Positions 1-64,000 of a DNA stretch of 64,000 nt are shown piece by piece. The notes below the pieces were generated by a model. The model did not search any database. It had not been told where the DNA came from and saw only the letters and a list, made by a program, of their open reading frames with translations. Source of the stretch: an uncultured Litorivicinus sp. (GTDB lineage: Bacteria; Pseudomonadota; Gammaproteobacteria; Pseudomonadales; Litorivicinaceae); the NCBI GenBank assembly GCA_902536515.1, contig CACAXU010000002.1, positions 26,951 through 90,950 on the forward strand, in the 5' to 3' direction. A program made the position numbers and the translations under genes. Every line of letters starts with the position of its first letter. Positions within the stretch are counted from its first letter, which is position 1.

Positions 1-757
1 TCGATTCGCCATGTTCAGTTATCACCCCGACACGGTCACCATCACCATCAAATGCGAGGCCAACATCACAACCCTGTGTTTTCACCGCCGTGATCACGTC
101 CACCAAGTTTTTCGGTTTGGATGGATCCGGATGATGGTTTGGGAAGGTTCCATCAATATCAACATAAAGCGGAATCAAGTCACAGCCAAGTTGTTTGAAT
201 AATGCTTCAGCACAGACGCCTGCAACACCATTACCGCAATCAATCGCGATTTTAAGCGGTTTCTTCAATTGAACGTCGCCGGTGATTTTTTTTAGGTAGG
301 GTGTCAGCGCATCGGCCTCTGAAATTGATCCTTGGCCCACGACTAAACTGTCTGACTCGATGGCGCCATAAAGACCGGTAATATCGTCGCCATAAAGCGT
401 ATGCCCGCCAATCATCATTTTAAAGCCGTTGTAGGCTGGTGGGTTATGGCTTCCCGTTACCATGACACCAGATCCCGTGCCCAATGTCAGAGCTGCAAAG
501 TAGAGCACTGGCGTTGGGACCATGCCAACATCGATGACATCAACACCGGCGTGAATCAAGCCCAGGTTGAGTGCACCCTGAAGGTCTGGACCGGATAATC
601 GACCATCGCGCGCAGTGACGACCGTTGATTGTCCTTGCTGTTTCGCATAAGTCCCAATTGCTTGACCAAGGGCGCTAACCACATCGCGATTAAGTTGATC
701 GGGGTAGGTGCCTCGGACATCGTAGGCGCGAAAAATCGTTGAAGTTATTGCATCCAT
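1..757 (-). CDS. algC: Phosphomannomutase/phosphoglucomutase, 3' end outside window
   Basis: Alpha-D-phosphohexomutase that interconverts mannose or glucose 6-phosphate and 1-phosphate for LPS and exopolysaccharide precursors. About 252 codons are visible and the C-terminal half lies beyond the window. The phosphoserine loop VMVTGSHNPP has its catalytic Ser near residue 103, and the magnesium loop FDGDGDR lies near residue 240. The N-terminal FRAYDVRG is typical of the family. The ATG at 757 shares its A with the TAA stop of dut (TAATG overlap), so the two are translationally coupled. The coaBC-dut-algC order is the one found in pseudomonads. Substrate preference (mannose versus glucose) is inferred from that synteny. 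Confidence 0.93.
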   Translation of the reverse strand, partial: MDAITSTIFRAYDVRGTYPDQLNRDVVSALGQAIGTYAKQQGQSTVVTARDGRLSGPDLQGALNLGLIHAGVDVIDVGMVPTPVLYFAALTLGTGSGVMVTGSHNPPAYNGFKMMIGGHTLYGDDITGLYGAIESDSLVVGQGSISEADALTPYLKKITGDVQLKKPLKIAIDCGNGVAGVCAEALFKQLGCDLIPLYVDIDGTFPNHHPDPSKPKNLVDVITAVKTQGCDVGLAFDGDGDRVGVITEHGES

Positions 758-1206
758 TAATGCGTCCCCGTGTGGCCAAAACCGCCTTCACCACGCTCCG
801 ATACGTCAAAATCGTCTACTTCGACAAAATTTGGTTTCACGACTGGGGTAATGATTAGCTGTGCAATTCGATCCCCGGGCTCGATTGTCTCAGGCTTGCT
901 ACCGCGGTTCCATGCGGAAATCTTGAGTTCGCCCTGGTAGTCGGAGTCGATCAAACCGACCAAATTGCCGAGCACTAGACCTCGGTGGCCAAGTCCACTT
1001 CGAGGCAGAATCATTGCGCAAAGGCCCGGATCCTTCAGATGGATTGCAATCCCAGTCCCGATCAGTTTTGTCTCGCCGGGCTGAAGTGTTACCGTTTGAT
1101 CGAGACATGCGCGCAAATCAACGCCTGCAGAACCTGGTGTGCTAACCTCTGGGAGAGGCCAATCATTGCCAACGCGAGGGTCGAGACGTTTAAATTCCAG
1201 GTTCAT
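757..1206 (-). CDS. dut: Deoxyuridine 5'-triphosphate nucleotidohydrolase
   Basis: Trimeric dUTPase, 149 aa, converting dUTP to dUMP and pyrophosphate. It keeps uracil out of DNA and supplies dUMP for dTMP synthesis. All five family motifs are visible in order: AGVDLRA near residue 27, PRSGLGHRG near 68, [10 protein letters not shown] near 85, GDRIAQLII near 111, and the C-terminal [10 protein letters not shown] arm that closes over the active site. Length is normal for the family. The start overlaps the end of coaBC by 17 bp and the stop overlaps the algC start by one base, so the three genes form one minus-strand operon. Confidence 0.97.
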
Positions 1207-2404
1207 TTCGAATCCCTTTCGCTAAGAGTGGAGACAGGGTTGCAAAGATTTCTTGAGCTACCTCAGATTTGGTTCCCGGCACAAGCTTTTGATCACTGTC
1301 ACTGAAAACAATTGTAGCTTCAGTCTCGTCTTGTCCAAAAATCTCGCCACTCGCAACACAATTGGCGATTACCGCATCGAGTGATTTCGTGGTCAGTTTT
1401 TGTCGCGCGTGTTCTAGAACACGTTCAGTTTCTGCTGCAAAACCGATGACCAAGCTTGGCCGGTTAGGGCTGGTCGCAACGGAATGGATGATGTCGATAT
1501 TTTCGGTAAGTATGAGTTGAGACAAATCGTTTTTCGACTTTTTTAATTTTTGCCTGGAAACAAACGTGGGCCGCATGTCACAAACAGCAGCAGCGCCTAC
1601 AAATAGATCAACTTCATCAAGAGCGGAGTGCACAGCAGCGTGCATATCGCTAGCTGTTTCAACACCAGCTGGCGCCTCAAGATGCACTGGGCCGGCAATT
1701 AAGGTCACTGCAGCGCCAAGACGGTTCGCGACCTCAGCGAGCGCGAACCCCATCTTGCCTGATGAACGATTACTCAAATATCGGACTGGGTCGACAGGTT
1801 CGTGAGTAGGACCCGCTGTAATGACAACCCGTCTTGCGGCGAGTGGACCACGATTTAATGTTGCCTCGAGTGTATTTGCGATTTCGAGAGCCTCACTCAT
1901 CCGTCCTGAGCCAACATCACCGCAGGCTTGGATTCCCGAATCTGGTCCGATGATTTGCGCTTTGCCAAACAGTCGTTCGAGATTTGCCTGTGTCTCTGGA
2001 TGTTCCCACATCTGTTGATTCATCGCCGGAGCAACCGCCTTTTCACATGTTGCTGCTGCCCAAAGGGTACTCAGTAAATCCGGCGCTTGGCCTCGTGCCA
2101 GCAATGCCATTGTGTTGGCAGTACAGGGTGCAACAAGAATGAGATCAGCCCAACGGGCCAACTCAATGTGTCCCATCCCAGCTTCTGCTTTGGGGTCAAG
2201 CATCGAAACTTTAACTTCTCGGCCGGTCAACGATTGAAACGTTAATGCGCTGACGAACGCGGTGGCAGTTTTAGTCATGACAACCTGCACTACTGCCCCG
2301 CGACGACCAAGTTCCCGGGCGAGCTCGCAGGCTTTGTAACACGCGATTCCGCCTGTAACGCCAAGCACAATGTGTTTGTTTTGAAACCAGGATATTTGCG
2401 TCAC
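1190..2404 (-). CDS. coaBC: Bifunctional phosphopantothenoylcysteine decarboxylase/synthetase
   Basis: Two coenzyme A pathway steps in one 404-aa protein. CoaB (residues about 190-404) joins cysteine to 4'-phosphopantothenate and the FMN-dependent CoaC (about 1-185) decarboxylates the product. CoaC signatures are the flavodoxin-like start [11 protein letters not shown], the PAMNQQMW substrate motif and GSGRMSE. CoaB signatures are [17 protein letters not shown] with SSGKMG, and [10 protein letters not shown] near the CTP site. It is first in the coaBC-dut-algC operon and divergent from rpmB. The 157-bp gap between the two starts must carry both promoters. Confidence 0.97.
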
Positions 2405-2561
2405 GGACGTTTCCTTGTTCTTAAGTCATCAATTTTATCATGAGTGATGGAATCAGCCGATGCCGAAATAAACGATTAATCGGCTCTTGTATGTTATTTC
2501 CAGCGACGGTATCCTTCGCGTCCATTTTTTATAGTCGGCGTAGCCAGAGGCGGATCAAGTT

Positions 2562-2798
2562 ATGTCAAAAGTGTGCCAAGTAACAGGCAAGGGTCCTGCG
2601 ACCGGCAACAATGTGTCGCATTCGAACATCAAGACGAAGCGTCGTTTCCTTCCGAACCTGCATTGGCATCGGTTCTGGGTTGATTCTGAGAAGCGTTTCG
2701 TTCGCCTTCGTGTGTCAACAAAGGGAATGCGCATTATCGATAAACTGGGGATTGACGTCGTTTTGGCAGATATCCGCTCACGTGGCAAAAAGGTGTAA
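2562..2798 (+). CDS. rpmB: 50S ribosomal protein L28
   Basis: Large-subunit ribosomal protein L28, 78 aa, the usual gammaproteobacterial length. The sequence begins [19 protein letters not shown] and continues with the basic [12 protein letters not shown] segment, both diagnostic. It forms an operon with rpmG three bases downstream and mutM, the order common in this class. The upstream gap to coaBC (2405-2561) contains an imperfectly placed inverted repeat, AGCCGAT at 2455 and ATCGGCT at 2479, of unknown meaning. Confidence 0.98.
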
Positions 2799-2801
2799 AC
2801 C

Positions 2802-2957
2802 ATGCGTGACAAAATTAAATTAGTATCATCCGCTGGAACCGGTCATTACTACACGACCGACAAAAACAAGCGGAATACTCCCGATAAACTTGAATTCAAA
2901 AAGTATGATCCCGTTGTTCGTAAGCACGTGACGTACAAGGAAGCTAAAATTAAGTAG
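2802..2957 (+). CDS. rpmG: 50S ribosomal protein L33
   Basis: Ribosomal protein L33, 51 aa, starting [17 protein letters not shown] and ending [10 protein letters not shown]. It belongs to the zinc-independent (C-minus) form, because no CxxC pairs are present. It starts three bases after the rpmB stop and ends six bases before mutM, so it is co-transcribed with both. The gene is short and easily missed by length-filtered gene finding, but the match over its whole length is clear. Confidence 0.97.
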
Positions 2958-2963
2958 CGGCTG

Positions 2964-4818
<1,855 letters not shown>

Positions 4819-4867
4819 TTGCAAATGCTATCATCTCGCCTGAAGATTTTTAGGGTTCCCAATTGCC

Positions 4868-5938
4868 ATGGCATTTGATCCATTTTTACTTATCGGAGTT
4901 GTTACATTTATTGCGCTCATCGTTTGGTTTGTGCTCTGGCGGAAGAAAGTAACGCCAGAGCAACCTGTCCAGACACAGCACGTTGCACTAGAGGCGACAA
5001 ACACTCCCGTCGTTGATGAAGTCGCTGAGTCGGTGAGTTTCTTTAGTGCATTGGCGCGATCACGTTCTCAAATATCAAGCAGCCTCAGAAGTTTGTTTAG
5101 CGGCGGTTTCGATGAAGAGATCCGTGAGGATCTTGAAGCGATCCTGCTATCGTCTGATGTAGGTGTCGAGACCACGAACTGGGTTCTGGAGTCGCTTGAA
5201 GAGCGCTCGAAGCTGGAAGACGTTTCAGATCCAGAAGGCTTGGTTAAGCTCTTAAAAGAAATCCTGGCATCCACTCTAACTACATCCGAAGTGACAGTGG
5301 ACGAGCGCGTGAATTCACCGCATGTGATTTTGATGATTGGAGTGAATGGCGTTGGCAAAACGACCACCATTGGTAAGCTCGCTTATCGTTATCAAGCAGA
5401 TGAGCGTTCGGTGTTACTTGCGGCAGGCGACACATTCCGTGCAGCAGCTGTTGAACAGTTGAAAACCTGGGGTGAGCGAAATGGAGTTCCTGTTATTGCT
5501 CAAGACAACGGTGCGGATTCAGCATCGGTTCTTTACGACGCTTGTGAATCAGCGAAAGCCCGAGGGACTGATATTGTTTTGGCGGATACCGCGGGACGGC
5601 TTCAAAATAAAGCAAATTTGATGAATGAACTCGAGAAGATAGGTCGGGTGCTTCACAAGCTCGACATTGGGGCGCCGCATGAGGTACTGCTGGTATTGGA
5701 TGCGGGCACAGGCCAAAATGCAATCAGTCAGGCGCGAGAATTTTCGAAAGCAATTCGGCCGACAGGTTTGGTCCTCACAAAGCTTGATGGTACTGCGAAA
5801 GGCGGTATCGTATTTGCGCTTGCTCGCGAGTTTGGTCTCCCAATCCGTTATGTCGGTCTTGGCGAAAAAGCTGAAGATTTGCGTACATTTGATGCGACAT
5901 CATTCGTAGACGCCATGTTCTCGGAGGCGTCTGAGTGA
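4868..5938 (+). CDS. ftsY: Signal recognition particle receptor FtsY
   Basis: SRP-family GTPase, 356 aa, that docks SRP-ribosome complexes at the inner membrane. The NG domain holds the G1 loop GVNGVGKTTT at about residues 158-167, DTFRAAAVEQL, the G3 DTAGR and the G4 TKLDGTAKGG. The N-terminus is unusual for a gammaproteobacterial FtsY: instead of a long acidic A domain it begins with a hydrophobic stretch (residues 5-24) followed by RKK, which reads as a membrane anchor. A short linker of about 30 residues separates the anchor from the N domain. It is first gene of ftsY-ftsE-ftsX. Confidence 0.96.
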   Translation: MAFDPFLLIGVVTFIALIVWFVLWRKKVTPEQPVQTQHVALEATNTPVVDEVAESVSFFSALARSRSQISSSLRSLFSGGFDEEIREDLEAILLSSDVGVETTNWVLESLEERSKLEDVSDPEGLVKLLKEILASTLTTSEVTVDERVNSPHVILMIGVNGVGKTTTIGKLAYRYQADERSVLLAAGDTFRAAAVEQLKTWGERNGVPVIAQDNGADSASVLYDACESAKARGTDIVLADTAGRLQNKANLMNELEKIGRVLHKLDIGAPHEVLLVLDAGTGQNAISQAREFSKAIRPTGLVLTKLDGTAKGGIVFALAREFGLPIRYVGLGEKAEDLRTFDATSFVDAMFSEASE

Positions 5939-6609
5939 TTGAGTTTGAGAGCGTTGCCAAAGTATTCGATGGACAACGCGAAGCGCTCTCTAATGTGAAC
6001 TTCCGCCTTGCGCCCGGTGAGATGGCGTTTCTGACAGGTCACTCCGGGGCGGGCAAGTCGACATTACTGCGACTCATCCTCGGTTTTGAGACTGCATCGT
6101 CTGGGGTTGTTCGTGTTGCGGGGACCGATTTATCAACATTATCGGGTGAAAAGCTGGCACGTTATCGACGACGTGTTGGTGTAGTCTTCCAGGACCCCAA
6201 TTTAGAAGATGACTTGTCTGTTTACGATAATGTTGCGTTACCGCTTCGTATTTCTGGATTTAGTGAATCAGAGATACCAAAACGAGTGAAAGCAGCACTG
6301 TCTCGAGTTGACTTATCGGACCAAGCGAAGGCGAGGCCACGCGTGCTTTCCGGTGGCCAGCAACAACGTGTCGGTATTGCCAGGGCAATCGTGCATCGAC
6401 CTGCTCTATTAGTGGCTGATGAGCCAACAGGAAACCTTGATCCAGAGCTTTCGGCACGCGTGATGCGGATGTTTACCCAGTTTCAGCAATTGGGCGTCAC
6501 AATCTTGGTCGCCACGCACGAACGCGCTGTAGTTGAGTCGTTACCATTTCGACGGTTAGTTATTGAAAGAGGGTCTCTTGTCTCTGATGGGATGGGGGCA
6601 AATCGTTGA
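5935..6609 (+). CDS. ftsE: Cell division ATP-binding protein FtsE
   Basis: ABC-type ATPase of the FtsEX complex, which activates septal peptidoglycan hydrolases through EnvC and links to FtsA at the Z-ring. The protein is 224 aa. Walker A is GHSGAGKST, the signature is [15 protein letters not shown], and Walker B is [12 protein letters not shown]. The start is GTG, whose last two bases belong to the ftsY TGA stop (GTGA overlap). Its own stop overlaps the ftsX start in the same manner, giving a tightly coupled ftsYEX operon. Confidence 0.97.
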
Positions 6610-7511
6610 ACCGTTGGATATTGGATCACACGCAGGCTATTGCAGATGCTTGGAAGCGAACGTCGGATCGATTCACGCAGTTTATTGTCTTGGTTTGCCT
6701 ACTGGGAATTTTGCTTGCAATTCCTGGTTGGCTTGCACAAATATGGATCGGGATGGCCTCGCTGGTGCCAAAAGATGCTGTTCGCAGTGAGGCGATTGTT
6801 TTCCTAAAAAAAGATCTCGATGTTGAGGCACGAATTGATTTAGAGCGCCTACTCTCTGAAATGCCATGGGTAGATGAAATCATGTTTGTCCCACGAAGTG
6901 CAGCACTTGAACAATTGAGTTCGCAGGATGGTCTAGAATCGATTGCAGAATTGAAGAACAATAATCCACTGCCTGATGCACTTCGGTTGAAATTCACGAT
7001 GCACGGTGTTGAGGCGAGTGAAAATGAAATTATTGAAAAATTAACGTCGGATCGACGTGTACTCTCTTTACGTTATTACCCCTCCACACGGATTCAATAT
7101 GCATCACTTGTTGAGATGTTGGGCTTCTTGGGTGTTGGCTTATCATTACTGACGATTATCGGCGTGTTGATGGCTGTTTTCTTGGTTGCAGCGGCTGATG
7201 TGGTGGATGATCGTCGACGCATCGAACTGTATACCCTGCTCGGTGCATCTCGACGGTTTATCAAGCGACCGTATCTTTACAGGGCAACAATTCTTGGTGT
7301 GTTAGCCGGATTGATTGCATGTCTTGTGATTACCCTATTAAATGAGGTATTGTCCTCGGTTCTCGCATTAAGTTTGAAAGCAATAGATACTCGGCTTTCA
7401 AACTTCCCCATGGATGGTCGGATACTGATTGGTGTTGCATCGATTGCAGTGTTTACCAGTTGGGTTGGTGCAGAGCGCGCTGTCAGTCGACGATTGAAGG
7501 CCCTTCATTGA
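6606..7511 (+). CDS. ftsX: Cell division membrane protein FtsX
   Basis: Permease-like partner of FtsE, 301 aa. The layout is an N-terminal cytoplasmic segment, a first membrane helix near residues 25-45, and a periplasmic domain of about 110 residues with a Glu-rich region. Three C-terminal membrane helices follow, separated by the conserved RRRIELYTLLGASRRFI loop. The start codon is TTG, overlapping the ftsE TGA (TTGA), which is the only start that preserves the operon coupling. The periplasmic domain is expected to contact EnvC. Confidence 0.94.
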   Translation: MNRWILDHTQAIADAWKRTSDRFTQFIVLVCLLGILLAIPGWLAQIWIGMASLVPKDAVRSEAIVFLKKDLDVEARIDLERLLSEMPWVDEIMFVPRSAALEQLSSQDGLESIAELKNNNPLPDALRLKFTMHGVEASENEIIEKLTSDRRVLSLRYYPSTRIQYASLVEMLGFLGVGLSLLTIIGVLMAVFLVAAADVVDDRRRIELYTLLGASRRFIKRPYLYRATILGVLAGLIACLVITLLNEVLSSVLALSLKAIDTRLSNFPMDGRILIGVASIAVFTSWVGAERAVSRRLKALH

Positions 7512-7605
7512 TGACAAAAAGGACTCAATAGCATTCGATTTCCAGCGCATTGGAACTAAAATTGAATCACGCTCTCGATATACTAAGACTAAAGGTTAAA
7601 CAAGG

Positions 7606-7626
7606 ATGTCAGCAAAGTTAAAATGA
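7606..7626 (+). promoter_or_regulatory. Candidate six-codon upstream ORF coupled to rpoH
   Basis: An ATG at 7606, directly after AAGG, opens a six-codon frame (MSAKLK) whose TGA overlaps the rpoH ATG as ATGA. It would offer translational coupling for a gene that has no good Shine-Dalgarno sequence of its own. The arrangement could be chance in an A-rich leader. Confidence 0.25.
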
Positions 7627-8507
7627 ATGCGCTAGCTGAAACGAGGTGTTTTGTGCCGAAAAAATCAAATTTACCTGTCGAAGTATTACTTCCAGGCGGT
7701 CAGATCGAGGCCTACATTCAGTCTGTCAGCCAAATTCCGATTTTGACCGCGGAAGAGGAAAAAGAAATTGCCGATCGCTTGTATTACGACAACGATCTTG
7801 ACGCGGCTCGTTCTTTAGTTATGTCACATTTGCGTTTTGTTGTGCACATCGCGCGTAGTTATTCTGGTTATGGGTTGCCGCAGGCGGATCTAATTCAAGA
7901 AGGCAATGTAGGCCTGATGAAAGCGGTGAAGCGTTTTAATCCTGAAATGGGTGTTCGCTTGGTGTCGTTCGCTGTGCATTGGATCAAAGCGGAGATGCAC
8001 GAATATATCCTGAAAAATTGGCGGATTGTTAAAGTTGCGACGACTAAAGCCCAGCGCAAGATGTTCTTCAACTTAAGAAGCGCCAAGAAAAAACTGGCTT
8101 GGTTTACTGCAGAAGAAGTAAAAAATGTTGCAAACGACTTGGGCGTCAGCGAAGACGTTGTTCGTCAGATGGAGGGCCGACTTGCTGCGCAAGATATGGC
8201 GTTTGATGGCTACTCAGATGACGATGATGATCTCTCTCTAGCGCCGGCACACTACCTCGAAGCGTCGGATGCGGATCCCGCCCACATATTAGAAAAACAG
8301 AACTGGACGCAAGATTCCACTGATCGTTTGTATTCTGCTTTGTCTGCCTTAGATGATCGGAGTAAAGATATTTTGGCGAGTCGTTGGCTGTCGGATGAAA
8401 AAGCAACGCTTCATGAGCTTGCTGGTAAGTATAATGTCTCTGCGGAGCGAATTCGTCAGCTTGAGAAGAATGCGATGAAGAAGGTTAAAATAGCGCTTGT
8501 GGCTTGA
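7623..8507 (+). CDS. rpoH: RNA polymerase heat-shock sigma factor (sigma-32)
   Basis: Group 3 sigma factor, 294 aa, that directs transcription of chaperone and protease genes. Region 2 is nearly canonical: [19 protein letters not shown], then [19 protein letters not shown], then the RpoH-box core [13 protein letters not shown]. Region 4.2 ends [17 protein letters not shown]. The acidic insert [10 protein letters not shown] is typical. It follows ftsX by 111 bp as in many Gammaproteobacteria. The ATG has no strong ribosome-binding site, which fits with the translational control known for rpoH. A hairpin-plus-T terminator follows the gene. Confidence 0.98.
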
Positions 8508-8531
8508 TGGACGGACGCGTTTTTTTCGAGA

Positions 8532-8557
8532 AAGGTCGCTTACGCGGCCTTTTTTAT
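8532..8557 (+). terminator. Rho-independent terminator after rpoH
   Basis: The stem AAGGTCGC (8532-8539) pairs with GCGGCCTT (8544-8551) with one G-T pair around a four-base loop. It runs straight into a T-rich tract. It lies 25 bases past the rpoH stop and just before thiS. Confidence 0.85.
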
Positions 8558-8570
8558 TAAAGGAATGAGC

Positions 8571-8768
8571 ATGCAAATATCAGTGAATGGCGAGACTGAA
8601 AGAATCGAGCCTCAAAGTCTTGAGAGGTATCTGTCCAACAAGTCATTACTGGGTCATCGAATTGCCGTTGAGCGAAATGGCGATATTGTCCCAAAATCGC
8701 AATTTTCTGATGTCATATTAGAGGATGGTGACGTACTCGAGATTGTGCATGCCGTCGGAGGAGGTTGA
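8571..8768 (+). CDS. thiS: Sulfur carrier protein ThiS
   Basis: Ubiquitin-fold sulfur carrier, 65 aa, that delivers sulfide as a C-terminal thiocarboxylate to ThiG for thiazole synthesis in thiamine biosynthesis. The protein ends VVHAVGGG-like (IVHAVGGG), with the required Gly-Gly tail. Two ATGs compete: the one at 8565 abuts AGGA, while the ATG at 8571 has AGGA six bases upstream and is preferred. thiG begins immediately after the stop. No TPP riboswitch fits in the 63 bases between rpoH and thiS. Confidence 0.93.
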   Translation: MQISVNGETERIEPQSLERYLSNKSLLGHRIAVERNGDIVPKSQFSDVILEDGDVLEIVHAVGGG

Positions 8769-9548
8769 GTGACAGACACAATTCAAGTGGGCTCATATGC
8801 ACTGAAATCTAGACTTCTTGTAGGCACTGGAAAATATCATAATTTGGATGAAACCGGTCGCGCGATTGAGGCAAGTGGTGCTGATGTCGTGACAATGGCC
8901 GTGCGCCGAACAAATCTAGGCCAAAATCCAAATGAACCAAACCTCCTGCATGTAATCTCTCCTGATCGCTATACTTTGTTACCGAACACTGCAGGGTGTC
9001 ATACGGCTGATGCTGCGGTTCGGACTTGCCGGCTTGCACGGGAGTTACTGGATGGCCACAACCTGGTAAAACTGGAAGTCATCTCAAAGTCCCGAACACT
9101 GTATCCGGATGTGGTCGAGACATTGAGTGCCGCCCGCACGCTCGTTGATGATGGCTTTGAGGTCATGGTATATACCTCCGACGACCCTTTAATCGCAATT
9201 GAGCTTGAAGCAATCGGTTGTGTTGCTGTGATGCCACTGGGTGCGCCGATTGGTTCAGGCCTTGGATTGCAAAATCCCTACAATATTCGGGAAATTCTCG
9301 ATCATCTGAAAGTGCCTGTGATCGTTGATGCCGGTGTTGGTACCGCTTCGGACGCGACGGTTGCAATGGAGCTCGGCTGTGAAGGTGTTTTGATGAATAC
9401 CGCAATTGCCGAAGCCAAAGATCCAATCAAAATGGCTTGCGCAATGAGACTTGCCGTTGAAAGTGGACGTCTCGCTTATGAGGCAGGACGGATTCCAAGA
9501 AAACGTTATGCAGGTGCTTCAAGCCCTGAGACTGGTTTGATTGAATGA
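8769..9548 (+). CDS. thiG: Thiazole synthase ThiG
   Basis: TIM-barrel enzyme, 259 aa, that condenses deoxyxylulose 5-phosphate, dehydroglycine and the ThiS thiocarboxylate into thiazole phosphate. Signatures include the N-terminal [10 protein letters not shown]-like segment ([12 protein letters not shown]), [20 protein letters not shown], the Schiff-base lysine in [22 protein letters not shown], and the phosphate-binding [11 protein letters not shown]. It starts with GTG directly after the thiS stop. The end overlaps trmB by four bases (ATGA). Confidence 0.97.
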
Positions 9549-10240
9549 TCGATGAAACGAAGAAACGAACGATTCGGAGCTTTGTGTTGCGCACAGGTCG
9601 GATGACAAAAGCGCAAGATGAGGCCTATCGGACTCTATGGACTGAGTATGGGCTCGTTTGTCAACATCGGCGACTTGATCTTCAAGAGACATTTGGTCGG
9701 GACGCCCCAGTCGTGTTTGAAGTCGGCTTTGGCATGGGGGATTCATTGTTAAGCCAAGCGCTGAACGAACCCGATCGTGATTTTGTAGGTGTCGAGGTCC
9801 ATAAGCCGGGTGTGGGGCGCTTGATGAATGAGGCGAAAAAAGCAGGCATCACGAATCTTCGTGTCATCTGCGAAGATGCGGTTGAAGTTTTATCGGACGG
9901 ATTAGGGCCTCAGTCCCTTGAAGGTGTGCAAATTTATTTTCCGGATCCATGGCATAAAAAGCGTCATCACAAACGACGTATCGTGCAGATCAAATTGATC
10001 AACCTGCTCACGCATAGCGTGCGCCTGGGTGGATTTTGTCATTTGGCAACCGATTGGGCTCCGTATGCTGAGTGGATAGTTGAAATGTTTAGCCAAACTG
10101 TTGCCTGGCATAATACTTCTGAAAATGGAAATTTTGTCCCACGGCCTGCGCGTCGGCCGATTACCAAATTCGAAACACGTGGTGAGCGATTGGGTCACAA
10201 GGTCTTTGATCTCGTCTACGAGCGAAAGGCCTCAGATTAG
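9545..10240 (+). CDS. trmB: tRNA (guanine-N7)-methyltransferase
   Basis: Makes m7G46 in tRNA variable loops using SAM. The protein is 231 aa. The SAM loop reads [12 protein letters not shown], and the diagnostic catalytic segment is [17 protein letters not shown]. The C-terminal [20 protein letters not shown] matches the family. The start is ATG overlapping the thiG TGA. The 3' end overlaps the convergent hemW gene by nine bases, so there is no room for a terminator between them. Confidence 0.97.
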
Positions 10241-11353
10241 CATTTCTAAAATACGATTGAGGTAGCGCCAGCCAAGTTCGGATGCTTGAAAACGCCTGGG
10301 TTTTAGCAGATGCAGTCGGTCCGCTTCGGTCAAATGTGCCGCCCGAAATTGAACGGGATCAAGTCCGGTTCTCTCTTGAAAGCACGCATATGAGATTCCT
10401 GATTTCAATCGAAGGCCGTTCATCAAACATTCAGCACCTAAATAACCATCTGACAGAGGGTGTTCAGTTGCATGAAAATCACTGCGGGCAAGGTAATTGG
10501 ATGGCTGTCTCGTCCGTTGCGTGCGTATCGCTCCACGTGCAGTTGTGATTTTTCCGTGGGAGCCAGCGCCGATGCCAAGATAATCGCCGAACTCCCAGTA
10601 ATTTATATTATGTCTGGCCTCTTCGCCTGGTTTTGCAAACGCAGACACTTCATAGTGCTTAAGGCCCATCGAATCAATTAGCTCCTCTCCAATAGCCTCA
10701 GTGATATCCAGAATTTCTTCCTTGGGGAGGTTGGGTGGTTTTGAGTAAAAAGCAGTATTTGATTCGATGGTCAGTTGATACCAAGACAGGTGATCAATTT
10801 CGAGATCACGGACCATGTTGAGATCTTCCCGGGCGATGAGCGGTGTCTGACCAGGAGTCCCATGCATGAGGTCAACATTGAGCCGATTGAAGCCAATTAC
10901 TTTTGCATGCTCGATTATCTTAACAGCTTGGTGTCCGTCATGAATCCGTCCAAGTGCTTTGAGAACGTACTCATTGAAGCTTTGAACACCGATTGACAGC
11001 CGATTAATACCTAACTCGCGATAGCCACTAAGGTGACTTAGATCTAAAGTTCCTGGATTTGCTTCGAGAGTGATTTCAGTGTGATCGGAGATTAAATCAA
11101 GATCCCTGAGTCGCTGAAAGAGTGGTTCGAGGTGTTGTGGTGGAAAAAGGCTTGGGGTGCCTCCGCCAAAGAACATAGAAACGAAAGGAATTGATCCATA
11201 GCGCTCGAGATCAGCATTAAGATCATGAAGTAACGCGCGCCCATATGCGGCGTAGTCAGGATTTGCTTGTTCATGGCTGTTAAAATCACAGTAGGGGCAC
11301 TTCTCAATGCACCAGGGAATGTGGATGTAGAGCGAGCGAGGTAACGAATTCAA
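10232..11353 (-). CDS. hemW: Radical SAM heme chaperone HemW
   Basis: HemN-like radical SAM protein, 373 aa. The 4Fe-4S motif is CIEKCPYC, preceded by SLYIHIPW and followed by DFNSH. FFGGGTPSLF and NRLSIGVQSFNEYVLKALGR are family hallmarks. Members of this group were long annotated as oxygen-independent coproporphyrinogen oxidase. They lack the extra cysteine of HemN and are now regarded as heme chaperones. The ATG overlaps the rdgB TGA (ATGA). It is the last gene of the long minus-strand run that begins at metK. Confidence 0.94.
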   Translation of the reverse strand: MNSLPRSLYIHIPWCIEKCPYCDFNSHEQANPDYAAYGRALLHDLNADLERYGSIPFVSMFFGGGTPSLFPPQHLEPLFQRLRDLDLISDHTEITLEANPGTLDLSHLSGYRELGINRLSIGVQSFNEYVLKALGRIHDGHQAVKIIEHAKVIGFNRLNVDLMHGTPGQTPLIAREDLNMVRDLEIDHLSWYQLTIESNTAFYSKPPNLPKEEILDITEAIGEELIDSMGLKHYEVSAFAKPGEEARHNINYWEFGDYLGIGAGSHGKITTARGAIRTQRTRQPSNYLARSDFHATEHPLSDGYLGAECLMNGLRLKSGISYACFQERTGLDPVQFRAAHLTEADRLHLLKPRRFQASELGWRYLNRILEMLI

Positions 11354-11946
11354 CTGAGAAGTGACCTTAGTTCGATTACGGCAAGTCCGCGATGGCTTCG
11401 CTGATTCTTCGATTCTGGGTCGAGCTCAGCGGCCGTTTGTTGGAGCCCATCTGGGAGAAAAATGGGATCGTAACCAAATCCATCCTCTCCACGGGGTGAG
11501 TCAATAATGTGTCCATACCATCGACCGATGACCACAATCGGATCTGGATCGGTTGCATGACGAACCAAGGCAAGTGCACAAATGTAATGTCCTCGCCGAT
11601 TCTCACCGGTGAGATCTTTCATCAGATCCAATAGCAGGTTCAGATTCTCTTGGTCTGACGCATTGCTCCCCGCGAAGCGCGCTGAATAGAGCCCAGGAGC
11701 ATAATCAAGTGCTGGAATCACAAGCCCGGAATCATCAGCTAAAGCTGCGAGTTGCGTGACCGCTGACGCATGGCGTGCTTTTAGCAGTGCGTTCTCGACG
11801 AAACTGAGCCCGGTTTCTTCTGGTGACTCGACATGAAGATCACTCTGAGGAATTACGTCAGTTCCAAAACCCGAAAAGAGTTTCGAGAACTCACGAAGCT
11901 TTCCTTGGTTGCCACTGGCTAATACCAGTTTGTCATCAGTCCACAT
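11350..11946 (-). CDS. rdgB: dITP/XTP pyrophosphatase (HAM1 family)
   Basis: Hydrolyses non-canonical purine triphosphates (dITP, XTP) to monophosphates and keeps them out of DNA. The protein is 198 aa from the ATG at 11946, close to the 197 aa of E. coli RdgB. The N-terminal LASGNQGKLREF nucleotide motif, ADDSGLVIPALDYAPG, the GEDGFGYDPIF segment and SHRGLA near the end are all present. A longer frame to 12009 would only add an unrelated leader. The chosen start overlaps the upstream DUF4426 gene by 11 bp and has AAGAG upstream. Confidence 0.95.
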   Translation of the reverse strand: MWTDDKLVLASGNQGKLREFSKLFSGFGTDVIPQSDLHVESPEETGLSFVENALLKARHASAVTQLAALADDSGLVIPALDYAPGLYSARFAGSNASDQENLNLLLDLMKDLTGENRRGHYICALALVRHATDPDPIVVIGRWYGHIIDSPRGEDGFGYDPIFLPDGLQQTAAELDPESKNQRSHRGLAVIELRSLLS

Positions 11947-12370
11947 AGACTCTTTGCTTGAAGTTGACATCGATCGCTTGGGCATTGATGGGAATGACTT
12001 CAAGCGCAATTTGGATTTCTTCTTCGCTACTCACACGCAAGGGCGCGAGGTAGTAGATGGCATCGTCCCCCTCATCAATTTCGCGAAACGTGAGAGTTTG
12101 TGTTTGTCCGAGTAGGTTTTTTGAAAATCCGGTAACAGAGGCTGCCACCGCACCCCGTGCTTGTCCATCTGGCTGAATTTTCAACACAACCACGTTGATC
12201 AGTGCCTGACGACGACTCCGTTCAAATCCGTATGTCGAAGCAACATCCTGCGTTAAAAATGTTGATGGAAAGGGCTGAATCTGTACTTCAAATCCTTGTT
12301 CCCTGACCATTTCAGTGGCGTAAGTACTGACGGTCCAACAGCACAAAAGGGCGATGATCATCTGGCGCAT
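11936..12370 (-). CDS. DUF4426 family exported protein
   Basis: Small predicted periplasmic protein of 144 aa. It starts with a signal peptide ([18 protein letters not shown]), and the mature part is beta-rich with no cysteines or catalytic motif that I can see. The family is known only as DUF4426 and is usually found between metW and rdgB, as here, so its neighbours are conserved even though its function is not known. The start is set by a TAATG overlap with the metW stop; an upstream extension to 12439 would erase the signal peptide position. Confidence 0.85.
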   Translation of the reverse strand: MRQMIIALLCCWTVSTYATEMVREQGFEVQIQPFPSTFLTQDVASTYGFERSRRQALINVVVLKIQPDGQARGAVAASVTGFSKNLLGQTQTLTFREIDEGDDAIYYLAPLRVSSEEEIQIALEVIPINAQAIDVNFKQRVYVD

Positions 12371-12966
12371 TAGAGCTCCTTGGTGAGTCTGTAGACAGCA
12401 ACTTCCCCAAAGAGATTGGGCCAAACTGTTCCAAGCCAAGTGCGCTTGCCCGAAAGATTCGACGTATCTTTATCTAGGATCTGAATTCCAAGTGTTTGAC
12501 AAAGTTCTTCGAAATCCCGGAATGTGGACAGGTGAATATTTGGTGTGTCGTACCATGGATTCGGAAGCTGTGGGTTTACCGGCATATGGCCGGCCAAGCC
12601 CAACTGAATACGGTTCCTAATGTAGGCAAAGTTAGGGAAGGTGACGATCGCTTCACGACCAACGCGAAGCATTTCAGACAAAGCCAGGTCCGGCCGTCGA
12701 ATCGCCTGCAACGTTTGCGTCATAATGACAGTATCAAACTGCTGATCATTGAAGTTTGAGAGACCACGATTCAAGTCTTGTTGGATGACACTGAGGCCCA
12801 AATCGAGACAGGTTGCTATTTTATCTGGATCTAATTCCAGACCTAGCGCATGAATCCCATGTGTCTTAACCAATTGAGCGAGTAACCGGCCATCACCACA
12901 CCCAAGATCGAGAACACGGGCATTATTCGCGATCCAAGCTGGAATGCGGTAAAAATGCGAAATCAC
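12370..12966 (-). CDS. metW: Methionine biosynthesis protein MetW
   Basis: Methyltransferase-fold protein, 198 aa, encoded next to metX and needed for methionine synthesis in several proteobacteria. The SAM-like loop is [16 protein letters not shown] near residues 18-33. [20 protein letters not shown] and [12 protein letters not shown]-like ([12 protein letters not shown]) segments are family hallmarks. Its exact biochemical role is unsettled; recent work treats it as a partner of MetX. The ATG overlaps the metX stop (ATGA), and the stop overlaps the DUF4426 start. Confidence 0.95.
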
Positions 12967-14099
12967 GACGCCTCCATTAGATCAGTGTAGACGCGACTCA
13001 TAAATGCTTTAAACAGTCTTTCATAGGTAGCATCTGGGATGAGGAAGGCATCATGACCATGCGCAGACTCGAGTCGTGCATAGCTGACGGGCTTGCCGGC
13101 CTGAATCAACGCATCAACAATTTCCTCAGAACGAGACGGTGAAAAGCGCCAGTCAGTGGTGAACGATAGGACCAGGAACTTACAACGGGTCTCCCTCAGC
13201 ACTTGAGACAAAGCGATGGATTCATTCAGAGTGGGATCGAAGTAATCGAGCGCACGAGTCATCAATATGTACGTGTTGGCGTCAAAACGGCCGCTGAATT
13301 GTTTACCCTGATAGCGAAGATATTGTTCAACAGCGAAGTTGACGCCCTCAGCATCACGATCTTCACGGGGAAGATTTCGGCCAAATTTCTCACCCATCGA
13401 GATATCAGACAAATAGGTAATATGTCCGACCATCCTTGCCAATCCAACGCCAGATGCTGGAATAACATCATGGTCGGCATAGTTTCCATCAAAGAAATTC
13501 GGATCTCGCATAATTGCTTGTCTTGCTACTTCATTGAACGCGATATTTTGCGCGGTCAGTCGGGGTGCAGCGGCAATAACAGCCGCAGATTCGAGGCGGT
13601 CTGGATAGGTGATTGACCACTGTAGCGCCTGCATTCCTCCGAGTGACCCACCAACAATCGCGGCAAATTTGTGAATCCCCAAGTGATCAGCAAGTCGTGC
13701 TTGCACATGCACCCAGTCAAGCACTGTGACTTCTGGAAATGCAGGTCCATAGGCTTTGCCGGTTTCAGGATTAATCGACAAAGGACCTGTAGACCCCGAA
13801 CAACCTCCGATATTATTGAGGCTGACAACAAAAAATCGGTCAGTATCGATACATTTACCTGGACCAATATAGTGATTCCACCATCCAGGCTTAATGGATT
13901 CTGATTCGTGATATCCAGCGGCGTGGTGATCACCACTTAAGGCATGACACACTAAAACCGCATTTGATTTGTTTGCGTTTAAATTTCCGTAGGTTTCGAC
14001 CATCAGATCGTAACGTGGTAACGTCTGACCACGCTCAAGCTTCAGAGGTTTCTCAAAGGGGATCAGTTCGGGGGTGACCACCCCGAGTGATTGCGACAT
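12963..14099 (-). CDS. metX: Homoserine O-acyltransferase MetX
   Basis: Alpha/beta hydrolase-fold enzyme, 378 aa, that activates homoserine for methionine synthesis. The nucleophile elbow is [10 protein letters not shown] with the catalytic Ser, and the C-terminal [10 protein letters not shown] provides the His. [12 protein letters not shown] and [10 protein letters not shown] are typical. MetX proteins may use acetyl-CoA or succinyl-CoA. Gammaproteobacterial members paired with metW are often succinyltransferases, but I cannot decide this from sequence. The ATG at 14099 overlaps the yggT stop (TGATG); a TTG one codon earlier is less likely. Confidence 0.95.
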
Positions 14100-14689
14100 C
14101 AACCGATTCCAACAAAGAATTGGGCAGCAGTTTGCGATAATCCCATTGCACGTGCCGGGCCGCGAATCATCATCGCCTCAAGTAGGTTAATCGCGACAAA
14201 CAGCAGAATCGGCGAGAGATCGAGGCCACCGAGATTAGGGACAATTTTCCGGAATGGTGTAAGAAAGGGTTCCGATAGTTGATAAAGAAGTTCAGCACCG
14301 GGGTGGGTTGCATTTGGAGCAAGCCAAGACAGAATGATCATTCCGAGTAACGCATAAAATACTAGATTGATAATGACGCCGAATACCGACAAAACTGACC
14401 AAATCATGAGTTGTGCGACACCTGGTGTGCCACCGAGCAATAGCAAACAGAGTCCAGCTCCTACTGCTTGGATGACAATCGCAGCGACCAATATTCCAAC
14501 ATTAAAGGGTCCGACCGTAGGAAGCCCACTGAAGACAGCTATCAGTGGTGCGGTAAATCGATTTACACCTTGGGAAATTGGGTTATAAAAATTGGCCTGT
14601 ACAAGTTGTAGAAGGAAGCGAATGCACACTAAGGCTACAATGACAGCAATTGCTGTATTGAGAACGTAAAAAATCAAATTTGCTTCCAT
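14099..14689 (-). CDS. yggT: YggT family membrane protein
   Basis: Integral membrane protein of 196 aa made of two tandem YggT repeats. Each repeat has paired hydrophobic helices and the family tetrad seen in [15 protein letters not shown] and in [24 protein letters not shown]. Function is not firmly established; it has been linked to osmotic tolerance and sits with proC and yggS in most Gammaproteobacteria, as here. A GGGAG ribosome-binding site precedes the ATG. The 38-bp gap to proC is the largest in this minus-strand run. Confidence 0.93.
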
Positions 14690-14727
14690 GAGACTCCCTT
14701 AAGTTGATCGCTAGCCTAACGTAATTT

Positions 14728-15543
14728 TTAAGGTGCGTCTTTGGATAGCTCGCCCGCTCGATCCCGAGCCGCAATCAGAGCGCGATCAACTAAATCCGCG
14801 AAGTCACCTTCATTGAATACATTTAATGCCGCTTCTGTGGTTCCACCTGGTGATGTGACTCTTTCCCGCAGCACAGAGGGACCTACATCTGATGCCTCAA
14901 CCATCCCGGTAGCACCTTTTGCCGTTTGAATTACCAGAGATCTCGCTACTTCGGGGGAAAGACCGAGTCGAATGCCAGTATTAATTAAATTCTCAATCAT
15001 CAAGAAGAAATACGCCGGGCCAGACCCTGAGACAGCTGTCACCGCGTCGATTATGTCTTCACTGGGTACCCATAACGCTTGCCCACATGCATCAAAGATT
15101 TCTTGCACTGCCGTTTTGATGTCATTGCCCAGTGCGCGGTCTGACGCAATTGCGGACATTCCTTCACCAATCAGAGCTGGCGTATTTGGCATCACTCGTA
15201 CCACTGGATTTTGCGCGTCATTTAATTGACGACGAATATTTTGAATGGTAATGCCCGCTGCAATTGAGATGATCACTTGCGTCGCCTTGAGTGAACCAGC
15301 AAGTTTTGTAAGCACGTCATCCATGATCTGCGGTTTTACAGCAAGCACAATAAGATCAGCCTGCGCCATGACTGGAGCATTATCTGCAAAGCTAATGATG
15401 CCCATTTCGGCGAGTGCTTTCCTGCAGTCTTGGTTTGGGTCAGAGACGAAAATATCACTGGACGATCGCCCGCTTTTTAACAACCCAGCGATAATTGCTT
15501 GGGCCATATTGCCGCCGCCAATCAACCCGATCTGATGGTTCAT
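14728..15543 (-). CDS. proC: Pyrroline-5-carboxylate reductase
   Basis: Last step of proline synthesis, reducing pyrroline-5-carboxylate with NAD(P)H. The protein is 271 aa. The Rossmann motif is IGLIGGGNMAQAII, followed by LAVKPQIM, and the C-terminal signature is ERVTSPGGTTEAAL. VRVMPNTPALIGEGM and AVSGSGPAYFF are further family marks. The ATG overlaps the yggS stop (ATGA). The yggS-proC-yggT cluster is a conserved unit. Confidence 0.97.
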   Translation of the reverse strand: MNHQIGLIGGGNMAQAIIAGLLKSGRSSSDIFVSDPNQDCRKALAEMGIISFADNAPVMAQADLIVLAVKPQIMDDVLTKLAGSLKATQVIISIAAGITIQNIRRQLNDAQNPVVRVMPNTPALIGEGMSAIASDRALGNDIKTAVQEIFDACGQALWVPSEDIIDAVTAVSGSGPAYFFLMIENLINTGIRLGLSPEVARSLVIQTAKGATGMVEASDVGPSVLRERVTSPGGTTEAALNVFNEGDFADLVDRALIAARDRAGELSKDAP

Positions 15544-16247
15544 AATGAATCCTTTGGAGGTCTTGCTCCGAACAATGCAGTTCCGATCCGCACCATGGTG
15601 CTTCCTTCGGTTACAGCAAGCTCTAAATCGTTTGTCATTCCCATAGAAAGCGTATCAAAAATCTCTGGTGCCGGGTGAGCTTGTTTCAACTCATCGAAGA
15701 GTGCTCTCAGTGTTTGGTGCGACCGCTTTAAGTCCTTTTCGCTCAAGGGATCTGGAATTGACATCAAGCCACGCAGTCTCAAGTTGGGTAGGGCCCAAAT
15801 CGTTTCAGCCAGACGCTTTAAATCACCCGGGATAACACCTGACTTGGTTTCTGCAAGATCAACGTTGACTTGGATTAAAATATTCAGAGGTTTGCCAATC
15901 CGAGCCTCATTGAGGCGGCTGGCTATTTTTTCACGCTCAACTGTATGTACCCAGTCAAATGCAGTTGCAATGATTTTTGTTTTATTGCTCTGAATGTGCC
16001 CGATGTAATGCCATTCGATATCAAGATCACTCAGTGAATCGATCTTTTCGACCGCTTCTTGTACGTAGTTTTCCCCAAATTGTCTTTGTCCGAGCCGAAA
16101 CAGTGTTTCAACATCTGATGCAGGCTTCGTTTTAGACACAGCAAGCAGATGCACTGAGCCGTGTTCTCGGTTAGCCGCACTTTCCGCATGCTGAATAGCA
16201 GATTCGATTTGAGAAAACTGATGTGTGAGCTCAGCAATTCGATCCAT
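15540..16247 (-). CDS. yggS: PLP homeostasis protein YggS
   Basis: PLP-binding TIM-barrel protein (COG0325, PLPBP), 235 aa, that affects vitamin B6 and amino-acid balance without a known catalytic reaction. The PLP lysine lies in LLAVSKTKP, and QFGENYVQEA, WHYIGHIQSNKTK and SMGMTNDLELAV are characteristic. It lies two bases downstream of the dihydroorotase homologue and overlaps proC. Confidence 0.96.
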   Translation of the reverse strand: MDRIAELTHQFSQIESAIQHAESAANREHGSVHLLAVSKTKPASDVETLFRLGQRQFGENYVQEAVEKIDSLSDLDIEWHYIGHIQSNKTKIIATAFDWVHTVEREKIASRLNEARIGKPLNILIQVNVDLAETKSGVIPGDLKRLAETIWALPNLRLRGLMSIPDPLSEKDLKRSHQTLRALFDELKQAHPAPEIFDTLSMGMTNDLELAVTEGSTMVRIGTALFGARPPKDSL

Positions 16248-16249
16248 GG

Positions 16250-17509
16250 TTAGATTGCGACACGCTGCCCGTTAATCCAACATCCAATGACACATCCGGG
16301 TAATGTTTGCCCGAATAATGGGCTATTTGTTCCAGCGCTCAACCAATTACTCTCATTGAAGGCCGTGGAACTATTCGGATCAAAAAGTACGCAGTCTGCT
16401 GGATGACCATATTGGACCGAACCTAGTTGTTGTTGGTTAGCTACTCGAGCTGCTTTTGCTGTCATCGCACTGATCGACTGCTCGAATCCGAGCTCGCCGT
16501 TTTGATCAAGCTGGAGGAGGAGCTGAATCGCGCCCTCGATCAGGCTCATCCCTTTCTGTGTTTCTGGAAACGGAGCCAATTTGGCGCCCGTCTCATGTGG
16601 CGAGTGATCTGACACAATGAGGTCAATTGTTCCATCAGCGACGCCCGCGATCAGCGCCAGACGGTCGTCCTCCGTGCGTAATGGCCGCTCGAGATGAAAA
16701 TTGGGATCGAGACCTGCCAGCGCTCTCTCTGAATACAGAAGGTGAGCCAACGTGACATCACAAGTAATTTGAAGCCCTTTAGCTTTGGCTTCTCGAATAC
16801 GTGTGACCGATGCACCAGTCGTGATCCGTGAAAAGTGAGCCGTTACGCCCGTTGCATCAACTAACTCAAGATCAGCAGCAAGGCCGAGGGTTTCCGATAA
16901 TGGAGAATTGAGCGAAAGCCCGAGTCCTGTGCCGATTTGTCCCGCGTGGGCACAACCTTCAGCGAAGTCGCGTGATTCCGAGTCCAATATCACCTGAATG
17001 CCGAGACTCTGCGCATATTTTAGGGCGTTCAATTCGATTTTTCTTGAGCTGAATGGACGATTACCTTGGGCGAGAGCAACGCATCCTGCGTCGATGAGAG
17101 CGGCCATCTCGGATATGCGACTCCCTTTGCCGCCTTGGGTGAGCATGGCTGTTGGAAAGACTCTGCAATACCCCGATTCCGCCGCGCGCTCAAGGACCAG
17201 CCGAACATCGGCCGGGGAATCAACGACGGGATCGGTGATTGGTGTGGCGACCACAGATGTGACGCCACCTGCGACCGCTGCTCGCGTTTCAGATGCAATA
17301 GTGCCTTTGTGCTCAAGACCAGGTTCTCGTAAGTTAATTCTTAGGTCGATTAGGCCGGGAACCAGCCACCCAGATTTCCCATCAATCTCAGCGGCATTCG
17401 TCAGTGCAATTGGATCGACGAAGGTGTGTTGATCGATGCCGATCTCTGTTTCGCCATGCAAGGGGCTATCAGGTGAAATGATTCGAACATTCCGAATGAT
17501 CAGACTCAT
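16250..17509 (-). CDS. pyrX: Dihydroorotase homologue lacking zinc ligands (PyrC'/PyrX type)
   Basis: Amidohydrolase-fold protein of 419 aa in the dihydroorotase family. Active enzymes carry a metal-binding HxH before LREPG. Here the segment reads [13 protein letters not shown] (residues 53-64), so both histidines are replaced by Arg57 and Asn59. A later SDHSPHE segment remains. This is the state described for pseudomonad PyrC', a non-catalytic subunit that forms the large class A aspartate transcarbamoylase complex with PyrB. The ATG overlaps the pyrB stop (ATGA), consistent with an obligate partner. A true pyrC should exist elsewhere in the genome. Confidence 0.92.
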
Positions 17510-18480
17510 GAGTGGCCGCCTTGCCGTGTTGACAATGTCATTGCCATGACGGCCATTCGGATAGCGATCCCATTGGTCACCTGATCAAGGATGACCGCTT
17601 GAGGTCCGTCGGCTACTTCATTTGCGATCTCTACTCCTCGGTTAATGGGCCCTGGATGCATCACGATTGCATTATCTTTCGCACGCCGGAGACGCGATTC
17701 TGTCATTCCGTACAGATTGAAAAACTCTCGTTCACTCGGCAATAACGCGTTGCTCATGCGCTCTTTTTGAAGTCGGAGAAGAACGACCACATCAACTTCG
17801 CTTAAACCATCATCAATCTGATGGAAGGTGCGGACACCGAGATGTTCGAGATCGGTGGGAAGCAAAGTGCCGGGCGCAATCGCTCGAATATCTGGACATC
17901 CCATGCCTCGGAGACCGTGGACTAGAGATCGCGCGACGCGTGAGTGTTTCAGGTCACCAACAATCGCGATAGATAGATTCGCAGGGTCACCTTTGTGCTT
18001 TTGAATTGTCATTAAGTCGAGTAGAGCTTGCGTTGGGTGGGCGTGTGTTCCATCACCCGCGTTAATCACCGCAATATTTGGGGTCACGCGATCTGCGATG
18101 AAAAACGGAGCACCGCCAGCGCTATGGCGTACGACGAAGAGATCTGCCTGCATGGCTTCGAGATTTTTCAGCGTATCGAACAGGGTTTCTCCTTTTGATG
18201 CTGCGCTAGTTTGGATATCGAGAGTGACAACATCAGCACTTAATCGGTGTGCGGCAATATCAAAGGTTGTTCGAGTTCGCGTTGAATTCTCAAAAAATAG
18301 ATTAACGACGGTCTTTCCGCGTAATAGTGGAATCTTTTTAACGGGTTGTCCTTGCGAGGACAGAAATGTTTCGGCGGTATCAAGAAGTTCAGTGATCAGA
18401 GGTTTTGGAAGGCCTTCGGTCGTCAGGAGATGTTTCAATCGTCCATCTGGTGTGAGCTGGAGCGCGGCTGGACCGTGCAT
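17506..18480 (-). CDS. pyrB: Aspartate carbamoyltransferase catalytic subunit
   Basis: Forms carbamoyl-aspartate, the first committed pyrimidine step. The protein is 324 aa. The carbamoyl-phosphate loop is [10 protein letters not shown], and VVRHSAGG and [16 protein letters not shown] are canonical. The N-terminus is slightly longer than in E. coli, as in pseudomonads where PyrB binds nucleotides directly. No pyrI regulatory gene is adjacent. It lies eight bases after pyrR and overlaps the pyrC' homologue. Confidence 0.97.
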
Positions 18481-18488
18481 GGCGTTCC

Positions 18489-18992
18489 TTATTCCGAATT
18501 CGGGGTCATGAGCACTAGTGACTCAGGTCCACGCAGTTTACACCGTCCAACCCCCTCTTCGCCAAGGGATTCTCCGAGGAAATTTGGTTCTATTGGTAAT
18601 TCACGACCGCCACGGTCAAATAAAATTCCGAGATGAATTGTTCCCGGGCGACCATAGTCAAACAGTACATTGAGGGCCGCACGAATAGTTCGCCCTGTAA
18701 AAAGCACATCATCAATGAGTAAGATATTCTCGCCGTTCAACTGCTGTGGCATTCGGTCTGTGGTCCCGGAGCGCTTGAGACCACTGGTTTGGAAGTCATC
18801 ACGATATAGAGAAATATCAAGGGTTGCAGGCTCTGCCCACTGCAAGGCTTCACAAAGACGGGAAGAGATCCAAGTACCGCCGGTGTGGATCCCAACCACT
18901 AAAGGGCTGCTCCCAGCATAGCCATCACGGACCTGATCAATCAGATTCTGAAGTGCGGCTTCAGTCGCTTTTTGAGATCTAATCTCACGCAT
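18489..18992 (-). CDS. pyrR: PyrR bifunctional regulator/uracil phosphoribosyltransferase
   Basis: Type I phosphoribosyltransferase-fold protein, 167 aa, with the PRPP loop [18 protein letters not shown]. In Gram-positives PyrR is an RNA-binding attenuator; in pseudomonads it sits before pyrB and affects pyrimidine genes by a less understood route. The ATG at 18992 has a strong GGAG six bases upstream and overlaps the end of ruvX by eight bases. A longer in-frame extension is dismissed because it lies wholly inside ruvX. No attenuator can fit in the eight bases before pyrB. Confidence 0.93.
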
Positions 18993-19398
18993 GTTGCTCT
19001 CCAAGCCAGCGCTCAAGGATGACGCTTGCTGCCGTTGCGTCCAGTTTTCCATCTCGGCCATTAGCTTTGCTTCTGTAGTTGAGGTGCTCGCGTGCTTCGC
19101 GGGTACTTTCATACTCATCAATAAATACGACCTTTACACCAAATCGTCCATGAACGCGTTGGCCGAATTTTTTTGCGCGATCAGCCATGTCACTCATTGT
19201 TCCGTCCTGATGGAAAGGCAGTCCGACGACGACTACATCAGGCTTCCATTCAGCCAAGAGTTGTTCTACGGTCTTCCAATGAGGTGTGCCATTCTGAGCC
19301 GGTAATGCGGTCAGTGGGCTAGCTGTTTGTGTCAGCGTTTGTCCGGTTGCAACACCGATTCGAGACAGCCCGTAATCAAAGCCGAGCACCAATGGCAT
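18985..19398 (-). CDS. ruvX: Holliday junction resolvase-like/pre-16S rRNA nuclease YqgF
   Basis: RNase H-fold protein, 137 aa, implicated in 5' maturation of 16S rRNA. The N-terminal LGFDYGLSRIGVATGQ carries the first catalytic Asp, and VVVGLPFHQDGT, FIDEYESTREA and a C-terminal KLDATAASVILE provide the remaining acidic residues. The start overlaps the yqgE stop (TAATG). The yqgE-yqgF pairing is conserved across Gammaproteobacteria. Confidence 0.95.
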   Translation of the reverse strand: MPLVLGFDYGLSRIGVATGQTLTQTASPLTALPAQNGTPHWKTVEQLLAEWKPDVVVVGLPFHQDGTMSDMADRAKKFGQRVHGRFGVKVVFIDEYESTREAREHLNYRSKANGRDGKLDATAASVILERWLGEQHA

Positions 19399-19967
19399 TA
19401 TGCGTGGCCTGCACCTTGTGGCAACTGAACGGGATCGATACCAAGTTGAGCCAGTGCTGCACGTTGTCGATCTGCGGTCGGAATCTGAAAGATCACATCA
19501 GCATCCCAAGGTACGTTGATCCATGTGTTTGCGGCCATCTCAGATTCTAGTTGGCCTCCAGACCAACCTGAATATCCCAAAATGAAAATCGCATCGCCTT
19601 GATTCAGTGCGTCAATTGCCAGCGGTAACACGTCGGGACTTGACGCGACGAATAGTCCATCGAGTACTTCAACCACATCATCAGTAATTGGGTGGTTGGA
19701 AAGGAGGAATCCTCGCTGAGGTTCAACCGGTCCGCCAGTCATGACTGGTATATCGGGGTCAAGCCCCTCTGCAGCATCGAGATTTAACTGCTCAAATATT
19801 TCCTGAACTGAGAATTCTGTTGTTTTATTAACAATAAATCCCATGGCGCCTGTTTCACCATGTTCACACATCAGCACCAATGATGAATTAAAAACGCCGT
19901 CTTTGAGATCGGGCATTGAAACTAAAAATTGGCCATTGAATTGTGTTTGTCCTGAATCATTGCTCAT
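19398..19967 (-). CDS. yqgE: YqgE/AlgH family protein
   Basis: UPF0301 family, 189 aa from the ATG at 19967. Family marks are FLVSMPDLKDGVFNSSLVLMC-like N-terminal residues, then GAMGFIVNK and GGPVEPQRGFLL, and ILGYSGWSGGQLESE near residue 140. The pseudomonad homologue AlgH was first tied to alginate regulation, but the molecular role is not established. A GTG at 19985 with AGGA upstream is a possible alternative start. It lies between gshB and ruvX as in E. coli. Confidence 0.93.
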   Translation of the reverse strand: MSNDSGQTQFNGQFLVSMPDLKDGVFNSSLVLMCEHGETGAMGFIVNKTTEFSVQEIFEQLNLDAAEGLDPDIPVMTGGPVEPQRGFLLSNHPITDDVVEVLDGLFVASSPDVLPLAIDALNQGDAIFILGYSGWSGGQLESEMAANTWINVPWDADVIFQIPTADRQRAALAQLGIDPVQLPQGAGHA

Positions 19968-20006
19968 CACTTGAGTCTCTTTCACAAATGTATTTCCTAG
20001 TGTAGC

Positions 20007-20960
20007 TCACTCATTCAAAAGTGCTTTGAAAAAATTGTGTCCGATTGCAGTACCCGCCTGCGCATCAATTTCGCGAACACAGGTTGGGCTTGTCACGTTG
20101 ATCTCAGTCAAATGGCCACCAATGACATCGAGTCCCACAAATAACAGCCCGCGATTTGTAAGCGTTGGACCGATTGTGTCAGCGATCTCTCGTTCACGTT
20201 CTGATATGCGCATTGCAACTCCTCGTCCGCCAGCAGCGAGGTTACCACGCGTTTCGCCTTGCGATGGGATTCGTGCAAGAACATGCGAGATCGGTTTGCC
20301 GTGCAGTACGATAACGCGCCGATCGCCATCGACGATTTCTGGCCGATATTGTTGTGCCATGATAAGCCGTGATTCGCTTGGCGAAAGAGTCTCTAGGGCC
20401 ACCCCAAGATTTAGACCATCTGCGGTTATCCTGAAAATTCCAGAGCCACCCATACCGTCGAGCGGTTTAAGAATGATGTCCCCTTGTATTTTTTGGAACG
20501 TTTGAATTTCTTCATGGTTTGATGAGACGATCGTCTTGGGCATCAAATCGCTGAATTCTGTCGCAAACAGTTTTTCATTACAATTGCGAATAGCTTGTGG
20601 GTCATTAACCACCATAACGCCCTGTTTTTTGGCTCGTTCTAAAATGTGAGTGCTATACAAGTATTCGCTGTCAAATGGTGGGTCGACGCGGATGACGATG
20701 ACATCCAAGGTATTGAGTGATGCTTTGACGGGGTCTCCCAATGCGGCAAAGGTTTCCGAGATCTCATCAGTTACTCTAACTTCTTGCATGATGGCTTTTG
20801 CTTCGCCGTGGTCCAGGCAGAGTCCGTTTTTTGGGAGATACACAAGTTCATGGCCCAGTTCCTGTGCAGCGAGCATCAAAGCAAAACTCGTATCCTTATA
20901 AGGCTTGATGTGCTCGATTGAATCCATCCAGAATCCAATCCTCTTGATGTGTGTTCCCAC
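20007..20960 (-). CDS. gshB: Glutathione synthetase
   Basis: ATP-grasp ligase, 317 aa, that joins glycine to gamma-glutamylcysteine. Visible features include the N-terminal IGFWMDSIEHIKPYKDTSFA, VVNDPQAIRNCNEKLF, ILKPLDGMGGSGIFRI in the ATP-grasp domain, RPEIVDGDRRVIVL, and ERE-IADTIGP near the C-terminus. ITEINVTSPT-like LTEINVTSPTCVREID provides metal ligands. The start is GTG at 20960, with AGGA eight bases upstream. Confidence 0.96.
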   Translation of the reverse strand: MGTHIKRIGFWMDSIEHIKPYKDTSFALMLAAQELGHELVYLPKNGLCLDHGEAKAIMQEVRVTDEISETFAALGDPVKASLNTLDVIVIRVDPPFDSEYLYSTHILERAKKQGVMVVNDPQAIRNCNEKLFATEFSDLMPKTIVSSNHEEIQTFQKIQGDIILKPLDGMGGSGIFRITADGLNLGVALETLSPSESRLIMAQQYRPEIVDGDRRVIVLHGKPISHVLARIPSQGETRGNLAAGGRGVAMRISEREREIADTIGPTLTNRGLLFVGLDVIGGHLTEINVTSPTCVREIDAQAGTAIGHNFFKALLNE

Positions 20961-20969
20961 GTTTCTTTC

Positions 20970-21677
20970 CTAGTACTGGCCATATTGCTGTCCGAGCAAC
21001 GTTAGACCAACAATCGCTGCGGTTTCGGTTCTCAATATTCTGGGGCCAAGTGACATTGGTTTCACCTGCTTTTTTTGCAGTGCATCCATTTCTGCATCAC
21101 TAAAACCGCCCTCGGGGCCAATCAGTAAGAGCGTCTCATGGTCGGGATTGATCTGCACTGAGTCGGTTTTTGGATGGGCGATAATTGTTTGTTTGGGTAG
21201 TGCAAGTTCATGCAGTTGCCGTGGTTTACGAAGCACAGGAAGCCAGTTGTTTTCAGACTGTTCGCAGGCATTCACAAGGATTTCTTGCCAGTGACTCCAC
21301 TTTTTTTCGAGGCGATCTGCTTTCGGTGGTGAATCTGTAAATTGAGTAATGATTGGCTGAATTGCACTTACCCCAAGCTCAGTTGCTTTTTGTAATGTCC
21401 AATCAAAACGATCAGATTTAATTATTGCAAGACCAAGGGTCACGGGAAGTCTGCGATCTGGACTTTCGCTGATCGTCAGGGGTTCGATGGTTGTCTCGCG
21501 CTTGCTGATTTCTTTGACGGTTGCCTCGCAGGCGCGCCCATAACCATCAAACAGTAGAATAACCTGGCCCGGTTTTGCGCGTAAAACGCGAGACAGATAG
21601 TGATGATTACGCTCAGACAAACAGATCGCATCTGTCGCGTGACTAAGGGTGTCCGCATACAGACGAGGGGTTCTCAT
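20970..21677 (-). CDS. rsmE: 16S rRNA (uracil-N3)-methyltransferase RsmE
   Basis: SPOUT-class methyltransferase, 235 aa, that makes m3U1498 in 16S rRNA. The N-terminal PUA-like domain includes HHYLSRVLRAKPG, and the knotted SAM site is LLIGPEGGFSDAEMD followed by LGPRILRTETAAI. It starts two bases after the ahcY stop and ends nine bases before gshB. Confidence 0.96.
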   Translation of the reverse strand: MRTPRLYADTLSHATDAICLSERNHHYLSRVLRAKPGQVILLFDGYGRACEATVKEISKRETTIEPLTISESPDRRLPVTLGLAIIKSDRFDWTLQKATELGVSAIQPIITQFTDSPPKADRLEKKWSHWQEILVNACEQSENNWLPVLRKPRQLHELALPKQTIIAHPKTDSVQINPDHETLLLIGPEGGFSDAEMDALQKKQVKPMSLGPRILRTETAAIVGLTLLGQQYGQY

Positions 21678-21679
21678 AA

Positions 21680-23071
21680 TTAATACTTGTATGTATCTGG
21701 CTTAAATGGGCCTTCGACTGATACGCCAATGTACTGCGCCTGATCTTCGGTTAGCTTGGTGATGACACCACCAAAGCCTTCAACCATGCAACGGGCCACT
21801 TCTTCATCAAGGTGCTTTGGCAATACTTCAATCTGAATGTTGCCCGCTTTGTCAGCCTCAGGCAACTTTGCAAAGCCACGCTGATACATTTCGATCTGCG
21901 CAAGAACTTGGTTGGCAAATGATCCATCCATGATCCGCGAAGGATGGCCAGTGGCGTTGCCTAAATTCACAAGACGGCCTTCTGCGAGTAATAGTAAATA
22001 GTCGTCTTGTGCATCTGAGCGGAAGACCTGGTGCACCTGAGGTTTTACCTCTTCCCAACGCCAGTTTTTGCGCATGTAGGCAGTGTCAATTTCATTATCA
22101 AAGTGACCAATGTTACAAACGATCGCCCCTTTCTTTACGCACTGAAGCATCGCGCTGTCGCATACATTAATGTTACCTGTTGTCGTCACGAGTACGTCGG
22201 TGTCATCTAGGAGTTGCATGTTCATGTCTTCGATTTCCCCTGTTTTCAGGCCATCACGATATGCGCTGACAACTTCAAAGCCATCCATACAGGCCTGCAT
22301 TGCACAAATCGGATCGGATTCGGTGACCCGAACGATCATGCCCTCCTGACGGAGACTCTGTGCCGATCCCTTGCCTACGTCGCCGTAGCCAATGACGAGC
22401 GCACGTTTGCCTGAGAGGAGCATATCCGTGCCACGTTTTAGGGCGTCATTTAGTGAGTGGCGACAGCCGTATTTGTTGTCGTTCTTCGACTTGGTAATAG
22501 CATCATTGACGTTAATTGCTGGGATCTTCAGCTCACCGTTGTTCAGCATTTCGACCAAGCGATGGACACCCGTTGTTGTTTCTTCAGTGACCCCATTGAT
22601 GTGAGCAAGCATTTCTGGATATTTCTTGTGAACCATGGCGGTAAGATCACCACCATCATCGAGAAGCATATTTGCATCCCAAGGCTGCTCGTTTTTCAAG
22701 ATGGTTTGCTCAATACACCATTCGCCTTCTTCATTCGTTTGGCCTTTCCATGCGTATACTGAGATACCCGCTGCAACGATTGCCGCCGCCGCTTCATCCT
22801 GTGTTGAGAAGATGTTGCAAGAGCTCCAGCGGACTTCAGCACCGAGCGCAACGAGCGTCTCGATCAACACAGCGGTTTGTACAGTCATATGAATACAACC
22901 GATGATCTTCGCACCTTTCAAAGGTTGTTCGGCAGCATATTTTTCTCGGAGACGCATCAAAGCTGGCATCTCATTTTCGGCTAGGCGGATCTCTCTGCGG
23001 CCCCAATCTGCCAATGAGACATCTTTAATTTTATAATCGCCGTTGAGAATGTCGTTCGGTAATGCGCTCAT
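21680..23071 (-). CDS. ahcY: Adenosylhomocysteinase (SAH hydrolase)
   Basis: NAD-dependent enzyme of the methyl cycle that splits S-adenosylhomocysteine into adenosine and homocysteine. The protein is 463 aa from the ATG at 23071, which has GAGG upstream. The NAD loop is [16 protein letters not shown], and [14 protein letters not shown] and the C-terminal PFKPDTYKY are diagnostic. Lying 19 bp after metK, it is co-expressed with the enzyme that makes SAM. No SAH riboswitch fits in that gap. Confidence 0.97.
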
Positions 23072-23090
23072 GATATTGCCTCTTTGATGT

Positions 23091-24254
23091 TTACAGCTTC
23101 GCGGCTGCATCAGCTAATGCTTGTGCGCGATCAATGCGCTCCCAGGTTAAATCCAAATCGTCACGTCCGAAATGGCCATAAGCCGCTGTCGGACGATATA
23201 TTGGTCGATTCAAGTCGAGCATGGTTGAGATTGCTCTCGGGCGCAGATCGAAGTGCTTGCGAACCAGCTGATCCAAATGTGTGTTGGTGAATTTTGATGT
23301 GCCAAATGTATCGACACGGATCGACGTTGGCTCAGCAACGCCAATTGCGTAAGACACTTGCACCTCGCATCGTTCAGCGAGTTTAGCAGCAACTAGGTTT
23401 TTCGCGACATAGCGTGCGGCGTAGGCTGCAGAGCGATCCACCTTTGACGGATCTTTTCCTGAGAAAGCGCCGCCGCCGTGACGCGCCATGCCTCCATAGG
23501 TATCGACGATGATTTTTCGGCCTGTTAGCCCTGCGTCGCCGACTGGCCCGCCGATCACAAAACGTCCCGTAGGATTGATGTGGTATTTGGTTTGCTCAGT
23601 GAGCCATGCTTCGGGCAACACAGGTGTAATGATGTGCTCTTTAACATCGCGTTGCAGTTGCTCGATCGATATCTCTTCATCATGTTGGGTCGAGAGAACG
23701 ACAGCATCGATACCAACGATCGTGTCGCCGTCGTATGCAAATGTGACTTGGCTTTTCGCGTCTGGCCGAAGATATGGAAGATCACCATTTTTGCGAACTT
23801 CTGCCTGGCGACGGACTAGGTTGTGGGAGTAATGAATTGGAGCTGGCATCAGACTGTCGGTTTCATTTGTAGCGTAACCGAACATCAAACCTTGGTCCCC
23901 CGCACCTTGCTCGTGGTTGTCAGTTTCGTCGACACCCTGTGCGATATCTTGCGACTGCTTGCCAATGCCATTGAGGACGGCACACGTATTGCCATCAAAA
24001 CCCAGTGAAGAATTGTCGTATCCGATATCAAGCACCACTTGGCGGATGATATCTTCGATATCGACCCATGTGTTGGTGCGAACTTCGCCAGAAACCAAAA
24101 TTAAGCCTGTTTTGACCATCGTCTCAATTCCAGCACGAGTATACTTATCATCAGTGAGTAGTGCGTCAAGAATCGTATCTGAGATCTGATCTGCCATTTT
24201 GTCTGGATGGCCTTCAGACACAGATTCTGAGGTGAAATAGGTCAAATCGGTCAT
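23091..24254 (-). CDS. metK: S-adenosylmethionine synthetase
   Basis: Makes SAM from methionine and ATP. The protein is 387 aa. The N-terminal [20 protein letters not shown], the [12 protein letters not shown] signature and the [16 protein letters not shown] phosphate-binding loop are all intact. It is the first gene of the long minus-strand run towards hemW, preceded by a near-consensus sigma70 promoter. It is divergent from tkt. Confidence 0.98.
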
Positions 24255-24287
24255 TGCAGCGGTCCTGAGTCTTTAAAATCGATAGTG

Positions 24288-24315
24288 ATTGTATAAAGAT
24301 ATCCTTATATGTCAA
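24288..24315 (-). promoter_or_regulatory. Sigma70-type promoter upstream of metK
   Basis: Read on the minus strand, a perfect TTGACA (-35, 24315-24310) is followed after 16 bases by TACAAT (-10, 24293-24288). The start of transcription would lie near 24281, leaving a short leader of about 27 bases before the metK ATG. Confidence 0.75.
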
Positions 24316-24405
24316 TGTTGAAGCGAAATCCTGTCTTGTGGTTCTTGGCAGGTTTCATAACAATGCGTGTTCGAAATTTTTCTCGGTAATAACAAAGGAC
24401 GAGAT

Positions 24406-26385
24406 ATGACTGACCGCAGGACGCTCGCCAACGCGATTCGCTTTCTGAGTATTGATGCTGTTCAGGTAGCCAATTCAGGCCATCCAGGCGCTCCGATGGG
24501 GATGGCGGATATCGCCGAAGTGCTCTGGCGTGGAGTACTCCGTCACAATCCGAATAATCCACAGTGGGCTAATCGCGATCGATTTGTCTTGTCCAATGGA
24601 CACGGATCGATGCTGATTTATTCATTGCTTCATTTAACCGGATACGACGTCACAATCGATGACTTGAAGTCATTTCGGCAGCTTCACTCCCGAACTCCAG
24701 GTCATCCCGAGTATGGCTATACGGCTGGTGTTGAAACCACGACTGGCCCTCTTGGTCAGGGTCTGGCTAATGCTATTGGTATGGCCCTCGCCGAGAGAGT
24801 CTTGGCTACGCAATTTAACCGCGAACAATTTCCCATTGTTGATCATTACACCTATTGCTTTGCGGGCGATGGCTGTTTGATGGAGGGCGTGAGTCATGAG
24901 GCGTGTTCGCTGGCAGGTACATTGGGTCTCGGAAAGTTAGTTGTTTTCTATGATGACAACGGGATCTCAATCGATGGTGATGTACGAGGATGGTTCATTG
25001 ATGACACACCTGCGCGCTTTGAGTCATATGGATGGCAAGTGATTCGTGGTGTTGATGGACATGACGCTACAGAAGTCGAAACCGCGTTAAAAACAGCGCG
25101 TCAGGAAACATCGCGTCCCACGCTGATTTGTTGCCGAACAGTGATTGGTTTTGGATCGCCAAATCTCGCAGGGAGTGAAAAGACCCATGGGGCTCCGCTT
25201 GGTGATGCTGAGATGCAGGCAACGCGCCAAGCGATGAATTGGACTTATGGTCCGTTTGAGATTCCAGAAGATATCCAATCCGCATGGGATTCAAAAGAGC
25301 AGGGCGCCAAAGCACAGGCTGAATGGGATCAATTATTCGCAAGCTATCAAAAAGAGTATCCAGATTTAGCGACTGAGTTTTGGCGTCGTATCCAGGGTGA
25401 TTTACCTAACGACGCACTTGCTACTCTCGATGATGCGATTACTGAGACACAATCGGAATCCCCGAAGTTGGCCACTCGAAAAGCCTCGCAGAATGCGATT
25501 GGTGTAGTTGCCGAGCTCTTCCCAGAAACATTCGGTGGTTCTGCAGATTTAGGGCACTCAAACCTCACAGTCTGGCCAGGTGCCGAGGCGAATAGCCAAG
25601 ACAACCCCGGTGGAAATTACATGCACTATGGTGTGCGTGAGTTCGGTATGTGTGCGCTAATGAATGGAGTTGCTCTGCACGGCGGTTTCCTTCCTTTCGG
25701 TGGAACCTTTCTTATTTTTATGGAGTACGCCCGCAATGCGGTGCGTATGGCCGCTCTCATGAAGCTACGCGTAATCTATGTCTTCACTCATGATTCGATT
25801 GGTCTTGGTGAAGATGGACCAACACACCAACCGATCGAGCAACTGGCGAGTTTACGCTCGACTCCAGGCTTGGAGACCTGGCGTCCATGCGATACCACGG
25901 AGACCTTCGTAGCTTGGAAAGAAGCGGTCAGCCATCGAGGACCGACCGCCCTCGCGCTGTCGCGCCAGGGACTCGGAAATCAGCCGCGTGATTCCCAACA
26001 GGTCACAGACATCGCTCGCGGCGCTTATGTGTTGAAGCAAGAGACATCTGCGCTCGAGATGATCTTGATCGCCACGGGCTCTGAAGTTGAGTTAGCAGTT
26101 GCAGCTGCCGATGCGCTGGGTCATGGGGTTCGTGTTGTCTCGATGCCATCGACAAGTCGATTTGATAAGCAGGACGCAGCTTTCCGTGAGTCAGTTTTAC
26201 CGGCATCTTGCACGAAACGTCTGGCGATTGAAGCGGGTCACCCTGATGGTTGGTATAAATACGTCGGACTGAATGGAGGCGTCATTGGCATGCAAACCTT
26301 TGGTGAATCAGGTCCGGGTGGTGAAGTAATGAAACACTTCGGGTTCACGGTTGAGAACGTCGTTACTCAGGCAAAGGCCCTTTAA
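24406..26385 (+). CDS. tkt: Transketolase
   Basis: TPP enzyme of the non-oxidative pentose phosphate pathway, 659 aa. The N-terminal [20 protein letters not shown] holds the sugar-phosphate His, and the TPP motif is [15 protein letters not shown] through DDNGISIDG. The Pyr domain has [11 protein letters not shown] and [17 protein letters not shown]. The ATG at 24406 has AAAGGA about seven bases upstream and matches the usual N-terminus; an earlier in-frame start adds an unrelated leader. It heads the tkt-gap-pgk-fba operon. Confidence 0.97.
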
Positions 26386-27402
26386 TTGGCTTGGCGGCTT
26401 GGAATTAATGGCTATGGCCGCATCGGTCGCTGTGTTGTTCGCGCGCTTGCCGAGCGAGGCTTATTTGATCGTATTCAGCCAGTTTTGATCAACGACCCCG
26501 CGGATGCCGAAAGCCTGGTGCATCTGACCCATTATGATTCCACCCATGGACGGTCAGAGCGCATTTTTCAAAATGATCCGACAGGCAGGTATCTACTGAA
26601 TGGTCGTTCGATTGCTTTAACTCGATCTCTGTTACCAGCCACGATTGATTATCAGCAGACGCCAGTCGATGTTGTCCTCGAAAGCTCGGGTCGGTTTGCG
26701 AATCGTGAATCTGCAGATGCTCACTGTAACGCGGGCGCTCCTCGGGTATTGATTGGCGCTCCTGGTGGTCCGGATGTCGATTTGACGGTCGTGTTTGGTC
26801 TAAATCACCATCAGCTTGAAGAATCACATAAGGTTGTCTCAGCCGCAAGTTGCACAACCAACTGCCTGGCATTGGGGTTGTCTGGCCTCACGCGGTCTGT
26901 TGGGATTAAACGTGGATTTTACACGACTATTCATGCGGTCACTAATGATCAGGTTTTGGTCGATAGTGCCCACCGTGATTCCCGTCGTGGAAGATCTGCC
27001 CATAGTTCGATGATTCCAACCAGCACCAATGCAATTAAAGCACTCGAGTGGGTGATGCCAGAGCTGTCAGGACGCATTCAGGGTTTCTCGATGCGTGTTC
27101 CAACACAAAACGTGTCGTGCGTGGATTTGACGGTGGAATTCAGCCGCGAGGTTACAGAGAACGAAATTTTAGAAGCAATGCGCCATTGGTCGCAAATCCA
27201 AGGGGGCATGTTTGCTGTCAATGAAGAGCAACTCGTATCGATCGATTTTAATCATCATCCGGCATCATCAATCTTTGATGCAACACAGTTGATGGTGAAT
27301 GGGCGACTGGTGAAGTTGCTGTTTTGGTATGACAACGAATGGGGCTATTCCAATCGTGTAATCGACTTATTACTGCATTGGCAGTCCATTTCTAGGGGGT
27401 GA
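26386..27402 (+). CDS. gap: Glyceraldehyde-3-phosphate/erythrose-4-phosphate dehydrogenase family protein
   Basis: NAD(P)-dependent phosphorylating aldehyde dehydrogenase, 338 aa. [11 protein letters not shown] is the dinucleotide motif and [12 protein letters not shown] holds the catalytic Cys. The position (tkt-x-pgk-fba) is that of epd in E. coli. [12 protein letters not shown] near residue 286 resembles Epd, but the Asp in [10 protein letters not shown] and [16 protein letters not shown] look more like GapA, so substrate cannot be fixed from sequence. The start is TTG immediately after the tkt TAA, an unusual choice with no spacer. Confidence 0.88.
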
Positions 27403-27407
27403 ATCAA

Positions 27408-28565
27408 ATGATAAGAACAATGTCTGATTTGAATGTGCACGGGAAGCGCGTTTTGGTTCGTCAGGATTTAAATGTTCCGGTAAAAGAAGGTCAGGTCACA
27501 TCAACAGCTCGCATCGATGCGGCAATACCGACCCTTCAAGCGTTGCTGGAAAAAGGTGCAAAGGTGGCTGTCATGAGTCACTTGGGGCGGCCGGAAGAGG
27601 GTGTTTGTGAGTTAGAGTTTAGCCTGGCACCTGTCGCGAAAACCTTATCTGACAAGTTGGGTAGACGGGTCCCTTTGATCGCAGATTGGATTGATGGATT
27701 CGATCAAACCGATGACTTGGTTCTGCTTGAGAACGTACGGTATCTAGAAGGCGAGAAAAACGATGATGAGGCACTTTCCATCAAAATGGCCTCTCTCTGT
27801 GATGTGTATCTCATGGACGCGTTTGGAACAGCGCATCGAGCTCAGGCGTCTACACATGGTGTCGGTCGATTTGCTCCGGAAGTCGCCGCAGGTCCACTGA
27901 TGGCAGCTGAGCTCGACGCGCTCGGTAAAGCACTTGCAAACCCAGAACGTCCTGCAGTAGCGATTGTTGGTGGATCCAAAGTCTCGACGAAGCTTGACGT
28001 ATTAACAGAGCTTGCAAACCGGGTCGATCAAATCGTTGTTGGTGGCGGGATTGCAAATACATTTTTAGCGGCCGCAGGCTTCTCGGTTGGTCAATCACTC
28101 ATGGAAGCGGATTTGATTGATACTGCCAAAGCATTGATGTCGAAGGTGGATATTCCATTACCTGTCGATGTTGTAGTTGCTACAGAGTTTTCTGCTGATG
28201 CGACGGCGACAATTAAGCGGGTCGAAGATGTTGCTGATGACGACATGATCCTTGATGTTGGGCCGGAGACACAGGCCTCGTACCACAGCATAATGGCATC
28301 TGCTAAGACAATTTTATGGAATGGGCCTGTGGGTGTGTTTGAGTTTCCACAGTTTGAGGGTGGAACGCGTGCGTTATCGATGGCGATTGCGGTGAGTAAT
28401 GCGTTCAGTCTTGCAGGTGGCGGTGACACCCTGGCCGCGATCGATCAGTTTAAAATTGCTGATCAAATTAGTTATATCTCAACTGGCGGTGGTGCCTTCC
28501 TCGAGTTTGTTGAAGGGAAGGAGTTGCCGGCGGTTCAAATGTTGAAATCCAGAAAAGATTTATAA
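27408..28565 (+). CDS. pgk: Phosphoglycerate kinase
   Basis: Transfers phosphate between 1,3-bisphosphoglycerate and ADP. The protein is 385 aa. [55 protein letters not shown] and the C-terminal GGGDTLAA are all canonical. The ATG at 27408 is preceded by GGGGGTGA at the right distance; the methionine at 27420 is a weaker option. It lies between gap and fba in the operon. Confidence 0.97.
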
Positions 28566-28574
28566 GGAGTTTTC

Positions 28575-29639
28575 ATGGCTTTAATCAGTTTGCGCCAAAT
28601 GCTTGACCATGCTGCTGACCAGGGATATGGCGTTCCAGCGTTCAATGTGAATAATCTTGAGCAGATACGCGCAATCATGGAGGCCGCAGATGCAGTCGAT
28701 GCGCCTGTCATCGTACAAGCCTCGGCTGGTGCAAGAAAATATGCGGGCAGTCGCTTTCTGAGCCACCTCATCGCGGCGGCTATCGAAGAGTTTCCTCATA
28801 TTCCGGTGTGTATGCACCAGGACCACGGAGCATCTCCTGATGTCTGTCAGCAATCCATTCAATTGGGCTTTTCTTCAGTCATGATGGATGGCTCTTTGAT
28901 GGCTGATCAGAAAACCCCTGCAAGCTATGACTACAACGCTGAAGTGACCGCATTAACCACTCGGATGGCGCATGCTTGTGGAGTCTCAGTTGAGGGAGAG
29001 CTTGGTTGTTTGGGTTCATTAGAAACCGGCCAAGCTGGAGAAGAAGATGGTGTTGGCGCAGAAGGTACGTTGTCTCATGATCAGATGCTCACTGATCCTG
29101 ATGAGGCGGTTGATTTTGTGAAAGCGACAAAGGTTGATGCATTGGCTATTGCGATCGGAACATCGCATGGCGCGTATAAGTTCACACGACCACCAACTGG
29201 AGACATCCTTTCGATTGACCGCATTAAAGCGATTCACGAACGAATTCCAGATACTCATCTGGTGATGCATGGTTCGAGTTCCGTTCCCCAGGACTGGCTC
29301 CAGATCATCAACGAGTTTGGTGGAGAAATTCCAGAGACCTATGGTGTTCCAGTCGAAGAGATACAGGAAGGGATTAAGTACGGTGTTCGTAAAGTGAATA
29401 TCGACACGGATTTACGTTTGGCGTCGACAGGTGCGATTCGTCGTTACCTCGCGAAAAATCCCGCTGAATTCGATCCGCGGAAATACTTCAAAGAAGCGAC
29501 GAAAGCGATGAGTAATATTGTGAAAGCGCGTTATGAAGCATTTGGCTGTTCGGGTCAGGCTGCAAAGATCAAGGTGATCGGCCTTGAAGCGATGGCTGCT
29601 CGGTATTCAGCAAGAGAATTGGATCCGAGGATTTCTTGA
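28575..29639 (+). CDS. fba: Class II fructose-bisphosphate aldolase
   Basis: Zinc-dependent aldolase, 354 aa, cleaving fructose 1,6-bisphosphate. [20 protein letters not shown], the zinc-binding [21 protein letters not shown], and [10 protein letters not shown] with [13 protein letters not shown] mark it as the long class IIB type also found in cbb operons. AAGGAG precedes the ATG. A stable 8-bp hairpin at 29648-29668 follows the stop but has no T tract. Confidence 0.96.
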
Positions 29640-29647
29640 TCATGAAT

Positions 29648-29668
29648 GGGGAGACTGAGAGTCTTCCC
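29648..29668 (+). terminator. Hairpin after fba without T tract
   Basis: GGGGAGAC (29648-29655) pairs with GTCTTCCC (29661-29668) around a five-base loop, nine bases past the fba stop. No U-run follows, so it may stabilise the mRNA end rather than terminate alone. Confidence 0.4.
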
Positions 29669-30364
29669 AAAGTCCTTGCACTGTCTCAATCAACATTTTC
29701 CGTGGGCTCTATGCTCCTGGTAACTTGTTGCGATTGTTGCTACTTGTCAGGCACACGGTGTCATTCTTTGGGATTCAATGGAGTGAGGTTTGATGAGTGT
29801 TTCTGAGCACGTGGGAAGATACTGACATCGCTTGAGGGTATAAGCGCTTCGCCCAGTTTAAATATGGGTTCCAGATACGAGGAGTCCTCACAATTACGAA
29901 AAATGTTGCCGTCAGTCGCTTCTTATAAACGACGACTCTCGCGATGATGATTTCAACGATGGGTTGGGCAAGACGGCCGACACGTATGGCTGGTAGTGAC
30001 GCGATTGTAATGTCACCGCTACGTTGCAGGGCGATTTCGGTAAGCTGGGGCTCGTGCGCATCGTCCAAACCGATTTTTTGAAGGACATCCATCGCGGACG
30101 ATTTTTAAATCACCAGCAAATTGAATGCGAAACCATTATTGTGAATTGAAGTTGGTCCGCGCGAATCGACAGGTCTTACTACGAAATCGCAAATTATGGT
30201 CTACAAAGTCCAAACGTTGTCTAGAGGAGGGGGTGGCAAGGCTATGTGGTCTGTCGATGACGTAGCGCTCCAAAAGTCAATCGCGCTCTGGCGCTTTTTT
30301 TGGGAAGCATTTGGATCATTTTCAAAGGCGACCCTTATCACGGGGTCGAGTTTAAACTAAGCTC
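29669..30364. other. Intergenic stretch between fba and serA, no confident gene
   Basis: About 700 bases without a recognisable gene. Candidates are weak. A 105-codon minus frame (30092-29775) reads like an unassigned polypeptide with a hydrophobic beta-like run, but it has no ribosome-binding site. A 54-codon Cys-rich plus frame (29642-29806) starts just after fba. A 38-codon plus frame (30244-30360) has GAGGAGG thirteen bases upstream but contains the GCGC-TCTG-GCGC hairpin and T7 run at 30285-30302, a possible plus-strand terminator. The region may be decayed coding sequence. Confidence 0.5.
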
Positions 30365-31591
30365 CTAAAACAAAACGCGGCAGCGAATTGTTCCCTCGAT
30401 TTCAGATAATTTCTCGAGCGCCATGTCTGAGTAGTCTCGATCAACATCAATCACGACATAACCAATTTTATCTGACGTTTGTAAGAACTGAGATCCGATA
30501 TTTATGTGATTTTCTGCAAAAACCGAGTTGATTGCTGAAAGCACGCCTGGACGGTTTTCATGCGCGTGCAAAAGACGATGGTGATTTGGATGCGCTGGTA
30601 ATGCAACCTCGGGGAAGTTCACGCTTGTCACTGTTGAACCGTTATCTGAGTAACGAACAAGCTTCTCAGAGACCTCGATACCAATGTTTTCTTGGGCTTC
30701 TTGCGTTGATCCACCGATGTGAGGCGTTAGGATGGCGTTATCGAAACCGCACAATGGCGAGACGAACTCATCATTATTCGACTTTGGCTCGGTTGGGAAC
30801 ACGTCGATCGCTGTGCCAAGCAGATGCTTTTCTTTAAGTGCTTTGGTGAGTGCATCAATATCGACCACTGTACCTCGCGATGCATTAATCAGAATGCTCT
30901 TTGGCTTCATCTGGCTGAACCGTTTGTGATTCATTAAATTCCGTGTTGATGGGAGATCTGGTACGTGAAGAGTCACAATGTCTGCTTGACCAAGCAGTCC
31001 CTCAAGTGAGGGAATTTGCAATGCATTGCCGATAGGGAGTTTTGACACCACATCGTAGAAAATCACGCGCATACCTAGACTCTCAGCAAGAACTGAAAGT
31101 TGGGATCCAATGGATCCATAACCGACGATACCGAGTGTCTTACCGCGAATCTCAAATGAATCATTCGCAGTCTTTGCCCAGCCACCGCGATGTGCTTTTG
31201 CGTTCTTTTCTGGGATACCTCGAAGCAACAGAGTTGCTTCTGCCAGAACGAGCTCAGCAACAGAGCGCGTATTTGAGTATGGTGCATTGAAAACGACAAT
31301 GCCGTGCTCGGTCGCAGCCGTGAGGTCGACTTGATTGGTACCGATGCAGTAACACCCGACTGCAACCAACTTATCGGCGGCTTCAAAAATATCCCGGGTT
31401 AGCGTCGTTCTCGAACGAATCCCAAAAAAATGAACACCCTCGAGTTTAGCCATCAGTTCTTCGCCGGTCAGCGCTGTATTTACCGTTTCAATGTTCGCAT
31501 AACCCGCGTCGCGGAAGATGCGTTCTGCGGAGGGGTGGATGCCTTCGAGTAAAAGGACTTTGAGCTTTGATTTATCAAATGAAGTGGTCAT
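30365..31591 (-). CDS. serA: D-3-phosphoglycerate dehydrogenase
   Basis: First step of serine synthesis, 408 aa, E. coli-type with a C-terminal ACT domain (from about residue 335, ENRPGVLSAINSVFAENHIN) that binds serine for feedback inhibition. The NAD loop is GIVGYGSIGSQLS, the catalytic Arg is in INASRGTVVDIDAL, and the catalytic His is in LTPHIGGSTQEAQ. The ATG shares a base with the rpiA TAA (TAATG). The rpiA-serA pairing is conserved in Gammaproteobacteria. Confidence 0.97.
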   Translation of the reverse strand: MTTSFDKSKLKVLLLEGIHPSAERIFRDAGYANIETVNTALTGEELMAKLEGVHFFGIRSRTTLTRDIFEAADKLVAVGCYCIGTNQVDLTAATEHGIVVFNAPYSNTRSVAELVLAEATLLLRGIPEKNAKAHRGGWAKTANDSFEIRGKTLGIVGYGSIGSQLSVLAESLGMRVIFYDVVSKLPIGNALQIPSLEGLLGQADIVTLHVPDLPSTRNLMNHKRFSQMKPKSILINASRGTVVDIDALTKALKEKHLLGTAIDVFPTEPKSNNDEFVSPLCGFDNAILTPHIGGSTQEAQENIGIEVSEKLVRYSDNGSTVTSVNFPEVALPAHPNHHRLLHAHENRPGVLSAINSVFAENHINIGSQFLQTSDKIGYVVIDVDRDYSDMALEKLSEIEGTIRCRVLF

Positions 31592-32268
31592 TAAGCGTCT
31601 CGTGAAAATTCTAGAATGTCGGTATCTGATGCCAGCAACAAGGTGTCGGCGGGGCGTTTTGCAAATAAACCGCAGGTGACAACACCGGGTATTTGGTTAA
31701 TCGCTAATTCGAAGCCTTTTGGATCGGTGATGGACATGCCGTGCACATCTAAAATCAGGTTGCCGTTGTCTGTAAGAACACCTTGACGATATTCAGGGTC
31801 GCCACCGAGCTCCACCAAAGCACGGCCGACCAAGCTTCTGGCCATGGGAATCACTTCCACCGGGAGCGGAAATTGACCAAGAATGTCAACGCGTTTTGAG
31901 TCGTCGGCGATGCACACGAATTGGACGGATGCTTCAGCAATAATTTTTTCGCGGGTTAGGGCAGCGCCCCCACCTTTGATCAGATTTAGTTTCGGGTCTG
32001 CTTCATCAGCTCCATCGACATAGACAGGTAAGATTCCGGTCGCATTGAGATCGAGTAATTCAATGCCGTAATGTCCTAGCCGTTCTTCAGTAGCCTTGGA
32101 TGATGCCACTACACCCAAAATGTCGATTTTGCTCTCAGCCAGAACATCGATAAAGCAGTTGGCAGTCGAGCCTGTTCCAATTCCAATCGGCGTTTCCGAG
32201 TCGAGTAGGTGTCGGACTTTTTCGAAAGCGGCTTCCGCCACTTGGCGTTTTTTCCCATCCTGGCCCAT
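31591..32268 (-). CDS. rpiA: Ribose-5-phosphate isomerase A
   Basis: Interconverts ribose 5-phosphate and ribulose 5-phosphate. The protein is 225 aa. [33 protein letters not shown] and ALTREKI provide the phosphate loop, the catalytic Asp/Glu and the lysine. Two ATGs are in frame; the one at 32268 is preferred because GGAG lies six bases upstream, inside the ATGGAG of the alternative start at 32280. It is divergent from ilvA. Confidence 0.96.
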
Positions 32269-32351
32269 GATGATCTCCATAAAAGCGGGCCGAAAGCATA
32301 GCTGTTAGCGGGCTCAGACGCTATGATGATGCGCTTAAATTTGGAATTCTC

Positions 32352-33866
32352 ATGCTAGACACCCTGATTCAAAAGATTTTATCGGCTCGCGTTTACGATG
32401 TAGCGATTGAAAGCCCCGTCCACCAAGCACCTTTTTTGTCAAAACGGCTTGGTCGTCCTATTTTTCTGAAACGTGAAGATTTGCAGCCCGTCTATTCATT
32501 CAAATGTCGGGGTGCGTACAACAAAATGGCAGGGATTCCGAAAGAGGTACTTGAGAAGGGTGTGATCGCGGCGTCTGCTGGCAACCATGCCCAGGGTGTC
32601 GCGTTGGGTGCGCAGAAACTGAAGATCCCAGCGGTCATTGTGATGCCAACAACCACGCCCGTAATCAAAGTCCGCTCTGTCAAAGCGCGAGGTGCTCAGG
32701 TGGTACTTCATGGTGACAGTTTTGACGAAGCATTCGCCAAAAGCCAAGAGTTGGTTGCTGAGTATGGATACACCTACCTGCATCCATTTGACGATCTTGA
32801 GGTCATCGCAGGTCAGGGAACTGTTGCCGTTGAGCTATTAAGGCAAATGACTCGCCCAGTGGATGCGGTTTTCATTCCAGTCGGTGGCGGAGGTTTGGCC
32901 GCGGGCATGGCGGCCTACATCAAATATGTCCGCCCTGAAATCAAGGTCATCGCTGTTGAGCCAGAGGATGCGGCCTGCCTAGATGCTGCGATGAAGGCGA
33001 GCGAGCGCATTGTGCTGCCGCAAGTCGGTTTGTTCGCCGATGGAGTCGCCGTTAAGCAGATAGGTGAAAACACTTTCAACGTTCTGAAAGATGCGTGTGA
33101 TGAGGTGATCACAGTTACCACAGATGAAATCTGCGCCGCTGTGAAAGATGTGTTTGATGATGTACGGAGCGTCAATGAGCCCGCCGGCGCGCTCGCAGTC
33201 GCGGGCCTGAAGAAATATGCTGAGCGAGAGGGTGCTGGTGGAGCGCTTGTTGCAGTGCTTTCAGGAGCCAATGTGAATTTTGATCGAATTCGCCATGTTG
33301 CGGAGAGAGCGGAAGTCGGCGAGAAGCGCGAGGCCATTTTGGCTGTGACCATCCCTGAGCGTCCTGGTGCATTTAAAGCGTTTTGTGAGCAAATTGGTCA
33401 CCGAAACATTACCGAATTCAATTATCGGTTCGCTGATGAAAATAAGGCTCATATCTTTGTTGGTGTAACAACAGATCCAACAACCGATGATCGAACACAG
33501 TTGGTTGATCGGCTTAACGCAGCAGACCTCCCCGTGGTCGATATGACTGATAATGAACTCGCGAAGCTCCACATCCGCCATATGGTCGGAGGTCGGAGTC
33601 CCGGAGCAGGGTCTGAATTGGTGTTTCGTTTTGAATTTCCAGAGCGGCCGGGAGCATTGCTGAAGTTTTTGAATAAAATTGGATCACGCTGGAATATCTC
33701 GGCCTTTCATTACCGAAATCATGGTGCCGCCTATGGACGAGTGCTTGTATCGATGCAGGCAAAATTGTCGGAGCGTAATGAGCTGTTGAGTTATTTTGAC
33801 GATATCGGGTACACGTATTTTGATGAGACAGAAAATGCAGCAGTTAGGCTTTTTATGAGAGGTTGA
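32352..33866 (+). CDS. ilvA: Biosynthetic threonine deaminase
   Basis: PLP enzyme, 504 aa, that makes 2-oxobutanoate for isoleucine. The PLP lysine is in YSFKCRGAYNKM, AGNHAQGVALGA and the phosphate loop GGGGLAAGM follow. Two ACT-like regulatory repeats begin near residues 328 (ILAVTIPERPGAFKAFCEQI) and 420 (FRFEFPERPGALLKFLNKI), which confer isoleucine/valine control in the family. The presence of both repeats separates it from the catabolic TdcB form. Confidence 0.97.
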   Translation: MLDTLIQKILSARVYDVAIESPVHQAPFLSKRLGRPIFLKREDLQPVYSFKCRGAYNKMAGIPKEVLEKGVIAASAGNHAQGVALGAQKLKIPAVIVMPTTTPVIKVRSVKARGAQVVLHGDSFDEAFAKSQELVAEYGYTYLHPFDDLEVIAGQGTVAVELLRQMTRPVDAVFIPVGGGGLAAGMAAYIKYVRPEIKVIAVEPEDAACLDAAMKASERIVLPQVGLFADGVAVKQIGENTFNVLKDACDEVITVTTDEICAAVKDVFDDVRSVNEPAGALAVAGLKKYAEREGAGGALVAVLSGANVNFDRIRHVAERAEVGEKREAILAVTIPERPGAFKAFCEQIGHRNITEFNYRFADENKAHIFVGVTTDPTTDDRTQLVDRLNAADLPVVDMTDNELAKLHIRHMVGGRSPGAGSELVFRFEFPERPGALLKFLNKIGSRWNISAFHYRNHGAAYGRVLVSMQAKLSERNELLSYFDDIGYTYFDETENAAVRLFMRG

Positions 33867-33876
33867 TTCTCATAAA
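33852..33876 (+). other. Inverted repeat over the ilvA stop
   Basis: TTTATGAGA (33852-33860) and TCTCATAAA (33868-33876) are perfect nine-base arms with a seven-base loop, spanning the ilvA stop codon. No T tract follows directly, so it is not a standard terminator, though it could act as an mRNA 3' hairpin. Confidence 0.5.
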
Positions 33877-33898
33877 TTGGCTTAACTCACTATAAAAG

Positions 33899-33926
33899 TT
33901 GACTTTTTTGTTTTTTGTCGTATTCT
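33899..33926 (+). promoter_or_regulatory. Candidate sigma70 promoter before a 30-codon ORF
   Basis: TTGACT at 33899-33904 and TATTCT at 33921-33926 are separated by a 16-base spacer that is almost all T. Transcription would start near 33933, about 20 bases before the ATG at 33955. Confidence 0.5.
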
Positions 33927-33954
33927 GTATCAAATTAGATCTGGTGCAAGATGC

Positions 33955-34047
33955 ATGAATCGTCGCAACCCATTCAGAATGCTTATGGTGATCGGTGGCC
34001 TCATTTTGGCTGTCACTGTTGCACACAGCGCAATTATCGGCGGATAA
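33955..34047 (+). CDS. Candidate 30-aa single-pass membrane peptide
   Basis: A 30-codon frame between ilvA and the convergent ygfA. It has a basic N-terminus (MNRRNPFR) followed by one hydrophobic helix (MLMVIGGLILAVTVAHSAIIGG), the architecture of many bacterial small membrane proteins. A plausible promoter lies just upstream. The Shine-Dalgarno sequence is weak (GCAAG). The last 14 bases overlap the ygfA 3' end. I do not recognise a family. The hydrophobic design and promoter argue for a gene; the short length and weak ribosome site argue caution. Confidence 0.4.
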   Translation: MNRRNPFRMLMVIGGLILAVTVAHSAIIGG

Positions 34048-34588
34048 AGCCGTCCTCTGTGACAATCCAGTCGACCGGCTGATCCCATGGATCTGGCTCG
34101 AAACAGACTTGTTGCTCGGCAAATGCGACGCCGATACGGAGCGGTGCGTCGGGTTCACAGTGTTCTAAAGCGCGATCGTAGTAGCCACCACCCATTCCTA
34201 ACCGATAACCGCGTTGATCGAATCCACTACAAGGCATGATCAGCCAATCGAGCGTACCAAAACCAATGGTCTCTTCCTGTAACGATGTCACAATCCCGAA
34301 GGCACCCTCGGTGAACCGCTCTTCGTGATCCAGCGCTACCATTTCCATGGCTGTCTTCGACAAGATTCGCGGAATGTAAAGCCGGTGGACGGATGCCAGT
34401 ATTTCATGATGAAGCCACTGCAGGTCGACTTCGGATCCAAAGGCCATGTATGAACCGATTTGCAGGGTGTCTGTGGGAAGCGCAGAGAGCAAATGTTTGC
34501 TAATTGAGAAACTGAGTTCTCGGCGAGTTTCGCCAGAAAGACGATTCCGCATTTCGAGCAATTGCTCTCGGAGCATATTTTTAGACAT
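34034..34588 (-). CDS. ygfA: 5-formyltetrahydrofolate cyclo-ligase
   Basis: Converts 5-formyl-THF to 5,10-methenyl-THF with ATP, 184 aa. The family signature GYRLGMGGGYYDRAL is intact near residue 126, and the N-terminal LREQLLEMRNRLS matches the substrate lid region. It lies directly after 6S RNA on the same strand, the arrangement first known from E. coli, where ssrS and ygfA are co-transcribed. Confidence 0.95.
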   Translation of the reverse strand: MSKNMLREQLLEMRNRLSGETRRELSFSISKHLLSALPTDTLQIGSYMAFGSEVDLQWLHHEILASVHRLYIPRILSKTAMEMVALDHEERFTEGAFGIVTSLQEETIGFGTLDWLIMPCSGFDQRGYRLGMGGGYYDRALEHCEPDAPLRIGVAFAEQQVCFEPDPWDQPVDWIVTEDGFIRR

Positions 34589-34593
34589 AAAAA

Positions 34594-34760
34594 ACCCAAG
34601 TTGCCGCTGTCAGTTTGGCCCTTGAACCAAATGGTTCAAGGCGGGAAACGCAAACACACATTAGGCTTTCCGAAGACGGACCTGCGCACCGTGTATTGTG
34701 TGCTTCCCTGGAATAAGATTATCGGCTCAGGGACATCACTGACTGACGAACAACCCAGGA
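34594..34760 (-). ncRNA. ssrS: 6S RNA
   Basis: Regulatory RNA that binds sigma70 RNA polymerase by mimicking an open promoter. Landmarks on the minus strand match E. coli 6S: CCCTGAGCCGATAAT near the 5' arm, TCCGTC followed by GAAAGCCTAA in the middle, and CTTGAACC then GGTTCAAGGG forming the 3' hairpin. The ends CCTGGGTTG and CAACTTGGG pair over nine positions including three G-T pairs, and six Ts follow at 34594-34589. Its place between zapA and ygfA is conserved. Exact ends are inferred from pairing. Confidence 0.93.
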
Positions 34761-34772
34761 GCAAGAAGTATA

Positions 34773-35069
34773 TCAGTCTGTTTCCGTCTCAGACAGCCGT
34801 TCAAGTGTTCTACCGATGCGATCGGCAAGTCGCTTCAGTTCTTGGTCTTGTCCTGTGGTTTCGACAGTCAAGTGCTCGTGGGCGATGTTGAGTGCGGCCA
34901 TCACAGCCAGTCGCTCAAGCGCGTTATTCCCAGTTTTTTCTTGAATCTCGCGCATTCTGTGATCTACGAACTCTGCCGCTGCTTCAAGCTCATGCTCTTG
35001 GCCCGCTGGACAAGCGACCGGAAATTCCCGTCCAAGAATCTGAACGCGCACGGTTGCGATTTCGGTCAT
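34773..35069 (-). CDS. zapA: Cell division protein ZapA
   Basis: Z-ring associated protein, 98 aa, that bundles FtsZ filaments. The N-terminal VRVQILGREFPVACP beta region and the long C-terminal helix (from about LAVMAALNIAHEHL) match ZapA. It overlaps the upstream zapB-like gene by four bases (ATGA) and is followed by 6S RNA, the gene order shared by Gammaproteobacteria. Confidence 0.94.
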   Translation of the reverse strand: MTEIATVRVQILGREFPVACPAGQEHELEAAAEFVDHRMREIQEKTGNNALERLAVMAALNIAHEHLTVETTGQDQELKRLADRIGRTLERLSETETD

Positions 35070-35272
35070 GACAGCACCTCGTAGTTTTTGAGCCGCCCAA
35101 GGACAGCATCGATTTGCTGCCGTGCTTCGTCGCGTTGTTTCAACAGCTCTGCTCGCGCACGTTTTAACTCCACCTGTTGCTTCCGCAAGTGGCGATTCTC
35201 CTGATTGAGACGTTCTGAAAGTTGGATCAGTTTCTCAACTTGCTGTTCCAACTCCTGCAAATCGTTATGCAT
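35066..35272 (-). CDS. TIGR02449/ZapB-like coiled-coil protein
   Basis: Small 68-aa protein predicted to be one continuous coiled coil, with heptads running from LQELEQQVEKLIQL to the end and the basic stretch LRKQQVELKRARAELLKQR. It matches the TIGR02449 type found next to zapA in pseudomonads and is likely to act at the division ring with ZapA, by analogy with ZapB. The stop overlaps the zapA start. The function is inferred from fold and neighbour. Confidence 0.85.
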   Translation of the reverse strand: MHNDLQELEQQVEKLIQLSERLNQENRHLRKQQVELKRARAELLKQRDEARQQIDAVLGRLKNYEVLS

Positions 35273-35362
35273 TTAGGTTTTCCGATAACACTCGTGCATC
35301 ATACGTCTGCTCACTCGTTGGCACAACAGACGTGATACGATTAATGCCTCAGGAGGTGCTCG

Positions 35363-35926
35363 GTGATCACAAAGTTATATCGTCCTATGGACGATTGGTT
35401 AGTCGACCAGAATTGCGATATTCGGGCGTCAGAAGTCCAGGGATTACTTGCGGGTTTAATGGCGGCCAATATCCAAGTGAAGCCAGATGAATACGTTGCT
35501 CGCTTAGCCGAATATGCAGATCTTCAGCCGGGTACCATTACCCAAATTGCAAGCACGCTTGAGACCTTAGCTGGGAGTCTTCATGAAAGCTGGAGCGGGA
35601 TCGGTTTGGACTTTGAAATGTTGTTGCCTGAAGACGATGAGCTCATTGAAGAGCGAGCTGATGCACTGGGAGCTTGGTGCGAGTCTTTCCTGGCGGGTCT
35701 TGGTTTTTCTGGTGAACTGTCAAAGGAACGGAAACTGTCTGAAGACGTTCGCCAAGCGTTAGAAGATTTATCTGAAATCGCAAGAATCGAAGCGGGTGGT
35801 GATGATGAATCCCTTGAAAAAGCGTTCGCCGACGTCAGTGAACACGTAAGACTGACATCGCTTCTGATCGCTACCGAACTTCGCGGCGACCAAAATGAAG
35901 CATTGAGTGAGCCAATCATTCACTAA
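35363..35926 (+). CDS. ygfB: UPF0149 family protein YgfB
   Basis: Member of the UPF0149/YgfB/YecA family, 187 aa, rich in Asp and Glu. The segment EVQGLLAGLMAAN near residue 24 and ALGAWCESFLAGLGF near 105 are family hallmarks. Biochemical function is not settled, although a P. aeruginosa homologue affects peptidoglycan recycling and beta-lactam resistance. The GTG start is supported by AGGAGG six bases upstream. It is first in ygfB-pepP-ubiH, a conserved order. Confidence 0.93.
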   Translation: MITKLYRPMDDWLVDQNCDIRASEVQGLLAGLMAANIQVKPDEYVARLAEYADLQPGTITQIASTLETLAGSLHESWSGIGLDFEMLLPEDDELIEERADALGAWCESFLAGLGFSGELSKERKLSEDVRQALEDLSEIARIEAGGDDESLEKAFADVSEHVRLTSLLIATELRGDQNEALSEPIIH

Positions 35927-35937
35927 GTGAGTACGTG

Positions 35938-37230
35938 ATGTTTTCTTTGCATTTTTATCAGCAACGACGCGACCGTCTGAAGGCATTGATGCCCGATAAA
36001 TCGCTCGCGATTATCTCGGGGGCGCATGAGATCGTTCGAAATCGGGATGCCGAGTACCCTTTTCGACAGTCGAGCGATTTCTGGTATTTAACCGGCTTCA
36101 CTGAGCCTGATGCGGTCCTTGTGATCGGTCCGAATCGGCCAGATCGCTTGTTTGTAAGGCCTAAAAACCCCGATCAGGAGGTTTGGACCGGCCGGCGACT
36201 GGGGCCTGAGAACGTGCAGACTCAGTTAGGCATTGATGAGGGATTTCCAATTGATGCACTCGATGCGGAACTCGGGCGTCTGTTGATGGATGTTGTCTGG
36301 CTTGAGTATCCATTTCAGTGCATGCAATCGTCGGCGATCGTGGACCAAGCGATCAAATCGAAGAGTATCAAGTCGAGACGCCAAGACTTGTTATCGCATC
36401 GCGCCGATTTATCTCGTCACTTGCATCAGGCGCGTCTCATCAAGTCTGATGAAGAAATCACTGCGATGCGTGAGGCGGGACGGATTTCTGCATTAGGTCA
36501 TGTCGCAGCAATGCAGGCATGCCAGCCGGGTATGACTGAAGATCAATTGGCGTCCATCGTTGAGCATTGTTTCCGCATGGAGGGCTCCCCTTCAGTCGCT
36601 TATCAGACCATCGTTGGCGGTGGTGGCAATGCATGTATTTTGCACTACATCGATCGCGCCGATCGATTGCAGGATGGTGACCTCGTGCTGATTGATGCCG
36701 GTTGCGAAGTCTTTGGATATGCGGGTGACATTACTCGTACTTTTCCGATTAACGGGTCATTTTCAAGCGCACAAGCCGAGTTGTACGACGTGGTATTGAG
36801 CGCACAGGCTGAGGCGATTCAGGCCATGGTTGTCGGGAATTCGATCAAACAATTTCACGAGGGTGCTCTCCGCAGACTCACTGAAGGTTTGATCGACCTA
36901 AACATAATTGAGGGTTCTATTGAATCCGCCCTCGAAGAGAAGCGATATCTTCCATACTACATGCACGGGACCGGACATTTTCTGGGCCTCGATGTGCATG
37001 ATGTTGGCGCTTATGAGGACAACGGCCAACCTGTTGGGTTGTCTGAAGGCATGGTGATTACATGTGAGCCAGGCCTATACATCGATCAACGATCCGATGC
37101 CCCTGAAAGATATCGCGGTATTGGCATCCGCATTGAAGATGATGTCCTGATTACTAACCAAGGTCCCGATATTTTGACATCAAAGGTGCCAAAAGAGCGG
37201 TCTGACATCGAAACCCTAATGCGAGGCTAA
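35938..37230 (+). CDS. pepP: Xaa-Pro aminopeptidase
   Basis: Manganese-dependent aminopeptidase P, 430 aa, that removes the residue before an N-terminal proline. The creatinase-like N-terminal domain includes YPFRQSSDFWYLTGF. The five metal ligands are visible in LIDAGCEVFGYAGDITRTFP (two Asp), GTGHFLGLDVHDVG (His), CEPGLYI (Glu) and GIRIEDD (Glu). An ATG at 35938 is preferred to the GTG just before it. It ends two bases before ubiH. Confidence 0.96.
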   Translation: MFSLHFYQQRRDRLKALMPDKSLAIISGAHEIVRNRDAEYPFRQSSDFWYLTGFTEPDAVLVIGPNRPDRLFVRPKNPDQEVWTGRRLGPENVQTQLGIDEGFPIDALDAELGRLLMDVVWLEYPFQCMQSSAIVDQAIKSKSIKSRRQDLLSHRADLSRHLHQARLIKSDEEITAMREAGRISALGHVAAMQACQPGMTEDQLASIVEHCFRMEGSPSVAYQTIVGGGGNACILHYIDRADRLQDGDLVLIDAGCEVFGYAGDITRTFPINGSFSSAQAELYDVVLSAQAEAIQAMVVGNSIKQFHEGALRRLTEGLIDLNIIEGSIESALEEKRYLPYYMHGTGHFLGLDVHDVGAYEDNGQPVGLSEGMVITCEPGLYIDQRSDAPERYRGIGIRIEDDVLITNQGPDILTSKVPKERSDIETLMRG

Positions 37231-37232
37231 TC

Positions 37233-38336
37233 ATGGAGGTGAGTGTTATCGGTGGCGGACCGATAGGGATGGTCGCGGCACGCGCGTTGCTCGATGATGG
37301 ACATCAAGTTCGCTTATTTGACCCCTCAATCGACAAGCCGACGATGTCACTTGCCCTCGCTGAGTCCACGCTCCTTTTACTCGAGCGCATCGGCGTAGAC
37401 CTTGAGGCAGGCGAAGACCTCACCGAAATCCTTGTGAACGAGAAAGGATTACCAGGCTCCATCTGGTTACAAGCAGCTGAGTGTGGGTATCTGCGATTCG
37501 GTCGAGTCGTCTGTTCACAAGCCCTTGAAAGCGCTGTGGCACAGCATGTATCAGATAACGTTGAACCGATCGCCGTTGAGACTATCCATGCGCGAAGTGC
37601 GCGAGCGAATCCTCGTATTCAGCTGGCGACCGGCGAAGAAGTCAATCCGGATCTTGTGATTCTGGCTGATGGTGGCCGTAGTCATCTCACCGAGACGTTG
37701 GGGTTGACCGCGTATTACAGACCCTTTGATCGTTCTGCAATTTTAGGCCGTATTCGTGTCAGCGCGCCAAAGAAAGGGCGTGCCTATGAACGCTTCGTCG
37801 GTACGGGACCTTTGGCATTATTACCCATTGAGCCGGATGTCTATGGATTCGTCTGGTCTCTTAGTCCAGCTCACGCTGAGCAATTCCAGCAATCGTCTGT
37901 TGCGCTGATTGAGGCGCTAAGGGACGCGATGCCTGAAGAGCTTGGATCAATTGAACTCGCGACAGATCCTCTGGTAATTCCATTGATCGAACGATGGATT
38001 GATCAGCCCCATCGTCCAGGCATTGTATTGATCGGTAATGGTGCGCAGACGATTCATCCGGTTGCAGGCCAGGGCTTGAATCTCGCTCTTCGTGGAGTGA
38101 TGCAAATCACCGCTGAACTCAAGCAGTCAGATCCTGACACTGCGATTCGAAGGGCATTTGCGAATTGGAAACCGAATCGGGACAAAACACGACTGGCCTC
38201 CTCGAGTCTCGAGGCAATATTTGATCGTGATCTATTACCGCGAAAAGTTTTGACTAGTCTCGGTATGATGGCAGCTGATCAAAGTCCGTGGCTGAAGACC
38301 AAAATTGCCGAGGCCGGTATGGGGATTGTGTCTTGA
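37233..38336 (+). CDS. ubiH: 2-octaprenyl-6-methoxyphenol hydroxylase
   Basis: FAD monooxygenase of ubiquinone synthesis, 367 aa. The N-terminal FAD loop is VSVIGGGPIGMVAARALL, ADGGRS is the second motif and IGNGAQTIHPVAGQGLNLAL is the third; the Asn-Gly in place of Gly-Asp there matches UbiH specifically. It lies between pepP and a second related hydroxylase, as visB/ubiI does in E. coli. The protein is a little short at the C-terminus. Confidence 0.93.
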   Translation: MEVSVIGGGPIGMVAARALLDDGHQVRLFDPSIDKPTMSLALAESTLLLLERIGVDLEAGEDLTEILVNEKGLPGSIWLQAAECGYLRFGRVVCSQALESAVAQHVSDNVEPIAVETIHARSARANPRIQLATGEEVNPDLVILADGGRSHLTETLGLTAYYRPFDRSAILGRIRVSAPKKGRAYERFVGTGPLALLPIEPDVYGFVWSLSPAHAEQFQQSSVALIEALRDAMPEELGSIELATDPLVIPLIERWIDQPHRPGIVLIGNGAQTIHPVAGQGLNLALRGVMQITAELKQSDPDTAIRRAFANWKPNRDKTRLASSSLEAIFDRDLLPRKVLTSLGMMAADQSPWLKTKIAEAGMGIVS

Positions 38337-39454
38337 AAACCGCGGTGATCGGTGCAGGTTCAATTGGTTTAGCGGCAGCTTTGGTGTGTCAGAAAGCAGG
38401 ACATTCAGTCACCCTCTTCGATCCACAAGGATTCGAGCAGCGGGCTTTGTCGTTGGAGGCCGATCCACGTGTTTGGGCGCTTGGGTCGCGATCAACTCAG
38501 TTGCTCGCAGAGCTTGGTGCTTGGGCGTCCAATGAAAGAATCTGTGCCTATCAATCGATGCATGTGATTGACGCACGGAGTGATGCGCGAGTCACCTTTA
38601 CCGAGGCTACCCTTGGTCATTTAGTTGAGGCAGATTGGATTCGGAATCAATTACTGTCACGAGTTGATGGAACAGGTATCGATTGTGTTTCAGAGCGGGT
38701 TGAGTCTGTTTCGCAACGAGGCGTGTTGACGCTCCCCAAGAATGAGCTGGATGCTGATTTAGTGATCTTTGCAGAGGGACGCCAAGCACGCACGGCACTT
38801 GCCTCTGGTTTTGAAATTGTCGACGGTGGTTATCGACAGATGGCAGTCGTTGGGACATTGAGAAGCGAGCAACCCCATCATGAAGAGGCTTTTCAAATTT
38901 TCACTGAATGTGGTCCGCTAGCACTGCTGCCATTACCTGATCTGGACGGTGAGCATCGTGTGAGCCTCGTTTGGTCGTTGGATATCGACACTGCGTCTGA
39001 ACTCAAAGAGTATTCAATCGAGACATTGTGTTTAAAGATCACTCAGACCAGTGAGTGGGTTCGAGGTGCCTTGAGTTTCGTCGATGAACCGATTTGGATC
39101 CCGCTGTCTCAGCAATCATTGAAGCAGGATTCTCTGGGATGTTTGTTAGCCATTGGCGATACTGCACACGGCATTTTGCCGTTAGCAGGTCTTGGAGCAA
39201 ACCTTGGATTTGCAGATGTGATTGCGTTACAACAGACGCTGGTAAGGGCTCCTTCAGCCCTTGGTGATCGCATTGCGCGAACTGTTTCGCGTGAACGGCG
39301 TTTTGAGCAACGGACTGTTGCTATGGTGATGGGTCTTTTTTCCAACATATTTCGCTCTGATCAGCCACTGTTGCAATTGGGCCGAAGTTTTGCATTACGA
39401 ACAGCGGATCGTCATCCAACGATTCGATCGTTGATTCAGGAGTTAGCTGGTTAA
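38333..39454 (+). CDS. Ubiquinone hydroxylase paralogue (UbiI/UbiF-like) with altered motifs
   Basis: Second FAD-dependent monooxygenase, 373 aa, with the N-terminal loop AVIGAGSIGLAAALV. The DG motif reads FAEGRQAR, with Glu in place of the usual Asp. The third motif reads IGDTAHGILPLAGLGANLGF, so the common HPxxGQG becomes LPLAGLG. It probably acts at ring C5 or C6 like UbiI/UbiF, but substrate is uncertain. The start is TTG overlapping the ubiH TGA (TTGA). The stop overlaps ribE (TAATG). Confidence 0.85.
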   Translation: MKTAVIGAGSIGLAAALVCQKAGHSVTLFDPQGFEQRALSLEADPRVWALGSRSTQLLAELGAWASNERICAYQSMHVIDARSDARVTFTEATLGHLVEADWIRNQLLSRVDGTGIDCVSERVESVSQRGVLTLPKNELDADLVIFAEGRQARTALASGFEIVDGGYRQMAVVGTLRSEQPHHEEAFQIFTECGPLALLPLPDLDGEHRVSLVWSLDIDTASELKEYSIETLCLKITQTSEWVRGALSFVDEPIWIPLSQQSLKQDSLGCLLAIGDTAHGILPLAGLGANLGFADVIALQQTLVRAPSALGDRIARTVSRERRFEQRTVAMVMGLFSNIFRSDQPLLQLGRSFALRTADRHPTIRSLIQELAG

Positions 39455-40065
39455 TGTTCACAGGGGTTGTTCAGGGTTTGGGTGAGGTCACTCAGATTCA
39501 GGATCACGGCGGAATTCGTCGTCTCCAGGTTCGACTACCAACCGGTCGCGACCAGGGGCTGGAAACGGGCGCATCTGTTGCAATTAATGGCGTTTGTTTG
39601 ACAGTCGTCGGTTGGGATCAGAATGGTGTCGAATTTGATGTGATTGATGAAACGTTGCGACTGACAAATCTCGGTGATTTGAAGGTCGGTCATGTCGTTA
39701 ATGTAGAGCGTGCGGCTCGTTTTGGTGATGAAATTGGTGGTCATGTGTTGTCCGGGCACATTCATGGGCGAGCTCAAGTGACCGAAGTGGTAGAAACTAA
39801 CGCAAATCTAGCGGTGTGGTGGGCTGTGCCGGAAGCGCTGAAAAAGTACGTGCTGCCAAAGGGCTATGTCTCGCTGAATGGATGCTCGTTAACCGTCGGT
39901 GAAACAGAACGAGACGGGCGGTTGAGTATTCATTTAATTCCCGAAACCCGTGAATTAACGACTTTTGGTCGAGTCACAGTCGGTGACTCGTTGAATCTCG
40001 AAATTGATTCTCAAACCCAAGCGATCGTCGATACTGTTGAGCGAGTCTTGGAACAGCGATTGTGA
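39454..40065 (+). CDS. ribE: Riboflavin synthase alpha chain
   Basis: Dismutates two 6,7-dimethyl-8-ribityllumazine molecules to riboflavin, 203 aa. Two tandem lumazine-binding barrels begin MFTGVVQGLGEV and (near residue 97) SGHIHGRAQVTEV. The active-site INGVCLTVV and LNGCSLTVGE repeats are present. No FMN riboswitch is seen, as the ATG overlaps the upstream gene's stop. Confidence 0.95.
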   Translation: MFTGVVQGLGEVTQIQDHGGIRRLQVRLPTGRDQGLETGASVAINGVCLTVVGWDQNGVEFDVIDETLRLTNLGDLKVGHVVNVERAARFGDEIGGHVLSGHIHGRAQVTEVVETNANLAVWWAVPEALKKYVLPKGYVSLNGCSLTVGETERDGRLSIHLIPETRELTTFGRVTVGDSLNLEIDSQTQAIVDTVERVLEQRL

Positions 40066-41048
40066 ATGCGTGGAAAAAGGAGTTAGCCAACGGTGTTACA
40101 AGTTCCGAAGTGCTACTCACACGTCTCGGATTGGATGCTACCCAAGTACTGAGTGTTGATTACACGCCAGCTTTTTCGGTTCGGGTCCCTGAACCTTTTA
40201 TCAAGCGAATGGTCCCTGGCGATCCGCATGACCCATTGTTACGACAGGTGCTATCCGTTAGTGAAGAACGTACCCCGACTCCAGGCTTTGTGGCTGATCC
40301 TTTGGATGAATTCGACAGTGTGTTACCTGGTGTCCTGCACAAATATCGGTCGCGAGTTCTCCTGATTTATCGTGGTGGTTGTGCCATCAACTGTCGTTAC
40401 TGTTTTCGGCGTCATTTTCCATATCAAGGACAGACACTGACGTTACGAGATGTTGATTTGCTAGTCGGCTATTTGATCGAACACCCTGAAGTGAACGAAG
40501 TCATCTTGTCAGGCGGTGATCCTTTGATGGCCGATGACTCCTCGATTCGGGATCTATTGTCACGACTTGAATCGATACCCACGATCGCGCGTTTGCGCAT
40601 CCACAGTCGGTTACCGGTGGTGATTCCGGCTCGGATCACCGATACCTTTTGTGAAACGATTGCATCCATTCGACTGCCTATTGTCATGGTTTTGCATGTT
40701 AATCATGCCAATGAAGTTGACGGGTCTGTGAAGTGTGCTGTCGGTCGGTTAAGAGCAGTCTGCCGTTCAGTACTGAATCAAGCTGTGATTTTGCGTGGCG
40801 TCAATGACTCGGCAAAAAGTCTCATTACTCTAAGTGAGCGATTGTTCGAGGCAGGGATCGATCCGTATTATCTCAACGTATTGGATCGAGTTGCTGGTGC
40901 ACATCACTTTGATGTGACCGACGAAGAAGTCGCTACTCTCTATGAGGCGTTATTGGATGCACTTCCAGGATATCTCGTTCCGAAACTTGTGAGGGAAGTG
41001 CCGGGAGTAGGGCACAAAATGCCATGGAGGGAAACGGCACGCTTATGA
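40062..41048 (+). CDS. epmB: EF-P beta-lysylation protein EpmB
   Basis: KamA-like radical SAM/PLP lysine 2,3-aminomutase, 328 aa, that converts alpha-lysine to beta-lysine for modification of elongation factor P. The cluster motif is CAINCRYCFRRHFPY, and ILSGGDPLM, the HSRLPVVIP region and the PLP lysine in YLVPKLVREVPGVGHK are present. It lacks the C-terminal oligomerisation extension of clostridial aminomutase, as expected for EpmB. The GTG start overlaps the ribE TGA. EpmA and EF-P must be encoded elsewhere. Confidence 0.93.
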   Translation: MNAWKKELANGVTSSEVLLTRLGLDATQVLSVDYTPAFSVRVPEPFIKRMVPGDPHDPLLRQVLSVSEERTPTPGFVADPLDEFDSVLPGVLHKYRSRVLLIYRGGCAINCRYCFRRHFPYQGQTLTLRDVDLLVGYLIEHPEVNEVILSGGDPLMADDSSIRDLLSRLESIPTIARLRIHSRLPVVIPARITDTFCETIASIRLPIVMVLHVNHANEVDGSVKCAVGRLRAVCRSVLNQAVILRGVNDSAKSLITLSERLFEAGIDPYYLNVLDRVAGAHHFDVTDEEVATLYEALLDALPGYLVPKLVREVPGVGHKMPWRETARL

Positions 41049-42613
41049 TGTCGACAGTATTGATTTGGATTGCCGGCGCTTGGGGAGCGGGTCAAATTGC
41101 TCGTTGGATCGCATTACCTCCTTTGGTCGGATATCTAACGGTCGGTGCTCTTTTTGCCGCAAATGATCTTGGGGACATTAATCATTGGCTCGATGTGCCA
41201 TCAGAAATCGGTGTCGAGCTCCTTCTGTTCGCGGTTGGCTTAAAAATGAACCCCAAGTCGATCTTTCGATTCGACGTTGCTTTTGGAACCCTCCTGCATC
41301 TGATGTTGTCTGCCCTGATTTTGGTGCTGGCTCTTACGCAGGATTTGTCTATCGAGATGAAGATTGCGTTGGCGCTGACCCTCGGTTTTTCGAGTACGGT
41401 CGTCGCTGCAAAAGGACTCGAGGCGCGTCGAGAAATCCGTGCGTTTCACGGTCGCTTGTCGATTAGTATTCTGGTGCTTCAGGACCTTGTTGCAGTGACT
41501 TTGTTGGCGATTGGTGGTGATTCGGCGCCCTCACCCTATGCGCTTGGATTGCTTGCAATACCACTGGTTGCTCCGGTGTTGAGAAAAAGTCTTGAAAAAC
41601 TGTCTTCGGAACCAGAATTGCAGTTATTGGTTGGCGTTTTGATTGCATTGGTTCTTGGTGCTCAATTATTCAAAGTCGTTGGAGTTAGTGGTGAACTGGG
41701 TGCGCTGGTCATGGGTATGGTGTTTGCGAACCATCCGGTGGCAAAAGGCCTTGCGAACTATCTTTGGGGTATCCGCGAGTTACTGCTGATTGCGTTCTTT
41801 TTGCGTATTGGGATGCAAGTCCCGCTCGATCTCCAGGTTCTGATGGACGCAATACCACTGCTACTTCTTCTGCCGATCAAAGTGATGGTGTTGTTTGCGC
41901 TTTTGCTAGTCATTCGGCTTCGCTCCTATACAGCGTTTTTAATGTCGATCACATTGTTTTCGTATTCCGAATTTGCCCTCATTGTGGCCGCAACTTGGGC
42001 AGGCACTGGCTTGATTCCAACATCGGTACTTCCCGTTATTGCTGTTGCTGTGACCTTGAGTTTTGTAATTTCTGCGCCGTTGAACCGGTTTGCGCACGAA
42101 TTGTATGAGCGATTTGAGGGGCCACTCATGCGCCTTGAGCGAACGGATCGTCATCCAGATGAGCAACCGTTGACGTTAGGTGGGGCACATGTGCTTGTGA
42201 TTGGGATGGGTCGAATTGGAACGGCTGTTTTCGATGGCCTAACGGCCGATGGTGAAAAAGTTGTTGGTATTGACGCTGATCCGGGGAAACTAGAATCGCA
42301 TCGTCAGGCTGGTCGTCGAGTTGTATTTGCTGATGCTGAGGACCCTGGGTTTTGGAATAATTTGCGTTTTGGTCGACTTGAGGCTGTGGTACTAACGATG
42401 CCTGAGCCTGAATCACAGTGTTGGGCTACGAATCGTTTAAGAGAACGGGGTTTCGAGGGTGTGATTGCGGTGAGTACACATTCTCGTCATACTTTTGATC
42501 GGGTTGAGGATGCGGGTGCAAATCTCATTTACGATGCTCACGACGCCGCCGGTTTTGGCCTTGGAAAGGCTGTGCTTAAGTGTCTTGGTGGCGAGCGATT
42601 AGGAAATCCCTAG
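41045..42613 (+). CDS. KefC-type cation:proton antiporter with RCK/TrkA-N domain
   Basis: Monovalent cation:proton antiporter 2 family, 522 aa. Around twelve membrane helices occupy residues 1-365, including GFSSTVVAAKGLE and LVLQDLVAV, which correspond to the conserved ion-site helices. A cytoplasmic Rossmann domain (from HVLVIGMGRIGTAVFDGL) follows, ending near the C-terminus without the glutathione-binding extension seen in KefC. Likely a K+ or Na+ efflux or homeostasis protein. The ATG at 41045 overlaps the epmB TGA (ATGA), although GGAGGG lies somewhat far upstream. Confidence 0.9.
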   Translation: MMSTVLIWIAGAWGAGQIARWIALPPLVGYLTVGALFAANDLGDINHWLDVPSEIGVELLLFAVGLKMNPKSIFRFDVAFGTLLHLMLSALILVLALTQDLSIEMKIALALTLGFSSTVVAAKGLEARREIRAFHGRLSISILVLQDLVAVTLLAIGGDSAPSPYALGLLAIPLVAPVLRKSLEKLSSEPELQLLVGVLIALVLGAQLFKVVGVSGELGALVMGMVFANHPVAKGLANYLWGIRELLLIAFFLRIGMQVPLDLQVLMDAIPLLLLLPIKVMVLFALLLVIRLRSYTAFLMSITLFSYSEFALIVAATWAGTGLIPTSVLPVIAVAVTLSFVISAPLNRFAHELYERFEGPLMRLERTDRHPDEQPLTLGGAHVLVIGMGRIGTAVFDGLTADGEKVVGIDADPGKLESHRQAGRRVVFADAEDPGFWNNLRFGRLEAVVLTMPEPESQCWATNRLRERGFEGVIAVSTHSRHTFDRVEDAGANLIYDAHDAAGFGLGKAVLKCLGGERLGNP

Positions 42614-43082
42614 CCTCGTTGATCAATGCTGCAAGATAATCAGTGCCGTCTTTGTCTGGATGCATTTTACCCATTAGCTTTCTGTGCGCTGCCCTGATCT
42701 CGGCGGGTGTCGCGTTCTCATCGATACCAAGAATTTCAGCAGCGCGCTTGACGGTCATTGGTTCATCACGTGCTGGTCTCTGCTGATTAGCGTGCGCAGC
42801 ACCAGCCCCTGCGGCTGCACCGAGCCCAAGGATTTGACGAAGTTGTGGGAACATCGATAAGAGCCCGCGAAGGCTCCACAAGCGCCTGCCAAATGCTGCG
42901 ACCGGTGCCGCGAGGGCTGCCAAAGCAGGCAGTTTCCCTGTGACAACTAGCAATAAGATACCGACTGCAACAGCGCCACCGATGAACTTGAATTTGTTTT
43001 CCGCAATCCAGCCTTTGGTTGATCCGCGAGTGAGTAGATAAAACAACGCGAGGACGACGAGGGCGATGATGAGTATTCTCAT
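42576..43082 (-). CDS. Membrane-anchored J-domain protein (Tim14-like)
   Basis: 168-aa protein with two or three hydrophobic helices in residues 2-70 and a C-terminal J domain (from about residue 108, MTVKRAAEILGIDENATPA) bearing the HPD motif in KMHPDKDG. This is the DnaJ type related to mitochondrial Pam18/Tim14. It would stimulate DnaK at the inner membrane; clients are unknown. The 3' end overlaps the convergent antiporter by 38 bp. Its 5' end faces a perfect palindrome shared with the B12-type regulator. Confidence 0.88.
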   Translation of the reverse strand: MRILIIALVVLALFYLLTRGSTKGWIAENKFKFIGGAVAVGILLLVVTGKLPALAALAAPVAAFGRRLWSLRGLLSMFPQLRQILGLGAAAGAGAAHANQQRPARDEPMTVKRAAEILGIDENATPAEIRAAHRKLMGKMHPDKDGTDYLAALINEARDFLIARHQDT

Positions 43083-43091
43083 GTTCTATAT

Positions 43092-43103
43092 TTGTCTAGA
43101 CAA
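43092..43103. promoter_or_regulatory. Perfect 12-bp palindrome, candidate regulator operator
   Basis: TTGTCTAGACAA reads identically on both strands and lies between the divergent J-protein and MerR/B12 regulator starts. Its first six bases could serve as a -35 (TTGTCT), with TATTGC 17 bases on. MerR-family regulators bind such dyads, so autoregulation is a fair guess. Confidence 0.5.
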
Positions 43104-43133
43104 AAGTGGGACAATATTGCCACACTATTGGGT

Positions 43134-44141
43134 ATGGCTACTTTAGAAACGATTTCAAGTATCGACACAGCACCCCGACATCCGATCCGACTGGTCGCCA
43201 ATCGAACTGGTTTGACGGTCGACTTGATTCGCGCCTGGGAGAAACGTTACCACGTTGTTGAGCCTGCGCGTAGTGATACCAAACGCAGACTTTACAGCGA
43301 TTATGATATTGAACGGCTTCGACTGATCCGGATCGCGAAACACAACGGGCGCCGCTTGGTCGATGTTGCTCCGATGTCTCTCGAGGCTCTTCGAGACGTG
43401 GTCTCCGAAGACAGCCGCTTTGATGCAGCACAAGACAATCAAGCAGAGGTCTATCGGCCAAGCTGGTCTAACCCGCTTGATTCCACTGACACGCAAGATG
43501 CTGTCGACGCCATGTTGTTCGCAATCCAAACCATGGATCAGCACCGCTTTGATCAGTTGCTACAAGAGGGCCTTGTGAAGCAAGCGCTGCCAGCGTACTT
43601 AGAGACTGTGATCGGACCTTTGCTTCGTGAAATTGGTGAGTCCACGCGGCTTGGAAAGCTCCGGATCGCTCATGAGCACATGGCAACCGCGCACTTGAGA
43701 ACGTTTATTGGAGCCCTACGATTTCGCGAAACATTTACTGGTAGCGAGCCGAAGATTGTGATCACCACACCAACCGGACAGCTGCATGAGCTTGGAGCCC
43801 TTATGATCGCTGCGCTTGTCTCAGTCGATGGCTGGTTGCCCGTCTACCTAGGACCGAATACGCCGGCAGATGAAATCGCAGCGTGTGCAATGCAGTCTGG
43901 AGCGCGTGCGGTGAGTTTGTCATTGACCTATCCAGCCGATGATCCACGTATTCCCACTGAATTGACTCGATTGCGATCGCAACTTGACCAGAAGATCCCA
44001 ATTTTTGTCGGTGGCTACGCTGCGGTGCATCATCAACAGTTAATTGGCCGATTGGGCCTTCAATCACCGCCATCCTTAAATGGACTGCGGCAAACGTTAA
44101 ACGAACTTCGCGATCGAGGGTTCAGGCTACAATCGGCGTGA
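43134..44141 (+). CDS. MerR-family regulator with cobalamin-binding domain
   Basis: 335-aa regulator. The N-terminal MerR helix-turn-helix (IRLVANRTGLTVDLIRAWEK and YSDYDIERLRLI) is followed by a B12-binding four-helix cap (about 120-200) and a Rossmann B12 domain (about 206 to the end). The cap keeps Glu-His at 181-182 (EHMAT), and the B12 domain keeps the LHELG lower-ligand site at 217-221. The cap position occupied by Trp in CarH photoreceptors is Thr171 here, so light sensing may differ. The family includes CarH/LitR, which repress carotenoid or photolyase genes in the dark. It is followed by a coupled DUF6482 gene. Confidence 0.9.
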   Translation: MATLETISSIDTAPRHPIRLVANRTGLTVDLIRAWEKRYHVVEPARSDTKRRLYSDYDIERLRLIRIAKHNGRRLVDVAPMSLEALRDVVSEDSRFDAAQDNQAEVYRPSWSNPLDSTDTQDAVDAMLFAIQTMDQHRFDQLLQEGLVKQALPAYLETVIGPLLREIGESTRLGKLRIAHEHMATAHLRTFIGALRFRETFTGSEPKIVITTPTGQLHELGALMIAALVSVDGWLPVYLGPNTPADEIAACAMQSGARAVSLSLTYPADDPRIPTELTRLRSQLDQKIPIFVGGYAAVHHQQLIGRLGLQSPPSLNGLRQTLNELRDRGFRLQSA

Positions 44142-44458
44142 CTTTAGAAGATCTCAAAGTAATGTTCGCAAAGGGTCAGTCACTGACTCTTGAGATCCAT
44201 GCATTTGAAGGAATTATCTATCTGGTGAAGATCGTGACAGAGGTAGAGGAAACCATGTTGAAAAAAGCGGATGGTGACATTCAGGTGTTTAAGTCGTCAA
44301 CACAGGCTGGTATGGCATTGGCTGACGTGGGGGGAACGGACGCTGTCATTGTGCACCAATGTGCGTATGACGAAGTGATTGGTCATGAGCCATACCAAAC
44401 TGAGGATCCATCCCTGCGTACGCCAATGGACTTACGGCTACTCGCTGGTCTCAGCTAG
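44138..44458 (+). CDS. DUF6482 family protein
   Basis: 106-aa soluble protein with the pattern LEIHAFEGIIYLVKI followed by FKSSTQAGMALADVGG and VHQCAYDEVIGHEP, which I take to be DUF6482; function unknown. The GTG start overlaps the regulator's TGA (GTGA), so its synthesis is coupled to the B12-type regulator, suggesting a shared role. No membrane segment or catalytic motif is visible. Confidence 0.7.
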   Translation: MTLEDLKVMFAKGQSLTLEIHAFEGIIYLVKIVTEVEETMLKKADGDIQVFKSSTQAGMALADVGGTDAVIVHQCAYDEVIGHEPYQTEDPSLRTPMDLRLLAGLS

Positions 44459-45315
44459 CTTCTGAGCTGGTTTCTTCGTTCACAAAGCGACGCATAATCG
44501 GGCGTGTTGTCTCCAGTTAAAATGCCGTGGCGAATCGCGAAATCAATGATCACCAGGTTGCAGTTGTATTTAAAAGCGTCCGTTGTTTCGATGATTACCA
44601 ATACGTCTTGAATTGGTAGTCGTTCAAACGATTCTACTTCACCATCCTGGCACATTGGTACGAAGCTATCTGGGAGTTCGAGATCATAACAGTACAAAAC
44701 ATCGCGTTTTAATCCGCGTCCATCGGTGTATCGATAGCTTACTGCCCCTGTTGCAATCGATTGACTGGCTTGAGCTTCTGAAATGCCAGCTTCTTCGGCA
44801 CACTCTTTGATTAAATTTTCGAAGAGACCAACTCCAGCTGGTTGTCCACCAGCAACTATATTATCGAGTTTGCCAGGAAATGTTGGTTTGCTCTGTGATC
44901 GCTTTGCAACCCACAACTCTATGCCAGCTTGTGTCCTTACAAAGCCATTGAGATGCACGCCAAAGGTTAGGCAACCAAGCGGTGCGGTCAATGTGCGCTC
45001 CATTACAAACCGAGTCGGGTCTGTCACTGATGCTTTGACAGGAAAGGGTTCACCAACCCAGCCCCAGAGCAATCCTTCTTCGTATGCGTCTTTTGCAAAT
45101 CTCGCGAAGAGTTGATTGAGATCTCCTTCAGACAGGCCTGGAATCACTAGACCCGATTCTGATTCTTGCCACAGACCAAAACTTAATCCACGTTCTTTGA
45201 AATTATCTTGAACATAACCAAGTAACGCATCTCCCTGTAACCAGGGTGTCCATGATTGAAGATCGGCGTTGTGCGCGCGGTCGAAATGGTCGAGAAAACT
45301 CAAGGGTGTCTCCAA
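44455..45315 (-). CDS. DUF4743/NUDIX hydrolase (thiamine-related type)
   Basis: 286-aa protein with an N-terminal DUF4743 domain and a NUDIX domain from about residue 115. The NUDIX box region reads GGQPAGVGLFENLIKECAEE, in which the usual Arg of REuxEE is Lys and the first Glu is absent, as is common in this subfamily. Homologues fused to thiamine pyrophosphokinase (yeast, plants) hydrolyse damaged thiamine diphosphates, so a repair role is likely. The stop overlaps the DUF6482 gene by four bases, convergent. Confidence 0.83.
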   Translation of the reverse strand: METPLSFLDHFDRAHNADLQSWTPWLQGDALLGYVQDNFKERGLSFGLWQESESGLVIPGLSEGDLNQLFARFAKDAYEEGLLWGWVGEPFPVKASVTDPTRFVMERTLTAPLGCLTFGVHLNGFVRTQAGIELWVAKRSQSKPTFPGKLDNIVAGGQPAGVGLFENLIKECAEEAGISEAQASQSIATGAVSYRYTDGRGLKRDVLYCYDLELPDSFVPMCQDGEVESFERLPIQDVLVIIETTDAFKYNCNLVIIDFAIRHGILTGDNTPDYASLCERRNQLRS

Positions 45316-46070
45316 TAGTATGTGAATAATGGGATGAGCATACCCATTGCCAGTACGCGGACAAGGTGATGTGTCGTTACATAGAGTCCATCAGGACTGG
45401 TTTTTATGCAACCACTGGCATTACTTGAAGTCCTTCAGGCATAAATGCGAGTTGGGTATCTGATAGTGGTATATTGATTTTTAACTAGGTTATATCAGCA
45501 CCAACTGCTGCTACAATCTGGCCAATACATTCGGGTGAATAGCAGAAGAGCAATCGTCTTAGTCAAGATCAGTAAGCCTTGTTTCAGGATGTCGATCGCG
45601 AGGTACCATCCGAATCTGATCATTGCAATAGAAATAAAATACCATGGAGCATTTACTAGTTCTATTTCCGAAAAATTGATTGAGCAGTCACTATGGTGCC
45701 AGTAAGTAAAACGCGGGAGTAGTCACCCTAAGTTCTTTAAGAACCTGTGTCATCAACCAAGCGAAGGCCACAAGCAAAATTCAAATCATGAAATCTGAGC
45801 TTCCGAAAGCTTTTGATATGTAATGGGCCTCGGGAACATAAAAAATCAGAGAGGTAATCACTGTTAAACTGCCAGTTTACGGTCGTGGTAGTCGCCGCTT
45901 GGGATATCGATCCGACTACCTGGTGAGCGATGGCAACGGTAGGCGTGAGATTTCCGGGGTCCGGTCATTTGGGCACTAACTTTTCCCATGCCCAGTAATT
46001 GTTGATTGAGATGCCCTAGGGTAAGCAGAATAAGAACCATCGTAAGCAAAAGTAATTACAGGTTCACTGG
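45316..46070. other. Gene-poor, probably decayed stretch
   Basis: No intact gene could be supported here. On the minus strand, an open 75-codon frame without a good start (45722-45495) encodes a hydrophobic run (PWYFISIAMIRFGWYLAID and ILKQGLLILTKTIALLLF) that looks like a membrane protein fragment. Another 61-codon minus frame (46049-45864) starts with a hydrophobic helix and then becomes basic. These look like relics of membrane-protein genes rather than live genes. No tRNA or terminator was found. Confidence 0.5.
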
Positions 46071-46307
46071 TCAGTTTTCTGTGTGGTTCAGAACCGCCGG
46101 GGTCACGTGGCTGCCTAGAACGGTGCCGATAAGCATTATTGCGAATTCCGTTGCATCGACACCCTAGTCGAGTGATTCTCTATTAAGGCAAACTTAGATT
46201 ACCACTGCGAAGATGGGTACAATCTAAGCAAGCGGGATTTCGATGGCTTCGAAGACAATGACTGATGCTGCTGACACCAATCCAAAAACAAGTGAAGGCT
46301 GACGCAT
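46071..46307 (-). pseudogene. Decayed membrane-protein gene or 27-aa ORF downstream of the Rieske gene
   Basis: An ATG overlapping the Rieske gene TAA (TAATG) opens a hydrophobic frame (MRQPSLVFGLVSAASV, then IVFEAIEIPLA) that stops after 27 codons at 46224. The same frame continues beyond the stop with IVPIFAVVI, then GVDATEFAIMLIGTVLG and SHVTPAVLN, broken by further stops at 46194 and 46164 and ending at 46071. Continued hydrophobic coding character past three stops suggests a pseudogene, coupled originally to the suf/Rieske operon. A real 27-aa membrane peptide is the alternative. Family not recognised. Confidence 0.5.
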
Positions 46308-46627
46308 TAGGCATCGTCGACTTGTAGTTCGATCACCCCCTTATCATTAATTCGGATAGGGAAAGTCGATACCTGTCCATAGGCAGGCGCAGACAGTGCT
46401 TGGCCTGTCTTGACACAAAATCTTGCGCCGTGTCGCGGGCATTCAATCTCACCGTTGATATAGAGACCACCACAGAGTTCGGCACCATCGTGTGTACACA
46501 AATCTTCGATCGCATAGACCGCATCACCTTCACGAAAAACCAACACATCCATCTCATCAAGCTCAAAGCGCTCATAAGCTCCATCGACGAGTGCATCGAT
46601 CGTTGAGATTTCAATCCAACTGCTCAT
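46307..46627 (-). CDS. Rieske 2Fe-2S ferredoxin-like protein
   Basis: 106-aa single-domain Rieske protein of the NirD/dioxygenase-ferredoxin type. Cluster ligands are CTHDGAEL (Cys, His) and CPRHGARF (Cys, His), separated by sixteen residues. AGGAGG lies just before the ATG at 46627; the longer frame upstream is rejected. It lies eight bases after sufT at the end of the suf operon, so it is likely either an electron donor for cluster assembly or a downstream user of clusters. Confidence 0.93.
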   Translation of the reverse strand: MSSWIEISTIDALVDGAYERFELDEMDVLVFREGDAVYAIEDLCTHDGAELCGGLYINGEIECPRHGARFCVKTGQALSAPAYGQVSTFPIRINDKGVIELQVDDA

Positions 46628-46635
46628 AACGCCTC

Positions 46636-47190
46636 CTAAAATAAACCTGCCTCTAGACGTGCTTCTTCCGTCATCCTGCTTGCGTCCCAAGGCGGATCAA
46701 AGATCATTTGTATGTCTGCTTGGTCGACTCCCGACAGTGCTTCAATCTTTAGTTTGATATCTCGGGCCATGATGGGTCCCATACCACAGCCAGGGGCTGT
46801 CAACGTCATATCTACTCTGACATGCGTTCGACCATCGATGAGTTTGGAGATTCTCAAATCGTAAATTAAACCCAATTCAACGATATTCACTGGAATTTCC
46901 GGGTCATAGCTCTGTTTGAGCACATCCCACACTTGATCTTCTAGTGACAGTGTATCCATTGTGCGATGCTGCTTTGGGGCTTCAACACCAAGCCTGGCGA
47001 GATCGTCAGTCTCAATCCGGACCAAACGGCTACCAATGTCGAGCGTTAAGGTATCTCCAAGCGCCTGCATGACTGTGACTATCTCTCCGACACCAATGGT
47101 CAAAGGAATCCCCTGAGGGACTTGTTTCCCCGTCACATTCTCAAGGACGGTCAGTTCAGAGCCTTTGTCGAGTGTCGCAAAGGAGATCAT
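46636..47190 (-). CDS. sufT: Fe-S assembly protein SufT
   Basis: 184-aa protein with an N-terminal extension and a C-terminal MIP18/DUF59 domain (from about residue 83, LEDQVWDVLKQSYDPEIPVN). The conserved Cys-containing TAPGCGMGP is near residue 133, and FDPPWDASRM closes the domain. SufT-type proteins help mature 4Fe-4S proteins. The start overlaps the sufS stop (TGATG). Confidence 0.93.
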   Translation of the reverse strand: MISFATLDKGSELTVLENVTGKQVPQGIPLTIGVGEIVTVMQALGDTLTLDIGSRLVRIETDDLARLGVEAPKQHRTMDTLSLEDQVWDVLKQSYDPEIPVNIVELGLIYDLRISKLIDGRTHVRVDMTLTAPGCGMGPIMARDIKLKIEALSGVDQADIQMIFDPPWDASRMTEEARLEAGLF

Positions 47191-48410
47191 CAGTCTGTCA
47201 GCATTCCTATCACGCGATCGAGTGCCTCAAGGAAACGATCCACCTCATCAACTGTGTTGTAAAACGCCACCGAGGCGCGCGCCGTTCCTGGCAGCCCAAA
47301 ATGCTCCATCGTTGGCATGGCACAGTGATGGCCTGTTCGTACCGCGAACCCGAGTTGATCAAGAAGCGTCCCGACATCGGTGGGGTGCGCGCCTTTGACA
47401 TTGAATGAACACACACTTGTCCAGTGTTCGGGGTGACCCAATACATCGACTTTTTTGCGACTCAGCATGGCCTCAATAAGATGTTGATGGACTTGGTGTT
47501 CATGGGCGATAGCAGCATCAAAATCGATGGATTCAAGGTAGTCTAGAGCCCTCGCAAACCCAATGGTATCGGCGATATTCGGCGTCCCTGCCTCGAATTT
47601 CCAAGGCAGTTCGTTGTATGTCGTTCCACTAAAGCTCACACGATCAATCATATCGCCACCGCCTTGCCAAGGCGGGAGAGACTCCAGTAATTCACGTTGG
47701 CCAATCAATACACCGATCCCAGTTGGACCACAGCATTTGTGTGCACTCACTGCGTAGAAATCCGCGTGAAGATCCTGCACATTGACTCGCATATGTGGTG
47801 CCGCCTGCGCTCCATCAATCACTGAAAACGCACTATTGTCCTTTGCCAATTGAATAAATCCCGAGATATCATTGATCGCTCCAATGGCATTTGAGACATG
47901 CCCTATCGCTATGACGGCAACTTTGTGTTCTTTACACAGGTTCTTCGCTGACTCCAAACACAAGGTTCCTGTGGCATCGACCGGAATTGGAATGACCTGA
48001 ATTCCAATTCGAGACTCAAGTTGTTGCCAAGGGACTATATTCGCGTGATGTTCAGTTTCGCCAACTAACACCACATCACCGGATTTGAGACCAGTTGAGA
48101 GAGTATTGGCGACGAGATTCAGAGCTTCGGTCGCTCCTCGGAGGAGGATGACTTCTCCAGTGTCTTCAACTCCAAACCATTGCCCAATTCGTGCGCGCGC
48201 GCCCTCATACGCGTCGGTTGCCTCACCGCTTAAGGTATGGACTCCACGATGGACGTTGGAGTTGTAGCGATCGTAGTAGTCACTGATCGACTCGATGACT
48301 GTTGTTGGCTTTTGTGACGTTGCAGCGTTGTCAAAGTAGACTAACGGTTGTCCGTTAACTTCACGCGATAAAATCGGAAAATCATCGCGAACACTTGCGA
48401 GATCAAACAT
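47190..48410 (-). CDS. sufS: Cysteine desulfurase SufS
   Basis: PLP enzyme, 406 aa, that strips sulfur from cysteine as a persulfide for the SufBCD scaffold. The PLP lysine lies in SAHKCCGPTGIGVL, and the catalytic cysteine in RTGHHCAMPTMEHFG. The N-terminal FPILSREVNGQPLVYFDNAA is characteristic. It overlaps sufD by eight bases. The sulfur-transfer partner SufE is encoded just upstream of the operon in the same orientation. Confidence 0.97.
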   Translation of the reverse strand: MFDLASVRDDFPILSREVNGQPLVYFDNAATSQKPTTVIESISDYYDRYNSNVHRGVHTLSGEATDAYEGARARIGQWFGVEDTGEVILLRGATEALNLVANTLSTGLKSGDVVLVGETEHHANIVPWQQLESRIGIQVIPIPVDATGTLCLESAKNLCKEHKVAVIAIGHVSNAIGAINDISGFIQLAKDNSAFSVIDGAQAAPHMRVNVQDLHADFYAVSAHKCCGPTGIGVLIGQRELLESLPPWQGGGDMIDRVSFSGTTYNELPWKFEAGTPNIADTIGFARALDYLESIDFDAAIAHEHQVHQHLIEAMLSRKKVDVLGHPEHWTSVCSFNVKGAHPTDVGTLLDQLGFAVRTGHHCAMPTMEHFGLPGTARASVAFYNTVDEVDRFLEALDRVIGMLTD

Positions 48411-49599
48411 CGACAGATTCCTTGAGCTCGGCGATCAGTTCACCATGCTTCAATTCCCCCAAGAGTTGCGTCTCGACCAATTCTCGGATGTCTCGATGCT
48501 CAATTTTCTCGACGATTTTTTCTGCAAAAGCGTATTGCAGGAAGGCGCGGGCGTTGGCCTCTGACAGTCCACGACTTTTCAAGTAGAAAAGCTCAGTCTT
48601 ATTGAGACTACCAACAGTACACCCATGTGAAGCGGTTACATCGTCGGCATAGATTTCGAGTTCTGGTTTTGGATTCACGCGAGCAGATTCTGACAACAAA
48701 AGGTTTGCAATAGACTGCTCAGTCGCTGATCGTTGTGAATCTTTGCAGATCAGGACGCGACCATTAAATGTCGCCTCCCCTTTCCCATCGACCATATTTC
48801 TGAAGGTCATTTCACTGTTGGTTTCACCGACCACATGGTCAATCGCCAGATGTGTATCGTGGTATTGAGTGCCGCTTGTGATGGCAAGTCCGTTCACCGA
48901 AGCCGATGCCTCGCGCCCAACTAGAGCAATGTAAATATCGTTCCGAGCTAATTTCGATCCGAACTCAATCGTTTGTAGTCGGTAGTTCGCATTTTCACTA
49001 CATTCAACATCGAGATTGGAAAACACGTGAGCAGTAGCGTTGGCTGCTTGAAAGCGCACATGCGTGACCGATGAATCACGTGATAACGCCACCAGACAAC
49101 GTAGTGAGCTGAGATTTGCCGACTCAATATCGGTTGATTCGAATTGTTCGACCAGGGTCAGCTGTCCACCCGCCTCAACTCGCAATACGAGTGTTGCGAA
49201 ACCTGCTGAGCTCGCCTGATTCGCAAGGTGATGCAGATTTAGAACCACCGACGCAGTTTTTTGGATCGTAAGCACCAACCGATTGTTTTCAAGTGCAGCC
49301 TGGGTAAGACCAAATCCATGGGCCTGACTCATCCTGTCAAGGCGTGTCTGCTCGGATGCGGTCAGCGTATTCTCAGATACTGCGCATCCGTCGACCTTGG
49401 GGACATTGACAAATTGACCGCCCGTCAATGCAAATTGTTCTGTAGTCTGCGGACTTGCCGGTTGCCATGTAGTGCGTGCAAGGCCCCGGATCGGCACATA
49501 TTTCCATGACTCGACACGTTTGGTGGGTAAGCCAACTGCTAGCGCTTCTGACGCACAGACGTCCTTGACGTCAGCTAACCACTCACTGAATCCGCTCAT
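48403..49599 (-). CDS. sufD: Fe-S scaffold subunit SufD
   Basis: 398-aa SufB/D-family subunit of the SufBC2D complex. The N-terminal helical part includes GLPTKRVESWKYVPI, the central beta-helix carries repetitive short strands, and the C-terminal SHGCTVGSLNKTELFYLKSR and GLSEANARAFL match the family. The ATG overlaps the sufC stop (ATGA). Confidence 0.95.
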   Translation of the reverse strand: MSGFSEWLADVKDVCASEALAVGLPTKRVESWKYVPIRGLARTTWQPASPQTTEQFALTGGQFVNVPKVDGCAVSENTLTASEQTRLDRMSQAHGFGLTQAALENNRLVLTIQKTASVVLNLHHLANQASSAGFATLVLRVEAGGQLTLVEQFESTDIESANLSSLRCLVALSRDSSVTHVRFQAANATAHVFSNLDVECSENANYRLQTIEFGSKLARNDIYIALVGREASASVNGLAITSGTQYHDTHLAIDHVVGETNSEMTFRNMVDGKGEATFNGRVLICKDSQRSATEQSIANLLLSESARVNPKPELEIYADDVTASHGCTVGSLNKTELFYLKSRGLSEANARAFLQYAFAEKIVEKIEHRDIRELVETQLLGELKHGELIAELKESVDV

Positions 49600-50339
49600 G
49601 CTGCTTCGATCCCTTCGTAGCCTTCGCGCTCGAGCCTTTCAGCCAGCGTATGGTCACCTGATAATTTGATTTCACCATGCGCCAACACGTGCACAAAGTC
49701 GGGTTTCACAATGTCGAGTAAGCGTTGGTAGTGCGTGATGAGTAAGACGCTACATTCTGGCGAGCGCATTCGGTTGATTCCTTCGCCAACAATACGAAGC
49801 GCATCAACGTCGAGGCCGGAGTCTGTCTCATCAAGGAGCGCGAGCGTTGGCTCAAGTAGTTGCATCTGCAGGATTTCATTCCGTTTCTTTTCGCCACCTG
49901 AGAAGCCTTCGTTGACGTTACGATGCAGGAAGGATTCATCCATTTGCATGACTTTGAGTTTTTCACGCACGAGTTTCAAAAAGTCACCAGCTTTTAACTC
50001 AGGGAGTTCGCGATGTTCTCGTATGGCGTTCACTGCTGCTTTCAACAAATAAATGTTTTTGACACCTGGAATTTCAACGGGATACTGGAAAGAGAGAAAC
50101 ACACCGGCCCACGCACGCTCCTCAGGCTCTAAATCGAGTAGGTTTTGACCCATGTAGATGACTTCTCCGTCGGTCACTTCGTAGTCGTCGCGGCCGGCAA
50201 GCACCGACGATAATGTGCTCTTACCGGAGCCATTTGGCCCCATGATGGCATGTATTTCACCAGTACCGATCTCAAGATTAATGCCTTTGAGGATGGGCTT
50301 ATCACTAACCCGTGCGTGTAGATTGCGAATAGACAGCAT
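49596..50339 (-). CDS. sufC: Fe-S assembly ATPase SufC
   Basis: ABC ATPase of the SufBC2D scaffold, 247 aa. Walker A is GPNGSGKSTL, the signature is GFSGGEKKRNEIL, and Walker B is TLALLDETDSGLDVDAL, with the SufC-typical Asp-Glu-Thr. It overlaps sufB and sufD at both ends. Confidence 0.97.
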   Translation of the reverse strand: MLSIRNLHARVSDKPILKGINLEIGTGEIHAIMGPNGSGKSTLSSVLAGRDDYEVTDGEVIYMGQNLLDLEPEERAWAGVFLSFQYPVEIPGVKNIYLLKAAVNAIREHRELPELKAGDFLKLVREKLKVMQMDESFLHRNVNEGFSGGEKKRNEILQMQLLEPTLALLDETDSGLDVDALRIVGEGINRMRSPECSVLLITHYQRLLDIVKPDFVHVLAHGEIKLSGDHTLAERLEREGYEGIEAA

Positions 50340-51781
50340 CAGCCGATTGCTCCTTCAAGTGTGATACCAAGGAGTGCTTCGGCCTCGACGGCAAACTCCA
50401 TCGGAAGTTTTTGGAAGACTTCTTTACAGAAACCATTGACGACCATGTTGAGTGCGTCCTCTTCACTCATGCCACGCGTCCTCAGGTAGAACAACTGGTC
50501 ATCACTGACTTTTGACGTTGTGGCTTCGTGTTCAAGTTGAGCGCTGGGTTCTTGAGCCTCAACGTATGGGAATGTGTGCGCACCACACTGATCGCCGATT
50601 AGTAGCGAATCGCACTGTGTGAAATTCCGTGCATCAACAGCACCGGGCAGGACCTTCACCAATCCTCGATAGGCATTTTGACCGCGGGCAGTCGAAATAC
50701 CTTTTGAAATAATTGTTGAACGCGTGCGTGGGCCAATATGGACCATTTTTGTGCCGGTATCTGCTTGTTGCTTCTTCCCAGCAACTGCTACTGAGTAGAA
50801 CTCGCCAACGGAATCTGCTCCTTTTAAGACGCAACTTGGATATTTCCAAGTGATGGCGGAGCCTGTTTCAAGTTGTGTCCAACTGATCTTGGCTCGATCA
50901 CCACGGCACTCACCGCGCTTGGTTACAAAATTATATATTCCTCCTTTGCCTTCATCGTCACCAGCAAACCAGTTTTGTACTGTTGAGTATTTGATCTCGG
51001 CATCGGTTTCAGCAACCAGTTCGACAACCGCCGCGTGCAATTGATTTTCGTCACGTTGTGGTGCTGTGCATCCTTCAAGATATGACACATATGAGCCTTC
51101 CTCAGCGACAATGAGTGTACGTTCAAACTGCCCTGTGTTTTGCTGGTTAATCCGGAAGTAAGTCGAGAGCTCCATCGGACACCGAACGCCCTTCGGGATG
51201 TAAACGAACGAGCCATCCGAGAATACTGCCGAATTGAGAGCGCCATAATAGTTGTCGTTTTGAGGAACGACCGAGCCCAGAAACTTTCTCACAAGCTCAG
51301 GGTGGGAATGAACGGCTTCTGATAACGGGCAAAAAACAACCCCCGCTTCATGTAACTTTTCCTTAAAAGTTGTTACCACACTAACCGAATCGAAGACCGC
51401 GTCGACAGCGACACCTGCGAGCATCTTTTGTTCTTCAAGTGGAATCCCGAGTTTGTTGTACGTTTCGATCAATGCAGGATCGACTTCGTCTAGGCTTTTC
51501 GGTCCATCGCCTTGCTTTTTCGGCGCAGAAAAATAACTGATTGCCTGGAAATTAATTGGTGGGTAGTCAAGGTGCGCCCATTCAGGTGGTGTCATCTCAA
51601 GCCATTTGGCATAAGCCTCCAGCCGCCATTCCAATAACCACTTAGGTTCACATTTGCGGGTCGAGATTTCACGAATGACATCCTCATTCAAACCCGGCGG
51701 TAGTGTGTCGGATTCGATGTCGGTCACGAACCCATATTTATAGTCCTGGTCGACTAGTTGATCGATCTCTTGTTGACTCAT
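50339..51781 (-). CDS. sufB: Fe-S scaffold subunit SufB
   Basis: 480-aa scaffold subunit of SufBC2D. The N-terminal [20 protein letters not shown], central [11 protein letters not shown], and the essential cysteine in [19 protein letters not shown] are conserved. [16 protein letters not shown] carries the conserved Glu/His segment. It is the first structural gene after the Rrf2 regulator, whose stop it overlaps (TGATG). Confidence 0.98.
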
Positions 51782-52233
51782 CAGTACACCTCCAAAGTCT
51801 CGATACGGCGATCGGATCGCGCATAGAGCGTGTGTGGGCTGATCAGGTCTTCCAACGTCGTTTTTGTCAGAATGTGATCCACCTGATCACCTAATTCCCG
51901 CCACCGTGACATCACTGAACAATGGTCGGTGAGCCGGCACAGCGTTTCATCTGTCCCGCACTCAGTTATCGCCGTCGGTCCCTCGATGGCCTCAATGATT
52001 ACTTTGACCGGGATTTGTGACGGTGCTTTCGCCAAGCTGTAACCGCCTCGAGCGCCTTGCCTTGATGTCAGCACACCACCTTTAACCAAGAGTTTGAGCA
52101 ACTTTATGCATGTTGGTTTCGGGATGGATGATTCGTCAGACAACTGCCCTGCTGACCACAGAACATCAGGATACTTTGCCATTTGAGCTAAGATCACTGA
52201 GGCGTAGTCAGTCAGTTTTGACAGTCGTACCAT
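51781..52233 (-). CDS. SUF system Rrf2-family regulator
   Basis: 150-aa Rrf2/IscR-type winged-helix regulator. The helix-turn-helix covers about residues 25-55 ([19 protein letters not shown]), and the wing is [15 protein letters not shown]. Three cysteines ([15 protein letters not shown], residues about 91-105) are spaced as for Fe-S cluster binding. It matches the TIGR02944-type SUF regulator rather than IscR proper. It heads the suf operon, just after a 25-bp dyad placed in the promoter, so it very likely controls its own operon by cluster occupancy. Confidence 0.93.
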
Positions 52234-52263
52234 CGGCGCACCACAAATAAATTCCGGGTATGC

Positions 52264-52294
52264 ATTATATAGGACTGATTAAGTCCTATATCAA
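52264..52294 (-). promoter_or_regulatory. suf operon promoter with IscR-like operator
   Basis: On the minus strand, TTGATA (52294-52289) is followed by TATATA (17-base spacer) or TATAAT (19-base spacer). Between them sits a perfect dyad: arms ATATAGGACT at 52267-52276 and AGTCCTATAT at 52282-52291 with a five-base centre. GACT and AGTC and the ATA/TAT ends are placed as in the 25-bp type 1 IscR site. Confidence 0.85.
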
Positions 52295-52298
52295 GCGT

Positions 52299-52721
52299 TT
52301 ATGTGGATTTCGCAACCAATTGTGCCGCTTCCGCCTTCAGCCGTTGCAGCATGGAGGCAAGTCCATTCGCCCGTGTTGGCGATAAATGCTGAGATAAACC
52401 AATCGCTTCGACGAATTCAGGTTCTGTTTTGATTATGTCTTCTGCGGATGCATCGGAATACAAACGTACGACCAGCGCGATCAAACCTGAGACGATCGCA
52501 GCATCTGAATTCGCGCGAACGGACACATGGGATGCCTCACCGTCGACAACCATCCAAACCTGCGATTGACAGCCTCGGACTAAATTCGTTTGGTTTTTTT
52601 CTGATTCATCGAGCGGTTCAAGATCCTTGCCGAGATCAATCAAATATTGGTATTTGTCCATCCAGGAATCAAAAAACTGAAATTCGTCAATGATTTCTTG
52701 CTGTCTTTCAATCAATTGCAT
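52299..52721 (-). CDS. sufE: Sulfur acceptor protein SufE
   Basis: 140-aa sulfur shuttle that takes persulfide sulfur from SufS and boosts its activity. The acceptor cysteine lies in LVRGCQSQVWM, and IIDEFQFFDSWMDKYQYLID and LSPTRANGLASM are family marks. It sits upstream of the regulator in the same orientation, with the dyad-bearing suf promoter only a few bases past its stop, so it may be transcribed from its own promoter. An ATG at 52721 is preferred to the GTG at 52733. Confidence 0.93.
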   Translation of the reverse strand: MQLIERQQEIIDEFQFFDSWMDKYQYLIDLGKDLEPLDESEKNQTNLVRGCQSQVWMVVDGEASHVSVRANSDAAIVSGLIALVVRLYSDASAEDIIKTEPEFVEAIGLSQHLSPTRANGLASMLQRLKAEAAQLVAKST

Positions 52722-52791
52722 GTGTGGTCTCACTTCAAAAGGTCACGACAGGGTATACTCCGTCGCAAATTCACGAAACTGACAGGTAGTT

Positions 52792-53655
52792 ATGTCCGAC
52801 GCTCATTCAATCCAAGTCACATCTGAAACTTTTGAGACAGATGTTCTCCAAAAATCACAGGAAACCCCTGTTCTTGTTGATTTTTATGCAGAATGGTGCG
52901 GCCCCTGTAAAACGCTGGGTCCCATGCTTGAAGGACTTGCTGATGAATATGCCGGTGCATTTGTTTTAGCCAAGGTCGATGCGGATGCCGAGCAAATGCT
53001 TGCGGCAGGTATGGGTGTGCGTTCGTTGCCGACTGTTGTCCTTTTTAAGAAGGGCCAACCGGCTGATCACTTCATGGGAGCGTTGCCAGAAGGGGAGATT
53101 CGTGCCATTTTGGATAAGCATGTTGAGCGAGTCGAAGCATCTCTGCTCGAACGTGCCGCTGAGCTTGTCGAATTAGGTCAATATGACGAAGCGATTGCTT
53201 TGTATCAGCTGATTACCGCCGATGACCCAGAAAACTATGACGCGTATCTTGATATGGCGCAGGCCCTACTAAAAAAAGGTGATTTAGACAGTGCTGAAGC
53301 GATTATCGAGCGTCTCCCAGATGCACATCGGATGGATCCAAGAGCAAAGTCGATTGCTGCGGGCAAGGCATTTCAGGATTTATTAGCGGGCGCCCCTGAT
53401 CGCGCAACTTGCGAATCTCGCATCGAGGTTAGTGACGAGGACAGTGAGGCCCGTTATTTCTTGGCCTTACACTTAATGGTCTCCGATGACGTCGAGTCAG
53501 CGATTACGCATTTATTAGCCATCATTCGGACAGATCGTCGATATAACGACGATGCTGCGCGTTTGTTATTGATTCAAATTTTTGATCGGTTGGGTAATGA
53601 CGATCCGCGAACACGAACAGGCCGCAGAAAGCTTGCGACTCTGTTGATGGTGTAA
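52792..53655 (+). CDS. cnoX: CnoX-type thioredoxin-TPR chaperedoxin
   Basis: 287-aa protein with an N-terminal thioredoxin domain (about 1-110) and a C-terminal TPR-like helical region (about 118-287, with VELGQYDEAIALYQLI and LKKGDLDSAEAII). This is the YbbN/CnoX layout, which protects clients from overoxidation and passes them to GroEL or DnaK. The active site is a full WCGPC (35-39), whereas E. coli CnoX has a defective SxxC, so oxidoreductase activity is expected here. It starts 70 bp from the divergent sufE. Confidence 0.93.
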   Translation: MSDAHSIQVTSETFETDVLQKSQETPVLVDFYAEWCGPCKTLGPMLEGLADEYAGAFVLAKVDADAEQMLAAGMGVRSLPTVVLFKKGQPADHFMGALPEGEIRAILDKHVERVEASLLERAAELVELGQYDEAIALYQLITADDPENYDAYLDMAQALLKKGDLDSAEAIIERLPDAHRMDPRAKSIAAGKAFQDLLAGAPDRATCESRIEVSDEDSEARYFLALHLMVSDDVESAITHLLAIIRTDRRYNDDAARLLLIQIFDRLGNDDPRTRTGRRKLATLLMV

Positions 53656-53657
53656 CC

Positions 53658-55304
53658 GTGAGCGAAAAGCCAACGAACTTTATTCGGACAAAGATCGCCG
53701 ACCAAATTAAACAGGGTCAACTGACGGAAGTCGTCACGCGTTTTCCACCAGAGCCCAATGGGTATTTGCACGTTGGTCACGCGAAGAGTATCTGCCTCAA
53801 CTTTGGATTGGCTGAAGAGTTTGGTGGGCGTTGCCATCTTCGATTTGATGACACCAACCCCGAGAAAGAATCTCAGGAATATATTGATGCAATTGAAGCA
53901 GATGTACGTTGGCTTGGGTTTGACTGGTCAGCACTCTGCCACACGGCTGACTATTTTCAGCAACTCTTTGATTGGGCATTGCATTTAATCCGAAATGGGG
54001 ATGCCTACGTCGATGAGCAGTCAGCGGAAGCAATGCGAGCCAACCGGGGAACATTGACGGAGCCTGGAATCGATAGTCCTTATCGTGATCGCTCATCCGA
54101 AGAAAACGAAGCGCTATTTCTAAAAATGCGTGATGGCGAGTTACCTGTAGGGGCGGCTGTTCTTCGAGCGAAGATTTCGATGTCGGCCCCGAATTTGAAT
54201 CTTCGCGATCCAGCGTTATATCGCATTCGGCATCTATCACATCCACGGGCTGGTGATCAGTGGTGTATTTATCCCACCTATGACTATGCCCACGGTCAAA
54301 GTGATGCGATCGAAGGAATCACGCACTCGTTATGTACGCTCGAGTTTGAAGATCACAGACCACTGTACGAGTGGCTCTTGAAAAAACTGCCAGTCCCTCA
54401 TCGTCCAAAACAGACTGAATTCAGTCGCCTTGAGCTTGAGGGGACTGTAACCAGTAAGCGGAAGTTAAACGCCCTGGTTGAGAGCGGTTATGTATCAGGG
54501 TGGGATGATCCGCGGATGCCGACAATCGCTGGGATGCGTCGTCGGGGTTACTCACCCGAAGGAATTCGCTTGTTCTGCGAACGCATCGGCGTCACTCGGA
54601 AGCCTAACATAATAGAACTACAGATTCTTGAGGGTTCGATACGTGATGACCTTGAATGGCGTGCGCACAAAGCGATGGCTGTGTTAAATCCGCTGAAGGT
54701 AGTGGTCATGAACTGGGATCAAGTCCCTTTAGAGCTGGATGTTTCCTGGCACCCTAAGCGGCCTGAATTAGGATCTCGCACCATGCTTTTCGGTCGCGAG
54801 CTTTCGATCGATCGGTCCGATTTTGAACTTGATCCACCGGATGGATTTTTCCGACTATCCCCAGGCGGTAGCGTTCGTTTGAAGTATGGATTCATTGTCG
54901 ATTTCGAGGACCTCGTACTTGATGCTGAAGGGCAGGTATCTGAAGTCCATGTGCGATACGATCCAGAAACCCGTTCAGGCCAGGATCAATCAGGCCGAAA
55001 GGTCAAGGGTACTATTCATTGGGTCCACACAGCATCCGCGAGGGCGGTCGATGTGCGTTTGTATGATCGACTCTTCACAGTGCCGAATCCTGGAAACTAT
55101 GAAGATCCTGCATCAGTCATAAATCCGGAATCATTGATCGATGGCCAAGCATTGGTTGAGCCTGCACTCGGAACACTAATGCCCGATGCCTATTTCCAAT
55201 TCGAGCGTGTTGGCTTTTTTAAACAAGATTCTGAGAGTCCTGATGGCCGGATCATTTATAACCGTTCTGTGACATTGAAAGACGCATGGGCCAAGAAAAA
55301 GTAA
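53658..55304 (+). CDS. glnS: Glutaminyl-tRNA synthetase
   Basis: Class I aminoacyl-tRNA synthetase, 548 aa. The HIGH-type motif is PPEPNGYLHVGHAKS near residue 32, and the KMSKS equivalent is TVTSKRKL near 268. DTNPEKESQEYID and ITHSLCTLEFEDHRPLYEW are GlnRS-specific, and the C-terminal anticodon-binding barrels cover about 340-548. The start is GTG, two bases after the cnoX stop. The end overlaps the next gene by 19 bp. Confidence 0.97.
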   Translation: MSEKPTNFIRTKIADQIKQGQLTEVVTRFPPEPNGYLHVGHAKSICLNFGLAEEFGGRCHLRFDDTNPEKESQEYIDAIEADVRWLGFDWSALCHTADYFQQLFDWALHLIRNGDAYVDEQSAEAMRANRGTLTEPGIDSPYRDRSSEENEALFLKMRDGELPVGAAVLRAKISMSAPNLNLRDPALYRIRHLSHPRAGDQWCIYPTYDYAHGQSDAIEGITHSLCTLEFEDHRPLYEWLLKKLPVPHRPKQTEFSRLELEGTVTSKRKLNALVESGYVSGWDDPRMPTIAGMRRRGYSPEGIRLFCERIGVTRKPNIIELQILEGSIRDDLEWRAHKAMAVLNPLKVVVMNWDQVPLELDVSWHPKRPELGSRTMLFGRELSIDRSDFELDPPDGFFRLSPGGSVRLKYGFIVDFEDLVLDAEGQVSEVHVRYDPETRSGQDQSGRKVKGTIHWVHTASARAVDVRLYDRLFTVPNPGNYEDPASVINPESLIDGQALVEPALGTLMPDAYFQFERVGFFKQDSESPDGRIIYNRSVTLKDAWAKKK

Positions 55305-56191
55305 CGCTACCACCGACGGAGATCGTCGATCCGACTGGTCGAGAGTTTGACCGGCTCCCGGTTGCCCTGCAACTAGAGCGTTTGTTGGCGTCGCAGGTTC
55401 AAGCAGTTAAGGCGATAAAAAAAATTACAGATCAACTTGCCGCCGCTGTCGAGGCTGCGACAGACCGTCTTAGTGGGAGTGAAGGGCGTATAGTGTATGC
55501 CGGTGCAGGCTGTTCTATTCGGATTGGTGTCCAGGACGGTGTCGAACTGGTCCCGACATTTGGATGGCCCCTGAATCGTCTGATCTATTTGATTGCAGGG
55601 GGTGCGAAGGCGCTTGCTGAATCGGTCGAGGGTGCCGAGGATAACGTCGATGATGCGGTTGTACAGGTCGAACAACAGTGTCTCACTGCCTCAGATGTGG
55701 TCATTGGTATTGCAGCCTCGGGAAATACACCATTTACCTGTCAGGTTCTCGCAGCAGCCAAAGTGCAAGGTGCTTTGACCATCGGCGTAAGTTCAAATCC
55801 GACCGGTCAACTGATTGCGATCGCCGAGTATGGTTTGGTCACTGAAACTGGCGCTGAAGTCCTTGCTGGTTCCACTCGGTTGGGTGCCGGTACGGCGCAA
55901 AAGGTATTACTGAATTCGTTTTCCACAGCTCTTATGACGCAACTTGGGCGTGTACTCGGTAATGAGATGCTCTGTGTCCAAGCAACTAATGCGAAACTGA
56001 AAGATCGCCAGGCGCGAATCTTGGCAGGCCAAATCGATGGGTTTGACCAGTCGCGTGCATATCAGCTGTTGCGTGAACTGAATTGGGATTTACGCACAGG
56101 CCTATTAGTCGCGTCGGGGTGGGAGCGACAAGATGCCCAAGAAGCTCTCGCGGATGAGCGTCCTTTTAGTGAGTTGCTACGCTCCAGCTGA
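55286..56191 (+). CDS. murQ: N-acetylmuramic acid 6-phosphate etherase-like SIS protein
   Basis: 301-aa MurQ-type SIS-fold enzyme that would cleave the lactyl ether of MurNAc 6-phosphate during cell-wall recycling. VYAGAGCSIRIGVQDGVEL with GCSIRIG in place of the common GTSGRLG, LIAGGAKALAESVEGAED with a catalytic Glu, IGIAASGNTPF and EVLAGSTRLGAGTAQKVLLN are present. The altered first loop could change substrate binding. No anmK, nagK or PTS gene is adjacent. The gene starts within the glnS end and overlaps the convergent sulP by 15 bp. Confidence 0.88.
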   Translation: MGQEKVTLPPTEIVDPTGREFDRLPVALQLERLLASQVQAVKAIKKITDQLAAAVEAATDRLSGSEGRIVYAGAGCSIRIGVQDGVELVPTFGWPLNRLIYLIAGGAKALAESVEGAEDNVDDAVVQVEQQCLTASDVVIGIAASGNTPFTCQVLAAAKVQGALTIGVSSNPTGQLIAIAEYGLVTETGAEVLAGSTRLGAGTAQKVLLNSFSTALMTQLGRVLGNEMLCVQATNAKLKDRQARILAGQIDGFDQSRAYQLLRELNWDLRTGLLVASGWERQDAQEALADERPFSELLRSS

Positions 56192-57913
56192 TTGAGTATG
56201 GCCGTTAGTCTCGCACGCTGGGTCGAGTGTACACATCGCCTCATAATGCGAGAGGAAAATCTGCCCTGTCAGGTGCGCTTTGAAACCGACTCTGTCCAGG
56301 CGGTCCATCACAGGCCCTTTGACCTCTGACAAGTGAAATTTGATGTTCTGAGAATGCAGTCTTTCATTAATTGATTCGAGCACTTCAAGGCCTGACGCAT
56401 CAATTTCGTTAATCGCGTGACAGAGCAACACCAAATCGGTCAGGCGTTTGTTTTTGCTGAGTAACTCATTGATGGCATCTTCGAAGGTATGACCGTTTAA
56501 AAAATACAGCATTTCATCCAAGCGGATGGCCAGAATTTTTTCACTCTTCAGGACGTCATGGCGGTTTGCATTTCGAAAGTGCTGGGTGCCAGGGATCTGA
56601 CCGATGACGGCGAAGTGTGGACGCGCAATTTTTGCTAATAGAAAGCAAATTGAAACGACAATTCCGGCCACGATTCCGGCTTCGATTCCGATCCCTAGGA
56701 CCACGACGATCGTTGTTAACATCGCCCCAAAATCGGGTTTAGAAAAGACCCAAACGCGATGGATCGCTTTCAAATCGACAAGAGATAGGACAGCCACTAT
56801 GACTGTCGCAGCCAACACAGCTTTGGGAAGATATTCAAACAGGGGAGTCAAAAATAAGGCAGTCATTGCGATCATGATTGCCGTGATGACACCCGCGAGT
56901 GGTGTTTTTGCACCGGCTTCAAAATTTACCACTGAGCGGCTAAACCCACCAGTGACGGGAAACCCTCCGCCAAAACCACTGGCAATATTTGCTGCTCCCA
57001 ATCCGATTAGCTCTTGGTTCGGCTGGATTCTTTCGCGGCGACGGGCGGCGAGAGTGTGGCCAACGCTAACTGTCTCAACAAAGCCAACGATCGAAATAAG
57101 AAACGCCGCAGGAAGGAGTTCTTTGGCAAGTGTTAGATCAAGCTCTGGCAATGAGGGTACCGGCAGTCCATCGGGTATATTGCCAACGATTGAAACACCT
57201 GCGTGATGCAAGGCGAAAAAACTAACAAAAGTCGTTGAAACAGTCACTGCCACCACCGGTCCGGCCTTAGTCACACTCCCGGCAACGGCCGCAGTCATCC
57301 CGATTTTTATCAATAGAGGTTCGAGCCCACTTCGGACCCAAAATAGAAAGATCATCGAGGAAATACCGATGACTAACGTCGGTAAATTGGTCTCATTCAG
57401 ATGTGTTGTCAAATTGAGCAGAATTGATGGGATGTCGTGACCGTGCACTGGGATGCCCAAGATGTGCTTGAATTGACTAACTGCGATCAAGATCGCTGAG
57501 GCGCTGATAAAGCCAGAGATCACCGGGTGTGAGAGGAGATTGGCAAGAAATCCTGCGCGAGCAACACCAAGTCCCGTGAGGATGGCGCCTGATAGCAGGC
57601 TCAGCAAGATCGCTGCACCCAGGTATTCCGGTGAACCTTGCGTGGCGATTGGATCAATTGCTGCAGCTGTCATTAACGAAATGATAGCGACAGGCCCAAC
57701 AGCAAGCGTCATACTTGAGCCTAGGAGTGCATAAGCGAAAAGAGGCAGGATTGACGCATACAGACCAACTTCTGGTGGTAATCCAGCAAGCATGGCGTAT
57801 GCGAGTGACTGAGGAATCAGCATGATGGTGACGACGACAGCTGCAAGCGTATCGTCGCTCAGTTTCGAGCGATTGTAGGCCTTAGCCCAGTGAAATAGTG
57901 GTGGTCTTAGCAC
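56177..57913 (-). CDS. SulP family anion transporter with STAS domain
   Basis: 578-aa SLC26/SulP permease. Helices span about residues 18-420, with the signature IMLIPQSLAYAMLAGLPPEVGLY near residue 31 (quoted in part) and GFGGGFPVTGGFSRSVVNF. A C-terminal STAS domain (about 450-560) includes LVLLCHAINEIDASGLEVL. It may carry sulfate, bicarbonate or other anions; being next to a persulfide oxidation locus favours sulfate or sulfite export. The start is GTG with no clear ribosome site, overlapping a small upstream ORF that may couple its translation. Confidence 0.88.
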   Translation of the reverse strand: MLRPPLFHWAKAYNRSKLSDDTLAAVVVTIMLIPQSLAYAMLAGLPPEVGLYASILPLFAYALLGSSMTLAVGPVAIISLMTAAAIDPIATQGSPEYLGAAILLSLLSGAILTGLGVARAGFLANLLSHPVISGFISASAILIAVSQFKHILGIPVHGHDIPSILLNLTTHLNETNLPTLVIGISSMIFLFWVRSGLEPLLIKIGMTAAVAGSVTKAGPVVAVTVSTTFVSFFALHHAGVSIVGNIPDGLPVPSLPELDLTLAKELLPAAFLISIVGFVETVSVGHTLAARRRERIQPNQELIGLGAANIASGFGGGFPVTGGFSRSVVNFEAGAKTPLAGVITAIMIAMTALFLTPLFEYLPKAVLAATVIVAVLSLVDLKAIHRVWVFSKPDFGAMLTTIVVVLGIGIEAGIVAGIVVSICFLLAKIARPHFAVIGQIPGTQHFRNANRHDVLKSEKILAIRLDEMLYFLNGHTFEDAINELLSKNKRLTDLVLLCHAINEIDASGLEVLESINERLHSQNIKFHLSEVKGPVMDRLDRVGFKAHLTGQIFLSHYEAMCTLDPACETNGHTQSAGA

Positions 57914-58071
57914 GTTCGGATATCACGAGTCATTCTCGTCCATTGAATACGAGGTAAAAGTCCATTGAAATGGTGTTGCTGGCGATGAAAGCTCGCAACA
58001 GGACCAAGGCAACGTAGGATATTTTGGTTGCTTGCTAGCATGAGACGCCCGTCATATCCATATTTAGCCAT
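57907..58071 (-). CDS. Small unassigned ORF upstream of sulP
   Basis: 54-codon frame starting MAKYGYDGRLML, with GAGGGT upstream. It ends CGAACGTGCTAA so that its last codons overlap the GTG start of sulP. No family is recognised, no membrane segment is evident, and the amino-acid composition is unremarkable. It might be a leader that helps translate sulP, or a chance frame. Confidence 0.25.
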   Translation of the reverse strand: MAKYGYDGRLMLASNQNILRCLGPVASFHRQQHHFNGLLPRIQWTRMTRDIRTC

Positions 58072-58129
58072 GACACCCTCACCGCATTCGATCCTTTTAG
58101 TCATGCAGACATGTTGGTCTACCGATCGC

Positions 58130-58540
58130 CTATGACAACCGATGAGCGATATCGACGACGCTTAAGCCCGCTTTGTCCACTGTCTCGATGAGCGTGTTGA
58201 CATCCTGTTTGCCAGCCTCAGAAAGCGCCCACAACTTGGCACAACGCGCTCCGGAACGGCAATAAGTCAAAACAGGCCCTGGTACTTCCGACAGCAATGC
58301 AGCATGTTGTGCAACATTAGTGTCTGTGATGTTAGCGCCATTGACTGGCAGATAACGGAATTCAAGGCCAAGAGCGTGCGCTTTCTGCGCCATCGAGTCG
58401 GCGTCTGCATGCGGTTCACCCTCTTCATCAGGGCGGTTACAAATTACGGCGTTAAAACCAGCTTCCTTAACCGCTTCCAAATCATTTATGGTGAGTTGGT
58501 CAGCGACAGACAGTTCAGTTGTCAATTGACGAATAATCAT
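58130..58540 (-). CDS. TIGR01244/DUF442 phosphatase-fold protein
   Basis: 136-aa protein of the DUF442 (beta-lactamase hydrolase-like, Blh N-terminal) type with a dual-specificity phosphatase fold. The active-site loop is LTYCRSGARCAKLW, with the Cys and Arg of the CX5R signature. Members are usually encoded next to, or fused with, persulfide-oxidising metallohydrolases, as here, where it lies nine bases after the metallohydrolase gene. Probable role in sulfide or persulfide handling, possibly as a sulfur transferase. Confidence 0.88.
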   Translation of the reverse strand: MIIRQLTTELSVADQLTINDLEAVKEAGFNAVICNRPDEEGEPHADADSMAQKAHALGLEFRYLPVNGANITDTNVAQHAALLSEVPGPVLTYCRSGARCAKLWALSEAGKQDVNTLIETVDKAGLSVVDIAHRLS

Positions 58541-58549
58541 GGCGCCTCC

Positions 58550-59410
58550 TTAGACGGAATCGAGCGGAATTTTGAGATAGCGTACGCCGTTCTCTTCAGC
58601 GGGCGGTAATTCTCCAGCTCGCATATTGACTTGCACCGATGGCAGGATTAGTGATGGCATACTCAGTGATTGATCTTTCGCTCTGCGCATTGCGACGAAT
58701 TCGTCTTCTGAAATGCCATCGTGGACGTGAAGATTGCAGGCTTTTTGCTTGCCAACAGTCGTTTCGTACTGCATCTCACGACCATTGGGCATGTAGTCAT
58801 GGCACATGAACATTCGTGTTGTCGGTGGTAGTGCCAACAGTTTTTGGATGCTCTGATAAAGAACACGTGCATCACCGCCTGGGAAATCACAACGCGCCGT
58901 TCCAGAATCTGGCATAAACATTGTGTCACCAACAAAAAGTGAATCACCGATTTTGTAGGTCATGCAAGCCGGTGTATGCCCAGGGGTATGTATTGCTTTC
59001 GCTACGAGTCCGCCGATCGCGAAGGAGTCGCCGTCGACGAATAAATGATCAAACTGGGACCCATCACGACAGAAATCCGGCTCGACATTGAATAGATTGC
59101 CAAAAATTTGTTGCACATCGGTGATGTGGGCACCAATACCGATTTTGCCACCGAGATGCTTGTGTAAATATGGAGCAGCTGACAAGTGATCAGCGTGAAC
59201 ATGGGTTTCTAGAATCCATTCGACCGTTAAGTTTTCGTCCGTAACCATTGAGATGACTTGTTCTGCGCCATCTGTTTTTGTTCTGCCACTTGCCCCCTCA
59301 TAGTCGAGTACTGAGTCGATGATCGCACAAGCAGACGAATCAGGATCCTTGACAAGATAGGTTAACGTCCATGTTTTGTGATCAAAGAATGCTCGGACAT
59401 CAGGTGCCAC
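58550..59410 (-). CDS. Metallo-beta-lactamase fold persulfide dioxygenase-like protein
   Basis: 286-aa MBL-fold hydrolase of the Blh/ETHE1 type. The metal motif is ETHVHADHLSAAPYL (HxHxDH), followed by HTPGHTPACM, LFVGDTMFMPD and CHDYMP. The family oxidises glutathione persulfide to sulfite in bacterial sulfide detoxification and is often under the ArsR-type repressor BigR. It is first gene of a minus-strand unit with the DUF442 protein and SulP, and divergent from a broken transporter. Confidence 0.9.
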   Translation of the reverse strand: MAPDVRAFFDHKTWTLTYLVKDPDSSACAIIDSVLDYEGASGRTKTDGAEQVISMVTDENLTVEWILETHVHADHLSAAPYLHKHLGGKIGIGAHITDVQQIFGNLFNVEPDFCRDGSQFDHLFVDGDSFAIGGLVAKAIHTPGHTPACMTYKIGDSLFVGDTMFMPDSGTARCDFPGGDARVLYQSIQKLLALPPTTRMFMCHDYMPNGREMQYETTVGKQKACNLHVHDGISEDEFVAMRRAKDQSLSMPSLILPSVQVNMRAGELPPAEENGVRYLKIPLDSV

Positions 59411-59423
59411 GGAAATCTCCTCT

Positions 59424-59452
59424 GCGCTATAGCGCTTGGTTATAAGCTTATA
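59424..59452. promoter_or_regulatory. Two perfect 12-bp palindromes in the divergent promoter region
   Basis: GCGCTATAGCGC (59424-59435) and TATAAGCTTATA (59441-59452) lie 14 to 42 bp upstream of the persulfide dioxygenase-like gene and before the transporter relic. Paired dyads in this place suggest a repressor operator, for example of a BigR/YgaV-like ArsR regulator, but no such regulator gene is in the window. Confidence 0.5.
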
Positions 59453-59511
59453 TCACTCGATCTTATGATTCGATATTATCTGTTATATGTTGACCTTGAG
59501 GTAAATCAACG

Positions 59512-59925
59512 ATGATTGAATTTACACCGATGCTGTGTGTGTCAGGGGGCTTCTTAATCGGATTGTCTGCAAAGCCGTATTTGTCCTTTGGATGTATCCT
59601 TGGGATATCGGGAATTATTGCCCACACCCTAAATTTTTATTTTGTCCCGGGCCCATGGCGGCCTTTTTTTAATCGGTTTAGTGGGATAGCCTGCAGTGGT
59701 ATAGATGGCTTCGCCATCGCCGCATGAATTTGAACCCAAGAGTCTGATTCCGATGATGATTGGCGGCTTTCTGGTGGGCTATGGCACACGTGTTAGTTCA
59801 GGGTGTATCAGTGGCCTCGGCATTTGCTATATTTCACGACTTTCGGAACATTTGATCTTTGCGATCTGCAGTTATGTGGCGGTAGCAGTGATCACCGTTT
59901 TTGTTCGTCATTTAACGCAGGGTGC
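59512..59925 (+). pseudogene. Broken YeeE/YedE-family (PmpA-like) sulfur transporter subunit
   Basis: The frame starts normally (MIEFTPMLCVSGGFLIGLSA, then ILGISGIIAH) but breaks in a run of seven Ts at 59664-59670. The continuation in the +1 frame reads FLIGLVG, is cut by TAG stops at 59687 and 59702, and then runs on with SPHEFEPKSLIPMMIGGFL, GYGTRVSSGCISGLGICYIS and VITVFVRHL, which is the second half of a YeeE protein. One frameshift and two nonsense codons argue for real decay. Its intact kin import thiosulfate-like sulfur next to persulfide genes. Confidence 0.85.
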
Positions 59926-60330
59926 GTCATACCCAAGATTATCGCATTTGTGCTCGGCGCTGTCTTTGGTGGTGGGTTATCCTTAGCCAGAATGACGACT
60001 CCGTCAAAGATCGTTAACTTCCTTGTTAACACAGGTACCTGGAGTCCGAGCTTGATTTTCTTGATGGGCTGTGGGAGTCCAGTGGCAGCGGTCGGCTTTT
60101 TGATTCTGAAAAAGCTTGAAAAGCTGACGGTTTTTGACGATGTTCAGGTACCGACAGATTGCGTGATCGATCAGTGATTAGTGATCGAAATTGGTTGTAT
60201 TGGCTGGAGCGTTTCAGATCTTTGTCCGGACCCAGCGTTCGCGTTTGTCCTACTGGAACCTAAGATTATCATCCCGTATTTAATTGCTTTGGTTCTCGGT
60301 AGTCTTGCTAACGATCAAATCCAACGGTAG
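59926..60330 (+). pseudogene. Broken DUF6691 (PmpB-like) sulfur transporter subunit
   Basis: The second half of the transporter pair. The coding frame begins around VIPKIIAFVLGAVFGGGLSL at 59926 without a usable start codon and continues with ARMTTPSKIVNFL and GTWSPSLIFLMG. An in-frame TGA at 60175-60177 stops it. After that stop the same frame carries on as IGCIGWSVSDLCPDPAFAF and the hydrophobic tail IIIPYLIALVLGSL, ending with TAG at 60328. That matches the normal C-terminus of the family, so the TGA is a nonsense mutation. Confidence 0.85.
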
Positions 60331-60365
60331 CGTTTGATCTTTCTAACGACTCAAAGGGTGCTCCA

Positions 60366-62603
60366 TTGTCGCTTGAATCAACCGAAGCTTTCGAACGGCT
60401 TTCCTTAAAAACATATACCGAAAAAGCGTACCTCGATTATTCGATGTACGTTATTTTGGACCGCGCTCTTCCTCATATCGGCGATGGATTAAAACCAGTT
60501 CAACGGCGCATTATTTATGCGATGAGTGAACTGGGTTTATCCGCTCAATCCAAGCATAAGAAATCAGCGCGAACAGTTGGTGATGTGCTTGGTAAGTTCC
60601 ATCCCCACGGCGACTCTGCATGCTACGAAGCAATGGTGCTGTTGGCGCAACCGTTCTCTACGCGCTATCCACTGGTCGATGGCCAGGGAAATTGGGGTAG
60701 TCCAGACGACCCAAAAAGCTTCGCTGCAATGCGCTATACCGAAGCACGTCTTACACCCATTGCGAAAATCTTGCTCGACGAATTGGGTCGAGGGACGGTT
60801 GATTGGCAGCCAAATTTCGATGGTACCCTCAAAGAACCCAAGTTACTTCCAGCGCGTGTGCCATCGATCCTTCTCAACGGAACTACAGGTATTGCAGTCG
60901 GTATGGCGACTGACATACCGCCACACAATTTGCGTGAAGTTGTGAACGCCGCCGTTCATCTGCTTGATGATCCTGACGCTTCGGTTGACGAGTTGATGCG
61001 ACTTGTCCCGGGTCCAGATTATCCGACGACTGCTGAAATTATTTCTCCTTCAGCAGATTTGACGAGGATCTATGAAAACGGTAACGGATCGATCCGGATG
61101 CGTGCGACCTATATATTTGAAGATGGCGATATCGTGATTAATGCGTTACCACACCAGGCATCTCCAGCGCGTATCCTTGAACAAATCGCCGCACAAATGC
61201 AGGCCAAGAAATTACCAATGATTGTCGATTTGCGTGATGAGTCAGATCATGAAAACCCGATTCGTTTGGTATTAACTCCGCGTTCAAATCGAGTGAACGC
61301 TGAAGAAGTGATGACGCACTTGTTCGCGACCACTGACCTCGAGAAAACCTATCGTGTGAACTTGAACATGATTGGTGTTGATGGTCGCCCACAGGTAAAG
61401 TCACTACGTTCAATTCTGAGCGAATGGCTTGATTGGCGTCGTCAGACGGTGACTCGACGATTAACCCATCGTCTCGATCAGGTGATGGACCACCTGCATA
61501 TTTTAGAAGGATATTTGGTCGCTTACCTGAATATCGACGAGGTGATTCGTATAATCCGCGAAGAGGATGAACCGAAACACGAATTTATGGTTCGATTTAA
61601 ACTCAGTGAAATCCAAGCGAATGCCATTCTTGATCTTCGGTTGCGTTACTTAGCCAAGCTCGAGGAAGTGAAAATTCAAGCAGAGCAAAAAGAGCTTGAG
61701 AAAGAGCGGAAGTATCTGGAAGGAGTGCTCGGTTCTCGCATAAAAATGACGCGATTGATGCGAGATGAGCTTACACAGGATGCAGAGACCTATGGAGATA
61801 AGCGTCGTTCGCCAATTGTCGTGAGACAGGAAGCGCGTGCTCTCCGTGAGGATCAGTTAGTCGCATCAGAGCCTGTGACCGTCGTGTTGAGTGATAATGG
61901 TTGGATTCGGTCTGCCAAAGGCCACGACATCGATCCTCGCGCCCTAACCTATAAATCTGGAGATCAATATCTGACTTCAGCTCAGGGCCGCTCAAACCAG
62001 CCGCTAGTCGCATTTGATACAACAGGACGTGCATATTCGTTACAGACACATACACTGCCGTCGGCACGGAGTCAGGGTGAGCCGTTATCGGGTCGGATTG
62101 ATTTGGCAACTAACGCTAAAATCGCTCAGCTAGCGCTTGCCGATGAAACAACTCAATGGGTATTAGCAACTGACCATGGGTATGGATTTATCTGCAAGCA
62201 TGGAGCTCTCCTCGGCCGAAACAAAGCCGGTAAGTCTGTCGTGAACGTGGGTGAAGCGAAATTGTTACCGCCTGCTGAAATTGGCGATACAGAATTATCA
62301 CGCATTGCCGTTGTGGTCTCGAGTGGGCACCTATTAGTTTTCGAAGCACATGAGTTGCCGGAGCTTGTCAAAGGCAAAGGGAATAAATTGGTTCAAATAC
62401 CACCTGCGCTCCTTAGAGAGGGGCACCGTGTCAGGGCGATCACGGTCTTACCACCACTTCGATCACTTCGGGTCATTGCGGGTAAGCGGCATGTCACGTT
62501 ATCCCCATCAGATCTTGAGAATTTTGTCGGAGAACGCGCACGTCGCGGGAAACTCCTACCGCGCGGATTCCAACGTGTGGATGTGCTTGAGGTGGAATCA
62601 TGA
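60366..62603 (+). CDS. parC: DNA topoisomerase IV subunit A
   Basis: Decatenating type II topoisomerase subunit, 745 aa. The N-terminal [20 protein letters not shown], the quinolone-resistance region [20 protein letters not shown], and the catalytic Tyr in [13 protein letters not shown] are canonical. ParC-type C-terminal blades follow. The start is TTG at 60366 with AAAGGG upstream, aligned with the E. coli N-terminus. It is followed by serB with an ATGA overlap. parE is not in the window. Confidence 0.96.
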
Positions 62604-63457
62604 GGCTGCTTTGGTTTGTCAGTGACGCGATCCATCGTGAGGCACTTAACGCTGCCTTGTGCGATGCGCATTTGAACAACGAAGAAAGACACCATCGTCG
62701 ACCTAAAGATCTGTTAGTTCCACCGACGTGTGATTGTATCGAGATGTCAATCGATACACTGGATGAAAGCCTTCTCGCAGCGCATGCTGAAGAGGCGAAC
62801 ACTGATTATTTATTAGTTCGCGAGGAGCGCCCGAAACTTGCTGTATTCGACATGGATTCGACATTGATTCAGCAAGAAGTTATCGATCAACTTGCAGCTG
62901 CATTTGGTTTAGGCGACCAGGTGTCGGCGATTACCGAACCCGCGATGCGTGGCGAGCTCGACTTTATCGAGGGTTACACAGAGCGTCTAGGACTCTTATC
63001 AGGGCTTGCCGAGTCAGAACTCGATGTTGTCTATCAACGTCTCACGCTGATGCCCGGTGCAGAGATTTTGACAGCGAACTTATCTGGTGCTGGGTTGCGT
63101 TTGGGCATTGTATCCGGTGGATTCTCCTATTTTGCCGACCAAATTGGTGATCGTCTCGGCATGGATTTTGTCTTATCTAATACGCTCGAGTGTCGAGATG
63201 GCCGAGTCACAGGCCGTGTGATTCCACCAATTATTGATGGATCGATGAAACTGCAAACGCTAACTACTGAGGCCCACATTCTGGGGATTGATTTGGTTGA
63301 GACATTGGCAGTTGGAGATGGTGCCAACGACATACCGATGCTCACTGCATCTGGAATCGGCGTTGCGCACCATGCGAAACCCAAGGTAAGTGATGCAGCA
63401 AACCATCGTCTGAATCACCACGATTTGAGCGCGTTGTCTTATCTCGTTAAATTTTGA
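62600..63457 (+). CDS. serB: Phosphoserine phosphatase
   Basis: HAD-family enzyme, 285 aa, for the last step of serine synthesis. Motif I is [14 protein letters not shown] near residue 83, motif II is [11 protein letters not shown] near 172, and motif III/IV is [17 protein letters not shown] near 237. The N-terminal part (about 1-78) is shorter than in E. coli SerB. The ATG overlaps the parC TGA. serA lies elsewhere in the window (30365-31591). Confidence 0.95.
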
Positions 63458-63459
63458 TT

Positions 63460-63478
63460 GCCAGATGCGTCTTCTGGC
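63460..63478 (+). terminator. Weak hairpin after serB
   Basis: GCCAGA (63460-63465) pairs with TCTGGC (63473-63478) around a seven-base loop, two bases after the serB stop. No T tract follows, so terminator activity is doubtful. Confidence 0.3.
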
Positions 63479-63526
63479 CAGTGTTGGTAAACTCGCCGGC
63501 TCTTTGACTGATTCTAGGGACGGAAG

Positions 63527-64000
63527 GTGACGCGACCCAGCTGGATATTGCCCGACGGCATGGAGGAATGTCTCCCCGACGAGGCGTGGGCGATCGAAGA
63601 CGGTCGTCGTCGCTGCTTGGATCTTTTCCGCCAGTCTGATTTCGGCTTGATTATGCCGCCTATGGTTGAGTATCTAGATAGTCTGACCAGCGGTGTTGGC
63701 CAAGACTTGTCTGATCAAATCATGGTTGTTACGGACCGCGTATCAGGCCGTCTCCTGGGCATCCGCCCAGATATGACGCCACAGGCTGCGCGAATCGACG
63801 CACATGCATTGAATGAGTCTGGGACAACCCGTTTATGTTATTGCGGTAGTGTCCTTCGCGCGGTTGCGTCAGGCGGTGATTCCAGTCGTTCTCCGTTGCA
63901 GTTGGGCGTGGAGATTTTTGGTAATCCCGGTTTGTCGGCGGATGTCGAAGTGGTACAACTCGCACTCGACACGGTGCGATTATTCACTGCCGAACCATTA
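63527..64000 (+). CDS. hisZ: ATP phosphoribosyltransferase regulatory subunit, 3' end outside window
   Basis: HisRS-like regulatory subunit that pairs with short HisG in histidine synthesis. 158 codons are visible. The N-terminal WILPDGMEECLPDEAW matches HisZ, and MPPMVEYLDSLTSGVGQDL, GIRPDMTPQAARIDAH and RLCYCGSVLRA correspond to motif regions of the class II synthetase fold. It is distinguished from HisRS by the WLLPDG-type start and by lacking HisRS-specific motifs in the visible part. The start is GTG with AGGGA six bases upstream. Confidence 0.9.
   Translation, partial: MTRPSWILPDGMEECLPDEAWAIEDGRRRCLDLFRQSDFGLIMPPMVEYLDSLTSGVGQDLSDQIMVVTDRVSGRLLGIRPDMTPQAARIDAHALNESGTTRLCYCGSVLRAVASGGDSSRSPLQLGVEIFGNPGLSADVEVVQLALDTVRLFTAEPL

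Follow-up and report, generated by a model that had tools for sequence, protein, structure and literature searches.

In a 64,000-nucleotide stretch of DNA from an uncultured Litorivicinus sp. (hereafter, the window), two adjacent genes for a YeeE-like and a DUF6691-like protein are interrupted by a frameshift and several stop codons, and the question arises whether they are true pseudogenes and, if so, when and why they were lost. An earlier note, made from the sequence alone, had proposed a recent loss of the transporter with retention of the detoxifying enzymes. On the evidence discussed here, we are confident that these are true pseudogenes of a PmpA/PmpB-type transporter, and that the loss is old, was followed by neutral drift and occurred repeatedly in the genus, redundancy being the presumed reason.

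The Locus and Its Lesions

The window genome (G000) is a 1.07-Mb assembly of 60 contigs with an estimated completeness of 60.8%. At the locus, the genes for SulP, a DUF442 sulfur transferase and a persulfide dioxygenase occupy the minus strand, while YeeE, DUF6691, parC and serB are arranged divergently on the plus strand (Table 1). SulP, DUF442, the dioxygenase, ParC and SerB are all open and full length, as the earlier note had stated for the first three, and the lesions are confined to ~0.8 kb flanked by ~7 kb of intact genes. The pair lies 35–40 bp upstream of parC, with which it forms an apparent operon. The dioxygenase matches the dioxygenase half of NF040641 (E = 8e-120), with a score under the cut-off of this fused model, and the solved structure 4ysk aligns along its entire length (E = 2e-122). 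The palindromic element in the divergent promoter region has largely been preserved among near relatives and has degenerated in the clade of G004, G017 and G007; it is a candidate operator of a sulfur-responsive repressor.

Table 1. Features of the decayed transporter locus and its surroundings (positions in the window).
Feature	Position	Strand	Basis or remark
SulP sulfate-permease-family transporter with STAS domain, intact	56177..57913	-	profile search
DUF442/TIGR01244 sulfur transferase, intact	58130..58540	-	profile search
Persulfide dioxygenase, intact, Blh/ETHE1-like metallo-beta-lactamase fold, divergent neighbour	58550..59410	-	NF040641 and 4ysk matches
Inverted-repeat TTATAAGCTTATA element, divergent promoter region	59437..59456		alignment with relatives
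YeeE/PmpA-like pseudogene, PF04143 remnant; 142 codons in intact relatives	59512..59932	+	PF04143, E = 2e-7 on 59705-59986
T7 run, site of a 2-bp frameshifting deletion common to sister species G021	59664..59670	+	alignment with intact relatives
First in-frame TAG (TCG in intact G008), also in G021	59687..59689	+
Second in-frame TAG (TCG in intact G008), private to the window genome	59702..59704	+
DUF6691/PmpB-like pseudogene, PF20398	59929..60330	+	PF20398, E = 4e-14; family C-terminus retained
TGA replacing the CCA of G008, codon 83; private to the window genome	60175..60177	+
parC, intact, immediately downstream of the pair	60366..62603	+	control gene in selection tests

The lesions described in the earlier note, namely the frameshift at the T7 run of the YeeE-like gene, the two TAG codons in its continuing frame, and the missing start and premature TGA of the DUF6691-like gene, are all present when 59401–60500 is read in three frames and aligned with intact relatives, and more were found than it had listed; both genes are indeed pseudogenes. 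The YeeE remnant shares ~69% identity with the intact protein of G008, spread over two frames. Alignment with relatives reveals deletions of 1 bp and 2 bp near 59570–59584, which restore the frame and leave residues ~20–25 scrambled; in addition, 3 bp are deleted at 59903, and the stop codon has been lost (TAC at 59930–59932). In the DUF6691 remnant, ATA at 59929–59931 replaces the ATG of relatives, a change also found in G021. Past the premature TGA, the normal family C-terminus continues to a TAG at 60328–60330, interrupted by a private 6-bp deletion at 60196.

The intact YeeE gene of G008 contains a slippage-prone run of eight T residues, from which one T is missing in G018 and in G021 and more are missing in the window genome. 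The missing T shared by G018 and G021 is treated here as recurrent homopolymer slippage, because a single origin would require a reversion in G008.

Despite these lesions, both remnants are still recognised by their family profiles. The YeeE half scores 31.2 bits against PF04143 (cut-off 27), versus 39.1 bits for intact G008, and the DUF6691 half 53.5 bits against PF20398, versus 139.1 bits. The motifs GCTSGH and GLCPGPA of the G008 proteins (142 and 135 aa) are found as GCISGL and DLCPDPA, i.e., the cysteines are retained and neighbouring residues are changed. As judged from these matches, the pair belongs with the known PmpA/PmpB systems, a half-size YeeE with a DUF6691 partner, predicted to transport a sulfur compound.

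Selection and Timing of the Loss

Between the window genome and G021, differences in the pair are spread evenly over first, second and third codon positions (40/40/29; p = 0.33), while the six flanking genes show 110/63/356 (Fisher p = 6e-15 against the pair). In a purpose-written branch codon model, terminal-branch dN/dS is 1.07 for the window genome (p = 0.82 versus 1) and 1.67 for G021 (p = 0.32 versus 1), neither of which differs from 1, whereas both depart from the background of 0.062 (p = 2e-20 and p = 1e-13, respectively). The stem leading to the two has a dN/dS of 0.51 (p = 3e-8 against background), and values of 0.50 and 0.39 were obtained for G018 and G012; for intact G008, dN/dS is 0.12, and a value of 1 is rejected (p = 5e-8). 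The control genes, too, have higher dN/dS on the G000/G021 branches (0.14–0.29 versus 0.02–0.07), and part of the excess on these branches may reflect sequence error or segregating mutation. The relaxed selection that the earlier note had suggested looking for by comparison with intact homologues is borne out by both approaches.

The window genome and G021 have in common the 2-bp deletion and first TAG of YeeE as well as the loss of the DUF6691 start codon (ATG to ATA); therefore, the two represent one loss event. Since lesions are shared, codon positions are evenly hit and dN/dS is indistinguishable from 1, the pair died before the two species split: it was inactivated on their stem and has evolved neutrally in the two lineages ever since. 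Divergence within the pair (~0.13 per site) is of the same order as that at fourfold sites of flanking genes (0.18). Hence, "recent loss", as the earlier note put it, does not describe a locus whose inactivating lesions are shared across ~0.18 fourfold-site divergence, with neutral divergence since the split. Small deletions outnumber insertions in the pair, and bulk removal has not taken place in either species, with 816 of 830 bp retained in the window genome and 826 of 830 bp in G021.

Fate of the Pair across the Genus

The locus is informative in 17 members of the genus. Both genes are intact in ten of them (G001, G002, G003, G006, G008, G009, G013, G014, G015 and G020), and the pair is broken in the window genome, G021 and G018. 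G012 has an open YeeE gene next to a DUF6691 gene frameshifted by a 4-bp deletion. A gap of ~260 bp is all that lies between the start of the dioxygenase gene and parC in G004, G017 and G007; G004 and G017 retain recognisable remains of the first part of YeeE and the last part of DUF6691 (E of ~1e-6 and ~1e-15 versus intact G015), and G007 has the corresponding segment. This state is most simply read as a single old internal deletion of ~0.7 kb that would have left both ends in place.

A tree of parC, serB, the dioxygenase and DUF442 pairs the window genome with G021 and G008 with G018, the split between the pairs having 100% support; G012 is placed next to these pairs, and the G004/G017/G007 clade elsewhere. 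Mapped onto this tree, the sequence comparison shows at least four separate losses, on the G000/G021 stem, in G018, in G012 and in the ancestor of G004, G017 and G007. The loss in G012, seen as one lesion in one assembly, is the least certain of the four and might reflect an error of the assembly. A single loss in a common ancestor of all broken copies was considered and rejected, given that the sister of G018, G008, is intact and constrained, and that G012 and the clade of G004, G017 and G007 sit elsewhere in the tree and carry other lesions.

The dioxygenase is full length in all informative members except G007, where stop codons and a large internal deletion have made this gene, too, a pseudogene (locus L095 of G007:C86, 3840-4400), a more advanced stage of loss at the locus. 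No SulP gene is present here in G004, G017 and G007, nor in G014, which retains the YeeE pair.

Other Sulfur Systems in the Genus

In most members of the genus, one or more additional full-length PF04143 proteins are encoded elsewhere. Full-length YeeE (364 aa) is present in the loss lineages G004, G007 and G012; thus, while the short pair is dead, the wording of the earlier note, by which "the" transporter was lost, goes too far. A rhodanese-domain protein is encoded beside full-length YeeE in G004 (G004:C48), G007 (G007:C29) and G008 (locus L185 of G008:C3, 3619-5695), and the arrangement of rhodanese followed by the full-length YeeE-family gene, adjoining a gene for a protein of 537–539 aa, is conserved in the genus. 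Together, these proteins likely constitute an alternative sulfur-import system. In the assembled parts of the window genome, G021 and G018 (~61–63% complete), full-length YeeE was not found. One G021 contig ends (G021:C8:37631) inside a rhodanese gene that is open to that point; in relatives, rhodanese precedes full-length YeeE.

The window genome, G007 and others encode SoxB and SoxC, and sox-based thiosulfate oxidation has been reported from the related OM252 clade (PMC8269220). In Cupriavidus without SoxCD, yeeE/yedE and pdo transcripts increase (PMC9959259). A link between loss of the pair and loss of Sox is unsupported in the genus, as SoxB and SoxC remain in loss lineages.

Possible Reasons for the Loss

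In relatives, the intact pair is located divergently from the group of sulfur transferase, persulfide dioxygenase and SulP. It may have become dispensable if full-length YeeE paralogues and the Sox system with SoxC cover the handling of sulfane sulfur while the dioxygenase detoxifies intracellular persulfide, a scheme to which we accord a little less than an even chance.

Alternatively, loss could have been adaptive, with the importer being selected against, e.g., on account of toxic reduced sulfur import or use as a phage receptor. The parallel losses among the 17 informative genomes, together with retention of the dioxygenase throughout three of the four loss lineages and partly in the fourth, are in line with such a scenario; however, nothing sets it apart from a redundant gene being lost neutrally several times, and the slow decay to a nearly full-length remnant in the window genome and G021 needs no selection against the gene, which leaves adaptive loss unlikely.

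It is quite unlikely, too, that the remnant has been kept for a non-coding role, as leader or promoter of parC or as spacing of the divergent promoters. While the near-complete length of the remnants, their closeness to parC and the conserved palindrome would fit such a role, the body of the pair evolves at the neutral rate, and G004, G017 and G007 have dispensed with ~0.7 kb of it and yet keep parC intact.

Errors of assembly or amplification in intact genes, which the earlier note had named as its counter-case, are a highly improbable source of the frameshift and stops. The window assembly is fragmented and incomplete, and homopolymers are error-prone, but the three lesions shared with G021 recur in a separate assembly of another species, which excludes assembly error for them; moreover, the flanking genes are free of lesions, and codon-position periodicity is lost across the whole pair. 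A recoded, still functional transporter relying on programmed frameshifting or stop readthrough is hardly credible at all, since, for all that the downstream frames still match their families, codon positions are neutral, dN/dS is ~1, the start codon is lost and G021 has further stops.

Old inactivation followed by neutral drift, as we read the locus, is ordinary gene decay whose stages are documented with unusual completeness within one genus: intact genes, a single lesion, several lesions, neutral drift over two species, and end fragments only. From this graded series, it would seem that the persulfide dioxygenase can do without the short YeeE/DUF6691 pair. A further-reaching reading of the parallel losses with the dioxygenase kept, by which importer and dioxygenase are separable in function and the importer, instead of being merely redundant, is disfavoured in some of the genus, seems rather unlikely to us. 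The loss lineages are natural nulls for physiology, and the graded series also offers a neutral reference against which mutation and deletion can be gauged in a marine bacterium with a small genome.

Comparison with Known Systems

The closest counterpart is PmpA/PmpB, also known from yeeE-yedE-pdo2 operons, of which we take PmpB to be equivalent to the DUF6691 partner, its own membership in DUF6691 being presumed. The locus has in common with it the tandem YeeE-like and DUF6691-like genes (~135–142 aa in intact relatives) and the adjacent persulfide dioxygenase; however, the pair is divergent from the dioxygenase instead of sharing one operon, a BigR/ArsR gene is lacking between the genes, and the pair is degenerate in the window genome. 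PmpA/PmpB have been described as short YeeE-family pairs of ~130 aa each, with no evidence of a role in sulfur oxidation in Hyphomicrobium (PMC11582611), and the yeeE-yedE-pdo2 operon is under BigR in Acinetobacter, having earlier been found in Serratia (PMC7315123).

The adjacent DUF442 and dioxygenase genes correspond to the two halves of the bifunctional sulfur transferase-dioxygenase Blh (NF040641) of bigR operons, but they are separate genes here, each under the cut-off of the fused model. The thiosulfate transporter TsuA/YeeE (6leo) is matched in its C-terminal part by the YeeE of an intact relative; the latter is, however, half-size and scores 27.5 bits against NF052577, far under the cut-off of 400 for full-length TsuA. 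Finally, the full-length YeeE-like sulfur importers of the SoxT type (PMC11582611) belong to the same superfamily, and full-length YeeE paralogues occur in the genus, whereas the decayed locus is a short pair and not a full-length gene.
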